Positions 1 through 64,000 of a stretch of DNA of 64,000 nt are shown piece after piece (the stretch's first letter is position 1; every line of letters begins with the position of its first letter). The notes under the pieces are model-generated. The model had not been told where the DNA came from. It was given only the letters and a program-made list of their open reading frames with translations, and did not search any database. Made by a program: the position numbers and the translations under genes. Origin of the DNA: Eubacteriales bacterium (lineage in GTDB: Bacteria > Bacillota > Clostridia > Lachnospirales > Lachnospiraceae). The stretch lies in contig JAUNSC010000005.1 of the NCBI GenBank assembly GCA_030539395.1, positions 41,795 to 105,794 of the forward strand, read 5' to 3'.

Positions 1-2
1 AA

Positions 3-68
3 TTGAGGTCAGCATGGCGAAGAACAGCCATGGGAGAGATGAAGCGAAGCGGAATCCAGGCTGCATAG
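3..68 (+). CDS. C-terminal tail of an unidentified upstream gene (partial)
   Basis: A reading frame is open from the left edge to a TAG at 66-68, 15 bases before the histidine kinase start. Response regulators usually sit directly upstream of such kinases, so this could be the tail of the partner regulator. The 21 visible residues carry no recognisable motif, so this rests on position alone. A second frame open here runs into the kinase gene and is probably spurious. Confidence 0.3.
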   Translation: MRSAWRRTAMGEMKRSGIQAA

Positions 69-83
69 CGGACAGGAGAACAC

Positions 84-1538
84 ATGAAGTCAAAAATCAG
101 ATCTTTTTTCAAATTCACCCGCCTGAAGAGTTACTTCAAAAGCCTTCAGCTGCGGATTTTTATTATATTCTGCCTTGTCGGCATTATTCCAATCCTGTTG
201 ATGAAGATGAGTATACTTGAGAATTATGAGGAGCAATCTATTATTCAGAGAGGGAAAATGCTCCAAAACCAGTGTAAAAATCTTGCGGACAGGATAGGCG
301 TGTCAGTAGCCGGTGAAAAAATCGATGTGGGACCATATCAGACTGAGATGGAGCAGCTGGCGAATCTCTATAATGGCCGTCTGGTAGTGGTAAATAAGGA
401 TTTTGTTGTAATTGAAGATACGTACAGCCTTGATTTAAAAAAGATTCTTGTTTCAGAAGAGGTTGTAAAATGTTTTCGGAATGAGAGCAGTTTAAGCTAT
501 GATAAAGAAAGTAATTTTATAGAAATGGCCATACCGATCAGGGAGGGTGTTTCCAAAAGCGTGGTCGGTGCTTTGATTGTAAGTTCAGAGACAGAAGATG
601 TTATGATAAACAGGGATGAACTGAGCAGAAAAGTTTTTATTCTGCAGATGGGCCTGGCAATCGCAGTGCTGATCGCAGCACTTTATGCGTCACGGATCCT
701 GGTAAAACCTTTTGGAAAAGTTACGCAGTCTCTGGAAAGTATCAGCGGAGGCTTTCTGGAAGAGGAAGAGCTGTCTATGCTGGATTATACGGAGACGCAG
801 GTTATGGCGGAAGCATACAACCGAATGCTGGGGAGAATGCGTGTTCTGGAGGATTCCAGACAGGAATTTGTCTCCAATGTGTCTCATGAATTAAAGACAC
901 CTATCACTTCTATGAAGGTGCTGGCAGATTCTCTGCTGATGCAGGAAGATGTGCCGGCAGAGCTTTATAAGGAATTTATGCAGGACATTGCTGATGAGAT
1001 CGAACGCGAAAACAAGATCATTAATGACTTGCTGGCACTTGTAAAAATGGATAAAAAGGCATCAGATGTTAATATTCAGGCTACGAATATTAATGAATTG
1101 ATTGAGCTGATCTTAAAGCGTTTGCGTCCGATTGCGGCAAAGAGGAATATTGAACTTGTACTTGACAGCTATAAGCCGGTCATTGCAGAAGTGGATGAGA
1201 CGAAACTGACACTGGCGCTCTCTAACCTTGTGGAAAATGCGGTAAAATATAATAAGGATGGCGGATGGGTGCATCTTTCTCTGAATATGGATCATAAATA
1301 TTTTTATGTGAAAGTGGAGGATAATGGTATTGGCATTCCGCAGGCAGATCAGGAGCACATTTTCGAACGTTTTTATCGTGTAGATAAGTCCCACTCTAAG
1401 GAAATCGGAGGGACAGGTCTTGGACTTGCGATTACCAGGAACGCAATCCTGATGCACCGCGGTGTCATTAAAGTGTATAGTGAAGAAGGAACGGGAACGA
1501 CCTTTACTGTCCGTGTTCCCCTAATCTATAGCGAGTAA
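84..1538 (+). CDS. Membrane sensor histidine kinase with HAMP domain
   Basis: Two-component sensor kinase of 484 residues. The order is: a membrane segment at about residues 23-42, an extracytoplasmic sensor region to about 182, a second membrane segment near 184-205, a HAMP linker, a HisKA domain with the phosphorylated histidine at residue 268 (SNVSHELKTPITS), and a HATPase domain with N box NLVENAVKYN, G1 box DNGIGIP and G2 box GGTGLGLAI. All catalytic boxes look intact. The ATG at 84 follows an AGGAGA site. The next gene is a GerMN lipoprotein 17 bases downstream, so the two are probably cotranscribed. The signal sensed cannot be read from the sequence. Confidence 0.93.
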   Translation: MKSKIRSFFKFTRLKSYFKSLQLRIFIIFCLVGIIPILLMKMSILENYEEQSIIQRGKMLQNQCKNLADRIGVSVAGEKIDVGPYQTEMEQLANLYNGRLVVVNKDFVVIEDTYSLDLKKILVSEEVVKCFRNESSLSYDKESNFIEMAIPIREGVSKSVVGALIVSSETEDVMINRDELSRKVFILQMGLAIAVLIAALYASRILVKPFGKVTQSLESISGGFLEEEELSMLDYTETQVMAEAYNRMLGRMRVLEDSRQEFVSNVSHELKTPITSMKVLADSLLMQEDVPAELYKEFMQDIADEIERENKIINDLLALVKMDKKASDVNIQATNINELIELILKRLRPIAAKRNIELVLDSYKPVIAEVDETKLTLALSNLVENAVKYNKDGGWVHLSLNMDHKYFYVKVEDNGIGIPQADQEHIFERFYRVDKSHSKEIGGTGLGLAITRNAILMHRGVIKVYSEEGTGTTFTVRVPLIYSE

Positions 1539-1555
1539 TCAGTCAGGAGGCATGT

Positions 1556-2530
1556 ATGAAGAAGAAAGAGAGAACACTGCTGCTCGTGCTGTTTCTGATT
1601 TGCGCTTTGACCGGATGCGGGCGGAAGACAGGCGATACGGCGGGATATCAGGTATATTTTTCAAATTCAGAAGCATCAAAGTTGGTGAGCCATACTCATG
1701 TTTCGCAGAAAACAGAACCGACAGCGGTACTGGAAGAATTGTTTGCGCAAATGAGATTGCCGTATGCGGCAGAAGAAGAAAAAAGTCTTTTGCCGGAGAA
1801 AGTTGAGATTGATAAATTTGATTTGATGGATGGTCAGCTGACGATCACATTTAATGATGAATACCGCAATATGGACAATGTTTCTGAAATCCTGCTTCGG
1901 GCAGGGATCGTGATGATGGCAACACAGGTGAATGATGTTCGCACCGTAGTATTTCATATTGGGGACTCTGTACTTAAGGATTCATCCGGTGAGCCGGTGG
2001 GGGCAATGACCAGCAACATGTTTATCAACAATCCGGTTGGGATTAATTCTTATCAGTATGCATCACTTACTTTGTATTTTTCCAATAAAGCCGGGGACAA
2101 GATTGTCCGTGAAATGCGGAATGTACATTATTCCAGTAATACAACACTTGAAAAAGTATTGATGGAGCAGCTGCAGAAGGGACCCATGAATGAACGGCTT
2201 AGGCCGGTACTTTCATCAAATGTACGTGTTCTGGATGTAAAGGTCGATAAAAAAACATGTATTGTAAATTTGAGCAAAGAATTTCTTGAGCAAAAACCGG
2301 AAACTTCAATGAGTCCGGAAGTGGAGGTCTTTTCTATAGTGAACAGCCTGTGTGATATGCTGAATGTTGACAGAGTCCAGTTCCAGATAGAGGGAAATTC
2401 GGATGTTCTGTTCCGGGATGAGCTTAGCTTTAACGGTCCGTTCCACAGAAACAGTGAATTGATCGAGACGGTGGATTCTTCATCTGAGGAACCGGACGAA
2501 ATTATTGCAGAGCCGTCTATCGGTTTATAA
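1556..2530 (+). CDS. GerMN-domain lipoprotein
   Basis: A 324-residue exported lipoprotein. It has a lysine-rich start, a hydrophobic core and a lipobox ending in LTGC with the lipidated cysteine at residue 21. The rest contains two repeats resembling GerMN (sporulation/germination) domains, roughly residues 45-170 and 175-300. Each has the pattern of a short hydrophobic strand, then TLEKVLMEQL or AVLEELFAQM. It lies between a sensor kinase and comEC, an order I recognise from Lachnospiraceae. The AGGAGG site at 1545-1550 fits the ATG at 1556; the ATG at 1552 is out of frame. A GerM-like role at the cell surface or in spores is likely but its molecular function is unknown. Confidence 0.85.
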   Translation: MKKKERTLLLVLFLICALTGCGRKTGDTAGYQVYFSNSEASKLVSHTHVSQKTEPTAVLEELFAQMRLPYAAEEEKSLLPEKVEIDKFDLMDGQLTITFNDEYRNMDNVSEILLRAGIVMMATQVNDVRTVVFHIGDSVLKDSSGEPVGAMTSNMFINNPVGINSYQYASLTLYFSNKAGDKIVREMRNVHYSSNTTLEKVLMEQLQKGPMNERLRPVLSSNVRVLDVKVDKKTCIVNLSKEFLEQKPETSMSPEVEVFSIVNSLCDMLNVDRVQFQIEGNSDVLFRDELSFNGPFHRNSELIETVDSSSEEPDEIIAEPSIGL

Positions 2531-2540
2531 AGGAGGGGCA

Positions 2541-4787
2541 TTGAAGGGAAGATATTTGTGTTATATCTGCCTTCCGCTTTTTCTATGGTTTGCTGCTGCG
2601 GGAATATTTCATAAAGATGCGGTCGAATGGGCCGCATCTTTGCCCATAACAGAGGGGCAGACAGTTTATGTGAGCGGAACAGTATACAGACAGGAATTTA
2701 AATCATCTTATCAGAGTATTTATCTGAAAAACATTTCTCTTATTTCAGAGCCGGAAACACAACCGGAATCAGATGCGGCGGATATCCTGCCGAAAATATC
2801 AAAAACAGATCAATGGAATATTTTAGTGTACTTAAAGAAAAAGGAGAATCTATGTCTCGGTGCCAATGTGCTGGTATGCGCAGAAGTCTCTTTTTTGCGT
2901 CCGGCATCAAATCCGGGAGGATTTGACCAGAAGGATTATTATGAGTCAAAGAAAATAGGAATGATTTTAAGAAGAGGGCTGATAAAGAAAAAAGACCGTT
3001 CTATATGGCCTGTCAGAAGCATGATTGATAAACTGCATCAGAAGTGTGTAGAAGAGATTTACTGTCTGGCAGATTCAGAAAATGCGGGAATCTTAAGCGC
3101 AATGCTTATGGGCGACAGAAGCGGTCTTGAAACGCGGATCAGGGATCTGTATCAGGATATGGGACTGATCCACCTGTTTTCAGTTTCGGGTCTTCATGTA
3201 ACCATGCTGGGAATGGGACTGTACCGGATTCTTAGAAAAGCGGGAATGCCCATAAAAGGGGCTGCAGGGATTTGCGCAGTTGTGATGATGGCATATGCCT
3301 TTATGACAGGCATGGCTTTTCCGGCAGTGCGGGCAGTTATTATGTTTGTGATATACCTGTTGTCAATCCTCACAGGGCGGACTTATGATCTGCCTACGGC
3401 TCTTGCAGTGGCTGCGGTGACCATTTTGTATGGACACAGCGGTGCAGTGACACAGGCAGGATTTTTAATGTCTTTTGCGGCAGTGGCAGGTGTTGTTCTG
3501 GCCGGACAGTGGAAAACAAAGAAACTCCAGAACAGCGCAGCAGGAAGCAATCTCGGTATCCAGATTATGACACTTCCCCTGACTTCTTTTTTCTATTACA
3601 AGATCCCGATATACAGTCTGGGGATAAATCTGCTGGTTATCCCGATAATGCCGGCAGTGCTGGGGTTTGGGATCGCCGGAATGGCTGCGGGAATCGTATG
3701 CCGGCCTGTGGGAAAGATAGTGATAGCGCCTGCACTATACATTTTAAAGGCTGTGAAATTTTCATGTGAGAAGGTTCGCTGGCTGCCGTTTTCTTCGGTA
3801 GTTACCGGAAAGCCCTATTTTTTAGTGCTGATATGTTATTATATCTTTCTTTTGGCGGGGTTTATTGTGATCGGACGGAATATGCAGGATAGCAGAAAAG
3901 CTGATGCAGTAAAGCTCTCATTTGCAATAATCCTGTTATCGGGTACATTGGGCTTTTCTTCTGCAAAGAAATTTGAAATGATATTTTTAGATGTTGGACA
4001 GGGAGATGGATGCTGTATAGAAAATTGCGGAAAATCTGTCTGGGTGATTGACGGCGGGAGCAGTACTGAAAGCAGTCTTGCTGCGTATTGTCTGGAGCCT
4101 TTTCTGGAGAGCCGCAAAATAGACCGGGTGGATTTTTGGATGATCTCACATTATGATATAGATCATATCAGCGGCCTTTTGGAAATTCTTGAGAATTACG
4201 AACGGAATATGACCGGCAAAAATATGAACGGGATTTCCATAGGGAGGATTTTGCTTCCGGATATTGGAGATGACGGTGAAATGCACGGATTGATATGCGA
4301 ATACGCGGAAAAACAGCGGATACCGGTATTTTATATACATAATGGTGACGTGCTGAGGGATAATGATATGACGATAAGTATACTGTCACCAGATAAAGGC
4401 AGGGAGTATTCCACAGAAAATGCGGCGTCTGTAGTGGCAGAAGTTTCCTATTTTGAATTTAGTGCACTGCTGACAGGGGATCTGGAGAAGGATGGGGAAA
4501 GTGGATTGCTTGAAAATTATTCTAAGCTTGACGTAGATGTACTGAAAGTTGCCCATCATGGATCTGAATATGCAACATCGGAGGAATTTTTAGAAAGCGT
4601 TTTGCCGGAAGCTGCAGTGATTTCCTGCGGCAGGAATAATCGTTATGGTCATCCGGGTGACGGGCTGATTCAAAGACTGGATAAATTCGGATGTTTTATT
4701 ACAAGAACGGACATGCAGGGCGCGGTTACAATACAGACAGATGGGGAGAACTGGAAGATCAGGACACAAGCAGAGCTTGCCGGTTAA
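2541..4787 (+). CDS. comEC: ComEC/Rec2 DNA-uptake channel protein
   Basis: Competence protein thought to form the membrane channel for single-stranded DNA uptake. About 748 residues from the TTG at 2541, chosen because AGGAGG at 2531-2536 is well placed; an upstream in-frame ATG at 2505 lies inside the previous gene. The order is an N-terminal DUF4131-like region, a multi-helix Competence domain from about residue 190 (LFSVSGLHVTMLGMG), then a metallo-beta-lactamase-like domain with LDVGQGDG, SHYDIDHISG, LTGDLEKDGE and VAHHGS. All domains look complete. With comM and dprA at 48-51 kb, this window holds three DNA-uptake genes. Confidence 0.93.
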   Translation: MKGRYLCYICLPLFLWFAAAGIFHKDAVEWAASLPITEGQTVYVSGTVYRQEFKSSYQSIYLKNISLISEPETQPESDAADILPKISKTDQWNILVYLKKKENLCLGANVLVCAEVSFLRPASNPGGFDQKDYYESKKIGMILRRGLIKKKDRSIWPVRSMIDKLHQKCVEEIYCLADSENAGILSAMLMGDRSGLETRIRDLYQDMGLIHLFSVSGLHVTMLGMGLYRILRKAGMPIKGAAGICAVVMMAYAFMTGMAFPAVRAVIMFVIYLLSILTGRTYDLPTALAVAAVTILYGHSGAVTQAGFLMSFAAVAGVVLAGQWKTKKLQNSAAGSNLGIQIMTLPLTSFFYYKIPIYSLGINLLVIPIMPAVLGFGIAGMAAGIVCRPVGKIVIAPALYILKAVKFSCEKVRWLPFSSVVTGKPYFLVLICYYIFLLAGFIVIGRNMQDSRKADAVKLSFAIILLSGTLGFSSAKKFEMIFLDVGQGDGCCIENCGKSVWVIDGGSSTESSLAAYCLEPFLESRKIDRVDFWMISHYDIDHISGLLEILENYERNMTGKNMNGISIGRILLPDIGDDGEMHGLICEYAEKQRIPVFYIHNGDVLRDNDMTISILSPDKGREYSTENAASVVAEVSYFEFSALLTGDLEKDGESGLLENYSKLDVDVLKVAHHGSEYATSEEFLESVLPEAAVISCGRNNRYGHPGDGLIQRLDKFGCFITRTDMQGAVTIQTDGENWKIRTQAELAG

Positions 4788-4798
4788 TCGGCAAGCTC
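4773..4798. repeat. Perfect inverted repeat holding both convergent stop codons
   Basis: Ten bases (GAGCTTGCCG) are followed by the loop GTTAAT and their exact reverse complement. The loop contains the TAA of comEC (4785-4787) and, on the other strand, the TAA of the LtaS-like gene. The arms code the last residues of both proteins. It may work as a bidirectional transcript end, but neither strand has a T-run after the stem. Confidence 0.75.
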
Positions 4799-6856
4799 AT
4801 AAAAGCTGTCAGGACGATTTTTATAATCGATGATATTATTATAAAGAATCCGTTTGTATTGAGCTAAATCTTCATAGTAGGGAGAGGTTGTATCTTCAGG
4901 ATCATAAAAGATGCCGTCAGCGCCCCAATAACCGTTTGCTGTTATGGCAGGTATTTTTTCTGAAAGCGCCAGCAGGTATTTTTGATATCCTGTCATAGGA
5001 AGATTACAGGAGTCCATCAGAATGCTTTGCAGATAATTCATACTGGTTTTTTCATATTCCTTTACAGGAAGATCATAATTAGACCAAAGCAAAAAGGGGA
5101 TCGCAAATTGTTTCATCATATCTTCTGTTGACCATTTGCTGTATTGACCGTTGGTAATATCCTTTAAAAAATCCTCAGGCAGTGCCGGCTGATGATCACC
5201 CAATAACAAAATAACAGTAGGTTCTTCCACCTGTGAGAAATAGGTGATAAGTTTTTCGAAAGCCTCATCTGTATGTTTGATCAGATTTACATATTGTTCA
5301 GCTTTTTCATCCGGATATTCCGGAAGAGTTATGGTATTTTGCAGATTATCAAATTTTCTGCCGTAGGAGCCATGATTCTGCATTGTCATAGAATAAATGA
5401 AGAATGGGTCATCCGAACCGGTTTTGGCCTTTTCATATCGATCGATGATCATATCAATCACTGCCATGTCAGAAATATACTGGCGCAGTCTCTGAACATC
5501 TTTCGGAAAATTTTTGTTGTGCAGATAAGTCTCAAATCCTAAAAATGAATATACATTCGGCCGGTTATAGTTTTTGGCAGAAAACGGATGAATGGCCGTC
5601 AGCTCCTGGTAGCCCATGTCTGCACAATTAGAGACGAGGGAAGGCATTTTATCTTTGAAATAAACCTGAAAAGCAATACAGTTCTTCGGAATGATAACGG
5701 TACTGTTTCCGGTAAGTACCTCAAATTCGGTATTTGCGGTAGAACCGCCCAGCACGGATGCATAAGTATATCCATGAATATAGTCGTTTTGAATACTATG
5801 CCAAAATGGAAGATAGTCTTCGGAGGCTTTCAGATCTGCGATCACACCGGGATCAGAGAAAGCTTCATCGATAATTACAATAATGTTGGGTATCGCGTCT
5901 GTGTCTTTGGCGCTGTCTGACGGATATTCTGCGCAAAGCGATTCAATTTCCCCAGGCGAGTAATCTTGTGGTTTGTCGATGCGGATCGCGTGAAAACTAT
6001 AAACAAAAGTCAGAATACCGCCGTAACGGTGGTAGGTGACCGAGGGTTTAAATCCATTCAGGTTTAAACCGATTTTTTTCAGATAATCAGTCATGAAAAA
6101 TGATCTTACAAAAAACAGCAGGACAACAGTGGACAAGACAGAAAAAATAAGGCGTTTTCGTCCGGCAAACAGCCGGGATGGGCCCAGGCAGTAAAAGAGA
6201 TATATGAAAACGAGGCCGTATTGGAGCATGAGCACAATCTGGAAATTTAGTTTAAAAGAATAATTGCCTGCCACATCCAGTGCAGTTCCCAAAGAAGCAA
6301 TATCCGATGCAAGGATCGGATTGCCGCGGAATACACAAATATAATGGTCCGCAATGCAAAAAATCAAACAAACTAAATGGCATAAGGCAGATGCCAGGCG
6401 CATGCTGTTTGTCAGTACGAGAAAGAACAGAAGGATCATACTGATGATTATGATATTGCAGACAAATATCAGAGGCGTAAGGGCCAGAGAATTAAAATTT
6501 TTGGGAGTCCCGTGTGTGATAATATACATTGAAGCAAAAGTAAAAAACGGAGTCAGAACCATGAGAACTGCAGTCAGTTTCCGCCCGTGGATATTTGTAA
6601 AATGAGCGATTTTGCGGCGAAAGAAAAAGAGAAAAACTGCTGCAGCCAGGATAGCAGCCTCGGCCAGAATGCGTTTTTTGGCAATGATCAGCGTTCCTTT
6701 AGAGGCATCTCCGGACATATAAAATTGTGTGTTCATACAGAAATACAGCGTAAGAGCTGCAAACAGGGATAAAAGTATTATGGAAAAGGCACAGTGAAAA
6801 TGCTTTGACGCTTTTTTATAATAGTTATAAAATATCCTCATAGTTATCGTCCTCAT
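4784..6856 (-). CDS. LtaS-type sulfatase-fold phosphoglycerol transferase
   Basis: Membrane enzyme of the alkaline phosphatase/sulfatase superfamily, 690 residues. About seven hydrophobic segments fill the first 250 residues, then an extracellular catalytic domain follows. Visible catalytic elements are a metal-binding motif (IIVIIDEAFSDPG), the likely nucleophile threonine at residue 373 (GGSTANTEFEVLTG), and GDHQPALPEDF near the end. The family moves glycerol-phosphate from phosphatidylglycerol to lipoteichoic acid or related glycans; the acceptor here cannot be told. It is monocistronic and convergent with comEC, sharing overlapping stop codons. A promoter lies at 6886-6914. Confidence 0.85.
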   Translation of the reverse strand: MRTITMRIFYNYYKKASKHFHCAFSIILLSLFAALTLYFCMNTQFYMSGDASKGTLIIAKKRILAEAAILAAAVFLFFFRRKIAHFTNIHGRKLTAVLMVLTPFFTFASMYIITHGTPKNFNSLALTPLIFVCNIIIISMILLFFLVLTNSMRLASALCHLVCLIFCIADHYICVFRGNPILASDIASLGTALDVAGNYSFKLNFQIVLMLQYGLVFIYLFYCLGPSRLFAGRKRLIFSVLSTVVLLFFVRSFFMTDYLKKIGLNLNGFKPSVTYHRYGGILTFVYSFHAIRIDKPQDYSPGEIESLCAEYPSDSAKDTDAIPNIIVIIDEAFSDPGVIADLKASEDYLPFWHSIQNDYIHGYTYASVLGGSTANTEFEVLTGNSTVIIPKNCIAFQVYFKDKMPSLVSNCADMGYQELTAIHPFSAKNYNRPNVYSFLGFETYLHNKNFPKDVQRLRQYISDMAVIDMIIDRYEKAKTGSDDPFFIYSMTMQNHGSYGRKFDNLQNTITLPEYPDEKAEQYVNLIKHTDEAFEKLITYFSQVEEPTVILLLGDHQPALPEDFLKDITNGQYSKWSTEDMMKQFAIPFLLWSNYDLPVKEYEKTSMNYLQSILMDSCNLPMTGYQKYLLALSEKIPAITANGYWGADGIFYDPEDTTSPYYEDLAQYKRILYNNIIDYKNRPDSFYELAD

Positions 6857-6885
6857 TCATATTTTTGTATTAAAAAACGGTATAT

Positions 6886-6914
6886 ATTATATCAAAGATA
6901 CTATGAAAAGTCCA
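6886..6914 (-). promoter_or_regulatory. Promoter of the LtaS-like gene
   Basis: Read on the minus strand: TGGACT, 17 bases, TATAAT preceded by TGA (extended -10). It lies about 30 bases from the gene start and is divergent from the dgt promoter. Confidence 0.6.
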
Positions 6915-6921
6915 GAAAAGT

Positions 6922-6950
6922 TTGACAGTTAATGGTTATACAATTATACT
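6922..6950 (+). promoter_or_regulatory. Promoter of the dgt-dnaG-trmK operon
   Basis: TTGACA (6922-6927), 17 bases, TATACT (6945-6950), about 50 bases before the TTG start of the dgt-like gene. This is a near-consensus housekeeping promoter. Confidence 0.75.
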
Positions 6951-6999
6951 ATTATCAGAGATATCAGACATTAAGTGATCCAGAACAGGGGGCATTTAT

Positions 7000-8007
7000 T
7001 TGACAATCAGAGAGATGGCAGAGGAAAGGGAGGTGCAGTACTTAAGCAAGTATGCAAGCCTCAGTAAAAATACAGAAGGAAGAGACAGGGAAGAAACGCC
7101 CTGTGATATCCGGCCGGCATATCAGAGAGACCGGGACAGGATTCTTCACTGCAAATCATTTCGCCGGCTGAAGCATAAGACCCAGGTATTTTTAAGCCCG
7201 CAGGGCGATCATTACCGGGACCGGCTGACTCATACACTGGAAGTGTCTCAGATTGCCAGAACGATCGCACAGGCCCTTCGGTTGAATGAAAACCTGACAG
7301 AGGCGATTGCTCTCGGACATGATCTTGGGCACACGCCGTTTGGTCATGCAGGAGAGAGAGCTCTTAACAGAATCTGTCCTGATGGATTTATCCACAGCAG
7401 ACAGAGTATCCGTGTGGTAGAGATTCTGGAAAAAAAAGGAAGGGGATTAAATCTTACCTGGGAAGTGCGGGATGGAATTCTGAATCACAGGACCAGCGGG
7501 AAACCGGCTACACTGGAAGGCAGAGTAGTACAGCTGGCGGATAAGATTGCATATATCAATCATGATATTGATGATGCACAGAGAGCAGAGATTCTCCGTG
7601 AAGAAGAAATTCCTGAGCAGTACCGCAATGTTCTGGGGAATACCACCAAAGAGCGGCTGAATACGATGATACATGATATTATTGTCAACAGCCAGGATAA
7701 ACCGGAGATTGTTTTATCCCCGGATGTGGAGTGGGCCATGACAAATTTGCGGAAATTTATGTTCAGAAATGTCTATACAGACAGTGCGGCCAAATCGGAG
7801 GAAGGAAAGGCAGAGTCAATGATAGAGGCTTTGTACCATTATTATGAGGAGCATCTGGAACTTCTCCCGGAAGAATATCTCGCGATTTTGTACCGGCGCG
7901 GAGATGGCGTTCCCCGTGTGGTCTGTGATTATATATCGGGCATGACGGATCAGTATGCCATGGCGAAATATACGGAATATTTTATTCCCAGATCGTGGCA
8001 GTTATAG
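7000..8007 (+). CDS. dGTPase-like deoxynucleotide triphosphohydrolase (HD domain)
   Basis: HD-superfamily hydrolase of 335 residues that splits dNTPs into nucleoside and triphosphate. The motifs FRRLKHKTQVF, HTLEVSQIARTIA and HDLGHTPFGHAGE match the dGTPase family and give the metal-binding H...HD...D set. The TTG at 7000 is used because a G-rich ribosome site lies at about 6987-6992; the ATG at 7015 is an alternative. dnaG starts 12 bases downstream. This dgt-dnaG pairing is common in Clostridia and links nucleotide pool control with replication priming. Confidence 0.88.
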   Translation: MTIREMAEEREVQYLSKYASLSKNTEGRDREETPCDIRPAYQRDRDRILHCKSFRRLKHKTQVFLSPQGDHYRDRLTHTLEVSQIARTIAQALRLNENLTEAIALGHDLGHTPFGHAGERALNRICPDGFIHSRQSIRVVEILEKKGRGLNLTWEVRDGILNHRTSGKPATLEGRVVQLADKIAYINHDIDDAQRAEILREEEIPEQYRNVLGNTTKERLNTMIHDIIVNSQDKPEIVLSPDVEWAMTNLRKFMFRNVYTDSAAKSEEGKAESMIEALYHYYEEHLELLPEEYLAILYRRGDGVPRVVCDYISGMTDQYAMAKYTEYFIPRSWQL

Positions 8008-8019
8008 AAGGAGAAAGGA

Positions 8020-9783
8020 ATGTTTTATTCAGAAGATCTTGTGGAAGAAATCCGCACGAAAAATGACATAGTGGATGTAATTTCAGGTTATGTGAAATTG
8101 CAGAGAAAGGGCAGTTCCTATTTTGGACTTTGCCCGTTTCACAATGAAAAGTCGGCATCTTTTTCCGTGTCGCCCCAGAAACAGATGTATTATTGTTTCG
8201 GGTGCGGTGCAGGGGGAAATGTATTTACCTTTCTGATGGAATATGAGCATTATTCCTTTCCGGAGGCATTAAAAGTACTGGCGGACCGGGCGGGGATAGC
8301 GCTTCCGGAACAGGAAATGAACGAAGAAATGAAGCGGCAGCAGAACCTTAGAAGCCAGATACTGGATTTGAATAAGATGGCGGCGAAGTATTTTTATTAT
8401 CAGCTCCGTTCAGAGCGGGGAGCGGCCGGTATGAAGTATTTAAAGGATCGAAAGCTTGACGATGAGACGATCCACAGATTTGGCCTGGGATATGCAAATA
8501 AGTACAGCGATGATCTCTACCGTTATCTCAAAGGAAAAAATATTTCAGATGAGCTGCTTGCGAAATCAGGACTTATGCAGGTAGATGAGCGAAAAGGGAT
8601 GTATGATAAGTTCTGGAATCGGGTTATTTTTCCGATCATGGATGTGAATGGCAAGGTGATCGGATTTGGCGGCAGAGTGATGGGGGATGGGAAACCGAAA
8701 TACCTGAATTCCCCCGAGACAGTCGTATTTGATAAGAGCAGAAACCTTTACGGGCTTCACTTTGCAAGGACTTCCCGGAAAAAGCAGCTGCTCATCTGCG
8801 AGGGATATATGGATGTCATTTCGCTTCATCAGGCAGGATTTACGAATGCGGTAGCCTCCCTTGGAACCGCCCTTACTTCTCAGCATGCCAGTCTGATTAA
8901 GCGGTATACGGATGAAGTGATCCTGACCTATGACAGTGATGAGGCCGGAGTGCGGGCGGCGCTTCGGGCCATTCCGCTTTTAAAAGAGGCGGGGGTGAAT
9001 GCAAAAGTGCTTGATATGAGGCCTTATAAAGACCCGGACGAATTCATAAAAGCTCTGGGGGCAGAAGAATTCCGGAAACGGATCGATGAGGCGCAGAACA
9101 GTTTTCTGTTTGAGACGGATGTTCTGCAAAAATCTTATGATATGAATGACCCTCAGGGAAAGACTGCCTTTTATGAGGAAGTAGCTTCGAAACTTATGAG
9201 ATTTGAGCTGGAACTGGAGCGGGAGAATTATATAGAGGCAGTAGCAGGAAGATATGGTGTCAGTATGGAAAGCCTGAGAAAAATGGTGAACCGTATGGCC
9301 TTAAAAGGAATGAATGTGGCAAAGGCTGCGCCTGCCCGTTCTGCCCGTACAGAAAAAGAGGCCGGTATACTGAAGTCGCAGAAGCTCCTTCTGACCTGGC
9401 TGATCGAATATCCATGTTTGTACCGGAGTGTGCGCCAATATCTGAAACCGGAAGATTTCACGGGCGATATTTATTGTACGGTTGCCAGACTTTTATTTGA
9501 ACAGTATGATAACGGAGAAAGTAATCCTGCCAGGATCATTGATTATTTTACAGAACCGGAGGATCAGAGCCGCGCGGCAGCGCTTTTCCATTCAACCCTA
9601 AGTGTGGAGTCAACGGCTGAGATGGAAAAGGCATTTCGGGAAACACTTCGGAAGATACTGGAGCACAGCCTGGATGAACGCAGTGCAAAACTGGATCCGG
9701 CAGACATGGAAGGCCTCCAGAAACTGATACAGGATAGAAAGAAGCTTTCAGAAATTTCCAGGATACATGTGGAATTTCAATAG
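8020..9783 (+). CDS. dnaG: DNA primase DnaG
   Basis: Makes RNA primers at the replication fork. 587 residues, normal length. The N-terminal CHC2 zinc finger is visible (CPFHNEKSASFSVS, then YYCFGCGAGGNVF). The catalytic core carries the TOPRIM segment LLICEGYMDVISLHQAG and the acidic TYDSDEAGVRAA motif. The C-terminal third is the helicase-binding region. It starts with ATG after AAGGAGAAAGGA. trmK follows after 20 bases; the housekeeping sigma factor gene rpoD, which usually sits between dnaG and trmK in Firmicutes, is absent here. Confidence 0.96.
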   Translation: MFYSEDLVEEIRTKNDIVDVISGYVKLQRKGSSYFGLCPFHNEKSASFSVSPQKQMYYCFGCGAGGNVFTFLMEYEHYSFPEALKVLADRAGIALPEQEMNEEMKRQQNLRSQILDLNKMAAKYFYYQLRSERGAAGMKYLKDRKLDDETIHRFGLGYANKYSDDLYRYLKGKNISDELLAKSGLMQVDERKGMYDKFWNRVIFPIMDVNGKVIGFGGRVMGDGKPKYLNSPETVVFDKSRNLYGLHFARTSRKKQLLICEGYMDVISLHQAGFTNAVASLGTALTSQHASLIKRYTDEVILTYDSDEAGVRAALRAIPLLKEAGVNAKVLDMRPYKDPDEFIKALGAEEFRKRIDEAQNSFLFETDVLQKSYDMNDPQGKTAFYEEVASKLMRFELELERENYIEAVAGRYGVSMESLRKMVNRMALKGMNVAKAAPARSARTEKEAGILKSQKLLLTWLIEYPCLYRSVRQYLKPEDFTGDIYCTVARLLFEQYDNGESNPARIIDYFTEPEDQSRAAALFHSTLSVESTAEMEKAFRETLRKILEHSLDERSAKLDPADMEGLQKLIQDRKKLSEISRIHVEFQ

Positions 9784-9803
9784 AAAAACGGAGGACAACA
9801 GAT

Positions 9804-10511
9804 ATGCAGTTATCAGTTCGCCTGGCGGCAGTTGCACAGATGGCTGAGGGGGCAGAGTGTCTGGCGGATATCGGAACAGATCACGGGTATATCCCGATTT
9901 ATCTGATGGAGCAGGGAAAACTGCGGCGTGCCCTTGCTATGGATATCAATAAGGGGCCGCTTTTAAGGGCGCAGGAAAACATTCAGATGCATGGATTGCA
10001 GGAGAGTATTGAAACAAGATTATCAGACGGGGCAAAAATGCTGCGTCCGGGGGAAGCGGATACCGTTGTGATTGCCGGTATGGGAGGCGCACTGACAATG
10101 CGGATTCTTTCAGATGGTGCAGAAGCTTTAAAAGGTATAAAAACATTTGTGCTTCAGCCCCAGTCCGAGATAGAGAAAGTCAGAAGATTTCTTCATGTAA
10201 ACGGATTTTGTATTGAAGCAGAAAATATGGTAAAGGACGAGGGAAAGTACTATCCTCTGATGCGTGCCGTATATGGACGGCAGGAGACGTGGGAGACGTA
10301 TGAGTACCGCTTTGGGAAATATCTGATAGAGCAGAAAAATCCGGTACTTTTGGAATTTCTGCAAAAAGAAGAGAAGAAATACAGGCAGATACTGGAGAGG
10401 CTGGGCGAAAATGATTCACGGGACGCGGTAAAGCGCGGAAAAGAGCTGCAAAATAGCCTGTTTGAAATCGAAAAAGCAATCTCTTTGCTCAGTAATGAAG
10501 GAAATAGTTGA
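9804..10511 (+). CDS. trmK: tRNA (adenine-22-N1)-methyltransferase TrmK
   Basis: Class I SAM-dependent methyltransferase, 235 residues, that methylates A22 of tRNA. The SAM motif DIGTDHGYIPIYL (about residues 22-34) and the VIAGMGGALTMRIL motif are characteristic of the TrmK/YqfN family. The C-terminal 70 residues form the charged coiled coil typical of this enzyme. The ribosome site CGGAGGA precedes the ATG at 9804. In many Firmicutes a Nif3-like gene follows; here a BlaI-type regulator with its own promoter does. Confidence 0.9.
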   Translation: MQLSVRLAAVAQMAEGAECLADIGTDHGYIPIYLMEQGKLRRALAMDINKGPLLRAQENIQMHGLQESIETRLSDGAKMLRPGEADTVVIAGMGGALTMRILSDGAEALKGIKTFVLQPQSEIEKVRRFLHVNGFCIEAENMVKDEGKYYPLMRAVYGRQETWETYEYRFGKYLIEQKNPVLLEFLQKEEKKYRQILERLGENDSRDAVKRGKELQNSLFEIEKAISLLSNEGNS

Positions 10512-10541
10512 AAAAAGTATTTAAGACGTGGTAGAATCATA

Positions 10542-10574
10542 TTGACAACCAGTTCATTTAATTATAAAATGAAC
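10542..10574 (+). promoter_or_regulatory. Promoter with overlapping operator of the BlaI/M56 cassette
   Basis: TTGACA (10542-10547), 17 bases, TAAAAT (10565-10570). An exact 8-base inverted repeat, GTTCATTT (10552-10559) and AAATGAAC (10567-10574), overlaps the spacer and the -10. The position suits a repressor site that blocks RNA polymerase, presumably for the BlaI-like protein encoded just downstream. Confidence 0.65.
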
Positions 10575-10615
10575 AAGAATATTCAATGTTAATGTTAAAT
10601 GAGAGGTATATACCA

Positions 10616-10993
10616 GTGAAAAACAAAAATTTATTAACAGCCGCCGAGATGGAAATTATGGAAATTCTCTGGCAGAACGGACACCCGATGTCCAGTAATG
10701 ACATACTAAAAAGTGGAAAGATTGAAGGATGGAGTTCAGGATATCTTCACAATGTATTGCGTTCCATGCTTAAAAAGGAGGCAATCCGCGTAAACGGCAT
10801 GGTCCAGAATAATACACAGTATGCCAGAATGTTTGAGCCGAACCTTACAAAGGAGGAGTATGCGGCACGAATGGCGATGTCTGTAGGCATCGATGAAAAA
10901 TCAATTGCACATGTTGCAGTAGCTATGGCGCGCGAGACCGGAAGTGATGAGCTGATAGATGCGCTGGAGAAAATTATTGAAAAACTGAAATAG
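10616..10993 (+). CDS. BlaI/MecI/CopY-family transcriptional repressor
   Basis: Winged-helix repressor of about 126 residues. LLTAAEMEIMEILWQNGHP and the following DILKSGK...GYLHNVLRSMLKKEA match the BlaI DNA-binding fold; a C-terminal dimerisation helix follows. The GTG at 10616 is preferred, since GAGAGG lies 10 bases upstream and the family typically starts just before the LTAAE motif; the ATG at 10586 would add ten unlikely residues. In the known pair, the M56 membrane protease triggers cleavage of BlaI and derepression. The M56 gene starts 11 bases downstream. The cleavage site cannot be identified from sequence. Confidence 0.88.
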   Translation: MKNKNLLTAAEMEIMEILWQNGHPMSSNDILKSGKIEGWSSGYLHNVLRSMLKKEAIRVNGMVQNNTQYARMFEPNLTKEEYAARMAMSVGIDEKSIAHVAVAMARETGSDELIDALEKIIEKLK

Positions 10994-11004
10994 GAGAAGA
11001 GGTT

Positions 11005-12183
11005 TTGGATAACTTTCTATTATTATATATCATGATGATTTTATGGAGTATCCTGTTTGGCCTGCTTTTCATAATCGTACGAAAGACAAAAGTTTTAAGG
11101 AACAGATTTGGGATTACGGCATGCATCGTGGTGTGCGTATGTTTATATGTCAGAATGATGGTGCCGTTTGATATTGGATTATTCCAGCCGATACAAATTG
11201 AGTGGGGATGGTTTTGCTGGTGGTATGATACACTTAATATGGCAAAACTGTTCTTTGGCGTGTTTTCTGTTACGCAGGTTCTGTGTTTCGTATGGATTGC
11301 GACGGGAATTGCACTCTTTCTGCGGTGGGTAAACTTTTACAGAAAGATATGGTGTGCAGTCTCACAGAGCGGCCTTCCGGGTGATAAGATGATGGATTCC
11401 GTTCTTGATAAGGTTATCAGGGACGGCGGCTTCCGTAGAAAACCAGAAATCGTTATGATCAAAAATTTCAGATCAGCGTACAGCATCGGTCTGCTTCATC
11501 AGAAGATACTGGTTCCGCCGGGAAAATATTCCGAGCGGGAGCTGTACAACATATTCTTTCATGAGATGACTCATTTCAGGAAGGGCGATTTGTGGCTAAA
11601 GGCAGCTGCCAATGCCATGATCTGCATTTTCTGGTGGAATCCTCTTGTGCATCTGCTCAAAAAGGAGATGGATGCAGTACTTGAGATCCGCTGTGATGTC
11701 AGTGTGACAGAGGGCAAGTCCCCGGAGGAACGCAGAGAATATCTGAGGACGATCATCAATGTCATGAAAGAGGAGGAGTCTATAGCCGGAAATGATTTTA
11801 AGCGAATGAAACTGCTGGCAGAAAATGCAGCAGGTTTTGTAAAGCCGTCCACTTATGAAGAGATGATGAGGGAACGCTTTAACGCGGTAGTTGATGGCGA
11901 GAGGGCCTTTGGTGAAAAGAAAGTGTTTTCCGCGCTGTGGATCATCGCAATGATTGGGCTGATGATACTCAGCTATACGTTTGTCATATTGCCTTATCGT
12001 CAGCCGGATTCTAAGGGAGAAGCATTTTATTCAGAAGTTATGCCGGATGAGATTACAGTTACAGAGCTTGAGGACGGGAAATATATCCTTCATTTTGAGG
12101 TTGATGGGGAAGAATTCCAATATCCAATCGGTGAAGAAGTTTTTCTTGAATTTGAAAAAAGTAGAGGGAATGTAGAAAAGTGA
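11005..12183 (+). CDS. BlaR1-type M56 membrane metalloprotease without a beta-lactam sensor domain
   Basis: Integral membrane zinc protease, 392 residues. Several hydrophobic segments precede the HEMTH zinc site at residues 186-190. A last membrane span near 310-332 (SALWIIAMIGLMIL) is followed by only about 55 extracytoplasmic residues. Classical BlaR1/MecR1 proteins end in a large penicillin-binding sensor, missing here, so the trigger must be something else. The start is TTG after AGGAGAAGAGG. The next gene overlaps by four bases (GTGA), implying translational coupling to the small secreted protein. Confidence 0.87.
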   Translation: MDNFLLLYIMMILWSILFGLLFIIVRKTKVLRNRFGITACIVVCVCLYVRMMVPFDIGLFQPIQIEWGWFCWWYDTLNMAKLFFGVFSVTQVLCFVWIATGIALFLRWVNFYRKIWCAVSQSGLPGDKMMDSVLDKVIRDGGFRRKPEIVMIKNFRSAYSIGLLHQKILVPPGKYSERELYNIFFHEMTHFRKGDLWLKAAANAMICIFWWNPLVHLLKKEMDAVLEIRCDVSVTEGKSPEERREYLRTIINVMKEEESIAGNDFKRMKLLAENAAGFVKPSTYEEMMRERFNAVVDGERAFGEKKVFSALWIIAMIGLMILSYTFVILPYRQPDSKGEAFYSEVMPDEITVTELEDGKYILHFEVDGEEFQYPIGEEVFLEFEKSRGNVEK

Positions 12184-12422
12184 AAAAAAATTTTGCATTA
12201 GTTATGTTTTTATTGACAATAAGTTTGACCGGCACTGCCGGATTTGCAAGCGAACAGAAGCCGGCAGAGGTTGTTCAGGAGCAGCGTGATGACGGTGCAC
12301 AGACAAGAATCGCAGATACCATTGAGACGAAATATCGTGAAAATAATGGTTATCTGGAGTACCGCAGATGGAATTGCACCAAGGGATGCTGGGTGGATCC
12401 TTACTGGATCAGACTTGCATAA
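12180..12422 (+). CDS. Small secreted protein coupled to the M56 protease
   Basis: An 80-residue protein with a clear signal peptide: three lysines, then a hydrophobic run and cleavage likely after GFAS near residue 24. The mature part is about 56 residues. Its C-terminus is rich in aromatics (NGYLEYRRWN, then a CTKGC pair and WVDPYWIRLA), and the two cysteines could form a disulfide. The GTG start overlaps the stop of the M56 gene and a terminator follows at 12443. I know no function for it. Its place as last gene of a BlaI-M56 operon suggests a substrate, signal or anti-sensor of that protease. Confidence 0.75.
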   Translation: MKKNFALVMFLLTISLTGTAGFASEQKPAEVVQEQRDDGAQTRIADTIETKYRENNGYLEYRRWNCTKGCWVDPYWIRLA

Positions 12423-12442
12423 GTGTTTAAAAAAGAGTTTTT

Positions 12443-12469
12443 AAGGGACGTCTCAGGATGTCCCTTTTT
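12443..12469 (+). terminator. Rho-independent terminator of the BlaI/M56 cassette
   Basis: AAGGGACGTC, loop TCAG, GATGTCCCTT (one G-T pair), then T5. It closes the three-gene cassette. Confidence 0.85.
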
Positions 12470-12603
12470 GCATATCGGAATTTTTTGTGAGAGCCTGTTC
12501 TTAGGAATTGGCATTTTCCTGTCTGGATTTCTGTAATTTTCTTTTAAAAACCTTCTGAAAAACCCCTTTTTTGAAAAAATTTGGATTTTTATTAAATAAG
12601 GTA

Positions 12604-12632
12604 TTGACACTTGATAAATTAATTTATATATT
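12604..12632 (+). promoter_or_regulatory. Promoter of the XRE regulator gene, with a palindrome in the spacer
   Basis: TTGACA (12604-12609), 17 bases, TATATT (12627-12632). The spacer holds a 14-base perfect palindrome (ATAAATT/AATTTAT, 12614-12627). It could be an autoregulatory operator, but AT-rich palindromes arise easily. The 140 bases before it, after the terminator, show nothing else. Confidence 0.55.
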
Positions 12633-12694
12633 ATAAATATTAGTAATTAATAGATAATTGCATAATTTGTAAGATAATAAATTGGGGTATTGTT

Positions 12695-13039
12695 ATGATG
12701 GATGAATTTCGGGTGATTTCAGAAAATCTCAGATATCTGAGAGAGAAGAGGGGATATACGCAGGAAAAGCTTGCTGAGATGGTGGGACTGTCGGCTTCCC
12801 ATATAAGCAAGGTGGAATCGGGACAGAGGCGTGTTGGTATGAAAACATATCTGCATATTTTAAATGTTTTGAATGTCAGTCCGGACGAATATGTACTTTG
12901 CGCCATGAATGAGATCAGTGAAAATGATGCGGAACGTCTCAGGGAAATACTGGAGGACTGTACAGAAGAGGAAAGAGAATTTTTGTTGGCCAGCCTGAAA
13001 AACCTCAAAGAAAATATGCGGAAATTTAAGCCTGTTTGA
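12695..13039 (+). CDS. XRE-family helix-turn-helix regulator
   Basis: A 114-residue DNA-binding protein. Residues about 6-62 form a Cro/C1-type HTH: LRYLREKRGYTQEKLAEMVG, then SASHISKVESGQRRVG. The remaining 45 residues are helical and acidic and may serve for dimerisation. It has its own promoter and a terminator straight after the stop, so it is a single-gene unit. The ribosome site before ATG 12695 is weak (GGGGTA); the ATG at 12698 is an equal choice. Targets unknown; the surrounding genes give no strong clue. Confidence 0.85.
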   Translation: MMDEFRVISENLRYLREKRGYTQEKLAEMVGLSASHISKVESGQRRVGMKTYLHILNVLNVSPDEYVLCAMNEISENDAERLREILEDCTEEEREFLLASLKNLKENMRKFKPV

Positions 13040-13040
13040 C

Positions 13041-13066
13041 AAAAATGGCCAAGCGGCCATTTTTTA
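13041..13066 (+). terminator. Rho-independent terminator after the XRE gene
   Basis: AAAAATGGCC, loop AAGC, GGCCATTTTT, continuing into T's. Confidence 0.85.
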
Positions 13067-13198
13067 TTGCAAAATCTGTGGACATTTATAGCGAAAAAAC
13101 GGGAAAAGACGACAAAAAAGGAGGTAGAATTTTGTAAATTTATGAGTAAAAATCTGATTTGGCAATAAAATACAAAAATAAGGACAGTTCAGTCACTT

Positions 13199-13225
13199 TT
13201 TAACAGTCTTTTTCGATAATATAAT
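13199..13225 (+). promoter_or_regulatory. Weak promoter of the Spo0A-C-like gene with a possible 0A box
   Basis: TATAAT at 13220-13225 has only a poor -35 (TTTAAC at 13199, 15-base spacer). TTCGATA at 13212-13218 reads TATCGAA on the other strand, one base from the Spo0A-box core TGTCGAA. A weak -35 plus such a box would fit activator control, but the evidence is thin. The 130 bases upstream are AT-rich with no gene. Confidence 0.3.
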
Positions 13226-13307
13226 AGATTTATCAAAAGACATATACTCCCATATTACATATGTATATGCGACATAAAACAAAAAATACGAAATGAGGGG
13301 TACGATT

Positions 13308-13769
13308 ATGAACAAAAACCAAATTGAAAATGTTTTGATTGAGATGGGGATACCGGCAAGCATTAATGGATTCCGATATATTACGGATGCTTTACTGATC
13401 CTGGACAGCGAGGAGAACAGGAACGTAAAATATACCTACCTGTATTATATGATTGCAAGAAAAAATGATTCTACACCGGCACGGGTAGAGCGTTCTATCC
13501 GTCATGCTTTTGATTTGGCCAGGAATTGTAAGACAGATTTTGAAATCGTAGATCATTATATCGGATTTGTAAACTGCTCTAATTCAGCATCTTTAAAAAT
13601 GCTGTATATGAGAATTTCAGAACAAAATAATCCTGTTCCGGTAAAAAAGGAAGAAAAAGTGGAAGAGAAAAAAGAAGAGATTGTTGGAATAACAGAATCT
13701 CAGCTGAAACTTTTAGTAAAGGAAATGCTCAAAGAAACAATAAGGGAGATTCTTGAAGAGCCTGCATAG
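13308..13769 (+). CDS. Stand-alone Spo0A C-terminal-type DNA-binding protein
   Basis: About 153 residues. Residues 3-105 resemble the Spo0A effector domain: LIEMGIPASINGFRYITDAL, YLYYMIARK and the recognition-helix segment STPARVERSIRHAFDLA. There is no receiver domain, so it cannot be controlled by the usual aspartate phosphorylation. The tail has a lysine/glutamate stretch (KKEEKVEEKKEE) then a helix. The ATG at 13308 is chosen because GAGGGG at 13295-13300 fits it; that site overlaps the earlier ATG at 13293. A terminator follows. It may bind 0A-like boxes and modulate Spo0A-controlled genes. Confidence 0.78.
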   Translation: MNKNQIENVLIEMGIPASINGFRYITDALLILDSEENRNVKYTYLYYMIARKNDSTPARVERSIRHAFDLARNCKTDFEIVDHYIGFVNCSNSASLKMLYMRISEQNNPVPVKKEEKVEEKKEEIVGITESQLKLLVKEMLKETIREILEEPA

Positions 13770-13800
13770 AAAAGAATATGTAAAAATGGGAGTGTACATG

Positions 13801-13843
13801 GAAAAAGTGCCAAAATATTTGAGCACTTTTTCTTTGTTTTTAG
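13801..13843 (+). terminator. Rho-independent terminator after the Spo0A-C-like gene
   Basis: GAAAAAGTGC (13801-13810), 12-base loop, GCACTTTTTC (13823-13832), then a T-rich run. Confidence 0.85.
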
Positions 13844-13861
13844 AAAGGAGTGTGCTATACT
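13834..13861 (+). promoter_or_regulatory. Promoter of the LCP-topB unit
   Basis: Extended -10 TGC-TATACT (13853-13861) with TTGTTT 16 bases upstream. The ATG lies 35 bases downstream. Confidence 0.5.
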
Positions 13862-13896
13862 GTGTAACGTCAACAATAAGAAGCGGGGGTAAGAAC

Positions 13897-14775
13897 ATGA
13901 GAAAAAGAATCCTGGCAGGTATGTTAATGCTGATTTTTTGTCTGGGCATGATACCGGTATCTGCATATGAGGAGACAGAAATGACGGAGGAATCTGCAGA
14001 AAAACCGTTTAATATTCTTTTGATCGGGGTGGATCGCAGAGATGATTCATGGAACGGTAATGCGGATGTTATGATGCTTGTCACAGTGAATTTTGATAAA
14101 CAGACGATTTTTCTGACTTCTTTTTTGCGGGATCTCTATGCGGACATTCCCGGAGTGGGAGTGCGCAAATTGAATGCAGCCTGTGCCAACGGCGGAGCAG
14201 AACTCTGTGTGGAAACGATAGAGGCAAATTATAAGGTGGATATTGATAATTATGCCATGGTGGATTTCTCTTCTATGAGGGAGATCGTGGATGCTCTGGG
14301 CGGCGTGGATATGGAGATCAGTGAAGAAGAGAGACTGGTTTCGAACGACTATATAAAGGTAATGTGTGAGGCGGATGGTGTTCCTGCGGAGGAGCATCTT
14401 ATTGAGGCCGCGGGGCTGGTCCATATGGATGGATATCAGGCGGTGGGATATGCCCGCAACCGTTATACGGGCGGTACCAATGATTTCGGACGGACAGGAC
14501 GTCAGAGAGAAATCATGATGGGATTGTTTGAAAAGGAAGAATCGGCAGGCATGGATGAGATGATACAGAGCTTTTTGGAAATACTTCCTTTTATGGAAAG
14601 CGATATAAACCCTCTTTCAATTCTTGCACTGCTTCCTAAATTTGCGGATATACAGGAATTTGATGTGGAAGAACTGCACATTCCCTACGATAATGAATAT
14701 TATGTGCAGGACGAAATTCTGATTCCGACAGATATGGATAATACAATTTCAAAATTGAAAGAAACGATTGGCTGA
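13897..14775 (+). CDS. LytR-CpsA-Psr (LCP) family protein
   Basis: Cell-wall glycopolymer ligase family, 292 residues from ATG 13897; the frame extends upstream through a terminator, so longer starts are not credible. It has a signal peptide or membrane anchor (residues 2-22) and an LCP domain with FNILLIGVDRRDD, FLTSFLRDLYADIPG and the arginine-rich GYARNRYTGG...FGRTGRQREI. These bind the polyprenyl-pyrophosphate substrate. Such enzymes attach teichoic acids or polysaccharides to peptidoglycan. topB starts 13 bases after the stop, probably cotranscribed though functionally unrelated. Confidence 0.88.
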   Translation: MRKRILAGMLMLIFCLGMIPVSAYEETEMTEESAEKPFNILLIGVDRRDDSWNGNADVMMLVTVNFDKQTIFLTSFLRDLYADIPGVGVRKLNAACANGGAELCVETIEANYKVDIDNYAMVDFSSMREIVDALGGVDMEISEEERLVSNDYIKVMCEADGVPAEEHLIEAAGLVHMDGYQAVGYARNRYTGGTNDFGRTGRQREIMMGLFEKEESAGMDEMIQSFLEILPFMESDINPLSILALLPKFADIQEFDVEELHIPYDNEYYVQDEILIPTDMDNTISKLKETIG

Positions 14776-14788
14776 TCAGGAGAGAATC

Positions 14789-16918
14789 ATGAAATCACTT
14801 GTAATTGCAGAAAAGCCTTCGGTAGCACGGGATATAGCCCGGGTCCTTGGATGTTCAGGTAAGGGAAACGGCGCGCTGGAGGGCAGTAAATATGTGGTAA
14901 CCTGGGCACTGGGCCATCTGGTCACACTGGCAGATCCGGAGGAATATGACAAAAAATATGCGAAGTGGGACATGGATATGCTTCCGGTGATGCCGGAAAA
15001 GATGCAGCTGGTGGTCATTCGCCAGAGTGCAAAGCAGTATAATGCGGTGAAGACCCAGATTTACCGGAAAGATATAAATGAGATTATTATTGCCACAGAC
15101 GCAGGCAGAGAGGGAGAACTGGTGGCGCGTTGGATTCTTGAAAAAGCAGGATGCCGTAAGCCCATAAAACGTCTCTGGATTTCGTCAGTGACGGACAAGG
15201 CAATCCGGGATGGCTTTCAAAATCTGGTGGATGGAAGAAAATACGATAACCTCTATGCGGCGGCTGTCTGCAGGGCAGAGGCGGACTGGCTGGTGGGAAT
15301 AAACGGAACCAGGGCATTGACCTGTAAACATAACGCGCAGCTTTCCTGCGGACGTGTGCAGACACCTGCTCTGGCGCTGATTGCCCAGAGGGAAGAGGAA
15401 ATCAAAAAATTTGTCCCCCAGGAATATTATGGCGTGCAGGTGTCTGACGGAAAAGTACGCTGGACCTGGCAGGACAGGAAAAACGGAAGTTTCAGGAGCT
15501 TTTCCAGAGAGCGGATCGAGGACGTTTACCGCAGAGTTAGGGAAGGCCGGCTTACTGTTAAGGAGATAAAAGATACAGAAAAGAAAACTTACGCTCCCGG
15601 TCTTTACGATCTGACGGAACTGCAGAGGGATGCCAATAAGAAATTTGGATATTCCGCAAAGCAGACACTGAATATCATGCAGAGTCTTTATGAGCATCAT
15701 AAAGTGCTGACTTATCCGAGAACAGATTCAAGATATCTTACAGATGATGTGGCCGCAACGTTGAAGGACAGGCTAAAAGCTGTAAATATCGGACCTTACA
15801 GGCAGCTTGCGGGAAAACTTATTATGCAGCCGGTAAAGACAAATAAGAGTTTTGTAGATAATCAAAAGGTGGGAGACCACCATGCGATCATTCCTACAGA
15901 ACAGTTTGTGCAGCTGGATAAGATGAGCAATGAAGAACGCAGGATTTATGATCTTGTGGTGCGCAGATTTTTGTGTGTGCTGTATCCGCCGTGCGTGTAT
16001 CTGCAGACTGCACTTAGAGCAGAATGCGCCGGGGAGGAATTCGCGGCAAAAGGGAAAGTTGTGAAAAGTCCGGGCTGGAGAGAGGTGTATGAAGCGCAAA
16101 AGGATGAAGAAGACAGTGAAGAGTTTCTGTCAGAACAGACATTGCCGCAGATGAAACAGGGACAGATGCTGAAAATCGTGAATGCGCAGATTACAACAGG
16201 CAGGACAAACCCGCCTGCACACTATACAGAGGCGGGACTTTTGACTGCCATGGAAAAGGGCGGTCTTGGGACTGTGGCCACAAGGGCGGATATCATAGAG
16301 AAGCTTTTTAACACATTTATGATGGAAAAACGCGGAAATGAGATACATCTGACAGGCAAGGCAAAGCAGCTGCTGCAGCTGGTGCCGGCTGAGCTGCGTA
16401 CTCCGGAGCTTACGGCTGACTGGGAAAGAAAGCTTCTAAAAATCTCCCAGGGGCAAATGAAGCGGATCAGTTTTATGAATGAAATAGAAGCCTATACGCA
16501 GGAAATTGTAAATGAGATCAGGGAAGACAGCGGGGTTTTCCGTCATGATAATCTGACAAATCATAAATGCCCGGTCTGCGGAAAGCGAATGTTGTCAGCA
16601 AACGGAAAGCAGGCAAAAATGCTGGTTTGTCAGGACAGGGAATGCGGTCATCGGGAAGTGATTTCCAGGGTGACAAATGCAAGATGTCCGAATTGCCATA
16701 AAAAGATGGAGATGTATGAAAAGAATGGTGAAAAGACATTTATTTGCAAGTGCGGATATAAAGAGAAGCTTTCTGCATTTCAGGCGCGGCGGGAAAAAGA
16801 AGGAGCGGGCGTCAGCAAACGGGATGTGCAAAAATATATGAGACAGCAGCAAAAGGAAGCAAAGGAGCCTGTTAATAATGCATTTGCAAATGCCCTTGCC
16901 AATATCAAACTGGATTAA
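14789..16918 (+). CDS. topB: DNA topoisomerase III
   Basis: Type IA topoisomerase, about 710 residues from ATG 14789 with CAGGAGAG upstream. TOPRIM motifs are SLVIAEKPSVARDIARVLG and IATDAGREGELVARWIL; the catalytic tyrosine lies in LTYPRTDSRYL. The C-terminal 100 residues carry paired-cysteine zinc ribbons (CPVCGKRM, CQDRECG, CPNCHKKM, CKCG). It decatenates DNA or resolves recombination intermediates. It differs from topA at 51 kb by the HLVTLADPEEYD motif typical of TopB. A bidirectional terminator follows. Confidence 0.93.
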   Translation: MKSLVIAEKPSVARDIARVLGCSGKGNGALEGSKYVVTWALGHLVTLADPEEYDKKYAKWDMDMLPVMPEKMQLVVIRQSAKQYNAVKTQIYRKDINEIIIATDAGREGELVARWILEKAGCRKPIKRLWISSVTDKAIRDGFQNLVDGRKYDNLYAAAVCRAEADWLVGINGTRALTCKHNAQLSCGRVQTPALALIAQREEEIKKFVPQEYYGVQVSDGKVRWTWQDRKNGSFRSFSRERIEDVYRRVREGRLTVKEIKDTEKKTYAPGLYDLTELQRDANKKFGYSAKQTLNIMQSLYEHHKVLTYPRTDSRYLTDDVAATLKDRLKAVNIGPYRQLAGKLIMQPVKTNKSFVDNQKVGDHHAIIPTEQFVQLDKMSNEERRIYDLVVRRFLCVLYPPCVYLQTALRAECAGEEFAAKGKVVKSPGWREVYEAQKDEEDSEEFLSEQTLPQMKQGQMLKIVNAQITTGRTNPPAHYTEAGLLTAMEKGGLGTVATRADIIEKLFNTFMMEKRGNEIHLTGKAKQLLQLVPAELRTPELTADWERKLLKISQGQMKRISFMNEIEAYTQEIVNEIREDSGVFRHDNLTNHKCPVCGKRMLSANGKQAKMLVCQDRECGHREVISRVTNARCPNCHKKMEMYEKNGEKTFICKCGYKEKLSAFQARREKEGAGVSKRDVQKYMRQQQKEAKEPVNNAFANALANIKLD

Positions 16919-16920
16919 AA

Positions 16921-16956
16921 AAAGACCATCGGATGACGGGCCGATGGTCTTTTAAT
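16921..16956. terminator. Bidirectional terminator between topB and rpsT
   Basis: Perfect 12-base stem (AAAGACCATCGG/CCGATGGTCTTT) with an 8-base loop. T4 follows on the plus strand and a longer T-run on the minus strand, so it serves both genes. A smaller GACAGG/CCTGTC hairpin at 16974-16992 lies nearer the rpsT stop. Confidence 0.9.
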
Positions 16957-16998
16957 TTGGATTCATTTTATTGGACAGGCAGCAGACCTGTCAATCTA

Positions 16999-17259
16999 TT
17001 AAAGTGAATTTACAGCTTTTGCCAGACGGGAAACTTTTCTGGCTGCATTGTTTTTGTGATAAACGCCTTTTGTAGCTGCTTTATCAATAACAGATGTAGC
17101 ATTCAGCAGAGCAGCAGTTGCAGCAGTTTTATCTTTTGCAGCTACAGCAGCTTCTACTTTTTTGATAGCTGTCTTCACAGCAGAGCGGATAGATTTATTG
17201 CGCTCATATTTTGTTCTGTTTACTAAAATACGTTTCTTAGCAGATTTAATGTTAGCCAA
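16999..17259 (-). CDS. rpsT: Ribosomal protein S20
   Basis: Small 30S ribosomal subunit protein, 86 residues, very lysine/alanine-rich, starting MANIKSAKKRILVN and containing NKSIRSAVKTAIKK, as in bacterial S20. GGAGGTGT precedes the start (17267-17274). Its own promoter lies about 85 bases upstream. The long leader holds an 8-base stem (TTATGTTA/TAACATAA, 17299-17333) that might serve feedback control, as S20 is autoregulated in other bacteria. Confidence 0.96.
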   Translation of the reverse strand: MANIKSAKKRILVNRTKYERNKSIRSAVKTAIKKVEAAVAAKDKTAATAALLNATSVIDKAATKGVYHKNNAARKVSRLAKAVNSL

Positions 17260-17345
17260 TTCCCAGACACCTCCAAAATATTTTCTATTATCATTCCGTT
17301 ATGTTAAACTCGGACACGGACGTTCTAACATAAACATACGAATAT

Positions 17346-17374
17346 ATTTTAGTGCAGAAGGTGTGGTCTGTCAA
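17346..17374 (-). promoter_or_regulatory. rpsT promoter
   Basis: On the minus strand: TTGACA (17369-17374), 17 bases, TAAAAT (17346-17351). It is followed by a leader of about 80 bases with the 17299-17333 stem. Confidence 0.75.
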
Positions 17375-17428
17375 TACAAAAATCACATTTTTTTATTACA
17401 AATATAATGCAAAAATGTTATGAAAAAA

Positions 17429-17463
17429 CATATTTACATCAAAATTATATCATATTTACATCA
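17429..17463. repeat. Direct repeat upstream of the dlt-like operon
   Basis: CATATTTACATCA occurs at 17429-17441 and again at 17451-17463, a 22-base period or about two helical turns. It lies 38-72 bases before the first gene, in a stretch without a clear consensus promoter. It may be a binding site for a regulator. Confidence 0.5.
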
Positions 17464-17500
17464 TAATTCTGTAATAAAATTTATTCGGGAGGAAGAAGAT

Positions 17501-19834
17501 ATGATAACAAATGTTTTGGACTACCTTGAGAACGCTGAGAAACAGTTTCCGGACAAAACAGCTTTTGGAGATGATATACAGGAGATTTCCTATAGCGGTT
17601 TGGTGAAGGCGGCAAAGGAAGCAGGAACATGGATTGCTTCGTATGGTTATAATAATCAGCCGATATTGGCAGCTGCGGATCATACGGTGGAATGCCTTAT
17701 TATTTTTCTTGGAATTGTGTACAGCGGAAATTTTTATGTTCCGGTGGATGTAAAACAGCCTTTGGCACGTATCAGAGCAATTGCAGAGGCCGCTGCCCCG
17801 GTTCTGGCAGTAGTGCCGAAGGTCTATACTGAGAAGTTTACAAAAGTTGTGGAAGAAGACAGACTGCTGATACGCGAAGACAGAATATACTCCGGAATTG
17901 ATGAAAAACGTTTGCGTCAGATACGGTCATCAAAATTGGACACGGACCCGCTGTATCTGATGTTTACTTCCGGTTCCACGGGGATTCCCAAAGGCGTACT
18001 GATCTGTCACCGCTCTGTCATCGACCTGGTGGAGCAATTTGCGGATACGTTTGGATTTAGCAGTGATGAGGTTTTTGCAAACCAGGCACCCTTTGACTTT
18101 GATGTGTCGGTAAAAGATATTTACAGCACATTAAAAAATGGAGCGACCATGTATATCGTGCCGCAGTCAATGTTTTCAATTCCCAAAAGGCTGGTGCCCT
18201 ATCTGAATAAGCATAAGGTGACAACAACTATTTGGGCGGTATCAGCAATGGAAATTCTTTCGTCCATGAAGGTACTGGAAAAAGAGACACCGCGGTTTTT
18301 GAGAAAAGTTATGTTTTCGGGCGAGGTAATGCCGGTGAAAGTATTGAATTACTGGCGGTCTTATCTTCCGGAAGCAATGTATGTTAACCTGTACGGTCCT
18401 ACGGAAATCACATGTAACTGTACTTATTATATATTGGACAGAGAATTTTCCGACAGGGAGCAGCTGCCTGTCGGACAACCTTTCAGAAATACGGAAATCA
18501 TGCTTTTAAATGAAAATGGCAGCGAGATATCTAAGGGAATGACAGGAGAAATCTGCGTGAGAGGAACCTGCCTTGCCCATGGATATTACCGGAATCCTGA
18601 GGCTTCTGCAGCGGCGTTCAAACAAAATCCCCGTCATAATAATTATCCGGACCTGGTTTATCATACGGGTGATTATGGAAGCTGGAATGAACGGGGAGAG
18701 CTGATGTTTGCAGCCAGACGGGACTGGCAGATTAAGCACATGGGACATCGAATCGAGCTTGCTGAGATTGAGAGAGCGGCATCTGCGCTGCCATATATAC
18801 GGCGCTGCTGCTGTCAGTATGATGAGCAGAGCAGGAAAATTATTTTTATTTACGAAGCAGAAGAGGAATGTGATGTTAAAATTGCAAAAGAGCTGCAGGA
18901 GTATCTTCCAAAATATATGTGTCCCAACCGGCTTATATGGATGAAGCGGATGCCGATGAATCAAAGAGGAAAGACAGACCGCGTTTATCTGAAGCAGAGA
19001 TTTACCGGTGGAGAAAATGAAATCATTTATCAGGAGGCTGTCGTGCTGGGAACAGGCACACTGGCTTTTCAATGCGCAAAGCTTCTTAAAGAGAAGAAGG
19101 TGAACTGCACTGTTCTTGATACAGGAGAGCAGGCAGGAAAAACGCTGGAACGCCAATGCCTTGCGCAGGGCATAGTGTACAGACGCAGGCCATACGATGA
19201 AATACGGATGTACCTGACACAGGTTTGTGCGCCGACCCTGGTAGTAAGTGCTGTTAATCCCTGGATTTTGCCGGCAGATGTGCTGGAAAATGCTTATCTT
19301 TTTGCAGTGAATTGTCACCAGGCGCTGCTTCCTGCTCATCCGGGCAGAAATGCGGAGATGTGGGCAATTTATGAAGGAGATGCGAAGACAGGAATTACAT
19401 GGCATATGATATCAGACCGGGTGGATGGCGGAGATATACTGATTCAAAAAGAGATGCCGCTTAATAAGACCAGTACGGCTATCGGAGTCTTCAGGAAACA
19501 GTGTTATCTGGCGGCTCAGGCGTTTGAAGAAATCCTGGAAAGTATGTTAAGAGGCAAGCCAACGCTTTTGCCGCAGGAAGGCCGGCGGCAAAAGATGCGT
19601 TACTCATGGGAAAGACCGGAGGATGGAAAACTGGATTTGGACAGGCCATTTTCAGAAATCAGTGCTTTTCTGAGGGCATACGATTACGGAGGGCTGTCGG
19701 TAGTCGGACAGCCGTATTTTGAACGTGACGGCAGGAGATATATTTTTGAAGGTTATCACATAACAGACAACGATTTTGAATTGAAAAATATAAAAGAACA
19801 GAAGAAAGAGGAGGCATATTCATGGAACAATTGA
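17501..19834 (+). CDS. Amino-acid adenylation domain fused to a formyltransferase domain
   Basis: About 777 residues from ATG 17501 (GGGAGGAAG upstream; the longer frame from 17420 lacks a site). Residues 1-500 are a DltA-like adenylation domain: MFTSGSTGIPKG (154-165), NQAPFDFDVSVKDIY, NLYGPTEI, YHTGDYG, and the catalytic lysine in NQRGKTDR. Residues about 505-740 look like a formyltransferase: Rossmann-like start (VVLGTGTLAFQCAKLL) and the N-x-H...D set at N604, H606 (VNCHQALLP) and D642 (RVDGGDIL), as in Fmt and ArnA. Likely role: activate an amino acid, load it on the carrier encoded next, and formylate its amine using formyl-tetrahydrofolate. The gene overlaps the carrier gene by 13 bases. 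Substrate unknown. Confidence 0.85.
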   Translation: MITNVLDYLENAEKQFPDKTAFGDDIQEISYSGLVKAAKEAGTWIASYGYNNQPILAAADHTVECLIIFLGIVYSGNFYVPVDVKQPLARIRAIAEAAAPVLAVVPKVYTEKFTKVVEEDRLLIREDRIYSGIDEKRLRQIRSSKLDTDPLYLMFTSGSTGIPKGVLICHRSVIDLVEQFADTFGFSSDEVFANQAPFDFDVSVKDIYSTLKNGATMYIVPQSMFSIPKRLVPYLNKHKVTTTIWAVSAMEILSSMKVLEKETPRFLRKVMFSGEVMPVKVLNYWRSYLPEAMYVNLYGPTEITCNCTYYILDREFSDREQLPVGQPFRNTEIMLLNENGSEISKGMTGEICVRGTCLAHGYYRNPEASAAAFKQNPRHNNYPDLVYHTGDYGSWNERGELMFAARRDWQIKHMGHRIELAEIERAASALPYIRRCCCQYDEQSRKIIFIYEAEEECDVKIAKELQEYLPKYMCPNRLIWMKRMPMNQRGKTDRVYLKQRFTGGENEIIYQEAVVLGTGTLAFQCAKLLKEKKVNCTVLDTGEQAGKTLERQCLAQGIVYRRRPYDEIRMYLTQVCAPTLVVSAVNPWILPADVLENAYLFAVNCHQALLPAHPGRNAEMWAIYEGDAKTGITWHMISDRVDGGDILIQKEMPLNKTSTAIGVFRKQCYLAAQAFEEILESMLRGKPTLLPQEGRRQKMRYSWERPEDGKLDLDRPFSEISAFLRAYDYGGLSVVGQPYFERDGRRYIFEGYHITDNDFELKNIKEQKKEEAYSWNN

Positions 19835-20058
19835 TGAAAATTTTAAGAGAAATAAGGCCGGATGTGGATTTTGAGAAAGAAAAGGCATTGCTGGATGATG
19901 CTGTTTTGGATTCTTTTGATATTGTATCGCTGATAGGTGAGATCAACAGCAGTTTTCAGGTGGATATTCCCTTTGAGGAACTGGAACCGGAGAATTTTAA
20001 TTCAGCGGAAGATATCTATAAATTGATTCAGAGATTAAAAACAGGGGGAGTAAAATGA
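19822..20058 (+). CDS. Acyl/peptidyl carrier protein (DltC-like)
   Basis: A 78-residue acidic helical protein. The serine for 4'-phosphopantetheine is S31 in LDSFDIVSLI, close to the DSFD/DSLG carrier motif. It starts with ATG after GAGGAGG, inside the end of the adenylation-formyltransferase gene, and its stop overlaps the MBOAT start (ATGA). It should carry the activated aminoacyl group as a thioester. A Sfp-type transferase at 48039 is a candidate to attach its cofactor. Confidence 0.9.
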   Translation: MEQLMKILREIRPDVDFEKEKALLDDAVLDSFDIVSLIGEINSSFQVDIPFEELEPENFNSAEDIYKLIQRLKTGGVK

Positions 20059-21500
20059 CCGTCAATTCACTGTTTTTTTTAGTGTTTCTGGCAGGTATAT
20101 ATTTGTTTTATTATGTTGTTTTCCCTGTAAAATATCGCTGGCTGGTCCTTCTGGCCGCCAGCGTTATATTCTATATACAGGCATGTGCAGCATCTCCCGT
20201 ATATGTATTTTTATCGGCAATGTGTATCTGGATTGCCGGAATGCTGATGGAAACACAGGAAAAGATAAAAAAGAAAATAATTTTGGCAGCCGCGGTGGTA
20301 TTCAATCTGGGATTGCTCCTGGTTTTGAAATATAGCGGTTTTTTTACTGCGCCTCTGGGGATATCTTATTATACATTGATTGCTGTGGGCTATGTGGCAG
20401 ATGTCTATAAAGGTAAGGTCCAGGCGCAGAAAAATCCGGCGCGTCTGCTGCTGTTTTTGATGTATTTCCCTCAGATGACCCAGGGACCTGTGAACCGTTA
20501 TCAGCCCATGGCCGCACAACTTTATGAAGGGCATCGAATGGGATACCACAATCTGTCTTATGGCTGCCAGAGAATTCTGTGGGGATTTTTTAAGAAGCTT
20601 GTGATTGCAGATAATCTTCATCCGGCCATGCAGAGTCTCTTTGATGGATATGAAACATTAGGCGGGGTATCCTGTGCACTGGCATGTATATATATGACGG
20701 TATGGATGTATGCAGATTTTTCCGGTTATATGGATATCGTGGCGGGAACTTCTGAATTGTTTGGAATACACATAGCGGAAAATTTTAAGCGGCCTTTTTT
20801 TTCAAAATCGCTGGCAGAATATTGGAGGCGCTGGCATATTACACTGTGTGCATGGTTTCGGGATTACATGTTTTATCCGCTGGCGATTTCATCCGCAGCA
20901 GTTCGGTTTGGAAAATTTGGAAGGAAGCATTTCGGAGTAAGGATAGGAAAGCTGTTTCCGTCACTTTTTGCGCTGTTGTTTGTCTGGACATGCACAGGAT
21001 TATGGCATGAACCGAATTGGCGTTATGTACTGTGGGGAGCTGCCAACGGGTTTTTTATCATGGGAGCCATGGTCATGCAGCCATATTTTGATGCCTGGAA
21101 AAAAGCTTTCCGTATACCCGTGAAAAGCCGGGGATGGCAGATATTCTGCATGGTGAGGACCTTCCTGCTGGTATGTCTTTTAAAAGTGTTTCCGGGACCG
21201 AAGGATACTGCAGCTATGGCAGGAGTGATCAGGAAAATATTTACAGATATACGTCTGCCTGGGGGCTGGGACGAAGTGCTGCCGGGCATAGGAAAAGGAG
21301 ACGCCATGTGTCTTGGATTTGCTGTTTTAATCGTATTTGCTGTGGATGTGATCCAGGAAAAACAGCCAGTCAGAGACTTGCTGGCACAGAAGTACACGCT
21401 GGTGAGATGGATATGCTATCTGGGAGTGCTTGCGATGATTCTGCTGTTTGGGCAGTTTAATGTTTCTATGACGGGAGGATTTGCCTATGCGCAGTTTTAA
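20055..21500 (+). CDS. MBOAT O-acyltransferase (DltB/AlgI-like)
   Basis: Polytopic membrane protein of 481 residues with about ten hydrophobic segments. MBOAT hallmarks are the SLAEYWRRWHITLCAWFRDY segment with H261 and the likely catalytic H318 in TGLWHEPNWRYVLWG. Family members such as DltB and AlgI move acyl groups from a cytoplasmic donor across the membrane to a surface polymer. With a carrier protein upstream and an SGNH protein downstream, a DltB-like role is the best reading. It overlaps both neighbours (4 and 14 bases), showing a tightly coupled operon. Confidence 0.92.
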   Translation: MTVNSLFFLVFLAGIYLFYYVVFPVKYRWLVLLAASVIFYIQACAASPVYVFLSAMCIWIAGMLMETQEKIKKKIILAAAVVFNLGLLLVLKYSGFFTAPLGISYYTLIAVGYVADVYKGKVQAQKNPARLLLFLMYFPQMTQGPVNRYQPMAAQLYEGHRMGYHNLSYGCQRILWGFFKKLVIADNLHPAMQSLFDGYETLGGVSCALACIYMTVWMYADFSGYMDIVAGTSELFGIHIAENFKRPFFSKSLAEYWRRWHITLCAWFRDYMFYPLAISSAAVRFGKFGRKHFGVRIGKLFPSLFALLFVWTCTGLWHEPNWRYVLWGAANGFFIMGAMVMQPYFDAWKKAFRIPVKSRGWQIFCMVRTFLLVCLLKVFPGPKDTAAMAGVIRKIFTDIRLPGGWDEVLPGIGKGDAMCLGFAVLIVFAVDVIQEKQPVRDLLAQKYTLVRWICYLGVLAMILLFGQFNVSMTGGFAYAQF

Positions 21501-22509
21501 AAAAATACTTTTTCGGGCTGTGGCGCTGGTTTTGTTTACAGTTCTTTTAGAGTGGGGGATTCGCTTCTGCTATCAGGAATGGAAAGCATTTACGGTCGTA
21601 TCACGCCAGGAGAGGGAAGAACTTCAGGGAACTCTGGATACATTGTATTGCGGCAATTCTCTGACATACAGGGGATTTTGTCCTGCGCTGCTGGACGAAA
21701 AACTTGGCACAAACAGTTTTAATCTGGGAACCAGTCAGCAGACTTTATCCGGCGTTTACTATCTTTTAAGAGAAACTGCAGAACAAAATCCAATAAAAAA
21801 GGTATATTTGGGGCTGTCAATTTCCATGTTGAAGGAGGAAATGCCGGATGAAGCATATGTTTCAGCGGCAGAAAATTTTTGTTCACCTGTATGGAAAATG
21901 CGGTATCTTATGGCGGTTGGCAGAGAACCGGTTTTTGTGTCCTCGCTGTTGTTTTCGACCAGGGTGGAAACATATATGGCATTTTCGAAAGTAAAAACAA
22001 ATATCAGGAGCAAGCTCTCCGGAAGGAAAAGCAGCAGCCGGTATGGAAAACGCGGATGGCGCACCAGCAGCAAAAAATATGCCGGCAAAGGCCAGGAGAG
22101 AAATGCGGACGGGAAATATTGGGATAAGGAACTGGGCATATCACAGCTGCAGCAGGAATCTTTAACTTACCTGAAAAAGATAACAGAATTTTGTAATGAG
22201 AATGAAATTCAGCTGACATGGGTATTTATGCCGCTCAGCCAGCCGTTTGTGGATGGGGCGGGAGATATGGATGATCTGAATGAAACTTTGGGCGGTCTGG
22301 CAGAAGAATTTGGTGCAGAATATTATAATTTCATTCTCTATAAGGAGAGAAAAACAGTTTTTACAAATGACAAGTTTAAGGACAGTACACATTTGAACAC
22401 AGAGGGAAGTAAGGTTTTCAGTACACTTCTGTCGGAAATTGTGTCCAGCAAAAATCCAGGGGACTATTTTTATGGTTCAATGGAAGAGTATAAGGAGGAA
22501 CAAATTTGA
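21487..22509 (+). CDS. Membrane-anchored SGNH protein (DltD/AlgX-like partner)
   Basis: About 340 residues. One N-terminal membrane segment (VALVLFTVLLEWGI) is followed by an extracytoplasmic SGNH-hydrolase fold: YCGNSLTYRG with the nucleophile S58, and the D-x-x-H pair at D299/H302 in KDSTHLNTEG. DltD and AlgJ/X proteins use this fold to pass the acyl group from the MBOAT protein to the polymer. The ATG at 21487 is preferred over the TTG at 21481 because GGGAGGA sits 7 bases before it. A basic, glycine/serine-rich segment near residues 175-205 is likely a flexible insert. Confidence 0.85.
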   Translation: MRSFKKILFRAVALVLFTVLLEWGIRFCYQEWKAFTVVSRQEREELQGTLDTLYCGNSLTYRGFCPALLDEKLGTNSFNLGTSQQTLSGVYYLLRETAEQNPIKKVYLGLSISMLKEEMPDEAYVSAAENFCSPVWKMRYLMAVGREPVFVSSLLFSTRVETYMAFSKVKTNIRSKLSGRKSSSRYGKRGWRTSSKKYAGKGQERNADGKYWDKELGISQLQQESLTYLKKITEFCNENEIQLTWVFMPLSQPFVDGAGDMDDLNETLGGLAEEFGAEYYNFILYKERKTVFTNDKFKDSTHLNTEGSKVFSTLLSEIVSSKNPGDYFYGSMEEYKEEQI

Positions 22510-23501
22510 AATATTGTGTAAAATGCGGATTGCCGGAGAACTATCAGGGAATGCGGTTAAATGAAGCGCAGGTATGCAATTACTGCAGCTTTTTTGAAAA
22601 ACACAAAGATATATTGACAGATTATGAGGCCCTGGAGACTCAGTTTCAAAGAGAGGTCATGCAGGCAAAGGAGAGAGCCGGGGCGCAGGGATCCAAATAT
22701 GATTGTATTGTGGGATTAAGCGGAGGAAAAGACGGCGCTTATATCACATATCAGTTAAAACATAAATACGGGATGCGGGTGTTGACGTACACGCTGGATA
22801 ATGGATTTTCTACAGAATTTGGAAAGAATAATATTGCAGTTTTACTGGATAAGCTGGATGTGGACCATATACGCATAACAGTCAATGAAACACAGCTTAG
22901 AAATTATTACTCGGCCAGTATGAAACTAATGCACAATTTTTGCAGTGTCTGTTTCCACCTGTGTCATTACTACAGTCATCTTCTTGCTTCGCAATATGGG
23001 ATACCGCTGATTGTAAATGGAAGAACGCGTTCGCAGATCCTGCAGGCCGCAGATGCCAGGAAGGGCATAGAGCCATTTGAAATTTCAGGGAATTTATTGG
23101 AGTTTGAGTACCAGATGTTTGGAAAGCTGGCTGAAAAGTCGGCTTCCAGGGGAAGGATGGACTATCTGCAGAATGTGCAGGTGACATCACTTTCGTATTT
23201 TATGTACCATGATATCGGTGAGGAAGAAAAAATGGACTTCCTGGAGAAAAATGTTGGCTGGAAAAAACCAGAAACATCGGTTCCCCATCCGGACTGCTGG
23301 GCACATCCAATGGCAGAGAAGTGCAGCATAGAGAAACACGGATATCCTGTGCGCACCGGAGAACTCTCAGAGCTGGTAAGAGAAGGGAAAATAACAAAGG
23401 AGGATGCATGCAAAGAGCGTGAAGAAGATCTGCTGCATTACAGTAATGTAGACATGGAACTGGAAAAGCGGTTTTATGAAAGAATCCGCAGACGTGGATA
23501 G
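22506..23501 (+). CDS. PP-loop ATPase resembling N-acetyl-sugar amidotransferase (WbpG-like)
   Basis: A 331-residue ATP-pyrophosphatase. N-terminal cysteines C4/C7 and C24/C27 form a probable zinc site; the PP-loop SGGKDG is at residues 72-77 in DCIVGLSGGKDGAYITY. This layout matches WbpG-like enzymes that adenylate and amidate (or amidinate) sugar acids, with more distant kinship to TtcA/TtuA thiolases. WbpG needs a glutamine amidotransferase partner; none is encoded nearby. The TTG start overlaps the previous stop (AAGGAGGA upstream). Being last in the dlt-like operon suggests it modifies the acyl group or its acceptor. Confidence 0.75.
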   Translation: MKYCVKCGLPENYQGMRLNEAQVCNYCSFFEKHKDILTDYEALETQFQREVMQAKERAGAQGSKYDCIVGLSGGKDGAYITYQLKHKYGMRVLTYTLDNGFSTEFGKNNIAVLLDKLDVDHIRITVNETQLRNYYSASMKLMHNFCSVCFHLCHYYSHLLASQYGIPLIVNGRTRSQILQAADARKGIEPFEISGNLLEFEYQMFGKLAEKSASRGRMDYLQNVQVTSLSYFMYHDIGEEEKMDFLEKNVGWKKPETSVPHPDCWAHPMAEKCSIEKHGYPVRTGELSELVREGKITKEDACKEREEDLLHYSNVDMELEKRFYERIRRRG

Positions 23502-23600
23502 AAGAACTGACAAAGTGCATATACATATTTTCAGCAAATCCGTACAGAATAATGCGAAAAAGGATTTCATGAAAAATCCAAAAACTGTAAGGAGGCTTTT

Positions 23601-24488
23601 ATGCTGGGAGAATTTAGCGTGAGGACCGATTTGGCGCTGGAGGCTAAAGAGAGTTTTGAAGAAGATGATGTGGAGATCCGCGGGGTTCAGATTGAGGAGT
23701 CTGCCGATGAAGAAAAAGAGATTTACACAACAATTGTAAGAATCGTGACAGAAAACGGTGCAAAAGCTATGGGAAAGCCGGTGGGAAATTACATTACTCT
23801 TGAAGCTCCAAATATGTCGGCAGAGGATGAGGATTATCACAGAGAGATTTCTGCTGTACTGGCAGGACATCTCAGGAAACTCATGGGAGAGGAAGAACAG
23901 ACTGTGCTGGTAGTCGGGCTTGGAAACCGGGAGGTGACGCCTGATGCATTGGGCCCGAGTGTAGTGGGAAATCTGAAGATTACCAGGCATATTGTGAGAG
24001 AGTATGGGAAGGCATCTCTGGAAGGAGTCAAAAAGCTGGTCAGTGCCATCGTCCCGGGTGTGATGGCACAGACAGGCATGGAAACGCTGGAAATTATAAA
24101 AGGCGTGGTAGAAGAAACAAAACCGCAGATAGTGATAGTGATCGATGCCCTGGCAGCCAGAAGTACAAAACGTCTTAACAGGACCATACAGATTACAGAT
24201 ACAGGTATTAATCCGGGATCAGGGGTTGGTAATCACAGAAACGGGATCAATCAGGAAGTGCTGGGAGTGCCGGTAATTGCCATAGGGGTACCGACAGTGG
24301 TGGACGCAGCCACAATTGTAAATGATTCTGTAGAACAGGCTGCCGAAACAAAGGAGAAGAGTCAGTCGATAAGAGAGAAGATATCGCCTCATCTGAATAC
24401 GATGTTTGTGACGCCAAAAGATATTGATGAAACGATAAAACGTGTCAGTTTTACAATTTCTGAAGGACTTAATATGGCATTGTCATAA
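23601..24488 (+). CDS. gpr: Germination protease GPR
   Basis: Spore protease that degrades small acid-soluble proteins during germination. 295 residues. FSVRTDLALEAKE near the N-terminus matches the self-processing site of GPR, with only six residues ahead of it as propeptide. VVGLGNREVTPDALGPSVVG and the IVIDALAARSTKRLN segment are diagnostic. It is a little shorter than the Bacillus enzyme (about 370). GGAGG precedes ATG 23601. spoIIP follows after 46 bases. The 100 bases upstream probably hold a forespore promoter, but I cannot place it with confidence. Confidence 0.94.
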   Translation: MLGEFSVRTDLALEAKESFEEDDVEIRGVQIEESADEEKEIYTTIVRIVTENGAKAMGKPVGNYITLEAPNMSAEDEDYHREISAVLAGHLRKLMGEEEQTVLVVGLGNREVTPDALGPSVVGNLKITRHIVREYGKASLEGVKKLVSAIVPGVMAQTGMETLEIIKGVVEETKPQIVIVIDALAARSTKRLNRTIQITDTGINPGSGVGNHRNGINQEVLGVPVIAIGVPTVVDAATIVNDSVEQAAETKEKSQSIREKISPHLNTMFVTPKDIDETIKRVSFTISEGLNMALS

Positions 24489-24534
24489 ATGGGGACAAGG
24501 TGTCATATACATGTAGAAAAGGCAGGTGGATATC

Positions 24535-25677
24535 ATGAGGCTGCTGGATCGGATTGTGCAGTTTGTACTTGTGTGCTGCATTGCGGCACTGGCGGGTTAT
24601 ATTATAATAAGAGGTATTTCGATTGCTGATGAAAACGGGCTGTTCAGAAATACGCCTTTGTTATCAGCAGTATATAATAAAATGGAAAAATGGACGGCGG
24701 GTACTTATATACCCGTCCTTTCCTATGAGGAAGATCAGGAAGAGGAAAACAAATGGCAGGAGCTCTCTCAAAATGTTTTCCCGGTATATGGTTACGCCGT
24801 ACGGCAGACGGAAAATACAACGGTGGAGAGCTCCGGAGAATATGAGCTGATCGTTCGCGCCCAGGCCCAGGCGGAAGAAAATAAACAGCCCAGGCAGATG
24901 GAAGAGTTTTTAAAAGAGCAGAGCGGAACGCTTGATTTTCAATATCTTTTGAATAATTATTTTTCCATGGATATGACGACAACGATTGATCCGGAACGAT
25001 TGAACGGGGAAAAGCTGCTTGCCATGGATATGACGATAGAAAAGAATTCACAGGTGCCGCAGATACTGATTTATCATACTCATTCGCAGGAGTCTTTTGT
25101 TGATTCGGTGGAAGGGGATGAAAGTACGACGATCGTGGGTGTGGGAGATTATCTGACGCAGATACTCTCTGAAAAATATGGATATAATGTGATACACGAA
25201 AGAGGCGTATTTGATCTGGTAGATGGTGTCCTGGACAGAAATGTGGCATACGATTATTCACAGGCTGCGGTGGAAGCGATTCTGGAAGAAAATCCGTCCA
25301 TTGAAGTGGTCATAGATCTGCACAGGGATGGGGTGGATGGCGTTCATTTTGTGACAGATTATAATGGAAAACCTGCGGCAAATCTGATGTTCATAGCAGG
25401 AATGAGCCGTACTGCGGATGGGCAGGATATTGAGTATCTGCCAAATCCTTACATAGAGGAAAACTTATCTCTGGCATTACAGCTTCAGATGAAAGCAGAA
25501 GAAACAGAGCCAACGCTAATGAGAAATATTTATCTCATGGCATACCGGTTCAATCTTCATTTGCGGCCGAAAAGTCTGCTGCTTGAAGCGGGTACACAGT
25601 TAAATACTCTGGAAGAAGAGATGAATGCAATGGAGGCGTTTGCGGAAATACTGGATAAAGTCCTGAGCGGGGAGTAG
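24535..25677 (+). CDS. spoIIP: Stage II sporulation protein P
   Basis: Peptidoglycan amidase/endopeptidase of the DMP engulfment machine, about 380 residues. A single N-terminal membrane segment (residues 8-27) anchors it; the catalytic domain begins near 180 with ILIYHTHSQESF, then VIDLHRDGV and LLEAGTQLNTLEEEMNAME. The zinc-ligand histidines and the acidic residue are present. The ATG at 24535 suits the AGG-rich site better than the GTG at 24526. It pairs with gpr upstream, another sporulation gene. Confidence 0.93.
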   Translation: MRLLDRIVQFVLVCCIAALAGYIIIRGISIADENGLFRNTPLLSAVYNKMEKWTAGTYIPVLSYEEDQEEENKWQELSQNVFPVYGYAVRQTENTTVESSGEYELIVRAQAQAEENKQPRQMEEFLKEQSGTLDFQYLLNNYFSMDMTTTIDPERLNGEKLLAMDMTIEKNSQVPQILIYHTHSQESFVDSVEGDESTTIVGVGDYLTQILSEKYGYNVIHERGVFDLVDGVLDRNVAYDYSQAAVEAILEENPSIEVVIDLHRDGVDGVHFVTDYNGKPAANLMFIAGMSRTADGQDIEYLPNPYIEENLSLALQLQMKAEETEPTLMRNIYLMAYRFNLHLRPKSLLLEAGTQLNTLEEEMNAMEAFAEILDKVLSGE

Positions 25678-25704
25678 ACAAACTTGACGGAAATATGTTA
25701 CAAT
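25675..25704 (+). promoter_or_regulatory. Possible lepA promoter
   Basis: TAGACA (25675-25680), 18 bases, TACAAT (25699-25704), 59 bases before the lepA ATG. The -35 overlaps the spoIIP stop codon. Confidence 0.45.
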
Positions 25705-25762
25705 TCCTCTGAAATGTGTGTCCCGCAGCAGGACACGCAGACAGGAGGAACAAACAGGAAAG

Positions 25763-27571
25763 ATGATAGATCAGAGTAAAATCAGAAATTTTTGCATTAT
25801 TGCGCATATAGATCACGGAAAATCCACTCTGGCAGACCGTATTATTGAGAAGACGGGGCTTCTTACAAGCAGAGAAATGCAGGCACAGGTACTGGATAAT
25901 ATGGAACTTGAGCGGGAACGCGGGATTACCATTAAGGCACAGGCAGTGCGAATCATTTATAAAGCAAATGATGGGGAAGAGTATATCTTTAATCTGATCG
26001 ATACCCCGGGACATGTGGATTTTAATTATGAAGTATCCAGAAGCCTTGCGGCATGTGACGGGGCAATTCTCGTAGTAGATGCAGCTCAGGGAATTGAGGC
26101 ACAGACTCTTGCAAATGTGTATCTTGCGCTTGACCATGATCTGGATGTTATGCCGGTCATTAATAAAATAGATCTTCCAAGCGCCGACCCGGAACGTGTT
26201 ATTAATGAGATTGAGGATGTGATCGGGATTGAAGCGCAGGATGCTCCGAAGATTTCTGCGAAGGCAGGGACAAATGTAGAACAGGTGCTTGAGCAGATTG
26301 TAGAGAAGATCCCTGCACCGGGCGGAGATCCAACTGCACCGCTGCAGGCCCTTATTTTTGACTCTATCTATGATTCATATAAAGGCGTTATTGTTTTTTG
26401 CAGGATTAAACAAGGTACGGTGAAGAAGGGAACAGAGATCCTGATGATGGCCACAGGAGCGAAGGCAGAAGTGGTGGAAGTGGGATATTTCGGCGCCGGA
26501 CAGTTTATTCCGTGTGAGGAACTTCCGGCAGGTATGGTAGGATATATCACGGCAAGTCTGAAAAATGTGAAGGATACTCGTGTAGGTGATACTGTAACGG
26601 ATGCAAAAAATCCCTGTGCCGAGCCGCTGCCGGGATATAAAAAAGTTAATCCCATGGTATATTGCGGAATGTATCCGGCTGATGGGGCAAAGTATCCGGA
26701 TCTTCGTGACGCTTTAGAAAAGCTCCAGCTTAATGATGCTTCTCTGCAGTTTGAGCCGGAGACATCTATCGCCCTTGGCTTTGGTTTCCGATGCGGATTT
26801 CTGGGGCTGCTTCACCTGGAGATTATTCAGGAGCGTCTGGAGAGGGAGTACAATCTGGATCTGGTTACCACGGCTCCCAGTGTTATTTACAAAGTCCACA
26901 AGACAAATGGAGAGGTTATTGAACTGACAAACCCCTCCAACCTTCCTGATCCGTCAGAAATCGAGTACATGGAAGAGCCGGTGGTCAGCGCGGAGATCAT
27001 GGTGACTACGGAATTTATCGGCGCCATCATGCAGCTTTGTGAAGAGCGTAGGGGAACCTATCTTGGAATGGAATATATGGAAGAGACAAGAGCTCTTCTG
27101 AAATATGATCTTCCATTAAACGAGATTATTTACGATTTCTTTGATGCCCTGAAATCCCGGTCGAGAGGATATGCATCTTTTGATTATGAGATGAAGGGAT
27201 ATGAGAGATCAGAGCTGGTAAAACTGGATATCCTGGTGAACAAAGAAGAAGTGGATGCACTTTCCTTTATCGTTCACGGCGCTACTGCTTATGAGCGGGG
27301 CCGCAGGATGTGTGAGAAGCTGAAAGAAGAGATTCCGCGCCAGCTTTTTGAAATCCCGATCCAGGCTGCGATAGGAAGCAAGATCATTGCCCGGGAGACG
27401 GTAAAGGCCATGAGAAAAGACGTGCTTGCAAAATGTTACGGCGGTGATATTACCCGTAAGAAGAAACTTCTGGAAAAGCAGAAGGAAGGAAAGAAGCGCA
27501 TGCGTCAGGTAGGCAATGTGGAAATTCCGCAGAAGGCGTTTATGAGCGTGCTGAAGCTGGACGATAAATAG
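25763..27571 (+). CDS. lepA: Elongation factor 4 (LepA)
   Basis: Ribosome back-translocating GTPase, about 602 residues. G-domain motifs [26 protein letters not shown] and NKIDLPSA are intact; the C-terminal domain with [20 protein letters not shown] is unique to LepA. The ATG at 25763 gives the usual N-terminus ahead of [17 protein letters not shown]; an earlier GTG at 25718 would add 15 odd residues. hemW starts 15 bases after the stop; the lepA-hemW pair is conserved in Firmicutes. Confidence 0.96.
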
Positions 27572-27586
27572 GGCAGAGGATTATTG

Positions 27587-28750
27587 ATGAAAGAATTGGA
27601 ATTATATGTTCACATACCGTTTTGTGTGCGAAAATGCAGTTATTGTGATTTTTTATCTTTTCCGGCAGAGGAAAGCGTAAAAAAGCGGTATGTGGACAGT
27701 CTGATAAAAGAAATAGAGCAGTCACAAGACCGGGGAAACTGCGTGGTTTCATCGGTCTTTTTTGGCGGCGGAACCCCGTCTGTTCTTCCGGGAGAACAGA
27801 TTGTCCGGATTCTGGATGCACTGAAAAAAAAGTTTGTATTTATGGAAAATGCGGAAATCAGTGTGGAGTGTAATCCGGGTACCGTGGATGAGAAAAAACT
27901 TACCTTATATTATATGGCCGGGATCAACCGGTTAAGCTTTGGCCTCCAATCGGCAGATGATGGGGAACTGAGATCTCTGGGACGTATCCATACATGGGAG
28001 AGCTTTCAGAAAAGTTATCAGATGGCCAGGGAGGCAGGATTTAAAAACATTAACGTGGATCTGATGTCGGCTCTTCCGGGACAGACGATTCAAAGCTGGG
28101 AGAATACGCTGGAAAAGACAGCAGCATTAAATCCGGAGCATATATCTGCATACAGCCTTATTATAGAAGAAGGAACGCCGTTTTATGAATTGTATGGGCG
28201 GGAAGATGAAAAGAGAGAAAAGGGAGGCAGCTGTGTTTTCCTGCCGTCCGAGGAAGAAGAACGCCTTATGTATGAACGAACAGCACAGATTTTATCACAG
28301 TATGGGTATCACCGGTACGAGATTTCAAATTATGCGAAGGAAGGCAGACAGTGCAGGCACAATTGCGGATACTGGCAGCGAAAGATGTATCGTGGATTCG
28401 GCCTTGGGGCATCTTCCCTGATGGATGAGTGGAGGTTTAAAAACACGGATGATCTTGAGGAATATATGAAGCGGATAGAATGCGGGGAAGAGTGTTTTGC
28501 CGAAAAGGAGCAGCTGAGCATAAAAGAACAGATGGAAGAGTTTATGTTCCTTGGACTTCGTCTGACAGAAGGTATTCGTGAAGCGGATTTTGAAAAATAT
28601 TTTGGCAGGACCCTTCAGAATATTTATGGAGATATTCTGAAAAAACTGGAAAATCAGCGCCTGGTTAAACAGGAGAGAGGGAGAATCTGTTTGACATCAT
28701 ATGGAACGGACATCAGCAATTATGTTCTATCGCGGTTCCTGATGGATTAA
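27587..28750 (+). CDS. hemW: Heme chaperone HemW (radical SAM, HemN-like)
   Basis: Radical SAM protein of 387 residues. The cluster-binding CVRKCSYCDF (C-x3-C-x2-C) and the SAM-binding FFGGGTPS are near the N-terminus; the C-terminal HemN domain is present (LRLTEGIREADFEKYFG). HemW inserts heme into respiratory proteins; it lacks the extra N-terminal region of genuine HemN oxidases. Many Clostridia keep HemW without a full heme pathway. ATG 27587 follows CAGAGGA at good spacing. Confidence 0.88.
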   Translation: MKELELYVHIPFCVRKCSYCDFLSFPAEESVKKRYVDSLIKEIEQSQDRGNCVVSSVFFGGGTPSVLPGEQIVRILDALKKKFVFMENAEISVECNPGTVDEKKLTLYYMAGINRLSFGLQSADDGELRSLGRIHTWESFQKSYQMAREAGFKNINVDLMSALPGQTIQSWENTLEKTAALNPEHISAYSLIIEEGTPFYELYGREDEKREKGGSCVFLPSEEEERLMYERTAQILSQYGYHRYEISNYAKEGRQCRHNCGYWQRKMYRGFGLGASSLMDEWRFKNTDDLEEYMKRIECGEECFAEKEQLSIKEQMEEFMFLGLRLTEGIREADFEKYFGRTLQNIYGDILKKLENQRLVKQERGRICLTSYGTDISNYVLSRFLMD

Positions 28751-28796
28751 TTTTTTTTACAGATTTTACAAAAATATGAAAAAAATATCAAAGATA

Positions 28797-28825
28797 TTGC
28801 AAAAAGAAGCGAAAGATAGTATAAT
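28797..28825 (+). promoter_or_regulatory. Upstream promoter of the CHAP gene
   Basis: TTGCAA (28797-28802), 17 bases, TATAAT (28820-28825). It is the first of two tandem promoters before the CHAP gene. Confidence 0.6.
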
Positions 28826-28849
28826 CAACCTGTAACATATTAAAAAAGT

Positions 28850-28893
28850 TTGACAATATATAGAAATAATTATATATTTATTACTATATATTG
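28850..28893 (+). promoter_or_regulatory. Downstream promoter of the CHAP gene, flanked by an inverted repeat
   Basis: TTGACA (28850-28855), 17 bases, TATATT (28873-28878). A perfect 10-base inverted repeat, CAATATATAG (28854-28863) and CTATATATTG (28884-28893), starts at the -35 and ends near the expected transcript start, boxing the -10. This is a candidate operator. Confidence 0.6.
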
Positions 28894-28912
28894 TAATTAT
28901 GGGGACTGATTT

Positions 28913-30238
28913 ATGAAAAGAAAGAGTAAATTCTCAGGTTTTATTTTGATGATGCTTCTTGTGCTTGCCATACCGACTGCGGTAAATGCGGCAACTTTAA
29001 AAGCATCTATTTCCGGGGCGACAAAGCCTGCTACTCTTAAAAAGGGTGCATCCTTTATTGTTAAAGGAAAGGTTACGGCTAAAACAAAACTGAAAGAAGT
29101 GCGTGTACTGGTTTATAATCCGGTCACTAAAAAGTTTCCGATCAGATACGAAATTAAAAATGTCAATTCAAAGACATGTGATATTTCTGTGGCGGATCCT
29201 TATGTCGTATTCGGAAATCTTCCGGTAGGTACATATTATTACAGAGTGTTCTGTGTTGGGCAGAACGGTAACACCAAACGTGTGCTGAATAAAAAGTTTA
29301 CCGTTGTGGGAAACGGGCAGATTAAAATCGTAAATCCCAGACCGAGTACCAACATTGCTCTTTCACGGGGGGCTTCTTATGCGATCAGCGGTACGATCAA
29401 GTCCACCTATAAGCTCGCATCCGTATCGGCGCTTATTACAAATGCATCCGGAAAAACAGTTTATTCTGCTACGGTAAAACCGCAGAAGACATCTTATAAC
29501 CTGAAGAACAGTGCGCTGGATGCAAAGATGCTGTTTAATAAGCTGGCGGTGGGAACTTATAAGTTCAAAGTTACGGCAAAAGATGCTCAGGGCAAGACGG
29601 CAAATGTAATTTACCGTACGATCACCATAAAGAAAGCAACAACAAGTACAACGCCTGGTTCAACCGGCTCTAATACAACGGATAATAATGGCTCTTATTT
29701 AAATACGACAGGAACGGTGACAGTACCGGCAGGATTTGTTGCGAGAACGGGAAGACCGGCTGCAAGCAATAAATATTTTTATAATAAGAATTATAATATC
29801 TATTATAAATATAACAGCCTTGCACCGACCGGAAAGAGCAGCGGAGGCGGATACGTACTTGGAAACTGTACATGGTATGCCTGCGGACGTGCCATGGAAA
29901 TCGTGGCTAAAGCGGGCGGCAATATCACTAAAGTACAGGCGATTTTCGGGGGAGATCCGGTTGGTATTTATAATACGAACGTTGCTCTGAAAAAATTTAA
30001 GTATGGAAAGCAGCCGAAAGTCGGAGCATTGGCAGTCTTTAATTATGGTTCAGATGGCAATGCACATATTGCAGTAGTAGAAAAGATTATAAACGGTGTG
30101 CCCTACGTGTCTGAATCAGGTTTTACCATTGGTTCCACAAAACCTAACAGTGCAAGATCAAATATTATATTTAAGTATCAGAGTATTTATAACTGGGCAG
30201 GTGGAAGATCTTTAAGAGGATATATTTATCTGGTTTAG
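28913..30238 (+). CDS. Secreted CHAP-domain peptidoglycan hydrolase
   Basis: Exported protein of 441 residues. A signal peptide (about 1-27, ending VNAA) is followed by two Ig-like or adhesin-like repeats (about 28-125 and 135-243), a threonine/glycine/asparagine linker (about 245-265), and a C-terminal CHAP domain. The catalytic cysteine is C319 (LGNCTWYACGRA) and the histidine H385 (GNAHIAVVE). CHAP enzymes cut peptide bonds in peptidoglycan. Tandem promoters and an inverted repeat suggest regulated expression. A strong terminator follows. Confidence 0.88.
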   Translation: MKRKSKFSGFILMMLLVLAIPTAVNAATLKASISGATKPATLKKGASFIVKGKVTAKTKLKEVRVLVYNPVTKKFPIRYEIKNVNSKTCDISVADPYVVFGNLPVGTYYYRVFCVGQNGNTKRVLNKKFTVVGNGQIKIVNPRPSTNIALSRGASYAISGTIKSTYKLASVSALITNASGKTVYSATVKPQKTSYNLKNSALDAKMLFNKLAVGTYKFKVTAKDAQGKTANVIYRTITIKKATTSTTPGSTGSNTTDNNGSYLNTTGTVTVPAGFVARTGRPAASNKYFYNKNYNIYYKYNSLAPTGKSSGGGYVLGNCTWYACGRAMEIVAKAGGNITKVQAIFGGDPVGIYNTNVALKKFKYGKQPKVGALAVFNYGSDGNAHIAVVEKIINGVPYVSESGFTIGSTKPNSARSNIIFKYQSIYNWAGGRSLRGYIYLV

Positions 30239-30263
30239 AATTTGAAAGAATGAGGGATCATAG

Positions 30264-30297
30264 AAAAAGAGTTTCGCAGGAGTGCGAAACTCTTTTT
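30264..30297. terminator. Bidirectional terminator between the CHAP and SGNH genes
   Basis: A perfect 15-base stem (AAAAAGAGTTTCGCA and its complement) with loop GGAG. The U-tract forms in either direction, serving the convergent genes. Confidence 0.92.
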
Positions 30298-30303
30298 GAA
30301 TTC

Positions 30304-30999
30304 TTATGCGATTTTGTCTACAACATAATTATGGATTTTTCTGTAGGTATCTTCTGTATAATGGAGGCCGTCCACGGTTTCAAATCCATTCTGTGTCATA
30401 TAGGAATAGCAGTCCAGATAGTTGTCGGGGAAAGAACTTTCCAGTGTAGCATTAAATATTTCTACCATTTCGTTAGTGGTATTGTATTCGCCTTTATCAT
30501 CTAACGGATTAACGGACATCAGATAAAATGGGGTGTCCGGATACTGGTTCATAAGAGAAGTATATGTATCGATATAAAGGCTGATATTCTTGGGATCATT
30601 TACCCCAAGGTTAAATACAACCTGCTGTGTCGGGTTGCTTTCGAGTATCTGTACCATAGAAGAGATACCGGAGGATGTAAACCATTCATATCCCTCTCCT
30701 TCGGCTCCGAGATAAATACAGTTATCATTTACGGCATCTTTCATACCAAGTGTTCTGGAATCTCCGACAAACAGAATGGAATGTTCTTTCACAGCAGAGG
30801 CGCTGTCCGTCTCCGGAGAAGTTTCCGGAGCGGAATCATCAGCATCATCCTGTGCATCAAGATGAAATACCTGCATAACCTGCTGCTTGAGTGGGTTGGA
30901 ATCATCTGCGATATAGAGTGTCATATATCCGGCAAGTGCAGCCAGACCAATGATAGCTACTACCGCAAACAGAATCGTAAGATAATTTCGTATCTTCAT
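30304..30999 (-). CDS. Membrane-anchored SGNH/GDSL hydrolase
   Basis: A 231-residue protein with an N-terminal membrane segment (residues 8-30), an acidic linker (DDADDSAPETSPETD), and an SGNH hydrolase domain. ILFVGDSRTLGM holds the nucleophile serine, VVFNLGVNDP the block III asparagine, and DGLHYTEDTY the D-x-x-H pair. It faces outside the cell and may deacylate a glycan or a peptidoglycan substituent. It is convergent with the CHAP gene and divergent from hrcA. Confidence 0.87.
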   Translation of the reverse strand: MKIRNYLTILFAVVAIIGLAALAGYMTLYIADDSNPLKQQVMQVFHLDAQDDADDSAPETSPETDSASAVKEHSILFVGDSRTLGMKDAVNDNCIYLGAEGEGYEWFTSSGISSMVQILESNPTQQVVFNLGVNDPKNISLYIDTYTSLMNQYPDTPFYLMSVNPLDDKGEYNTTNEMVEIFNATLESSFPDNYLDCYSYMTQNGFETVDGLHYTEDTYRKIHNYVVDKIA

Positions 31000-31037
31000 T
31001 GCGGGTTCCTTTCATATATGTATTAAATTATGAAATA

Positions 31038-31065
31038 AGTTTATCATATTTACAAAAAATGTCAA
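31038..31065 (-). promoter_or_regulatory. Promoter of the SGNH hydrolase gene
   Basis: On the minus strand: TTGACA (31060-31065), 16 bases, TAAACT (31038-31043), about 38 bases before the start codon. Confidence 0.5.
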
Positions 31066-31111
31066 ATAAAAGAAAGGGAAGCATTTCGACAAAAAAAATT
31101 GCAAAAAGATA

Positions 31112-31140
31112 TTGACAAGTGGATATTATAATGATATCTT
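31112..31140 (+). promoter_or_regulatory. Promoter of the hrcA-grpE-dnaK operon
   Basis: TTGACA (31112-31117), 17 bases, TATCTT (31135-31140) with an extended TGA. The transcript should start just before the CIRCE element. Confidence 0.7.
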
Positions 31141-31153
31141 AAAAACGTAAATG

Positions 31154-31180
31154 TTAGCACTCGACACAAAAGAGTGCTAA
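31154..31180 (+). promoter_or_regulatory. CIRCE operator of the dnaK operon
   Basis: TTAGCACTC-N9-GAGTGCTAA, an exact match to the HrcA-binding CIRCE consensus, placed between the promoter and hrcA. HrcA with GroEL represses here until heat or misfolding titrates GroEL. Confidence 0.97.
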
Positions 31181-31202
31181 CAAAGAAAAGGAGGAACACG
31201 GG

Positions 31203-32231
31203 ATGCAGTTAGATGGCAGAAAATGGAAAATATTTTGCGCTATCATCAAAACCTATCTGGAAACCGGCGAACCGGTGGGTTCAAGGACGATTTCCAAGTA
31301 TGAGGATCTGAATCTCAGTTCCGCAACCATTCGAAACGAAATGGCAGATCTGGAGGAAATGGGGTTGATCATCCAGCCTCATACTTCAGCGGGAAGAATC
31401 CCTTCGGATAAGGGGTATCGCCTGTATGTAGATTATCTTATGGAAGAAAAAGAGCAGGAAGTCCGGGAACGGCAGGAATTGCTGATCCAGCGCCAGGACA
31501 GGATGGAAAATCTTTTGAAACAGGTGGTAAGAGTACTGGCAAATAATACGAATTATGCCACAATGATTTCTGCTCCGAGGTACCATACAGCAAAGCTTAA
31601 ATTTATACAGCTTTCTATTATTAATGAAGAACAGCTTCTGGCTGTAATAGTATCAGAAGGAAATATTGTAAAAAATAAGATCCTTCATCTGGAACATGGG
31701 CTGAACGGAGAGATGATCCTGAAATTGAATATTCTGTTGAACACCAGTTTGAATGGTCTGGCGATCGAAGAGATTAATCTTGGAATGATCACTCGATTAA
31801 AAGAACAGGCGGGGATTCACAGCGAAATCATAAGTCAGGTTCTTGATGCGGTGGCAGATGCTATCCAGACCGATGAAGATATGGAGATTTACACAAGCGG
31901 AGCTACAAACATTTTCAAGTATCCGGAACTTTCTGACAGCGGGCGGGCCAGTGAACTGATCAATGCGTTTGAGGAAAAGAAAGAACTGGCGAATCTCATT
32001 AACGAATCGATGGAGGCGGAAAATAATACTGGTATCCAGGTTTATATAGGAAATGAGACACCGGTGCGGACTATGAAAGATTGCAGCGTGGTGACAGCGA
32101 CTTATGAACTCGGTGCGGGCATGCAGGGTACGATTGGCATCATAGGACCAAAACGAATGGATTACGAAAAAGTAGTAGATTCTTTAAAGACATTAAAATC
32201 TCAGCTGGATTCCATATTCGGAAGAGAGTGA
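31203..32231 (+). CDS. hrcA: Heat-inducible repressor HrcA
   Basis: Repressor of class I heat-shock genes, 342 residues. The N-terminal winged helix (TYLETGEPVGSRTISKYED and LSSATIRNEMADLEEMGLI) binds CIRCE; the domain HTSAGRIPSDKGYRLYVD follows, then the GAF-like body. The start follows AAGGAGG. It is the first gene of the operon and so autoregulated through the CIRCE at 31154; the second CIRCE at 54355 puts groESL under the same control. Confidence 0.97.
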   Translation: MQLDGRKWKIFCAIIKTYLETGEPVGSRTISKYEDLNLSSATIRNEMADLEEMGLIIQPHTSAGRIPSDKGYRLYVDYLMEEKEQEVRERQELLIQRQDRMENLLKQVVRVLANNTNYATMISAPRYHTAKLKFIQLSIINEEQLLAVIVSEGNIVKNKILHLEHGLNGEMILKLNILLNTSLNGLAIEEINLGMITRLKEQAGIHSEIISQVLDAVADAIQTDEDMEIYTSGATNIFKYPELSDSGRASELINAFEEKKELANLINESMEAENNTGIQVYIGNETPVRTMKDCSVVTATYELGAGMQGTIGIIGPKRMDYEKVVDSLKTLKSQLDSIFGRE

Positions 32232-32269
32232 AAAATATAGAACATATTTAAGAAAGGCGGCGATTGCTG

Positions 32270-34781
<2,512 letters not shown>

Positions 34782-34834
34782 GATACAAAAAGGCTGATGT
34801 GAAAAAATAACGCCCGGTACTTTCGATGCATGTA

Positions 34835-34866
34835 TTTCCCGGAAAGCGGATATGTTTTCCGGGAAA
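34835..34866 (+). repeat. Hairpin between dnaK and dnaJ
   Basis: TTTCCCGGAAA (34835-34845) and TTTCCGGGAAA (34856-34866) form an exact 11-base stem with a 10-base loop. It lacks a U-tract, so it is more likely an mRNA-processing or stability element, or a partial attenuator that lowers dnaJ relative to dnaK, than a terminator. Confidence 0.65.
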
Positions 34867-34950
34867 AGCAGCATTGTGAGCCCGGGTATATTGTGGTTTT
34901 ACAGCAGTCTTCCATGTGAGTAATAACTTGGGATAATAGGTGAGGAGATT

Positions 34951-36159
34951 ATGGCAGAGACAAAGAGAGATTATTATGAGGTTCTGGGAGTGGACAGGGG
35001 GGCAGATGAAGCAACACTGAAAAAAGCCTACCGTCAGCTTGCCAAAAAATATCATCCCGATATGAACCCGGGAGATGCAGAGGCAGAAAAGAAATTTAAA
35101 GAGGCTTCTGAGGCATATGCAGTTTTATCTGATCCGGATAAAAGACGTCAATATGACCAGTTCGGACATGCGGCTTTTGAACAGGGCGGCGGAGCCGGCG
35201 GTTTTGGCGGATTTGATTTTAATGGCGCAGATATGGGAGATATCTTTGGAGACATCTTCGGCGATCTGTTCGGAGGCGGTGCAGGCCGCAGAAGAGCCGG
35301 CAACGGTCCTATGCGTGGAGCAAACTTGCGTGCGCAGGTGCGTATCACCTTCCAGGAAGCGGTATTTGGCTGTGAAAAAGAGCTGGAGCTGACACTGAAG
35401 GATGAATGCAGCAACTGCCATGGAAGCGGTGCAAAACCGGGAACAAGCCCGGAAACATGCTCAAAGTGCGGCGGCCGTGGTCAGGTCGTAATGACTCAGC
35501 AGTCACTGTTTGGAATGGTACAGAATGTCACCACATGTCCGGATTGCGGCGGTACAGGAAAAGTTGTAAAGGAAAAATGTACTGCCTGCAATGGAACAGG
35601 TTATACGTCCAGCCGTAAAAAGATCAAAGTATCGATTCCGGCGGGAATCGATAATGGGCAGAGCGTCCGCATTGCCGGTAAGGGTGAACCAGGAAGAAAC
35701 GGAGGCCCCAGAGGGGATCTGCTGGTGGAAGTTGTTGTCCAGAGGCATCCGATTTTCCAGCGTCAGGATATGAATATTTTCTCTACGGCACCGATTACTT
35801 TCGCTCAGGCTGCTCTGGGTGGTGATGTAAAGATCAGTACAATTGACGGAGATGTGCTTTACACTGTGAAACCTGGAACACAGACAGATACCAAGATCCG
35901 CCTGAAGGGCAAGGGTGTCCCGTCACTGAGAAATAAATCTATCCGCGGTGACCAGTATGTAACACTGGTCGTACAGGTGCCCACGAAGCTGAACAATGAG
36001 GCAAAAGAGGCACTGAAAGCCTTTGATGCAGCAACAGATAATTCACTGAAACAAAGCGGTACGGATACTGCGGGAAACAGCGGAAAAACCGAACAGGAAA
36101 AGCCGAAGAAAAAAGGCTTTATGGACAAATTGAAGGAGACATTCGAGGGCGAGGATTAG
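34951..36159 (+). CDS. dnaJ: Co-chaperone DnaJ (Hsp40)
   Basis: 402 residues. The J domain has the HPD motif ([10 protein letters not shown]), followed by a glycine/phenylalanine region (about 75-110), then four zinc-finger repeats [32 protein letters not shown], and the C-terminal substrate domains. The tail contains a lysine-rich [12 protein letters not shown]. It stimulates DnaK ATP hydrolysis. prmA follows, a common arrangement in Clostridia. Confidence 0.97.
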
Positions 36160-36192
36160 TCTGAAATACCGGCTCCCGGATCAGAAGAAAAT

Positions 36193-37146
36193 ATGAAATG
36201 GAATAGATATACGTTAAAAACATTATCAGAAGCGGAGGATATTGTAATTTCCACACTGGCGGAGGCCGGCGTGGAAGGAGTGGAAATTGAAGATAAAGTT
36301 CCGCTTTCTGAATCTGATAAGCAGCAGATGTTTGTTGACATTCTTCCGGAAGGACCGGCAGACGACGGGATTGCATATCTGAGCTTTTATGTGGATGCCG
36401 ATGAAGATAATGAGCAGCTTCTGGCAAATGTAAAAGAAGCCCTGGAAGAGCTGAGGATGTTTATGGATATCGGCGAGGGCACCATAGTGAAGAGCCAGAC
36501 AGAGGATAAAGACTGGATAAACAACTGGAAACAGTATTTTCACCAGTTTTATGTGGATGATATCCTGATTATTCCTTCCTGGGAGGAAGTAAAAGAAGAA
36601 GATAAAGATAAAATGATCATCCATATTGATCCGGGAACAGCTTTTGGTACCGGAATGCATGAAACAACGCAGCTTTGTATGAGACAGTTGAAAAAATATG
36701 TAAATAACGATACAATGATCCTGGATGTGGGAACAGGAAGCGGTATCCTTTCCATCGCAGCTCTGAAACTGGGAGCTAAACATGCGGTGGGGACAGATCT
36801 TGATCCCTGTGCAATATCTGCAGTGAAAGAAAATCTGGAGGCAAATGATATTCCTGCTTCCATGATGGATATGATCCTGGGAAATATCATTGATGATAAG
36901 GCAGTGCAGGATCAGGTGGGGTATGAGAAATATGATATAGTGGCAGCCAATATTCTGGCAGATGTACTTGTTCCGTTAACTCCGGTGATCGTCAGCCAGA
37001 TGAAGAGCGGCAGTATCTATATCACATCCGGTATTATTGATGAAAAAGAAGAAACGGTTGTGGAGGCAGTGAAGGCGGCCGGACTTGAAGTCGTGGAAGT
37101 GACTCACCAGAATGACTGGGTCAGTGTTACGGCAAGAAAGAGGTAG
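36193..37146 (+). CDS. prmA: Ribosomal protein L11 methyltransferase
   Basis: SAM-dependent enzyme, 317 residues, that methylates ribosomal protein L11. After an N-terminal substrate-recognition domain come DPGTAFGTGMHETTQLCM and the SAM motif LDVGTGSGILSIAALKLGA; the NILADVL motif stands where NPxx-type methyltransferases have their catalytic motif. The start has only a poor upstream site, suggesting coupling to dnaJ. rsmE starts 2 bases after the stop. Confidence 0.94.
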   Translation: MKWNRYTLKTLSEAEDIVISTLAEAGVEGVEIEDKVPLSESDKQQMFVDILPEGPADDGIAYLSFYVDADEDNEQLLANVKEALEELRMFMDIGEGTIVKSQTEDKDWINNWKQYFHQFYVDDILIIPSWEEVKEEDKDKMIIHIDPGTAFGTGMHETTQLCMRQLKKYVNNDTMILDVGTGSGILSIAALKLGAKHAVGTDLDPCAISAVKENLEANDIPASMMDMILGNIIDDKAVQDQVGYEKYDIVAANILADVLVPLTPVIVSQMKSGSIYITSGIIDEKEETVVEAVKAAGLEVVEVTHQNDWVSVTARKR

Positions 37147-37148
37147 AA

Positions 37149-37895
37149 ATGTATCATTTTTTTGTTTCACCGGGTCAGATAAAAGAAAAGGAAATCTGGA
37201 TAGAAGGCAGTGATGTGAAGCATATCCGAAATGTCCTTCGGATGACGTCCGGTGAGCAGATTACGGTAAGCAGCAGGGAAGATAAAGGAAAAGAGTACCG
37301 TTGCCAGCTTGCAGAGTTAGAAGAACAGAGAGTTACAGCGAAGATTATGTGGGTGGAGGAATCTGACAGGGAGCTTCCATCCAAAATCTGTTTATTGCAG
37401 GGGCTTCCCAAAGGCGATAAAATGGAACTGATTATCCAGAAAGCGGTAGAGCTGGGGGTATATGAGATTGTCCCGGTAGCTACCAGACGGGCAGTTGTAA
37501 AACTGGATAAGAAAAAGGAAGAAGCGAAACTGCGCCGCTGGAATGCGGTTGCGGAAAGCGCTGCAAAACAGTCAAAACGCAGGATCATACCTGAAGTGAA
37601 AGGTGTCATGAGCTTTCGGGATGCTGCTGCCTATGCGGCTGAAAATTATGACAGGAGATTGATTCCCTATGAACTGGCTCAGGGAATGGATCATACAAGA
37701 GAACTGTTTGGTGATATAAAGCCCGGTGAATCAGTGGCGGTGTTTATCGGACCGGAAGGCGGGTTTGAAGAAGAGGAAGTTGTTCTGGCCAGGGAGCACG
37801 GAATCTGTCCGGTTACACTGGGAAAACGCATTTTGCGCACAGAAACGGCGGGTATGACGGTGCTGTCTGTGCTGATGGTTCAGCTTGAGGCATAG
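37149..37895 (+). CDS. rsmE: 16S rRNA m3U1498 methyltransferase RsmE
   Basis: SPOUT-class methyltransferase, 248 residues, acting on U1498 of 16S rRNA. An N-terminal PUA-like domain (DVKHIRNVLRM) is followed by LLQGLPKGDKMELIIQKAVE and the knot motif FIGPEGGFEEEE with LGKRILRTETAG. The prmA-rsmE pair is conserved in Firmicutes. It ends 55 bases before the cysteine desulfurase start. Confidence 0.95.
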   Translation: MYHFFVSPGQIKEKEIWIEGSDVKHIRNVLRMTSGEQITVSSREDKGKEYRCQLAELEEQRVTAKIMWVEESDRELPSKICLLQGLPKGDKMELIIQKAVELGVYEIVPVATRRAVVKLDKKKEEAKLRRWNAVAESAAKQSKRRIIPEVKGVMSFRDAAAYAAENYDRRLIPYELAQGMDHTRELFGDIKPGESVAVFIGPEGGFEEEEVVLAREHGICPVTLGKRILRTETAGMTVLSVLMVQLEA

Positions 37896-37950
37896 CTGTT
37901 TAAGGAAAGTGAAAAAGACTTTAGTCTCAGGCAGGTTGGAAAGGGATACA

Positions 37951-39117
37951 ATGATGGAAGCATATTTGGATAATTCTGCCACTACGCGCTGCAGTAAGGC
38001 TGTTACTGATATGGTAGTCAGGACAATGACAGAGGATTATGGAAATCCGTCTTCCCGGCATTTGAAAGGCGTTCAGGCCGAAAAATATCTGAAAACGGCC
38101 AGGGAGGAAATAGCAAAGACATTAAAGGTATCAGAAAAAGAAATCTTTTTTACATCCGGAGGTACGGAATCGAATAACTGGGCGCTGATTGGAGCTGCAA
38201 TGGCAAACAGACGGGCAGGAAATCATCTGATCACTACGGCTGTTGAACATGCAGCGGTTCTTCAGCCGATGGCATTTCTGGAAGAAATGGGATTTCGTGT
38301 GACTTATCTTCCGGTAGACAGCAAAGGATGCGTTCGCCTGGAAGAACTGAAAGAGGTACTTTCCCCTGAAACCATTCTGGTATCCATGATGTATGTAAAT
38401 AATGAAGTGGGTACAGTGGAACCAGTGGAAGAAGCGGCCCGGATGATTCATGAGAAAAATCCAAAGACACTGCTGCATGTTGATGCAATCCAGGCATATG
38501 GAAAATATCGTATTTACCCGAAAAAAATGGGAATAGATATGCTTTCTGTCAGTGGTCATAAAATACATGGACCGAAAGGCACCGGATTTTTATATGTAAA
38601 TGAAAAAGTGAAAATAAAGCCGCTGATACTGGGAGGCGGACAGCAAAAAGGAATGCGTTCCGGGACTGACAATGTGCCGGGAGCAGCAGGGCTTGGTGTG
38701 GCGGCAAGAGAGGCCTATACAGATTTCGCGGCAAAAACAGAGCATATGCAGAACTTAAAAGAACGTTTTCTTAAAGGGGTTTCTGACATGACGGACATTA
38801 CAGTTCAGGGACAGGCGGCAGAAAATGCGGCGGGAGCACCCCATATTGTCAGTATAAGTTTTCGGGGGGTGCGCAGTGAAGTTTTGCTCCATGCACTGGA
38901 AGATAAAGGCGTCTATATTTCATCAGGGTCTGCCTGCTCATCAAACAAAAAGCTTCCTGTCAGCTCGGTGCTTAAGGAAATCGGAGTAGAAAAAGATCTG
39001 CTGGAATCTACTGTGAGGTTCAGTTTCAGCAGCGGGACAACATCAGAGGAAATTGATTACTGCCTTGCGCAATTGCATGAAATTGTGCCGGTGCTTCGGA
39101 GATATACGAGACATTGA
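37951..39117 (+). CDS. Cysteine desulfurase (NifS/IscS family)
   Basis: PLP enzyme, about 388 residues, that takes sulfur from cysteine. EAYLDNSATT starts the fold; the PLP lysine is in SVSGHKIHGPKGTGFLYV and the active cysteine in SGSACSSNKKLPVS. The ATG at 37951 follows GAAAGGGA; the frame is open further upstream but without a start site. The gene sits right before thiI, which needs sulfur from such a desulfurase for 4-thiouridine. This pairing suggests it is a dedicated ThiI partner. Confidence 0.92.
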   Translation: MMEAYLDNSATTRCSKAVTDMVVRTMTEDYGNPSSRHLKGVQAEKYLKTAREEIAKTLKVSEKEIFFTSGGTESNNWALIGAAMANRRAGNHLITTAVEHAAVLQPMAFLEEMGFRVTYLPVDSKGCVRLEELKEVLSPETILVSMMYVNNEVGTVEPVEEAARMIHEKNPKTLLHVDAIQAYGKYRIYPKKMGIDMLSVSGHKIHGPKGTGFLYVNEKVKIKPLILGGGQQKGMRSGTDNVPGAAGLGVAAREAYTDFAAKTEHMQNLKERFLKGVSDMTDITVQGQAAENAAGAPHIVSISFRGVRSEVLLHALEDKGVYISSGSACSSNKKLPVSSVLKEIGVEKDLLESTVRFSFSSGTTSEEIDYCLAQLHEIVPVLRRYTRH

Positions 39118-39131
39118 TTTTGGAGGAAGAT

Positions 39132-40313
39132 ATGGTATTTAAGACTTTTTTGATAAAATATGGAGAAATTGGTATCAAAGGAAAAAACCGTTATCTGTTT
39201 GAGGAAGCACTGGTGGATCAGATCCGTCATGCTCTGAAAAGAGTGGACGGAAATTTTTGGGTACGCAGGGAACAGGGACGGGTCTATGTGGATTGTCAGG
39301 ATGAATATGATTTTGACGAGACTGTGGATGCCCTCCAAAAGGTATTTGGTATTGTGGGAATTTGTCCGGTTGTGGTGACAGAGGATAAAGGATTTGATGA
39401 ACTTGCAAAAACCTGCGTGGATTATCTCAGAGAAGAATATCCGGAAGGGAATGCTACTTTTAAAGTGGATGCAAGACGTGCGCGGAAAAACTATCCGAAG
39501 ACCTCCATGGAAATTAATTGTGATCTTGGAGAAAAGATTCTGGATGCATTTCCGGAAATGCGTGTGGATGTGCATAATCCCCGGATCATGCTAAGTGTGG
39601 AGATAAGAGAGAAGATTTATATTTATTCCAAAATCATTCCGGGAGCAGGCGGAATGCCGGTGGGAACCAACGGTAAGGCCATGCTGCTTCTGTCGGGGGG
39701 AATTGACAGCCCTGTGGCGGGATATATGATAGCGAAACGCGGTGTAACAATCGATGCAGTTTATTTCCATGCGCCGCCTTATACGAGTGAAAGAGCAAAA
39801 CAAAAGGTAGTGGATCTTGCTAAAATTGTTTCGCGATATTCCGGGCCAATGAATCTTCATGTGGTGAATTTTACGGATATTCAGCTTTATATTTATGAGA
39901 AGTGCCCCCATGATGAGCTTACGATTATCATGCGCCGCTATATGATGCGCATTGCGGAGCATTTTGCAAACATAAGCGGGAGTCTTGGACTGATCACGGG
40001 AGAGAGTATAGGACAGGTTGCAAGCCAGACAATGCAGAGTCTTGCTGCTACAAATGATGTCTGTACCATGCCGGTGTATCGTCCGCTTATCGGATTTGAT
40101 AAGCAGGAGATCGTAGACGTTTCACTGAAGATCGATGCTTATGAGACTTCTATTCTTCCTTTTGAGGACTGCTGTACGATATTTGTGGCAAAACATCCGG
40201 TTACAAAACCGAATATTAACGTAATCCGCCGCTCTGAGACAAAGCTGGAAGAAAAAATAGATGAACTGGTAAAAACGGCCATTGAGACGGCAGAAACAAT
40301 CGTTATAGAGTAA
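39132..40313 (+). CDS. thiI: tRNA 4-thiouridine synthase ThiI
   Basis: About 393 residues: an N-terminal ferredoxin-like and THUMP region (RVYVDCQDEYDF), then the PP-loop LLSGGIDSPVAGYM. It adenylates U8 of tRNA and inserts sulfur. It lacks the C-terminal rhodanese domain of the E. coli enzyme, as usual in Firmicutes, where sulfur comes from a dedicated desulfurase, here encoded just upstream. ATG 39132 has GGAGGAAG before it. Confidence 0.95.
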   Translation: MVFKTFLIKYGEIGIKGKNRYLFEEALVDQIRHALKRVDGNFWVRREQGRVYVDCQDEYDFDETVDALQKVFGIVGICPVVVTEDKGFDELAKTCVDYLREEYPEGNATFKVDARRARKNYPKTSMEINCDLGEKILDAFPEMRVDVHNPRIMLSVEIREKIYIYSKIIPGAGGMPVGTNGKAMLLLSGGIDSPVAGYMIAKRGVTIDAVYFHAPPYTSERAKQKVVDLAKIVSRYSGPMNLHVVNFTDIQLYIYEKCPHDELTIIMRRYMMRIAEHFANISGSLGLITGESIGQVASQTMQSLAATNDVCTMPVYRPLIGFDKQEIVDVSLKIDAYETSILPFEDCCTIFVAKHPVTKPNINVIRRSETKLEEKIDELVKTAIETAETIVIE

Positions 40314-40350
40314 TTATCGTCATATTTGCTGAAGATTCTATTCCATAAAA

Positions 40351-40376
40351 AAAGAATGTGCTTCGGCACATTCTTT
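40351..40376. terminator. Bidirectional terminator between thiI and the HPr-like gene
   Basis: AAAGAATGTGC, UUCG-type loop TTCG, GCACATTCTTT. A T-run follows on the minus strand, a shorter one on the plus strand. Confidence 0.9.
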
Positions 40377-40399
40377 CTAAAAACAATATGAAATATGGA

Positions 40400-40633
40400 T
40401 TACTGGAGAATATACGGTTTCAGTACATCCAGAACGGCATCAATGTTGTCTTCTGCATGGATATTCAACTCGATTGGTTTTGACAGATCAAGGCTGAAAA
40501 TACCCATTATGGATTTTGCATCAATTACATATCTGCCGGATACAAGATCAAAATCATTATCAAATTTGGTAATATCGTTAACGAAAGATTTCACTTTGTC
40601 GATTGAATTTAAAGAAATCTGTACTGTTTTCAT
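40400..40633 (-). CDS. HPr-like protein lacking the phosphorylatable histidine
   Basis: A 77-residue protein with HPr length and fold signature. The AKSIMGIFSLDLS segment matches the HPr region around Ser46, the HPr kinase target. The N-terminal part (MKTVQISLNSIDKVKSF) has no equivalent of the GLHARPA active site with His15. It therefore cannot pass phosphate in the PTS but could be a regulatory partner, like Crh in Bacillus, whose His15 is also replaced. The start is set by GGGAGGT at 40641-40647; the frame extends further but out of context. Confidence 0.85.
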   Translation of the reverse strand: MKTVQISLNSIDKVKSFVNDITKFDNDFDLVSGRYVIDAKSIMGIFSLDLSKPIELNIHAEDNIDAVLDVLKPYILQ

Positions 40634-40697
40634 TACGAAAACCTCCCTTGTTATTTGATTTAGTCTTATCTTACATTTCGGAAAGGAAAAAGTCAAG

Positions 40698-41969
40698 ATG
40701 AAAAAGAAAAAAGTAGCATTTCACAACCTTGGATGTAAGGTGAACTCCTACGAAACAGAAGCAATGCAGCAATTGCTGGAAAACGGCGGCTATGAGATTG
40801 TTTCTTTTGATCAATGTGCGGATGTTTATATTATAAATACGTGTACTGTTACGAATATTGCGGATCGTAAATCGAGACAGATGCTCCATCGAGCTAAAAA
40901 GCAGAATCCGGACGCGATCGTAGTGGCTGCCGGATGTTATGCGCAGGCTTCAGCGGAAGAATTAAAAGAAGATGCGTCTGTGGATATCATAATTGGAAAT
41001 AATAAGAAAAAGGATCTGATCCATATTCTTGAGATGTATGAAAACAGGCAGGACTTTCATATGATAGATATTAATCATACAAAGGAATATGAAGGATTAT
41101 TTATTAATAAGACGGCGGAACATACCAGAGCATATATAAAAGTACAGGATGGATGCAATCAGTTTTGCAGTTATTGTATTATCCCTTATGCAAGAGGCAG
41201 GGTGAGAAGCCGTGACATTCAGGATGTTCTCAGAGAAGTGCGTGCTTTGGCAGAGAGCGGCTATAAGGAAGTAGTGCTTACCGGAATCCATTTGAGTTCC
41301 TATGGAACAGATAAAAAAGATGGAAACGGACTGCTGAAATTGATCCTGGCGGTACATGAGGTGGAGGGGATTCAACGTATCCGTCTCGGTTCGCTGGAAC
41401 CGGGAATCATTACTGAGGAGTTTGCGCATACACTTGGCAGGCTGCCTAAAATATGTCCGCATTTTCATCTTTCTCTGCAAAGCGGCTGTAATGAGACACT
41501 GCGCCGGATGAACCGGCGTTATACTGCAGAGGAATATTACGACAAATGCACTCTGCTGCGAAAATATTTTGATAATCCTGCATTGACAACGGATGTGATT
41601 GTAGGATTTCCGGGAGAGACGGAAGAAGAGTTTGAAAAGTCAAGGAAATTTCTTGAACAGGTGAGATTTTACGAGACACATATCTTTAAATATTCCAGAA
41701 GAAAAGGTACCAGGGCGGCTGATATGCCGGATCAGATACCGGAGACGGTAAAGACACAAAGAAGCCATGTGCTTCTTGATTTGAATAAAAAGAATATGGC
41801 AGCATATGAGGCACAGTTTAAAGGGAAAAAAGTAGAAGTATTGTTTGAAGATACGGTTAATATAAACGGACAGGAGTATTACAGAGGATATACAAAAGAG
41901 TATCTTACGGTGACAAGACCGGTTGCAGAGGAAATACTCACCAATAAAATTTGTGATTGTATTTTATAG
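40698..41969 (+). CDS. mtaB: tRNA t6A37 methylthiotransferase MtaB
   Basis: Radical SAM methylthiotransferase, 423 residues, that makes ms2t6A37. The N-terminal UPF0004 domain holds three cluster cysteines (GCKVNSYE, NTCTVTN, AGCYAQ); the radical SAM motif is CNQFCSYCIIPYARG; a C-terminal TRAM domain ends the protein. This pattern matches MtaB (YqeV) rather than MiaB. It follows a 64-base divergent gap with the HPr-like gene. Confidence 0.94.
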   Translation: MKKKKVAFHNLGCKVNSYETEAMQQLLENGGYEIVSFDQCADVYIINTCTVTNIADRKSRQMLHRAKKQNPDAIVVAAGCYAQASAEELKEDASVDIIIGNNKKKDLIHILEMYENRQDFHMIDINHTKEYEGLFINKTAEHTRAYIKVQDGCNQFCSYCIIPYARGRVRSRDIQDVLREVRALAESGYKEVVLTGIHLSSYGTDKKDGNGLLKLILAVHEVEGIQRIRLGSLEPGIITEEFAHTLGRLPKICPHFHLSLQSGCNETLRRMNRRYTAEEYYDKCTLLRKYFDNPALTTDVIVGFPGETEEEFEKSRKFLEQVRFYETHIFKYSRRKGTRAADMPDQIPETVKTQRSHVLLDLNKKNMAAYEAQFKGKKVEVLFEDTVNINGQEYYRGYTKEYLTVTRPVAEEILTNKICDCIL

Positions 41970-41985
41970 GATACTGTTGTAAAAT
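41957..41985 (+). promoter_or_regulatory. Promoter of the ireB-ruvX operon
   Basis: TTGTAT (41957-41962), 17 bases, TAAAAT (41980-41985), 34 bases before ireB. The -35 overlaps the end of mtaB. Confidence 0.55.
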
Positions 41986-42018
41986 AGAGCAAAAGGATTT
42001 TGTTAAGGACGTGATAAA

Positions 42019-42276
42019 ATGGGAAGACTCAGTAATACACAATATTTTAGAATGAACCTGGATAACGAGGTACGGGTTAAAGATATCCTTGATGAGGTTT
42101 ATAATGCCATGGTAGAAAAAGGATACAATCCGGTAAACCAGATTGTTGGATATATCATGTCCGGGGATCCGACATACATTACCAGTCATAACAATGCCAG
42201 GAGCATGATTATGAAGGTAGAACGGGATGAATTGGTGGAAGAACTTCTGAAAGAGTATATAAAGAATCGGGCATGA
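42019..42276 (+). CDS. ireB: IreB family regulatory phosphoprotein
   Basis: 85 residues, the conserved UPF0297/IreB family (Bacillus YrzL). It has the signature [20 protein letters not shown] and [19 protein letters not shown]. In Enterococcus IreB is phosphorylated by the PASTA kinase IreK and affects cell-wall stress resistance. The ruvX start overlaps its stop (ATGA), as in many Firmicutes. Confidence 0.93.
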
Positions 42277-42740
42277 CAAAAGAACAGAATAAAAGAATAA
42301 TGGGACTTGATTTCGGCTCTAAGACAGTCGGGGTGGCGATTAGTGACGGCCTTGGCATTACTGCTCAGGGAATAGAGATCATACGAAGAACATCTGAGAA
42401 TAAGCTCAGGCAGACGTGTGCGAGAATAGAAGCACTTACCCGGGAATATCATGTGGGAAAGATCGTGCTTGGCTTTCCGAAAAATATGAATAATACGATT
42501 GGAGAACGTGCAGAAAAGTCACTTGCTTTTCAGGAAATGCTGGAACGCAGGACGGGTCTGCCCGTAATTCTGTGGGACGAGCGGCTGACGACGGTGGAGG
42601 CGAACCGTACTTTAATGGAAAGCGGCGTGCGCAGAGAGAACAGAAAAGAATATGTGGATAAACTGGCAGCCGTGTATATTTTACAGGGTTACTTAGATTA
42701 TGCTTCCATGAAGGAGAATGCGGCAGATGGAGAAAATTAG
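42273..42740 (+). CDS. ruvX: Holliday junction resolvase-like nuclease RuvX (YqgF)
   Basis: RNase H-fold protein of 155 residues (Bacillus YrrK). [17 protein letters not shown] begins the fold with the first catalytic aspartate; [11 protein letters not shown] and [13 protein letters not shown] follow; the last aspartate is in [15 protein letters not shown]. It acts in 16S rRNA 5' maturation and possibly recombination. Overlaps ireB by four bases and the DUF1292 gene by 14. Confidence 0.94.
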
Positions 42741-42987
42741 ATTTGAATTTGCAGATTCAGACGAAACGGCTGAATTTTTTGTGTTGGAACAAACAAGAAT
42801 TAATGGGAAAAATTATATCCTGGTTACCGATTCTGAGGAAGATGATGGGGAAGCGCTGATCCTGAAAGATTTATCAGAAGACGGGGAGCAGGAAGCTCTT
42901 TATGAGATTGTAGAAGATGATGACGAGTTAGAGGCCATTTCGAAAATCTTTACACAGATGTTGGAAGATATAGATTTGACGTTCTAA
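42727..42987 (+). CDS. DUF1292 family protein (YrzB-like)
   Basis: 86 residues, strongly acidic. Residues [20 protein letters not shown] and [14 protein letters not shown] match DUF1292, the family encoded after ireB-ruvX in most Firmicutes. The ATG at 42727 has AAGGAG 10 bases upstream; ATG 42718 is too close to it. Function is unknown. Confidence 0.88.
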
Positions 42988-43005
42988 ACAGAAAGGAGAT
43001 TTTTT

Positions 43006-44670
43006 TTGAAAAACATTAACAACTCAAAATTGAAAGTCATTCCGTTGGGGGGATTAGAACAGATCGGAATGAATATAACTGCCTTCGAATTCGAAGACAG
43101 TATTATTGTTGTGGACTGCGGTCTGTCATTTCCGGAGGATGATATGCTGGGAATTGATCTGGTGATTCCAGATATCACCTATTTGACAGAGAATGCAGAT
43201 AAAGTGAAAGGATTTGTAATCACCCATGGTCATGAGGATCATATCGGTGCACTGCCATATGTGCTGAAAGAACTGAGCGTACCGATTTATGCTACAAAAT
43301 TGACGATGGGCATTATTGAGAATAAATTTAAGGAACATAACCTGTTAAAGACAACAAAACGTAAAGTGGTAAAGCATGGTCAGTCAATTAACCTTGGATC
43401 ATTTCGAATTGAATTTATCAAAACAAATCACAGTATTCAGGATGCAGCTGCACTGGCAATCTATTCTCCGGCGGGAATTGTTGTGCATACAGGAGATTTT
43501 AAAGTGGACTATACACCGGTGTTTGGTGATGCCATTGATCTTCAGCGGTTTGCCGAGATCGGTAAAAAGGGTGTGCTGGCTCTGATGTGTGACAGTACGA
43601 ATGCGGAGCGCCCGGGATTTACCATGTCAGAGCGTACTGTTGGAAAAACTTTTGACAATATTTTTGCTGAACACCGCAATACCAGAATTATTATTGCAAC
43701 CTTTGCATCAAATGTGGACCGTGTGCAGCAGATTATAAATTCTGCGTACAAATATGGAAGAAAAGTAGTGGTGGAAGGCCGGAGTATGGTAAATATCATT
43801 ACCACAGCGTCAGAATTGGGGTATTTGAATATTCCGGATTATACTTTGATTGATATAGAACAGATGAAAAACTATCCGGACGAACAAATGGTACTGATTA
43901 CTACCGGAAGTCAGGGAGAGTCGATGGCAGCACTGTCCCGTATGGCGTCTGATATGCACCGCAAAATATCCATTAAGCCGGGAGATACCGTTATTTTCAG
44001 TTCAAATCCGATTCCGGGAAATGAAAAAGCTGTATCGAAGGTTATTAATGAATTGTCAGCTAAGGGTGCCAATGTTATTTTTCAGGATGCACATGTTTCA
44101 GGTCATGCCTGTCAGGAAGAAATTAAATTGATTTATACCTTGGTGCATCCTAAATATTCAATTCCGGTTCACGGAGAATACCGGCATCTGAAAGCACAGG
44201 CGCAGCTGGCGAGAAGCCTTGGAATTGATAAAGAAAATATATTTATTTTGAAAAGCGGAGATGTCCTTGAACTGGGGGAAGACAGTGCAAAAGTTGCAGG
44301 CCATGTTCAGACAGGTGCGATTCTTGTGGATGGTCTTGGCGTTGGGGATGTTGGAAATATTGTGCTGCGTGACCGCCAGCATCTTGCGGAGGATGGAATT
44401 GTCATTGTGGTGCTTACACTGGAGAAATACAGTAATCAGCTTTTGTCCGGCCCGGATATTGTATCACGTGGGTTTGTATATGTGCGGGAATCGGAGGATC
44501 TGATGGAGGATGCCCGTCAGGCGGTGATGGATGCGCTGGATTATTGTGAAATGAAGCATATTACAGACTGGGGTAAGATAAAAAATACGATCAGGGATGA
44601 TCTTAATAATTTTATCTGGAAGAGGACAAAGCGCAGCCCCATGATCCTTCCCATCATAATGGAAGTATAG
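43006..44670 (+). CDS. Ribonuclease J
   Basis: Metallo-beta-lactamase/beta-CASP ribonuclease, 554 residues, with endo- and 5' exonuclease activity in RNA decay. The metal site is ITHGHEDHIGALPY; VVHTGDFKVDYTP and the beta-CASP MCDSTNAERPGFTMSE follow; PVHGEYRHL is the last motif. The TTG start at 43006 follows AAAGGAG. Its insertion between DUF1292 and the mltG/trmR cluster departs from the Bacillus order. Confidence 0.95.
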   Translation: MKNINNSKLKVIPLGGLEQIGMNITAFEFEDSIIVVDCGLSFPEDDMLGIDLVIPDITYLTENADKVKGFVITHGHEDHIGALPYVLKELSVPIYATKLTMGIIENKFKEHNLLKTTKRKVVKHGQSINLGSFRIEFIKTNHSIQDAAALAIYSPAGIVVHTGDFKVDYTPVFGDAIDLQRFAEIGKKGVLALMCDSTNAERPGFTMSERTVGKTFDNIFAEHRNTRIIIATFASNVDRVQQIINSAYKYGRKVVVEGRSMVNIITTASELGYLNIPDYTLIDIEQMKNYPDEQMVLITTGSQGESMAALSRMASDMHRKISIKPGDTVIFSSNPIPGNEKAVSKVINELSAKGANVIFQDAHVSGHACQEEIKLIYTLVHPKYSIPVHGEYRHLKAQAQLARSLGIDKENIFILKSGDVLELGEDSAKVAGHVQTGAILVDGLGVGDVGNIVLRDRQHLAEDGIVIVVLTLEKYSNQLLSGPDIVSRGFVYVRESEDLMEDARQAVMDALDYCEMKHITDWGKIKNTIRDDLNNFIWKRTKRSPMILPIIMEV

Positions 44671-44687
44671 TAAAGGAAAAACAGATT

Positions 44688-45047
44688 ATGCAGGATAATG
44701 TGGATATTTATACAAAAGCATTAATTCGTGCGATTCACGACAGCAGGGAATTCCGTGAGTACGAAAATATAAAGAAGAAGCTGCAGGATATGCCGGAGCT
44801 TAAAAAACGGATTAATCGGTATAGAATAGACGTATACAAACTTCAGAATACAGGTGATGGTGAAAACCTTTATGACCGCGTGGAAGAATTTAACCGTGTC
44901 CATGCGGAGTTTCGAAGAGATCCGCTGGTGGATGAATACCTGAAATGTGAACTGGCGGTATGCCGGATGCTGCAGCGGGTAGCCACCAGGGTTGTGGGAA
45001 CCGTAGATTTGGAACTGGACGATATAGCAGGAGAGATACGTTCATAG
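44688..45047 (+). CDS. YlbF/YmcA family protein
   Basis: 119 residues, mostly helical. It resembles YlbF-type proteins (KKLQDMPELKKRINRYR; VHAEFRRDPLVDEYLKCE). In Bacillus, YlbF/YmcA/YaaT form a complex that guides RNase Y and affects competence and sporulation. Being next to the RNase J gene supports a role in RNA turnover. No YmcA or YaaT gene is in this window. Confidence 0.85.
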   Translation: MQDNVDIYTKALIRAIHDSREFREYENIKKKLQDMPELKKRINRYRIDVYKLQNTGDGENLYDRVEEFNRVHAEFRRDPLVDEYLKCELAVCRMLQRVATRVVGTVDLELDDIAGEIRS

Positions 45048-45067
45048 AGCGAAAGGCGGAGGAGTCT

Positions 45068-45460
45068 ATGCACATTAGAAGAATTCTTTTGAATATGCTG
45101 ATGTTTCTGCTGAAAATGCTGATGGTACTTGCCATTGCGGCTGGTATTGCAAAGTTTGGCGGGTATGCATATGATTTCGGACATAGTATCTATGACAATT
45201 CCAGTGTATCCGACCCGCCGGGAAAAGATGTTACGGTGGTGATACCGGATGGATGTTCGGTAAGCCGGGCTGCGGAACTTTTGGCGGCAAAAGGACTTAT
45301 TAAAGATGCCTGGGTGTTTATTGTTCAGGAAAAACTTTCAAAGTACCGGGGACAGATACAATCCGGTAATTTTGTGTTGAATACTTCTCAAAACGGACAG
45401 GAAATGCTTGCCATACTCAGTGGGCATGAGGAAGATATTCAGGATGGAGAAGAAGAATGA
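45068..45460 (+). CDS. Short MltG/YrrL-like membrane protein without the catalytic domain
   Basis: About 130 residues from ATG 45068 (GGAGGAG upstream). A membrane segment (residues 10-30) is followed by a LysM-like subdomain as found in MltG (VTVVIPDGCSVSRAAELLAA, then GNFVLNTSQNGQEMLAIL). Full MltG has a further 200 residues with the catalytic glutamate, absent here. Its place just before trmR matches yrrL of Bacillus, which encodes full-length MltG. It is either a regulatory remnant or a minimal family variant. Confidence 0.8.
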   Translation: MHIRRILLNMLMFLLKMLMVLAIAAGIAKFGGYAYDFGHSIYDNSSVSDPPGKDVTVVIPDGCSVSRAAELLAAKGLIKDAWVFIVQEKLSKYRGQIQSGNFVLNTSQNGQEMLAILSGHEEDIQDGEEE

Positions 45461-46110
45461 TAGTTGATGAAAGAATGGTGACTTATATCAATTCTCTTGA
45501 TACCGGAAATGGTGAATTCCTTGATGAACTGGAGCAAAATGCAAAAGCCGGTAACGTGCCCATTATTCGAAGAGAGATGCAGAGTTTTTTGAAAGTACTT
45601 CTTCAGATGAAGAAGCCGGCACGCATTCTGGAAGTTGGCACTGCAGTAGGTTTTTCGGCCATATTGATGTGCCGGTATACGCCGGGGAATACCTCAGTTA
45701 CCACAATAGAAAAATATGAAAAGAGAATTCCTGTGGCAAAAGAAAATTTCAGACGGGCAGGCGTAGAGGAACGCATCACATTTCTGGAAGGAGATGCCCT
45801 GGAGATATTAAAGGGTCTGGAAGGCTCTTTTGACTTTATTTTTATGGATGCAGCCAAAGGGCAGTATATTCATTTTCTGCCGGAAGTGATGAGACTTTTG
45901 GCAAAAGATGGGGTGCTTGTATCTGATAATGTGCTTCAGGAAGGAGATATAATAGAATCTCATTTTGCAGTGGAGCGCAGAAACAGAACGATTTACAAGA
46001 GAATGCGGGAATACCTGTATGAACTGAAACATAATGAAGAGCTGATGACCTCTATCGTCCCAATAGGGGATGGTGCGGCAGTCAGTGTTCGGATAAAAGA
46101 GCATAGGTGA
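45457..46110 (+). CDS. trmR: tRNA 5-hydroxyuridine methyltransferase TrmR
   Basis: SAM-dependent O-methyltransferase of 217 residues (Bacillus YrrM), which makes 5-methoxyuridine at tRNA position 34. The SAM site is LEVGTAVGFSAILMCRY; FDFIFMDAAKGQYIHFLPE and VSDNVLQEGDI bind metal and substrate. It overlaps the MltG-like gene by four bases. The U32 gene 4 bases downstream supplies the hydroxylation step, so the pair covers both steps of the pathway. Confidence 0.9.
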   Translation: MIVDERMVTYINSLDTGNGEFLDELEQNAKAGNVPIIRREMQSFLKVLLQMKKPARILEVGTAVGFSAILMCRYTPGNTSVTTIEKYEKRIPVAKENFRRAGVEERITFLEGDALEILKGLEGSFDFIFMDAAKGQYIHFLPEVMRLLAKDGVLVSDNVLQEGDIIESHFAVERRNRTIYKRMREYLYELKHNEELMTSIVPIGDGAAVSVRIKEHR

Positions 46111-46114
46111 TAAA

Positions 46115-47335
46115 ATGAAGAAACCGGAGTTATTGATACCTGCCAGCAGTCTGGAGGTTTTAAAGACGGCAGTAATTTTTGGCGCAGATGCCGTGTATAT
46201 CGGAGGAGAGGCGTTTGGACTTCGCGCGAAAGCGAAGAATTTTTCAAATGCAGATATGAAAGAAGGAATTGCTTTTGCCCATGAACACGGGGTGAAAGTT
46301 TATGTGACAGCCAATATACTGGCTCATAATTATGATCTTGAAGGAGTGGAAGAGTATTTCCGTGAATTAAAAGAAATCCGTCCGGATGCTCTTATTATTG
46401 CCGATCCAGGAGTTTTTGAGATTGCAAAAAGAGTTTGTCCTGAAATTGAACGTCATATCAGTACCCAGGCCAATAATACGAACTATGCAACGTATCTTTT
46501 CTGGCATAATCTTGGGGCAAAACGCGTTGTTTCGGCCCGGGAACTTTCTCTTGAAGAGATTGCGCAGATTCGGGAGAATATACCGGAAGATCTGGAGATA
46601 GAAACATTTGTGCATGGTGCAATGTGCATTTCTTATTCAGGAAGATGTCTTCTGAGTAATTATTTCACAGCAAGAGATGCCAATCAGGGAGCATGTACGC
46701 ATCCCTGCCGTTGGAAATATGCGGTTGTGGAGGAGAAAAGACCGGGCGAATATCTTCCGGTTTATGAAAATGAACGGGGGACATACATTTTCAATTCAAA
46801 GGATCTTTGCATGATCGGGCACATACCGGATCTGATCCGGGCAGGAATTGACAGTTTTAAGATAGAGGGCAGAATGAAGACGGCTTTGTATGTTGCCACG
46901 GTGGCAAGGACTTACCGCAGGGCCATTGATGACTATTTTGAGTCGCCGGATCTGTACGAAAAAAATATGTCCTGGTACAATGAACAGATATCGAATTGTA
47001 CTTACCGCCAGTTTACAACCGGATTCTTTTATGGAAAACCCAATGAGACGACGCAGATTTATGACAGCAATACGTATCTTAAAGAATACACATACCTTGG
47101 AATTGTGGAGGATGTGACAGAGGATAGATGCTGCATAGAACAAAGAAATAAGTTTTCTGTGGGCGAAGAGATTGAGATCATGAAACCGGACGGACAAAAT
47201 TTATCTGTTAAGGTTCTGGGAATATGGGATGAAGACGGGCAGGAGATGGAAAGCGCACCCCATCCGCAGCAGAAATTAAGAGTGAAGCTGGAAATGCTGC
47301 CGGAGAAATATGATTTATTAAGACGAAGGGAATAA
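46115..47335 (+). CDS. U32 peptidase-family tRNA hydroxylation protein (TrhP/YrrO-like)
   Basis: 406 residues. The U32 signature is ETFVHGAMCISYSGRCLLS, with further cysteines (GACTHPCRW) likely to bind an iron-sulfur cluster. KKPELLIPASSLEVLKTAV starts the fold. In Bacillus, YrrN and YrrO (TrhP1/2) promote prephenate-dependent hydroxylation of U34; only one such gene is present here. The C-terminal beta domain is complete. A terminator-like hairpin merges with the sigK leader just downstream. Confidence 0.88.
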   Translation: MKKPELLIPASSLEVLKTAVIFGADAVYIGGEAFGLRAKAKNFSNADMKEGIAFAHEHGVKVYVTANILAHNYDLEGVEEYFRELKEIRPDALIIADPGVFEIAKRVCPEIERHISTQANNTNYATYLFWHNLGAKRVVSARELSLEEIAQIRENIPEDLEIETFVHGAMCISYSGRCLLSNYFTARDANQGACTHPCRWKYAVVEEKRPGEYLPVYENERGTYIFNSKDLCMIGHIPDLIRAGIDSFKIEGRMKTALYVATVARTYRRAIDDYFESPDLYEKNMSWYNEQISNCTYRQFTTGFFYGKPNETTQIYDSNTYLKEYTYLGIVEDVTEDRCCIEQRNKFSVGEEIEIMKPDGQNLSVKVLGIWDEDGQEMESAPHPQQKLRVKLEMLPEKYDLLRRRE

Positions 47336-47341
47336 AAAAGG

Positions 47342-47403
47342 AAAAGCACTAAAATTGAGGGTTTTACATAGACTAATATAAACCCCTTTTGAGGTGCTTT
47401 TTT
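47342..47403 (+). terminator. Terminator-like hairpin that also encloses the sigK ribosome site
   Basis: Paired blocks: AAAAGCAC (47342-47349) with GTGCTTTT (47394-47401), AAAA with TTTT, and GGGTTT (47359-47364) with AAACCC (47380-47385). T6 follows (47398-47403) right up to the sigK ATG. The sigK site GAGGTG (47391-47396) lies in the 3' arm, so transcripts reading in from the U32 gene would terminate or hide it. Confidence 0.65.
47347..47375 (+). promoter_or_regulatory. Mother-cell-type (SigK/SigE-like) promoter of sigK
   Basis: CACT (47347-47350), 16 bases, CATAGACTA (47367-47375). This fits the Bacillus SigK pattern mACm-N16-CATAnnnTA with one mismatch; SigE uses a similar -10. The transcript would start near 47382, inside the 3' arm of the hairpin, leaving out its 5' arm. 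Confidence 0.55.
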
Positions 47404-48033
47404 ATGAAGTCATTTCCCAAGCCGCTTACTGCCGAAGAAGAAGCCTGGTTTCTTCAGAAATATAAGGAAGGCGACCTGGAGGCCAAAAGGATTTTAATAG
47501 AGAGGAATCTGCGCCTGGTTGCGCATGTGGCAAAAAAGTACCAGAAGCAGGGGGAAGATGCGGAAGACCTGATTGCTGTGGGAACAATAGGACTCATTAA
47601 AGCTGTCTCGACATTTAACCATGCAAAGACAAACAAACTTGCGACATATGCTGCAAGATGTGTAGAAAATGAACTGCTGATGCTATTTCGGAGCAGAAAG
47701 AAAATTTCAAGAGAAGTTTCTCTCCATGAACCCATTGGAACGGATAAGGAAGGAAATGAAATAAGCCTGATTGATGTAATTGAGGGAGAAAGTGAGGACG
47801 TAGTAGAACGGCTGGAGCTTGACCGCAATACAGAAAAACTGTATATTCTGCTTAGGGATATACTGACGGCAAGAGAGCGTGAAATACTGAAAATGCGTTA
47901 TGGGCTGGAGGGCCAAAAAGAAATGACCCAGAGAGAGATTGCGGCAAAGCTGGGAATATCCAGGTCATATGTTTCCAGAATTGAGAAAAACGCGGTAAAA
48001 AAACTTCGGGAACAATTTCAGGAGGAAATGTAA
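47404..48033 (+). CDS. sigK: Sporulation sigma factor SigK
   Basis: Late mother-cell sigma factor, about 210 residues. Region 2 is NLRLVAHVAKKYQKQGEDAE followed by DLIAVGTIGLIKAV and LATYAARCVENELLM; the SREVSLHEPIGTDKEGNE linker and region 4 HTH (MTQREIAAKLGISRSYVSRI) follow. The gene is continuous, not split by a skin element. The N-terminal propeptide seems short (about 20 residues before the conserved core), so proteolytic activation as in Bacillus is uncertain. The ATG at 47404 follows GAGGTG. Confidence 0.93.
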   Translation: MKSFPKPLTAEEEAWFLQKYKEGDLEAKRILIERNLRLVAHVAKKYQKQGEDAEDLIAVGTIGLIKAVSTFNHAKTNKLATYAARCVENELLMLFRSRKKISREVSLHEPIGTDKEGNEISLIDVIEGESEDVVERLELDRNTEKLYILLRDILTAREREILKMRYGLEGQKEMTQREIAAKLGISRSYVSRIEKNAVKKLREQFQEEM

Positions 48034-48038
48034 AGAGA

Positions 48039-48602
48039 ATGATCTATTATTATAAGATACCATCAGATACGCTCATAAACAGCCGGAAGGATGAAACTGA
48101 ACTTGCCCGCAGAGTACTTGCGGCTGCTTTGAAAAAGGAATATGGTATTGATAAACTTCCGGATATAGAAAAGAATGACAAAGGAAAGCCGTATTTCACT
48201 AATCTTCCCCATATCCAGTTTAATTACAGCCATTGCAGATATGAAATTCTGTGCGGAATAGCAAAAGGACCAATCGGGGTGGATGTGGAGAGCAAAAGGA
48301 CATTTCGCCCCGGATTTGCGCGGCATGTCTGTCATCCAAATGAATTGGAATTGCTCGATGGAGCATCAGATATGGATGAGACTCTGTTATCGCTTTGGGT
48401 AGCAAAAGAAGCATATCTCAAATATCTGGGTGAAGGTATCAGACACAGCTTAAGAGAAATTGATATGTCTGGTGTCATCAACGGGAAAAATCAGACAGAT
48501 AAAAACATCTATATTCGTTTGTGGAAGGAAAAAGAGGTGCATAGATGCGTATGTTGTCTGGAAAAAGAACAGCTTCGCCTGATTGAATTTGAAAATATAT
48601 AA
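48039..48602 (+). CDS. 4'-phosphopantetheinyl transferase (Sfp type)
   Basis: 187 residues. The Sfp-type motifs are IGVDVESKR (magnesium-binding aspartate/glutamate) and LWVAKEAYLKYLGEGI. Such enzymes transfer phosphopantetheine from CoA to a serine of carrier proteins in secondary or specialised pathways. The only carrier seen in this window is the DltC-like protein at 19822, a possible substrate. The gene starts five bases after sigK and may be expressed with it. Confidence 0.88.
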   Translation: MIYYYKIPSDTLINSRKDETELARRVLAAALKKEYGIDKLPDIEKNDKGKPYFTNLPHIQFNYSHCRYEILCGIAKGPIGVDVESKRTFRPGFARHVCHPNELELLDGASDMDETLLSLWVAKEAYLKYLGEGIRHSLREIDMSGVINGKNQTDKNIYIRLWKEKEVHRCVCCLEKEQLRLIEFENI

Positions 48603-48608
48603 TTTGTG

Positions 48609-48658
48609 TTGCGAATTTCTATTATATGTGATATGATAAAATTGTATTGATCAATACA
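48609..48658 (+). promoter_or_regulatory. Promoter and palindromic operator before comM
   Basis: TTGCGA (48609-48614), 17 bases, TATGAT (48632-48637) with extended TGA. A perfect 16-base palindrome (TGTATTGA/TCAATACA, 48643-48658) covers the expected transcript start. A repressor dimer bound there would block comM-dprA-topA-codY transcription. Confidence 0.6.
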
Positions 48659-48662
48659 TTCT

Positions 48663-48684
48663 AAAGCCGGCATTTGCCGGCTTT
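48663..48684 (+). repeat. Perfect hairpin in the comM leader
   Basis: AAAGCCGGCA, TT, TGCCGGCTTT, five bases after the palindromic operator. No U-tract follows on the plus strand. It may cap the leader RNA. Confidence 0.6.
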
Positions 48685-48734
48685 CAAAATTCTGAATTTT
48701 CCAATGATAATTAAAAAATGAAGGAGGAATTTGT

Positions 48735-50270
48735 TTGTTTTGTACTGTACAGTCGGCGGCTGTTTTTGGTGCCGACAGTATACCTGTGCATGTGGAAGCG
48801 GATGTGGGAGATGGTCTGCCGTCTTTTGCCATGGTAGGTTTTTTATCTGCACAGGTAAAGGAAGCCCAGGAGCGGGTGCGCACAGCCATGAAAAATGCCG
48901 GTTTGAAACTGGAACCAAAACGAGTCACGGTGAATCTTTCTCCGGCGGATATGAGAAAATGCGGGACCGGGTTTGATCTTCCTATTGCAGTAGCTCTTGC
49001 GGCAGCATACGGTAAAATTCCTGCAAATAGACTGCAGCATACGCTGATTGCAGGGGAATTGAGCTTAAACGGAGCGGTATTGCCAATACCGGGTGTACTT
49101 GCCATCGCAGAGGGGGCTTTAAAACAGGGATGCGATATTTGCGTCATACCAGAAGAAAATGTTCCGGAAGCAGCGGCAATTGAAGGTATTAAGGCGATAG
49201 GTGTAACATCTTTAAGAGAAACGGTGGAATATTTAAAAGGAAATGTTGAAATAATACCGGGAAGTTCTGATGGAATCTGGGAAGAGAACTTTTCCGGGGG
49301 AAATGCTGCTGTAGATTTTTCTGATATACATGGACAGGAAGCAGCAAAGCGGGCCATTGAAGTGGCGGTTTCAGGATTTCATAATCTGCTGATGATAGGT
49401 CCTCCCGGATCAGGAAAATCTTTGCTTGCCCGGGCTATACCGGGAATTCTGCCTCAAATGTCAAGAGAGGAAAGTATGGAGATATCCAAGATATATAGTA
49501 TCTCAGGGAAATTACCGGAAAGAAGATTAATGACTCAAAGACCGTTCCGGGCACCCCACAGCACTATTACGCCGGGAGCGATGACGGGAGGAGGACGATT
49601 TCCCAAACCGGGAGAAGTAAGTCTTGCACATAATGGAGTTCTTTTTCTGGATGAGCTTCCGGAATTTTCAAAAGATACTCTTGAGGTACTTCGTCAGCCG
49701 TTGGAAGACAGAGAAATCTGTATTGCCAGAAACGGCGGGATCTACCATTTTCCATCTGACTTTATGCTTGCCGGAGCCATGAATCCATGTCCCTGCGGAC
49801 ATTACCCTGATCTGAATAAGTGCAATTGCACTTATCCGATGATACAAAGATATCTGGGGCGGATCAGCGGGCCTTTTCTGGAAAGAATCGATTTAACAAT
49901 TGAGGTAAAGCGGATTGATTATACAATGATTCGAAGCGAGAAAAGGGAAGAAAATTCTGAAACAATCAGAGAACGTGTAAGGAGTACCAGAAAAATACAG
50001 GAGATGCGTTACAGAGATATGAAGTATAGATTCAATTCTTCTCTGGATCAAAGCGGGATTCGGAAATTTTGCAGACTGGGGAAAGAAGAAGAGGAATTTA
50101 TGAGACAGATGTTTGAGGATAAACATCTCAGCGCACGGACTTATTACCGCAGCCTGAAAGTTGCCAGGACGATAGCAGATATGGAAGAAAGTGAAAATAT
50201 AAAATTAATACATTTGCAGGAGGCGTTCTGTTATCGAAATGCAAATGAAAAATACTGGATGGGAAGATGA
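48735..50270 (+). CDS. ComM/YifB family Mg-chelatase-like AAA+ ATPase
   Basis: 511 residues. The N-terminal ChlI domain (PSFAMVGFLSAQVKEAQERV, VTVNLSPADMRK) precedes an AAA+ core with Walker A MIGPPGSGKSLLARAIPG, Walker B GVLFLDELPEF, a zinc-binding CPCGHYPDLNKCNC segment and the C-terminal Mg-chelatase domain. ComM is a branch-migration helicase that helps integrate transformed DNA. The TTG start at 48735 follows AAGGAGGA. dprA is directly downstream, so these two recombination genes go together. Confidence 0.92.
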   Translation: MFCTVQSAAVFGADSIPVHVEADVGDGLPSFAMVGFLSAQVKEAQERVRTAMKNAGLKLEPKRVTVNLSPADMRKCGTGFDLPIAVALAAAYGKIPANRLQHTLIAGELSLNGAVLPIPGVLAIAEGALKQGCDICVIPEENVPEAAAIEGIKAIGVTSLRETVEYLKGNVEIIPGSSDGIWEENFSGGNAAVDFSDIHGQEAAKRAIEVAVSGFHNLLMIGPPGSGKSLLARAIPGILPQMSREESMEISKIYSISGKLPERRLMTQRPFRAPHSTITPGAMTGGGRFPKPGEVSLAHNGVLFLDELPEFSKDTLEVLRQPLEDREICIARNGGIYHFPSDFMLAGAMNPCPCGHYPDLNKCNCTYPMIQRYLGRISGPFLERIDLTIEVKRIDYTMIRSEKREENSETIRERVRSTRKIQEMRYRDMKYRFNSSLDQSGIRKFCRLGKEEEEFMRQMFEDKHLSARTYYRSLKVARTIADMEESENIKLIHLQEAFCYRNANEKYWMGR

Positions 50271-50271
50271 G

Positions 50272-51357
50272 ATGGAAAAAGAATATAATTGGTTTTGGTT
50301 TTGCTGTGTTCCGGAATTAACAATTAAAGATAAAAGAAAGCTTCTGGAAATCTTTGGGGAGCCGGAAAATATAATGAATGCAAAGAAAGAGCTTCTGGAA
50401 AAAACAGGATTCTTAAATGATAAAAAAGTGCAGATAATACGAAAATATCAGAACAGATTTGATGCACCGGCAATGTATCATAAATGGAGAGATTTTGGAA
50501 TACAATTTATCAGTTCTGTACATCAGGAATATCCTGATAAGCTGAAGCAGATTTATGATTATCCGCTGGGATTGTATTATTATGGAAGGGTTCCGGGAAG
50601 GGAAGAAAGATGTGTTGCTGTTGTAGGTGCCAGAATGTGTACCGGGTATGGGAGAGAAATGACGGAAAAATTGTCGATGCTTCTTGCTGATAATGGGGTA
50701 TGTGTAGTAAGTGGACTGGCTTATGGTATAGATGCAATTGCACAGCAAACCTGTATAGAGAATGGCGGCATAAGTTATGGGATTTTAGGATGCGGGCCGG
50801 ATATCTGTTATCCAAAAGAGAACAGACAGATATATGAAAAACTAAAGAAAATGGGCGGGATTATTTCTGAGTACCCGCCGGGAACACCGGTCAGGCAATG
50901 GCAGTTTCCGGCAAGGAACCGGATTATCAGCGGTCTGTGTGAAAAACTGGTTGTTGTGGAGGCGAAAAAAAAGAGCGGGACACTTATCACAGCAGATTTT
51001 GCGTTGGAGCAGGGCAGGGATGTCTATGCATTTCCCGGCCGGATCAGTGACGGAGTAAGTGCCGGATGTAATCGCCTGATTGCACAGGGAGCCGGAATTA
51101 TCACGGATCTGGATGAGTTTATGAAAGAGTCCGGACTTTTGAGTGAGACCCCGGAAAAACCGAAAAAATCAAATCTAATACTTGCAACACCGGAAAAATT
51201 GGTGTATATTTGTGTGGATTCTCGTTTAAGAAGCCTGCAGGAGATAATTGACGCAACAAAGATGACGGTTCCTGAGGTGATCAGTGCTCTTTATGGGTTA
51301 AAGAAAATGGGACTTATAGAAGAAACAGAAAAAAATTATTATAGAAGACTGAGATAG
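50272..51357 (+). CDS. dprA: DNA-processing protein DprA
   Basis: About 362 residues. The Rossmann-like DprA core shows VAVVGARMCTGYGREM, VVSGLAYGIDAIAQQ, GCGPDICYPKENR and FPARNRIISGLCEKLVVVEA; a C-terminal winged helix follows. DprA protects incoming single-stranded DNA and loads RecA. The ATG at 50272 lies one base after the comM stop. With ComEC and ComM, it supports natural transformation capacity, though pilus genes are not in this window. Confidence 0.95.
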   Translation: MEKEYNWFWFCCVPELTIKDKRKLLEIFGEPENIMNAKKELLEKTGFLNDKKVQIIRKYQNRFDAPAMYHKWRDFGIQFISSVHQEYPDKLKQIYDYPLGLYYYGRVPGREERCVAVVGARMCTGYGREMTEKLSMLLADNGVCVVSGLAYGIDAIAQQTCIENGGISYGILGCGPDICYPKENRQIYEKLKKMGGIISEYPPGTPVRQWQFPARNRIISGLCEKLVVVEAKKKSGTLITADFALEQGRDVYAFPGRISDGVSAGCNRLIAQGAGIITDLDEFMKESGLLSETPEKPKKSNLILATPEKLVYICVDSRLRSLQEIIDATKMTVPEVISALYGLKKMGLIEETEKNYYRRLR

Positions 51358-51380
51358 ACAGGCTGAAGGAGGAGATTCTG

Positions 51381-53459
51381 ATGGCAAAAAATCTGGTTAT
51401 TGTGGAATCGCCAACAAAAGTAAAGACCATTAAAAAATTCCTTGGCTCCAGTTATACGGTAGCCGCGTCAAACGGACACGTTCGTGATTTCCCAAAGAGT
51501 CAGTTTGGAATTGACGTGGAGCATGATTTTGAACCGAAATATATTACAATCCGCGGAAAGGGTGAACTGCTGGCATCTCTGCGTAAAGAGGTGAAGAAGG
51601 CGGATAAAGTGTATCTTGCGACTGACCCTGACCGTGAAGGAGAAGCTATCAGCTGGCACCTTGCAAGTGCGCTGAAATTGGATGAGAAGAAGATGAGACG
51701 TATCACCTTCAATGAAATCACTAAAAATGCTGTAAAGGCGTCCTTGAAGAATGCAAGAGATATTGATATGGACCTGGTGGACGCACAGCAGGCCAGGCGA
51801 ATGCTGGACCGTATGGTGGGATATGAGATAAGTCCGCTTTTATGGGAAAAAGTAAAAAGGGGGCTGAGTGCCGGACGTGTTCAGTCTGTGGTTTTACGTC
51901 TTATTGGAGACAGAGAAGATGAGATAAATGCTTTTATTCCGGAAGAATACTGGACTTTAAATGCGGTATTAAATATAGAAGGAACAAAGAAACCGCTGGA
52001 AGCATCTTTTTATGGAACAGACAAAAAGAAGATTACAATCGGTTCGGCAGAAGAACTGGAAAAAATCCTTGCAGAGATAAAAGACAAACTTTATGAGGTA
52101 AAAGAAATCAGGACAGGGGAGCGTGTACGAAAAGCTCCTCTGCCTTTTACCACAAGCACTCTTCAGCAGGAAGCATCAAAAGTATTGAATTTCTCTACAC
52201 AGAAGACAATGCGTATTGCGCAGCAATTGTATGAAGGAATCGATATCAAAGGAAACGGCACAACAGGTTTGATCACATATCTTCGTACAGATTCTGTTCG
52301 TATTGCAGATGAAGCAGATGCGGCGGCCCGTAAATTTGTGGAAGAGCAGTACGGAGAGCAGTATGTTGGAAAGAATACCCAGGTAAAGGGATCAGGAAAG
52401 AAGATACAGGATGCTCACGAAGCTATCCGTCCCAGTGATATATCACGCACGCCGGTATTGGTAAAAGAATCTCTTTCCAGGGACCAGTTCCGCTTATATC
52501 AGCTGATCTGGAAACGCTTTACAGCCAGCAGAATGGAAAATGCTGTTTACGAGACAAAATCTGTGAAAATCGGGGTCGGAGGTTATCTGTTTACCGCATC
52601 AGCTTCTAAAGTTGTGTTTGACGGGTTTATGGCTGCATACACGCAGGATAGTGAGGACGATGAAAAGGGCAGCGGATCTCTTGGAAACATTACGAAGAAT
52701 TCTGTATTGACGCTGAAAGAACTTGAAAAAAAACAGCATTTTACTCAGCCGCCGGCCCATTACACGGAAGCGGCACTGGTAAAAAGTCTGGAAGAACTGG
52801 GAATTGGACGACCCAGTACGTATGCTCCGACGATTACTACTCTTCTTGCAAGAAGATATGTTGTGAAAGAAAATAAAAATATTTATATGACGGAACTTGG
52901 GGAAGTGGTCAATAACATGATGAAAAAGGCATTTCCCAGCATTGTAGATGTAAATTTTACCGCAAATATGGAATCTCTTCTTGACATGGTAGAGGAAGGA
53001 AAAGTAAACTGGAAGACAGTAGTAAGCAATTTCTATCCGGATCTTGATGAGGCAGTGCGCGAAGCCCGGAAAGATCTGGAAGCGGTTAAAATCGAGGATG
53101 AAGTTACAGATATAATCTGTGAGAACTGTGGACGCAATATGGTGATTAAATACGGCCCTCACGGAAAATTTCTGGCATGCCCGGGGTTCCCGGAATGCCG
53201 TAATACAAAGCCATATCTTGAGAAAGTGGGGGTGCCCTGCCCGAAATGTGGAAAGGACGTTGTTATCCGCAAGACCAAGAAAGGAAGAAAGTATTATGGA
53301 TGTGAAAGCCATCCGGAATGTGATTTCATGTCCTGGCAGAAACCGTCAACACAGAAATGTCCTCAGTGCGGCGGATATATGCTGGAAAGAGGAAATAAAC
53401 TGATGTGCGCGGATGAACAATGTGGTTTTGTAAAAAACAACAAAAGTAGGGAGGAATAG
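51381..53459 (+). CDS. topA: DNA topoisomerase I
   Basis: Type IA topoisomerase, 692 residues, relaxing negative supercoils. VIVESPTKVKTIKKFLG and ATDPDREGEAISWHLA form the TOPRIM site; the catalytic tyrosine is in TGLITYLRTDSVRIAD. The C-terminus has zinc ribbons (CENCGRN, CPKCGKDV, CPQCGGYM). The dprA-topA-codY order is common in Clostridia. AAGGAGG lies upstream; codY starts 2 bases after its stop. Confidence 0.97.
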   Translation: MAKNLVIVESPTKVKTIKKFLGSSYTVAASNGHVRDFPKSQFGIDVEHDFEPKYITIRGKGELLASLRKEVKKADKVYLATDPDREGEAISWHLASALKLDEKKMRRITFNEITKNAVKASLKNARDIDMDLVDAQQARRMLDRMVGYEISPLLWEKVKRGLSAGRVQSVVLRLIGDREDEINAFIPEEYWTLNAVLNIEGTKKPLEASFYGTDKKKITIGSAEELEKILAEIKDKLYEVKEIRTGERVRKAPLPFTTSTLQQEASKVLNFSTQKTMRIAQQLYEGIDIKGNGTTGLITYLRTDSVRIADEADAAARKFVEEQYGEQYVGKNTQVKGSGKKIQDAHEAIRPSDISRTPVLVKESLSRDQFRLYQLIWKRFTASRMENAVYETKSVKIGVGGYLFTASASKVVFDGFMAAYTQDSEDDEKGSGSLGNITKNSVLTLKELEKKQHFTQPPAHYTEAALVKSLEELGIGRPSTYAPTITTLLARRYVVKENKNIYMTELGEVVNNMMKKAFPSIVDVNFTANMESLLDMVEEGKVNWKTVVSNFYPDLDEAVREARKDLEAVKIEDEVTDIICENCGRNMVIKYGPHGKFLACPGFPECRNTKPYLEKVGVPCPKCGKDVVIRKTKKGRKYYGCESHPECDFMSWQKPSTQKCPQCGGYMLERGNKLMCADEQCGFVKNNKSREE

Positions 53460-53461
53460 GG

Positions 53462-54238
53462 ATGAGCGTTCAACTGCTGGATAAAACACGAAAAATTAAT
53501 AAACTTTTGCACAATAATAATTCCAGCAAAGTAGTGTTTAACGATATCTGCAGTGTTCTTACGGATATCCTGGATTCTGATATTCTGGTAATCAGCAGAA
53601 AAGGGAAGGTGCTTGGTGTCAGCTTGAGTTCTGACATTGAGGCACTTAAGGAACTGGTGAACGACGAAGTTGGGGGACATATTGATCCGGCGCTTAATGA
53701 ACGGCTTTTGTCGGTGCTGTCAACCAAGGAAAATGTAAATCTGGAAACTCTTGGATTTACGGGAGCTGATATTAATAAGTATCAGGCTATCATCAATCCG
53801 ATTGATATTGCCGGAGAGCGGCTTGGAACTGTATTTATGTATAAATACGGCGGACAGTATACGATTGATGATATTATTTTAAGTGAGTACGGGACTACGG
53901 TCGTTGGACTTGAAATGATGCGCTCTGTGAATGAGGAGAATGCGGAGGAAAACCGCAAGATGCAGATTGTAAAATCAGCCGTCAGTACGTTGTCTTATTC
54001 AGAATTGGAAGCGATACAGAGTATTTTTGATGAACTGGATGGAAATGAAGGAATTCTGGTGGCCAGCAAGATTGCCGACCGGGTTGGCATAACACGTTCT
54101 GTGATTGTAAATGCTTTAAGAAAGTTTGAGAGCGCGGGGGTCATAGAATCGCGCTCATCAGGAATGAAGGGTACATACATCAAAGTACTGAATGATGTGG
54201 TGTTTGACGAGCTGGATAAACTCAAAGAAAAAAAATAA
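53462..54238 (+). CDS. codY: Global regulator CodY
   Basis: Repressor that senses GTP and branched-chain amino acids, 258 residues. An N-terminal GAF domain (about 1-155) starts LLDKTRKINKLLHNN; the C-terminal winged helix is ITRSVIVNALRKFESAG, then GTYIKVLND. It controls stationary-phase genes, competence and sporulation in Firmicutes; which genes here it controls cannot be seen. A terminator follows, separating it from groESL. Confidence 0.97.
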   Translation: MSVQLLDKTRKINKLLHNNNSSKVVFNDICSVLTDILDSDILVISRKGKVLGVSLSSDIEALKELVNDEVGGHIDPALNERLLSVLSTKENVNLETLGFTGADINKYQAIINPIDIAGERLGTVFMYKYGGQYTIDDIILSEYGTTVVGLEMMRSVNEENAEENRKMQIVKSAVSTLSYSELEAIQSIFDELDGNEGILVASKIADRVGITRSVIVNALRKFESAGVIESRSSGMKGTYIKVLNDVVFDELDKLKEKK

Positions 54239-54254
54239 AGTGAGAAAAAGTGAG

Positions 54255-54299
54255 AAAAACAGAGTATTGAAGAGAAAACAGAAGATATACTCTGTTTTT
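54255..54299 (+). terminator. Rho-independent terminator after codY
   Basis: AAAAACAGAGTAT (54255-54267) and ATACTCTGTTTTT (54287-54299) pair exactly, loop of 19, ending in T6. Confidence 0.85.
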
Positions 54300-54314
54300 T
54301 GCAAATGTATAAAG

Positions 54315-54343
54315 TTGCATATTTTACATATATTTACTAATAT
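54315..54343 (+). promoter_or_regulatory. Probable groESL promoter
   Basis: TTGCAT (54315-54320), 17 bases, TAATAT (54338-54343), just before the CIRCE element. A moderate match, supported by its position. Confidence 0.45.
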
Positions 54344-54354
54344 ATGTTTTGTGA

Positions 54355-54381
54355 TTAGCACTCGAATAAAGTGAGTGCTAA
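54355..54381 (+). promoter_or_regulatory. CIRCE operator of groESL
   Basis: TTAGCACTC-N9-GAGTGCTAA, an exact copy of the CIRCE arms at 31154 with a different 9-base centre. HrcA control of groESL follows. Confidence 0.97.
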
Positions 54382-54409
54382 TAAAAAGAGACTGAAGGAG
54401 GAACAGAAA

Positions 54410-56331
<1,922 letters not shown>

Positions 56332-56343
56332 AACAGAGGTTTT

Positions 56344-56379
56344 GGACACTTGCAAAAATATTTTGCAAGTGTCCTTTTT
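56344..56379 (+). terminator. Rho-independent terminator after groEL
   Basis: A perfect 14-base stem (GGACACTTGCAAAA/TTTTGCAAGTGTCC), 3-base loop, then T5. Confidence 0.93.
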
Positions 56380-56424
56380 ATATGGTATACTATTTCTCAT
56401 CAATAATAGGAGGATAAAAGAGCG

Positions 56425-56928
56425 ATGAGTGATTTGTATACCGAAGTAATCGTAAAAAGAAAAACACCCCCAGGTGAACTTGCGTTGAAAGTGCTGCTTA
56501 TTCTTGCAACTGTATTGGCAGTATTTTCTTTTTTTACCTTAGGTATCATAGGGCTTGTTATTCTTGTGGCAGTTGGAGTGGCAGATTATTTTCTGCTCCC
56601 GTCATTTGATGTGGAATATGAGTATCTCTATGTCAATGGCGAGTTGGATGTGGACAAGATTATGTCTAAGCAGAAAAGAAAACGTGTCTACAGCGGTGAT
56701 GTAAGAGAGCTGGAAATTATGGCTCCTTCAAATTCCCATGCCCTGGATCATTACAGAAACAACAAAGAATTGAAAAGGTATGATTTTTCATCTCTTATGC
56801 CTGATCACAAGACATACACAATGATCCTGAAAGGGGATAAGGGTCTTGAATGGGTAACTTTCGAACCGAATGACGTAATTCTTAAAGATATGAAAAGAAC
56901 TTCACCTCGTGAAGTAAATATTGATTAA
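56425..56928 (+). CDS. Small membrane protein of unknown function (DUF6106-like)
   Basis: 167 residues. Residues about 18-58 hold two membrane segments (LKVLLILATVLAVFSFFTLG and IIGLVILVAVGVADYF). The rest is cytoplasmic, with EYEYLYVNGELDVDKIMSKQ and a segment MLKGDKGL-like near the end. It resembles an uncharacterised Lachnospiraceae family I associate with DUF6106. A TATACT -10 lies upstream. It precedes guaB but guaB has its own promoter. Confidence 0.75.
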   Translation: MSDLYTEVIVKRKTPPGELALKVLLILATVLAVFSFFTLGIIGLVILVAVGVADYFLLPSFDVEYEYLYVNGELDVDKIMSKQKRKRVYSGDVRELEIMAPSNSHALDHYRNNKELKRYDFSSLMPDHKTYTMILKGDKGLEWVTFEPNDVILKDMKRTSPREVNID

Positions 56929-56943
56929 AGTCTCTGGGACTTG

Positions 56944-58459
<1,516 letters not shown>

Positions 58460-58490
58460 AATAGAAAATAGAAATAAATAAAAAAAGCTG

Positions 58491-58545
58491 TTGACAAATC
58501 CAGAGACGTATAGTAGAATACGTATTGTCGCTGAGAGATGCGACA
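58491..58545 (+). promoter_or_regulatory. Promoter and leader hairpin of the first tRNA-Gly cassette
   Basis: TTGACA (58491-58496), 17 bases, TAGAAT (58514-58519). The pre-tRNA leader starts with a hairpin TGTCGC (58526-58531)/GCGACA (58540-58545), found again before the second copy. Confidence 0.8.
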
Positions 58546-58551
58546 GCAAAT

Positions 58552-58624
58552 GCGCGAGTGGCTCAGTTGGTGGAGCGCGACCTTGCCAAGGTCGAGGCCG
58601 CGGGTTCGAGTCCCGTCTCGCGCT
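58552..58624 (+). tRNA. tRNA-Gly (anticodon GCC), copy 1
   Basis: 73 bases. The acceptor stem is GCGCGAG/CTCGCGC, the D stem GCTC/GAGC, the anticodon stem CGACC/GGTCG with loop TTGCCAA (anticodon GCC), and the T arm GCGGG-TTCGAGT-CCCGT. The discriminator is T, and CCA is not encoded. It has its own promoter and terminator, and is identical to copy 2. Confidence 0.96.
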
Positions 58625-58627
58625 CTG

Positions 58628-58656
58628 AAAACCTCAGCAGATGCTGAGGTTTTTTT
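58628..58656 (+). terminator. Terminator of tRNA-Gly copy 1
   Basis: AAAACCTCAGCA, GA, TGCTGAGGTTTT followed by further T's. Confidence 0.93.
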
Positions 58657-58732
58657 GTGGAGTGGGAAATTTGCGGAACTTCCATTGCATAAAAAGTTTT
58701 ATAGTAAATCTAAGGATTTTTAAAAATTGGTA

Positions 58733-58787
58733 TTGACAAACACGGAGAAATGTTGTATAGTGTTTATTGTCGCTGAGAGATGCGACA
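58733..58787 (+). promoter_or_regulatory. Promoter and leader hairpin of the second tRNA-Gly cassette
   Basis: TTGACA (58733-58738), 17 bases, TATAGT (58756-58761), then the same leader stem TGTCGC (58768-58773)/GCGACA (58782-58787) as copy 1. Confidence 0.8.
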
Positions 58788-58793
58788 ACAAAT

Positions 58794-58866
58794 GCGCGAG
58801 TGGCTCAGTTGGTGGAGCGCGACCTTGCCAAGGTCGAGGCCGCGGGTTCGAGTCCCGTCTCGCGCT
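58794..58866 (+). tRNA. tRNA-Gly (anticodon GCC), copy 2
   Basis: Same 73-base sequence as copy 1, 242 bases downstream. The tRNA and leader hairpin are conserved, while the promoter and terminator differ, so it is an independent transcription unit. Confidence 0.96.
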
Positions 58867-58869
58867 CTG

Positions 58870-58895
58870 AAAACCTCAGTAAATACTGAGGTTTT
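58870..58895 (+). terminator. Terminator of tRNA-Gly copy 2
   Basis: AAAACCTCAGTA, AA, TACTGAGGTTTT then T-rich. Compared with copy 1, the C-G pair near the loop has become T-A on both sides, a compensatory change. Confidence 0.92.
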
Positions 58896-58981
58896 CTTTT
58901 TTTATGAAATGGAAGATTTCTATTTTATAAAAAATTTTGCATATCGTATTCTATTCTGTACAATATTTTATTATTTTTTTC

Positions 58982-59010
58982 TTGTGTATTCACACGCATA
59001 TCGTTATACT
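58982..59010 (+). promoter_or_regulatory. Promoter of the PurF-like gene
   Basis: TTGTGT (58982-58987), 17 bases, TATACT (59005-59010), 48 bases before the start codon. Confidence 0.55.
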
Positions 59011-59057
59011 GTATATGGATATTTTTTGCAATTGGATTGATTGGAGGAAAATGTAGA

Positions 59058-60458
59058 ATGGGTGGCTTTTTTGGAGTTGCATCAAAAAATGATTGTGTAT
59101 TTGATTTGTTTTTTGGAACAGACTATCATTCACATCTGGGTACGAGAAGAGGCGGAATGGCAGTGTATGGAAAAAATGGATTTGACAGAGCAATCCATAA
59201 TATAGAGAATTCACCGTTCCGAACAAAGTTTGAAAAAGATGCCAATGAGATGAAAGGGTACATGGGAATCGGATGCATTTCTGATTATGAACCGCAGCCA
59301 CTGCTGCTTCGGTCTCATCATGGAACTTATGTTATTACTACGGTAGGGAAAATAAATAATACAGAAGAAATTGTGGAGGAACTTCTCAGCAGGCATACGC
59401 ATTATATGGAAATGACCAGTGGAGAAATCAATGCGACAGAGCTGGTAGCTACGTTGATCAACCAGAAAGAAAATCTGGTAGAAGGAATCCAGTATGCGCA
59501 GGAGAGAATAAAAGGTTCACTGACTTTAATGGTTTTGACTCAGAAAGGAATCTATATCGCCCGGGATAAGCTGGGAAGAACGCCGGTTTCCATCGGCAGG
59601 AAGGAAGGGGCTTACTGCGCCAGCTTTGAAAGCTTTGCTTATTTAAATCTCGGTTATGAAGAATATAGGGAACTTGGACCTGGTGAGATTGCAGTAATGA
59701 CTCCGGAGACTGTCACTACTCTTGTCAAACCGGGAGAAGATATGAAAATCTGTACATTTTTGTGGGTATATTACGGATATCCGTCTTCTTCCTACGAGGG
59801 AATCAGTGTGGAACAGATGCGTTATCGCTGTGGTGAACTGCTGGCAGAACGGGATAATGTGCGGCCTGATACGGTTGCCGGTGTTCCGGACTCGGGAATT
59901 GCCCATGCAGTTGGATATGCTAATAAGTCGGGAATACCGTTTTCCAGACCGTTTATCAAATATACCCCGACATGGCCAAGATCTTTTATGCCGACTATGC
60001 AAAGCCAGCGTAATCAGATTGCAAAGATGAAGCTGATACCGGTCCATGACCTGATCAAAGGCAAGAGACTTCTTCTGATAGATGATTCTATTGTGAGAGG
60101 AACACAGCTGAGGGAGACGACAGAATTTCTGTACAGGAGCGGTGCAAAAGAAGTGCATATCCGGCCAGCATGCCCGCCATTGATCTATGGATGTAAATTC
60201 CTGAATTTTTCAAGATCTACATCGGATATGGATTTAATAACACGAAGAATTATTCAGCGGTTTGAAGGATGCCAGGATGAAGAAATACTCCGGGAATATG
60301 CGAATCCTGATTCTGAACGTTATCAGAAAATGGTAGATGCAATCGGCCGTGAGATGAACTTCTCATCCCTGCGCTATCACAGACTGGATGATATGATTAA
60401 ATCTGTGGGAATCGACGCTTCAAAGCTCTGTACTTACTGTTGGAATGGCAGGGAATAG
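59058..60458 (+). CDS. PurF-like amidophosphoribosyltransferase homologue lacking the N-terminal cysteine
   Basis: 467 residues, with a class II glutaminase fold joined to a phosphoribosyltransferase domain whose PRPP loop is LLIDDSIVRGTQ. Cysteines 232, 379, 458 and 461 (the last two in LCTYCWNG) line up in spacing with the iron-sulfur ligands of Bacillus PurF. However, the protein starts MGGFFGVASK where PurF has MCGIFG: the catalytic Cys1 is a glycine. No nearby in-frame start restores it. It may use ammonia, or do another job. It lies after guaB and the tRNAs, and 26 bases before a P-type ATPase gene. Confidence 0.82.
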   Translation: MGGFFGVASKNDCVFDLFFGTDYHSHLGTRRGGMAVYGKNGFDRAIHNIENSPFRTKFEKDANEMKGYMGIGCISDYEPQPLLLRSHHGTYVITTVGKINNTEEIVEELLSRHTHYMEMTSGEINATELVATLINQKENLVEGIQYAQERIKGSLTLMVLTQKGIYIARDKLGRTPVSIGRKEGAYCASFESFAYLNLGYEEYRELGPGEIAVMTPETVTTLVKPGEDMKICTFLWVYYGYPSSSYEGISVEQMRYRCGELLAERDNVRPDTVAGVPDSGIAHAVGYANKSGIPFSRPFIKYTPTWPRSFMPTMQSQRNQIAKMKLIPVHDLIKGKRLLLIDDSIVRGTQLRETTEFLYRSGAKEVHIRPACPPLIYGCKFLNFSRSTSDMDLITRRIIQRFEGCQDEEILREYANPDSERYQKMVDAIGREMNFSSLRYHRLDDMIKSVGIDASKLCTYCWNGRE

Positions 60459-60484
60459 AACAGAAAAACTGAAGGAGTAGTTTT

Positions 60485-62827
60485 ATGTCAGATTGCAATT
60501 TTTACGGTTTATCCCAGGCTGAAGTGGAAGAACGCATTTCCATGGGAAAAACAAACCGGACAGAAAGCAATATTTCAAAGTCCAAAAAGGATATTATAAA
60601 AGAACACACATTAACATATTTCAATTTTTTAAACCTGTTTCTGGCAATCCTGGTAGCACTAACCGGACAGTTTAAGAATATGACGTTCATGGGTGTTATA
60701 TTCATTAATACGGCAATCGGTATTTTTCAGGAGTTTAAAGTGAAAAAGCTGATTGATAAGGTTTCGGTTATGACAGCGTCACATGCTGTTGTAATCAGAG
60801 AAGGCATCAGAAAGACGATCCCAGTGGATGAAGTGGTTCTGGATGATGTTGTAATAATGGAAAATGGAAATCAGGTATGTGCCGATTGTATTGTTTTGGA
60901 ATCTAATGGTATGGAAGTCAATGAATCCATGCTGACAGGAGAGGCGAAACCGGTGAAAAAGAAAGCCGGAGATAAACTGATGTCGGGAAGCTTTCTTGTG
61001 GCAGGAAGCGGCGCGGCAAAGGTGTATCATGCAGGTGAGGACAATTATGCATTTGTGCTTGCAAAACAGGCCCATAATAAAAGGCGCGCTTCTTCAGAAA
61101 TGCAGGAAACTATCAAGAAGATCATAAAAATAGATGGTGTTTTGCTGATACCGGTGGGAATCCTTTTGTTCCTTTCACAGAAAAATATCAGTGGTATGGC
61201 TCTTTCTGATGCAGTGGTCAGCACAGTGGCAGGGGTGATCGGAATGATTCCGGAAGGACTTGTTCTTTTGACCAGTATATCTTTTGTACTTGGGGTGGGA
61301 CGTCTGGCAATGAAAAAGGCGCTTGTCCAGGAGATGGAGGCCATAGAATCTCTTGCCCGTGTGAATGTGCTTTGTCTGGATAAGACAGGTACGATCACTA
61401 CAGGAAAGCTTGATGTGGTGGAGGTATTGTCATGGAAAGATACGGCAGCGGAGCGTATTGAAAAGATAATGGAGGCTATTGTAGGTGCGTTTGATGATGC
61501 AAATGTCACTCAGGAAGCGCTGAAGAAGTACTTTAAAGCACAAAACGAATGGAAAATATCTGAAAAAATTCCTTTTTCTTCTGAACGCAAATACAGAGCA
61601 GTTCAATTTGAAGAGCAGGGAGCGTTTGTGTTGGGAGCACCGGAATTTCTTCAGGAGGATAATACAGAGCTTCTCACGGCAGTTAACGGATATTCGGCTA
61701 AGGGATATCGTGTATTGCTGCTTGGAAGCTGTGGCCTGAAAAAGGAAGAAATGGCGGTGGAAAATGTTACACCGCTGGCGCTTATCATCATATCTGATCA
61801 GGTACGTCCGGAGGCGAAGGACACCTTTGAATACTTCAAAAGGCAGAATGTTGCTATTAAAGTGATTTCAGGAGATAATCCCATCACTGTTTCCAATATC
61901 GCGGTGAAGGCCGGGCTTGTCGGCGCAGAGAAGTATATTGATGCAAGAGACCTTCCCCAGAATTTTGAAGAACTGCGGACTGAAGTGGAAAAGTATTCCG
62001 TATTCGGACGTGTAAAACCGGAACAGAAACAAAATATCATAAAAGCGTATCAGGCAAATAAGAAAGTGGTTGGTATGGTCGGCGACGGCGTGAATGATGT
62101 TCTTGCCCTGAAAGATTCAGATTGCGGGATTGCCATGGCGGCAGGAAGCGATGCGGCAAAACAGGTGGCGCATATTGTGCTGATTGATTCGAATTTTGCG
62201 TCTATGAAAAATATTGTAGGAGAGGGAAGAACGATCATCAGTAATATTGAACGTGTCAGTGCATTGTACCTGACCAAAACGATCTATTCCATTTTACTGT
62301 GTCTGATTTTTATCTTTCTGCACAAATCTTATCCGTTTATACCAATACAGTTATCCTGGATAAGCGGTATGGCTATCGGAGTGCCAAGTTTTCTGTTGAC
62401 CCTTGAACGAAGTGAAAATGAAGTTTCCAGCGGCTTTTTGCGGCAGGTTCTGTGCATATCTCTTCCGGCGGCTCTTACTATGGTCATTACGATCGTACTG
62501 ACACAGTTAATGTCGCCTTTCTGGCATGGAGACAGTACGATGACGGCTACTTTTAATCTTTTTCTTGGAGGCGTTATAAGTCTGATAGTAGTATATAGAG
62601 TATGCCAGCCCATGAACAGGTTTCATCAGATACTGTGCACCGCGCTTCCAATCATATTTGTAGCGGGAATTTTGATTGCCCCGGGATTTCTTGGAGTATA
62701 TCCGCTGCTGCGTTGGCAGAGCCTGCTGATCATACCAATGGTGTGCATGGCGGGTGTTTTGGATGTAGGACTTACAAGATTTATTTATAAGATTTCAGAA
62801 TTTGGGAAACGAATAAAAAAAGTGTAA
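60485..62827 (+). CDS. P-type cation ATPase (CtpE-like)
   Basis: 780 residues. The phosphorylated aspartate is D299 in CLDKTGTITTGK; the actuator loop is MLTGEAKPVKK; GMIPEGLVLLTSISFVLGVG is membrane helix M4, and VGMVGDGVNDVLALKDSDCG the hinge. About ten membrane segments are predicted. The PEGL form of M4 resembles mycobacterial CtpE, a calcium importer; substrate here is unproven. GAAGGAG precedes the ATG. Probably cotranscribed with the PurF-like gene. Confidence 0.9.
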   Translation: MSDCNFYGLSQAEVEERISMGKTNRTESNISKSKKDIIKEHTLTYFNFLNLFLAILVALTGQFKNMTFMGVIFINTAIGIFQEFKVKKLIDKVSVMTASHAVVIREGIRKTIPVDEVVLDDVVIMENGNQVCADCIVLESNGMEVNESMLTGEAKPVKKKAGDKLMSGSFLVAGSGAAKVYHAGEDNYAFVLAKQAHNKRRASSEMQETIKKIIKIDGVLLIPVGILLFLSQKNISGMALSDAVVSTVAGVIGMIPEGLVLLTSISFVLGVGRLAMKKALVQEMEAIESLARVNVLCLDKTGTITTGKLDVVEVLSWKDTAAERIEKIMEAIVGAFDDANVTQEALKKYFKAQNEWKISEKIPFSSERKYRAVQFEEQGAFVLGAPEFLQEDNTELLTAVNGYSAKGYRVLLLGSCGLKKEEMAVENVTPLALIIISDQVRPEAKDTFEYFKRQNVAIKVISGDNPITVSNIAVKAGLVGAEKYIDARDLPQNFEELRTEVEKYSVFGRVKPEQKQNIIKAYQANKKVVGMVGDGVNDVLALKDSDCGIAMAAGSDAAKQVAHIVLIDSNFASMKNIVGEGRTIISNIERVSALYLTKTIYSILLCLIFIFLHKSYPFIPIQLSWISGMAIGVPSFLLTLERSENEVSSGFLRQVLCISLPAALTMVITIVLTQLMSPFWHGDSTMTATFNLFLGGVISLIVVYRVCQPMNRFHQILCTALPIIFVAGILIAPGFLGVYPLLRWQSLLIIPMVCMAGVLDVGLTRFIYKISEFGKRIKKV

Positions 62828-62862
62828 GCTGTCTGCAGCACAAAATAATACGCAAAAAGTGA

Positions 62863-62905
62863 CCTCTTGCATATTCTAAATAGAAAGAATGTGCAAGAGG
62901 TATTT
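62863..62905 (+). promoter_or_regulatory. Hairpin enclosing the amidase ribosome site, with a mother-cell-type -10
   Basis: CCTCTTGCATATTCT (62863-62877) pairs with AGAATGTGCAAGAGG (62886-62900) over 15 bases with one G-T pair. TATTTTT leads to the ATG at 62908. The ribosome site AAGAGG is fully inside the 3' arm. CATATTCTA (62870-62878) in the 5' arm fits the CATAnnnTA -10 of SigK-type promoters. It also can act as terminator for the ATPase gene. Confidence 0.6.
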
Positions 62906-62907
62906 TT

Positions 62908-62982
62908 ATGGCTAAAATTGCAATAGATGCCGGACACGGGGGATATCAGGAAGTGCTATTTTTTGATTGGTGCTCCCGGTGA
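62908..62982 (+). pseudogene. N-acetylmuramoyl-L-alanine amidase, cut off after 12 codons
   Basis: The first twelve residues, MAKIAIDAGHGG, are the start of an Amidase_3 cell-wall amidase, including the first zinc-ligand histidine. The expected D/N-x-G continuation is lost: the frame runs on for 12 foreign codons and stops at 62980-62982. The break adjoins the serine recombinase gene, so an element appears to have integrated here. The rest of the amidase should lie at the far side of the element, outside the window. Confidence 0.75.
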
Positions 62983-62994
62983 GTACACCGGGAG
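62973..62994. repeat. Perfect hairpin near the element end
   Basis: CTCCCGGTG, loop AGTA, CACCGGGAG. It lies between the likely att site and the recombinase stop. No U-tract follows on the minus strand; it may still end the recombinase transcript or mark the element end. Confidence 0.6.
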
Positions 62995-63011
62995 TCACAA
63001 TGGATATGCTG

Positions 63012-64000
63012 TTAAATCACCTGTTCTTTTTCCTGAATGTTATAACTTTCAGGAAAGAGATTTTTCAGTTCATCTGTAAAATGGTAGCGGATTTTGATTT
63101 TGTGATTTTCATAGACAAGTATTTCATCAATCATTTCCACCACAATATTTCGGTCAAGTTCTTTCAGTTCTTTTAAGTTAAGTAATCTGGTTATCCACGG
63201 ATTTCTAAAAATATTCTGTTCAGGAGCGGAATCGTTTTGGCGTTTTTGTGCTTCAATTTGCCTTGTTAGCCGTTCCTCCTGTTGCTGGTAATCCGCACGG
63301 TATTCGATCAGTTCTTCTCTTGAAATCAGATTTTCTTTATAATCCTCGTAGACGGATTTTTTCAGACGTTTTATTTTGGAAAGTTCTGTTTCCAGTCTCT
63401 CTAAAACTGTTATGCCGGATATCTGCGTTCTATATAGTTCCTGCTGTTGGCTTTCCACAAGCTCCTGCAAATTCTCAATGTTTTGAATTATGATGTTCAA
63501 ATCATTTAAAATAATCTGCTCCAAAGCATGATAGGAGATTGTGTGTGGGGTGCAGAACTTTTTGCCGTTTCGTTTATATGTACCGCATTTAAAGGCATAA
63601 GCAAAACTGTTATCGCTCAGTTTCCAGCTTGTTTTCATTAAACTACGCCCGCAGTCACCGCATTTTAAAAAACCTGCAAAGATATTCCTGTTTGTAACTA
63701 AATCAATATCCTTATGCTGTTTGCCAAGAAGAGTCTGTACTTTATTCCAGATATCCATGTCAATAATGGCTTCATGAGTATTTGGAACAATGATCCAATC
63801 CTGTTTGTCTCTGATGCGCTGACGCCCTTTCATACTCTGGTGCTTTTTCCCCTGAACCATATTGCCGATATAGATTTCATTGTGAAGCATGGATTTTATC
63901 GTGGAATATGTCCAGTAGGAAGTAGAAGAAAGGCGGTTGCAGTTCGTATAATTGTCACCGTGCAGGCGCTTGTATTCGCTGGGGCAGGGAATACCATCCT
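63012..64000 (-). CDS. Large serine recombinase, C-terminal part (partial)
   Basis: The frame is open from the right edge to a stop at 63012-63014, about 329 residues visible. It begins within the recombinase domain (PCPSEYKRLHGDNYTNC; TYSTIKSMLHNEIYIGNMVQ), then a zinc ribbon (FLKCGDCGRSLMKTSWK...CGTYKRNGKKFC), a coiled coil around residues 170-225, and a C-terminal domain. The N-terminal resolvase domain with the catalytic serine lies outside the window. Such enzymes integrate and excise elements with short core sites. The amidase at 62908 is the presumed target. Confidence 0.88.
   Translation of the reverse strand, partial: DGIPCPSEYKRLHGDNYTNCNRLSSTSYWTYSTIKSMLHNEIYIGNMVQGKKHQSMKGRQRIRDKQDWIIVPNTHEAIIDMDIWNKVQTLLGKQHKDIDLVTNRNIFAGFLKCGDCGRSLMKTSWKLSDNSFAYAFKCGTYKRNGKKFCTPHTISYHALEQIILNDLNIIIQNIENLQELVESQQQELYRTQISGITVLERLETELSKIKRLKKSVYEDYKENLISREELIEYRADYQQQEERLTRQIEAQKRQNDSAPEQNIFRNPWITRLLNLKELKELDRNIVVEMIDEILVYENHKIKIRYHFTDELKNLFPESYNIQEKEQVI

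Follow-up and report, generated by a model that had tools for sequence, protein, structure and literature searches.

A dlt-type operon with a fused formyltransferase and a PP-loop enzyme is proposed to produce N-formylated, possibly thioamidated, surface acyl groups

A dlt-type operon of five overlapping genes

A dlt-type surface-acylation operon, in which a carrier-bound amino acid would be N-formylated, probably thioamidated and then transferred, is proposed (with a probability of roughly 0.5) within the window, meaning the whole stretch of 64,000 nucleotides that was analysed, which comes from a gut-type bacterium. The five overlapping genes described in the initial annotation are all present on the + strand, and each of the four junctions in the ORF list for positions 17501-23501 overlaps by 4-20 bases (Table 1). 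They encode an adenylation-formyltransferase fusion (A-F, with its A and F domains), a stand-alone carrier, an MBOAT acyltransferase, an SGNH-type protein and a PP-loop enzyme (PP). The A-F start was placed at the ATG at 17501, which is preceded by GGAGGAAGA and gives 777 aa, and a second in-frame ATG lies farther upstream at 17420. The promoter scan gave 15 hits where shuffling predicts 14.5 and was uninformative. The genome search proposed along with the initial annotation retrieved the gene set in other genera, one bearer being the cultured Anaerosacchariphilus polymeriproducens MCWD5 (locus L080). Chance or an annotation artefact was also considered and is ruled out, since this recurrence extends across many genera.

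Table 1. Location of the operon genes and of selected domains and residues in the window.
Feature	Position	Strand	Basis
A-F fusion (adenylation-formyltransferase), 777 aa	17501..19834	+	ORF, Pfam/NCBIfam profiles, alignment
A domain of A-F protein	about 17501-19006	+	
F domain of A-F protein	about 19043-19790	+	
F-domain residues N604; H606; D642	19310-19312; 19316-19318; 19424-19426	+	
Carrier protein, 78 aa	19822..20058	+	profile matches; predicted phosphopantetheine site S31 at 19912-19914
MBOAT acyltransferase, DltB-like, 481 aa	20055..21500	+	Pfam/NCBIfam; H261, H318 invariant
SGNH-type membrane-anchored protein, DltD position	21481..22509	+	residues S60, D301, H304
PP-loop (AANH) enzyme (PP), 331 aa, proposed CtaC-type thioamide synthetase	22506..23501	+	profile, cysteine pattern
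PP cysteine codons C146; C149; C264	22941-22943; 22950-22952; 23295-23297	+	

Adenylation and formyltransferase domains

The A-F protein matches the Pfam AMP-binding family (E 1.7e-63) and Formyl_trans_N (PF00551) at 63.8 bits, exceeding the cut-off of 26.1. A C-terminal domain lacking a folate site had been considered as a possible outcome of alignment; the aligned F domain retains the catalytic set, and N604, H606 and D642 (N97, H99 and D135 of the F-domain alignment), as the initial annotation had read them, are shared by all 11 sequences aligned. From these retained residues folate-dependent formyl transfer by the F domain is inferred, and the A-F fusion, together with the order A-F, carrier, MBOAT, naturally suggests that the amino acid is formylated once loaded on the carrier. 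The nearest solved relative of F is the sugar-nucleotide N-formyltransferase 5vys (E 1.2e-30), with the LgrA formylation domain behind it (1.7e-17), and this kinship with a sugar-nucleotide enzyme is an observation that counts against the best explanation. Like the window, LgrA (linear gramicidin synthetase) brings a formyltransferase together with an adenylation domain and a carrier, in a formylation-adenylation-carrier module; LgrA, however, has the three in one chain in the order F-A-carrier, whereas the window has A-F with a free carrier and would deliver its product to a membrane acyltransferase.

The dltABCD operon of teichoic acid D-alanylation has the same adenylation enzyme, stand-alone carrier, MBOAT and SGNH protein as the window operon, which differs in its pocket code and in having the F domain and PP in addition, and none of the window proteins reaches a Dlt equivalog cut-off. 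The A-F protein scores 289.9 bits against DltA TIGR01734 (cut-off 559.85), and a profile search of the genome found no gene reaching that cut-off. The adenylation pocket code DVKAMSLCNK differs at 6 of the 9 variable positions compared from DLMTLCTVCK of the DltA-like reference L129, itself just under the cut-off at 549 bits, the pocket positions having been placed on GrsA numbering by motif and not by structure alignment. Judged by family and pocket residues, the A-domain substrate is probably an alpha-amino acid, D-alanine being unlikely, and Lys239 hints, as a lead only, at a substrate with a polar or acidic side chain. The code DVKA[MLF]SLCNK recurs in 46 of the 61 adenylation rows when duplicates are counted; F loci with other codes are L060, L061, L089, L090, L094, L097, L099 and L100.

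D-alanylation is regarded as the dlt chemistry; it contributes positive charge and confers protection from cationic peptides. Ordinary D-alanylation accompanied by accessory genes would account for the distant similarity to DltA, DltC and DltB, but the divergent pocket code argues against it, and formylated D-alanine would forfeit the charge that is the purpose of D-alanylation; this reading is considered highly improbable. On the evidence of the pocket code and of scores below the Dlt cut-offs, the window operon is most likely not the D-alanine pathway plus one gene.

Carrier and membrane proteins

The carrier scores 20.6 bits in Pfam, just below the cut-off of 20.8, 37.4 bits against the DltC-like PRK05087 and 24.7 bits against DltC TIGR01688, short of its cut-off of 52.35; S31 is read straight from the translation, as annotated. 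The MBOAT protein passes its Pfam cut-off (49.6 bits; cut-off 27). Its annotated H318 is conserved in all 11 sequences, as is H261; these two are the MBOAT catalytic histidines. In the SGNH protein the SGNH residues noted initially also hold, S60 and H304 being invariant and D301 nearly so among 11 sequences. The GDSL match is sub-threshold at 18.4 (Pfam cut-off 32.9), and a DltD family model was absent among the Pfam and NCBIfam matches; the label "DltD-like" thus stands for position and SGNH residues but not for family membership.

The MBOAT and SGNH proteins could alternatively serve to load a lipid or to release a metabolite with a thioamide, the product being a secreted or membrane small molecule. 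According to PMC6772006, relatives of the thioamide synthetase CtaC mostly belong to small-molecule pathways, and F also occurs beside carriers and adenylation genes without an MBOAT gene (e.g. L046, L060, L094). Against this, the MBOAT protein is DltB-like (147.8 bits with TIGR04091, under the cut-off of 375), the gene order is dlt-like and the genome has LtaS-type sulfatase-fold genes, leaving such a product distinctly unlikely.

Recurrence of formyltransferase and PP in dlt-like loci

Among 39 non-redundant MBOAT loci, a sample gathered mostly through searches for F and whose class counts are therefore not prevalences, F and PP occur together in 15, a GNAT acetyltransferase and PP in 2, F alone in 13 and a PLP-decarboxylase-like gene in 4, with no tailoring gene in 5. 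The fusion that the initial annotation took as the basis of the operon is real in the window, but F is fused to A in only 2 of the 28 MBOAT loci with F (the window and L071); A-F is a lineage variant, and a separate F gene is usual. All 17 MBOAT loci with PP also have an N-acylating enzyme. In a sample independent of F, consisting of adenylation-domain matches in 60 relatives (25 of 26 strong places inspected), PP accompanied F or a clear GNAT in all 3 loci that had either and was absent from the 22 others. In 397 family genomes, the 6 with a PP of at least 50% identity all fall inside the 9 classed by us as dlt-type F (hypergeometric 1.6e-11, a value that ignores shared ancestry). In two sister species the GNAT gene stands in place of F and the PP gene is retained; their adenylation proteins (L043/L044) end in a decayed F-domain remnant adjoining the GNAT gene, and the gpr gene that follows downstream is likewise the same.

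F lacks an accompanying PP in 13 of the 28 loci, L058 having its PP elsewhere in the genome, and thioamidation is therefore not needed for the pathway. The pathway might accordingly stop at N-formyl-aminoacyl esters on the polymer, PP having another role or being inactive in this clade, which would also fit Gly77 of the window PP (SGGKDG; D76, G77). However, PP lies within the same overlapping operon, has lost neither D76 nor any of the seven metal-type cysteines, and shows strong purifying selection within the Gly77 clade (dN/dS 0.05); a purely formylated product is regarded as unlikely. Three PP pairs gave a dN/dS of 0.04-0.05, two belonging to the window's SGGKDG clade; in the pair formed by the window and L043, synonymous sites are saturated and the ratio is uninformative. 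Degeneration of PP owing to Gly77 was examined as a separate idea and is weakened by the value of 0.05 in two pairs of that clade.

Sequence features of the PP-loop enzyme

The PP gene is real, as annotated, and near TIGR03573 (N-acetyl-sugar amidotransferases, NASATs); its role had been left blank and its extra cysteines overlooked. PP has no Pfam match, and its Zn-type tetracysteine C4, C7, C24 and C27 is present in 23 of 24 orthologue rows, the remaining one (L092) being cut at the edge of its contig stretch. The additional C146, C149 and C264 occur in 24 of 24 rows (20 distinct places), in 10 of 14 homologues below the TIGR03573 cut-off and in none of 13 NASATs above it, and 9 of those 10 three-cysteine (CCC) homologues have an adenylation or carrier match within 12-17 kb. 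The three cysteines align with those of CtaC (L163), which agrees with the CtaC numbering D77/C154/C157/C284.

According to PMC6772006, CtaC is the carrier-dependent thioamide synthetase of closthioamide, with C154, C157 and C284 as its [4Fe-4S] cysteines, and an alanine mutant at Ser78 is inactive. PP resembles CtaC of the closthioamide cluster in its PP-loop fold, Asp77, CxxC plus one cysteine and stand-alone carriers alongside, but identity is about 24-26%, Gly replaces Ser78 in the window and the step that follows would be an MBOAT transfer, not peptide release. The cysteines of PP thus point to a CtaC-type thioamide synthetase, and the formyl amide may, with these CtaC-like cysteines, be an intermediate; thioamidation by PP is given about an even chance. 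The residue at CtaC Ser78 is Gly in 8 of 24 PP rows, the window included, and the motif is SGGKDS in the other 16, the orthologues from L054 and L055 being examples. The window PP scores 90.5 bits with the true NASAT L068 vs 75.5 with CtaC, and 114-130 with three other CCC proteins. The higher score with L068 and Gly77 are both observations that count against a thioamide.

A NASAT-like PP would instead convert the formyl or acetyl amide into formamidine or acetamidine, keeping the positive charge. TIGR03573 is the sole curated family matched by PP (160.5 bits), in the PDB the PP profile finds its closest match in the NASAT structure 8wex (E 1.8e-17; TtuA 1.8e-4), and both F and GNAT yield an amide, the type of substrate of NASAT-like enzymes. 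The NASATs WbuX, WbpG and LpNASAT (TIGR03573; PMC10607449) share with PP the PP-loop, the tetracysteine motif and an amide substrate; unlike PP, they lack the three extra cysteines and act on sugars. On the other hand, the PP score is below the TIGR03573 cut-off of 203.2, the window does not conform to the NASAT motif SGGXDS, and a divergent second hisF adjoins PP in 0 of 8 genomes, yet adjoins the NASAT gene in only 3 of 10 NASAT genomes. In view of the extra cysteines, the CtaC paper and the hisF test, an amidine product appears improbable. In the tree, PP grouped with a single CCC protein at a support of only 90/59; the branches were long and the CCC proteins did not form one clade.

Proposed pathway and its implications

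In the thioamide pathway proposed here, the A domain would adenylate an alpha-amino acid, probably not D-alanine to judge by family and pocket residues, and load the carrier, after which the fused F domain, whose catalytic residues are seen, would move a formyl group from formyl-tetrahydrofolate onto the amine of the amino acid. PP, using ATP and a [4Fe-4S] site of three cysteines, would then swap the formamide oxygen for sulfur on the carrier in a CtaC-like manner, and the MBOAT and SGNH proteins would, by analogy with DltB and DltD, carry the N-(thio)formyl-aminoacyl group across the membrane and attach it to a surface-polymer hydroxyl. In the GNAT-bearing sister species an N-(thio)acetyl amino acid would result. 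The path of activation, loading, formylation and transfer put forward initially keeps its dlt-like layout with an added formyltransferase, but missed the proposed PP step. That the envelope polymer bears N-thioformyl-aminoacyl esters (N-thioacetyl in the sister species), made via a carrier, a CtaC relative and a DltB-like MBOAT, is a tentative proposal, held at slightly less than even odds.

The acyl group would be without a free amine and, if thioamidated, without an ordinary amide too. Thioamides are metal-binding and protease-resistant, and their presence on a surface polymer would be unusual chemistry; formylation of another amino acid with the probable replacement of the formyl oxygen by sulfur would, if true, represent a novel type of surface chemistry in bacteria, and a thioamide there would give CtaC-type enzymes a role beyond antibiotics. 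A search for such an operon (formyltransferase, DltB, MBOAT, adenylation domain) in the open-licence subset of full-text literature found none.

Taken together, the loci suggest a wider set of dlt-like operons with one adenylation pocket and a swapped tailoring enzyme (formyltransferase, GNAT, PLP decarboxylase or none), and that anaerobic Firmicutes vary the dlt chassis with exchangeable tailoring enzymes, leading to other surface acyl groups. The exosortase-A-associated ligase and PLP decarboxylase (TIGR03098 and TIGR03099) resemble the ligase here and the PLP decarboxylase of sister dlt-like operons respectively, both matching below the cut-offs.

Layout of the operon and conservation of catalytic residues

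The operon was found on contig 35 of a 77-contig assembly (3.37 Mb, 94% complete), flanked by topB/rpsT-type genes on one side and by gpr, spoIIP and lepA on the other, and all four junctions between its five plus-strand genes overlap. The first gene starts at 17501, after a strong ribosome-binding sequence, and the N-H-D formyltransferase set claimed in the initial annotation was located by profiles and alignment in the C-terminal domain of its product (F), after the amino-acid adenylation domain (A). Translation and alignments likewise bore out that the expected residues are retained in the carrier, MBOAT and SGNH proteins. Since an Asp235-type residue is kept in A, loading of an alpha-amino acid is probable. 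The closest solved relative of F is a sugar N-formyltransferase and a sugar substrate would be compatible with the sequence; the fusion of F to A favours an aminoacyl one. The operon would work like dlt but scores below the curated cut-offs of the Dlt families, and full-text searches of an open-licence subset of the literature found no paper describing such an operon.

Recurrence of the gene set

Following an F-domain search over 397 genomes of the family and inspection of neighbourhoods, an equivalent set with A and F as separate genes was found in other genomes. The gene set described in the initial annotation recurs elsewhere, for example at L054 and L055, where the order is PP-loop enzyme (PP)-A-F-carrier-MBOAT-SGNH; the A-F fusion is present in the window, in L071 and, truncated where the contig stops, in L073. 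When genome contigs were scanned with the F alignment, 47 loci came up, among them Anaerosacchariphilus polymeriproducens, in which PP is present. PP is absent from the examined stretch of the Robinsoniella peoriensis and Eubacterium sp. 14-2 F loci, and from the F locus of a Chloroflexota-type MAG (Ornatilinea). After duplicate removal, 39 MBOAT loci carried F and PP (15), GNAT and PP (2), F only (13), PLP decarboxylase only (4) or none (5), tallies which, F having been the search query, should not be taken as prevalences.

Other arrangements were also observed. At L053, L069, L070 and L085, a divergent MBOAT-SGNH pair lies between F and PP, and the L053 genome encodes a DVKA-type adenylation protein on a separate contig (L116), together with carrier, MBOAT and SGNH. 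F relatives at L046, L060 and L094 adjoin carriers and adenylation genes with no MBOAT on the stretch and would represent another, uncharacterised thiotemplated use of F. In or beside three F and PP operons lie a second AMP ligase and a sulfonate/taurine-type ABC importer (SsuA family score 97.9 bits, below the cut-off of 163.5), which could supply substrate or sulfur.

Probable exchange of the tailoring enzyme

In two species of the window's genus (L043 and L044), carrier, MBOAT, SGNH and PP are 48-78% identical to those of the window and gpr again lies downstream, while a GNAT acetyltransferase gene occupies the F position (PF00583, 39.2 bits, cut-off 20.7). About 100 C-terminal residues of their adenylation proteins match the first part of the window F domain (L043, 33% over 96 residues, E 1e-11; L044, 47% over 30, E 2e-6), the catalytic part of F being missing from these tails. 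The tail evolves faster than the rest of the protein (dN/dS 0.23 vs 0.09; one pair, 89 codons), and we interpret it as the remnant of a fused F that decayed and was superseded by the acetyltransferase. Both operons also bear a tandem pair of SGNH genes.

A sample independent of F was drawn from adenylation-domain matches in 60 relatives, which gave 26 strong places, of which 25 were inspected (G023 contig 330 was left out). Between or beside A and carrier, one place had F, two had a clear GNAT, two a weak GNAT-like match (L183, 27.8 bits; L192, 12.4 bits), eight a LysA-type PLP decarboxylase and eleven nothing recognised; the last place was cut. PP accompanied all three places with F or a clear GNAT but was missing from the remaining 22. 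The pocket code was DVKA-type, as in F operons, in 8/9 PLP operons inspected (the eight sample places and L118), L190 being the exception. The family thus resembles a single loading chassis to which different tailoring enzymes can be fitted. In the nine dlt-like PLP operons (L048, L049, L050, L118, L184, L190, L191, L193, L197), the decarboxylase gene lies between or beside A and carrier, and decarboxylation of the loaded amino acid is possible.

Possible relationship of the PP-loop enzyme to CtaC

PP falls near the N-acetyl sugar amidotransferases (NASATs) in NCBIfam, under the cut-off, and shares the tetracysteine motif described for them in PMC10607449. C146-x2-C149 and C264 are present in 24/24 PP rows. 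Among L068 and the homologues retrieved from 391 genomes of the class, these three cysteines occur in 0/13 above the TIGR03573 cut-off and in 10/14 below it. Wider neighbourhoods were retrieved for all 14 below and two above, and 9/10 three-cysteine homologues have an adenylation, ligase or carrier match nearby, some of these matches being weak. The PP CxxC is in register with that of TtuA (phmmer alignment), in which this pair binds the cluster. Such binding in TtuA is in line with PMC6772006, which describes CtaC as a carrier-dependent thioamide synthetase requiring D77, C154, C157, C284 and a [4Fe-4S] cluster. The L163 protein, one of the three-cysteine homologues, has exactly this numbering, and its gene adjoins two carriers and a LysA-like gene.

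Other tests were directed against a CtaC-type role. The nearest solved structure is NASAT 8wex, and in BLAST the window PP scored 90.5 bits with a true NASAT (L068) vs 75.5 with CtaC, but 114-130 with three other three-cysteine proteins. The Ser78 alanine variant of CtaC is reported dead (PMC6772006); the window PP has Gly77 at this position, common to 8/24 PP rows, with dN/dS of 0.05 in two pairs of that clade. In the tree, the PP group forms one clade (100/99) with poorly placed neighbours, and NASATs fall in two groups. hisF was beside PP in 0/8 genomes; as it adjoins the NASAT gene in only 3/10 (G588, G762, G183), this absence is suggestive only. We think that PP would work like CtaC, as a putative member of that family.

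Proposed pathway and acceptor

From the observed gene content, catalytic residues and co-occurrence, a pathway is inferred in which an alpha-amino acid would be loaded on the carrier and N-formylated there, PP would swap oxygen for sulfur, and MBOAT/SGNH would hand the acyl group to a polymer. Formylation before thioamidation fits the data, as every PP seen was accompanied by an acylating enzyme, whereas many F loci have no PP. A thioamide-bearing surface would be the bold reading. Since the genome has LtaS-like sulfatase-fold genes, a teichoic-type acceptor is possible, with the LtaS-like protein of the window as a possible source of the polymer.

Positions of the operon and of associated features
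Feature	Sequence	Position	Strand	Remarks
Five-gene operon	window	17501-23501	+	
LtaS-like membrane sulfatase-fold protein, 690 aa	window	4784-6856	-	PF00884, 101 bits; ~11 kb from operon
ABC importer and second AMP ligase	L083	12398-14981		
ABC importer and second AMP ligase	L087	12397-14960		
ABC importer and second AMP ligase	L056	931-3512		
Tandem SGNH genes	L043	10320-12407		
Tandem SGNH genes	L044	11033-13096
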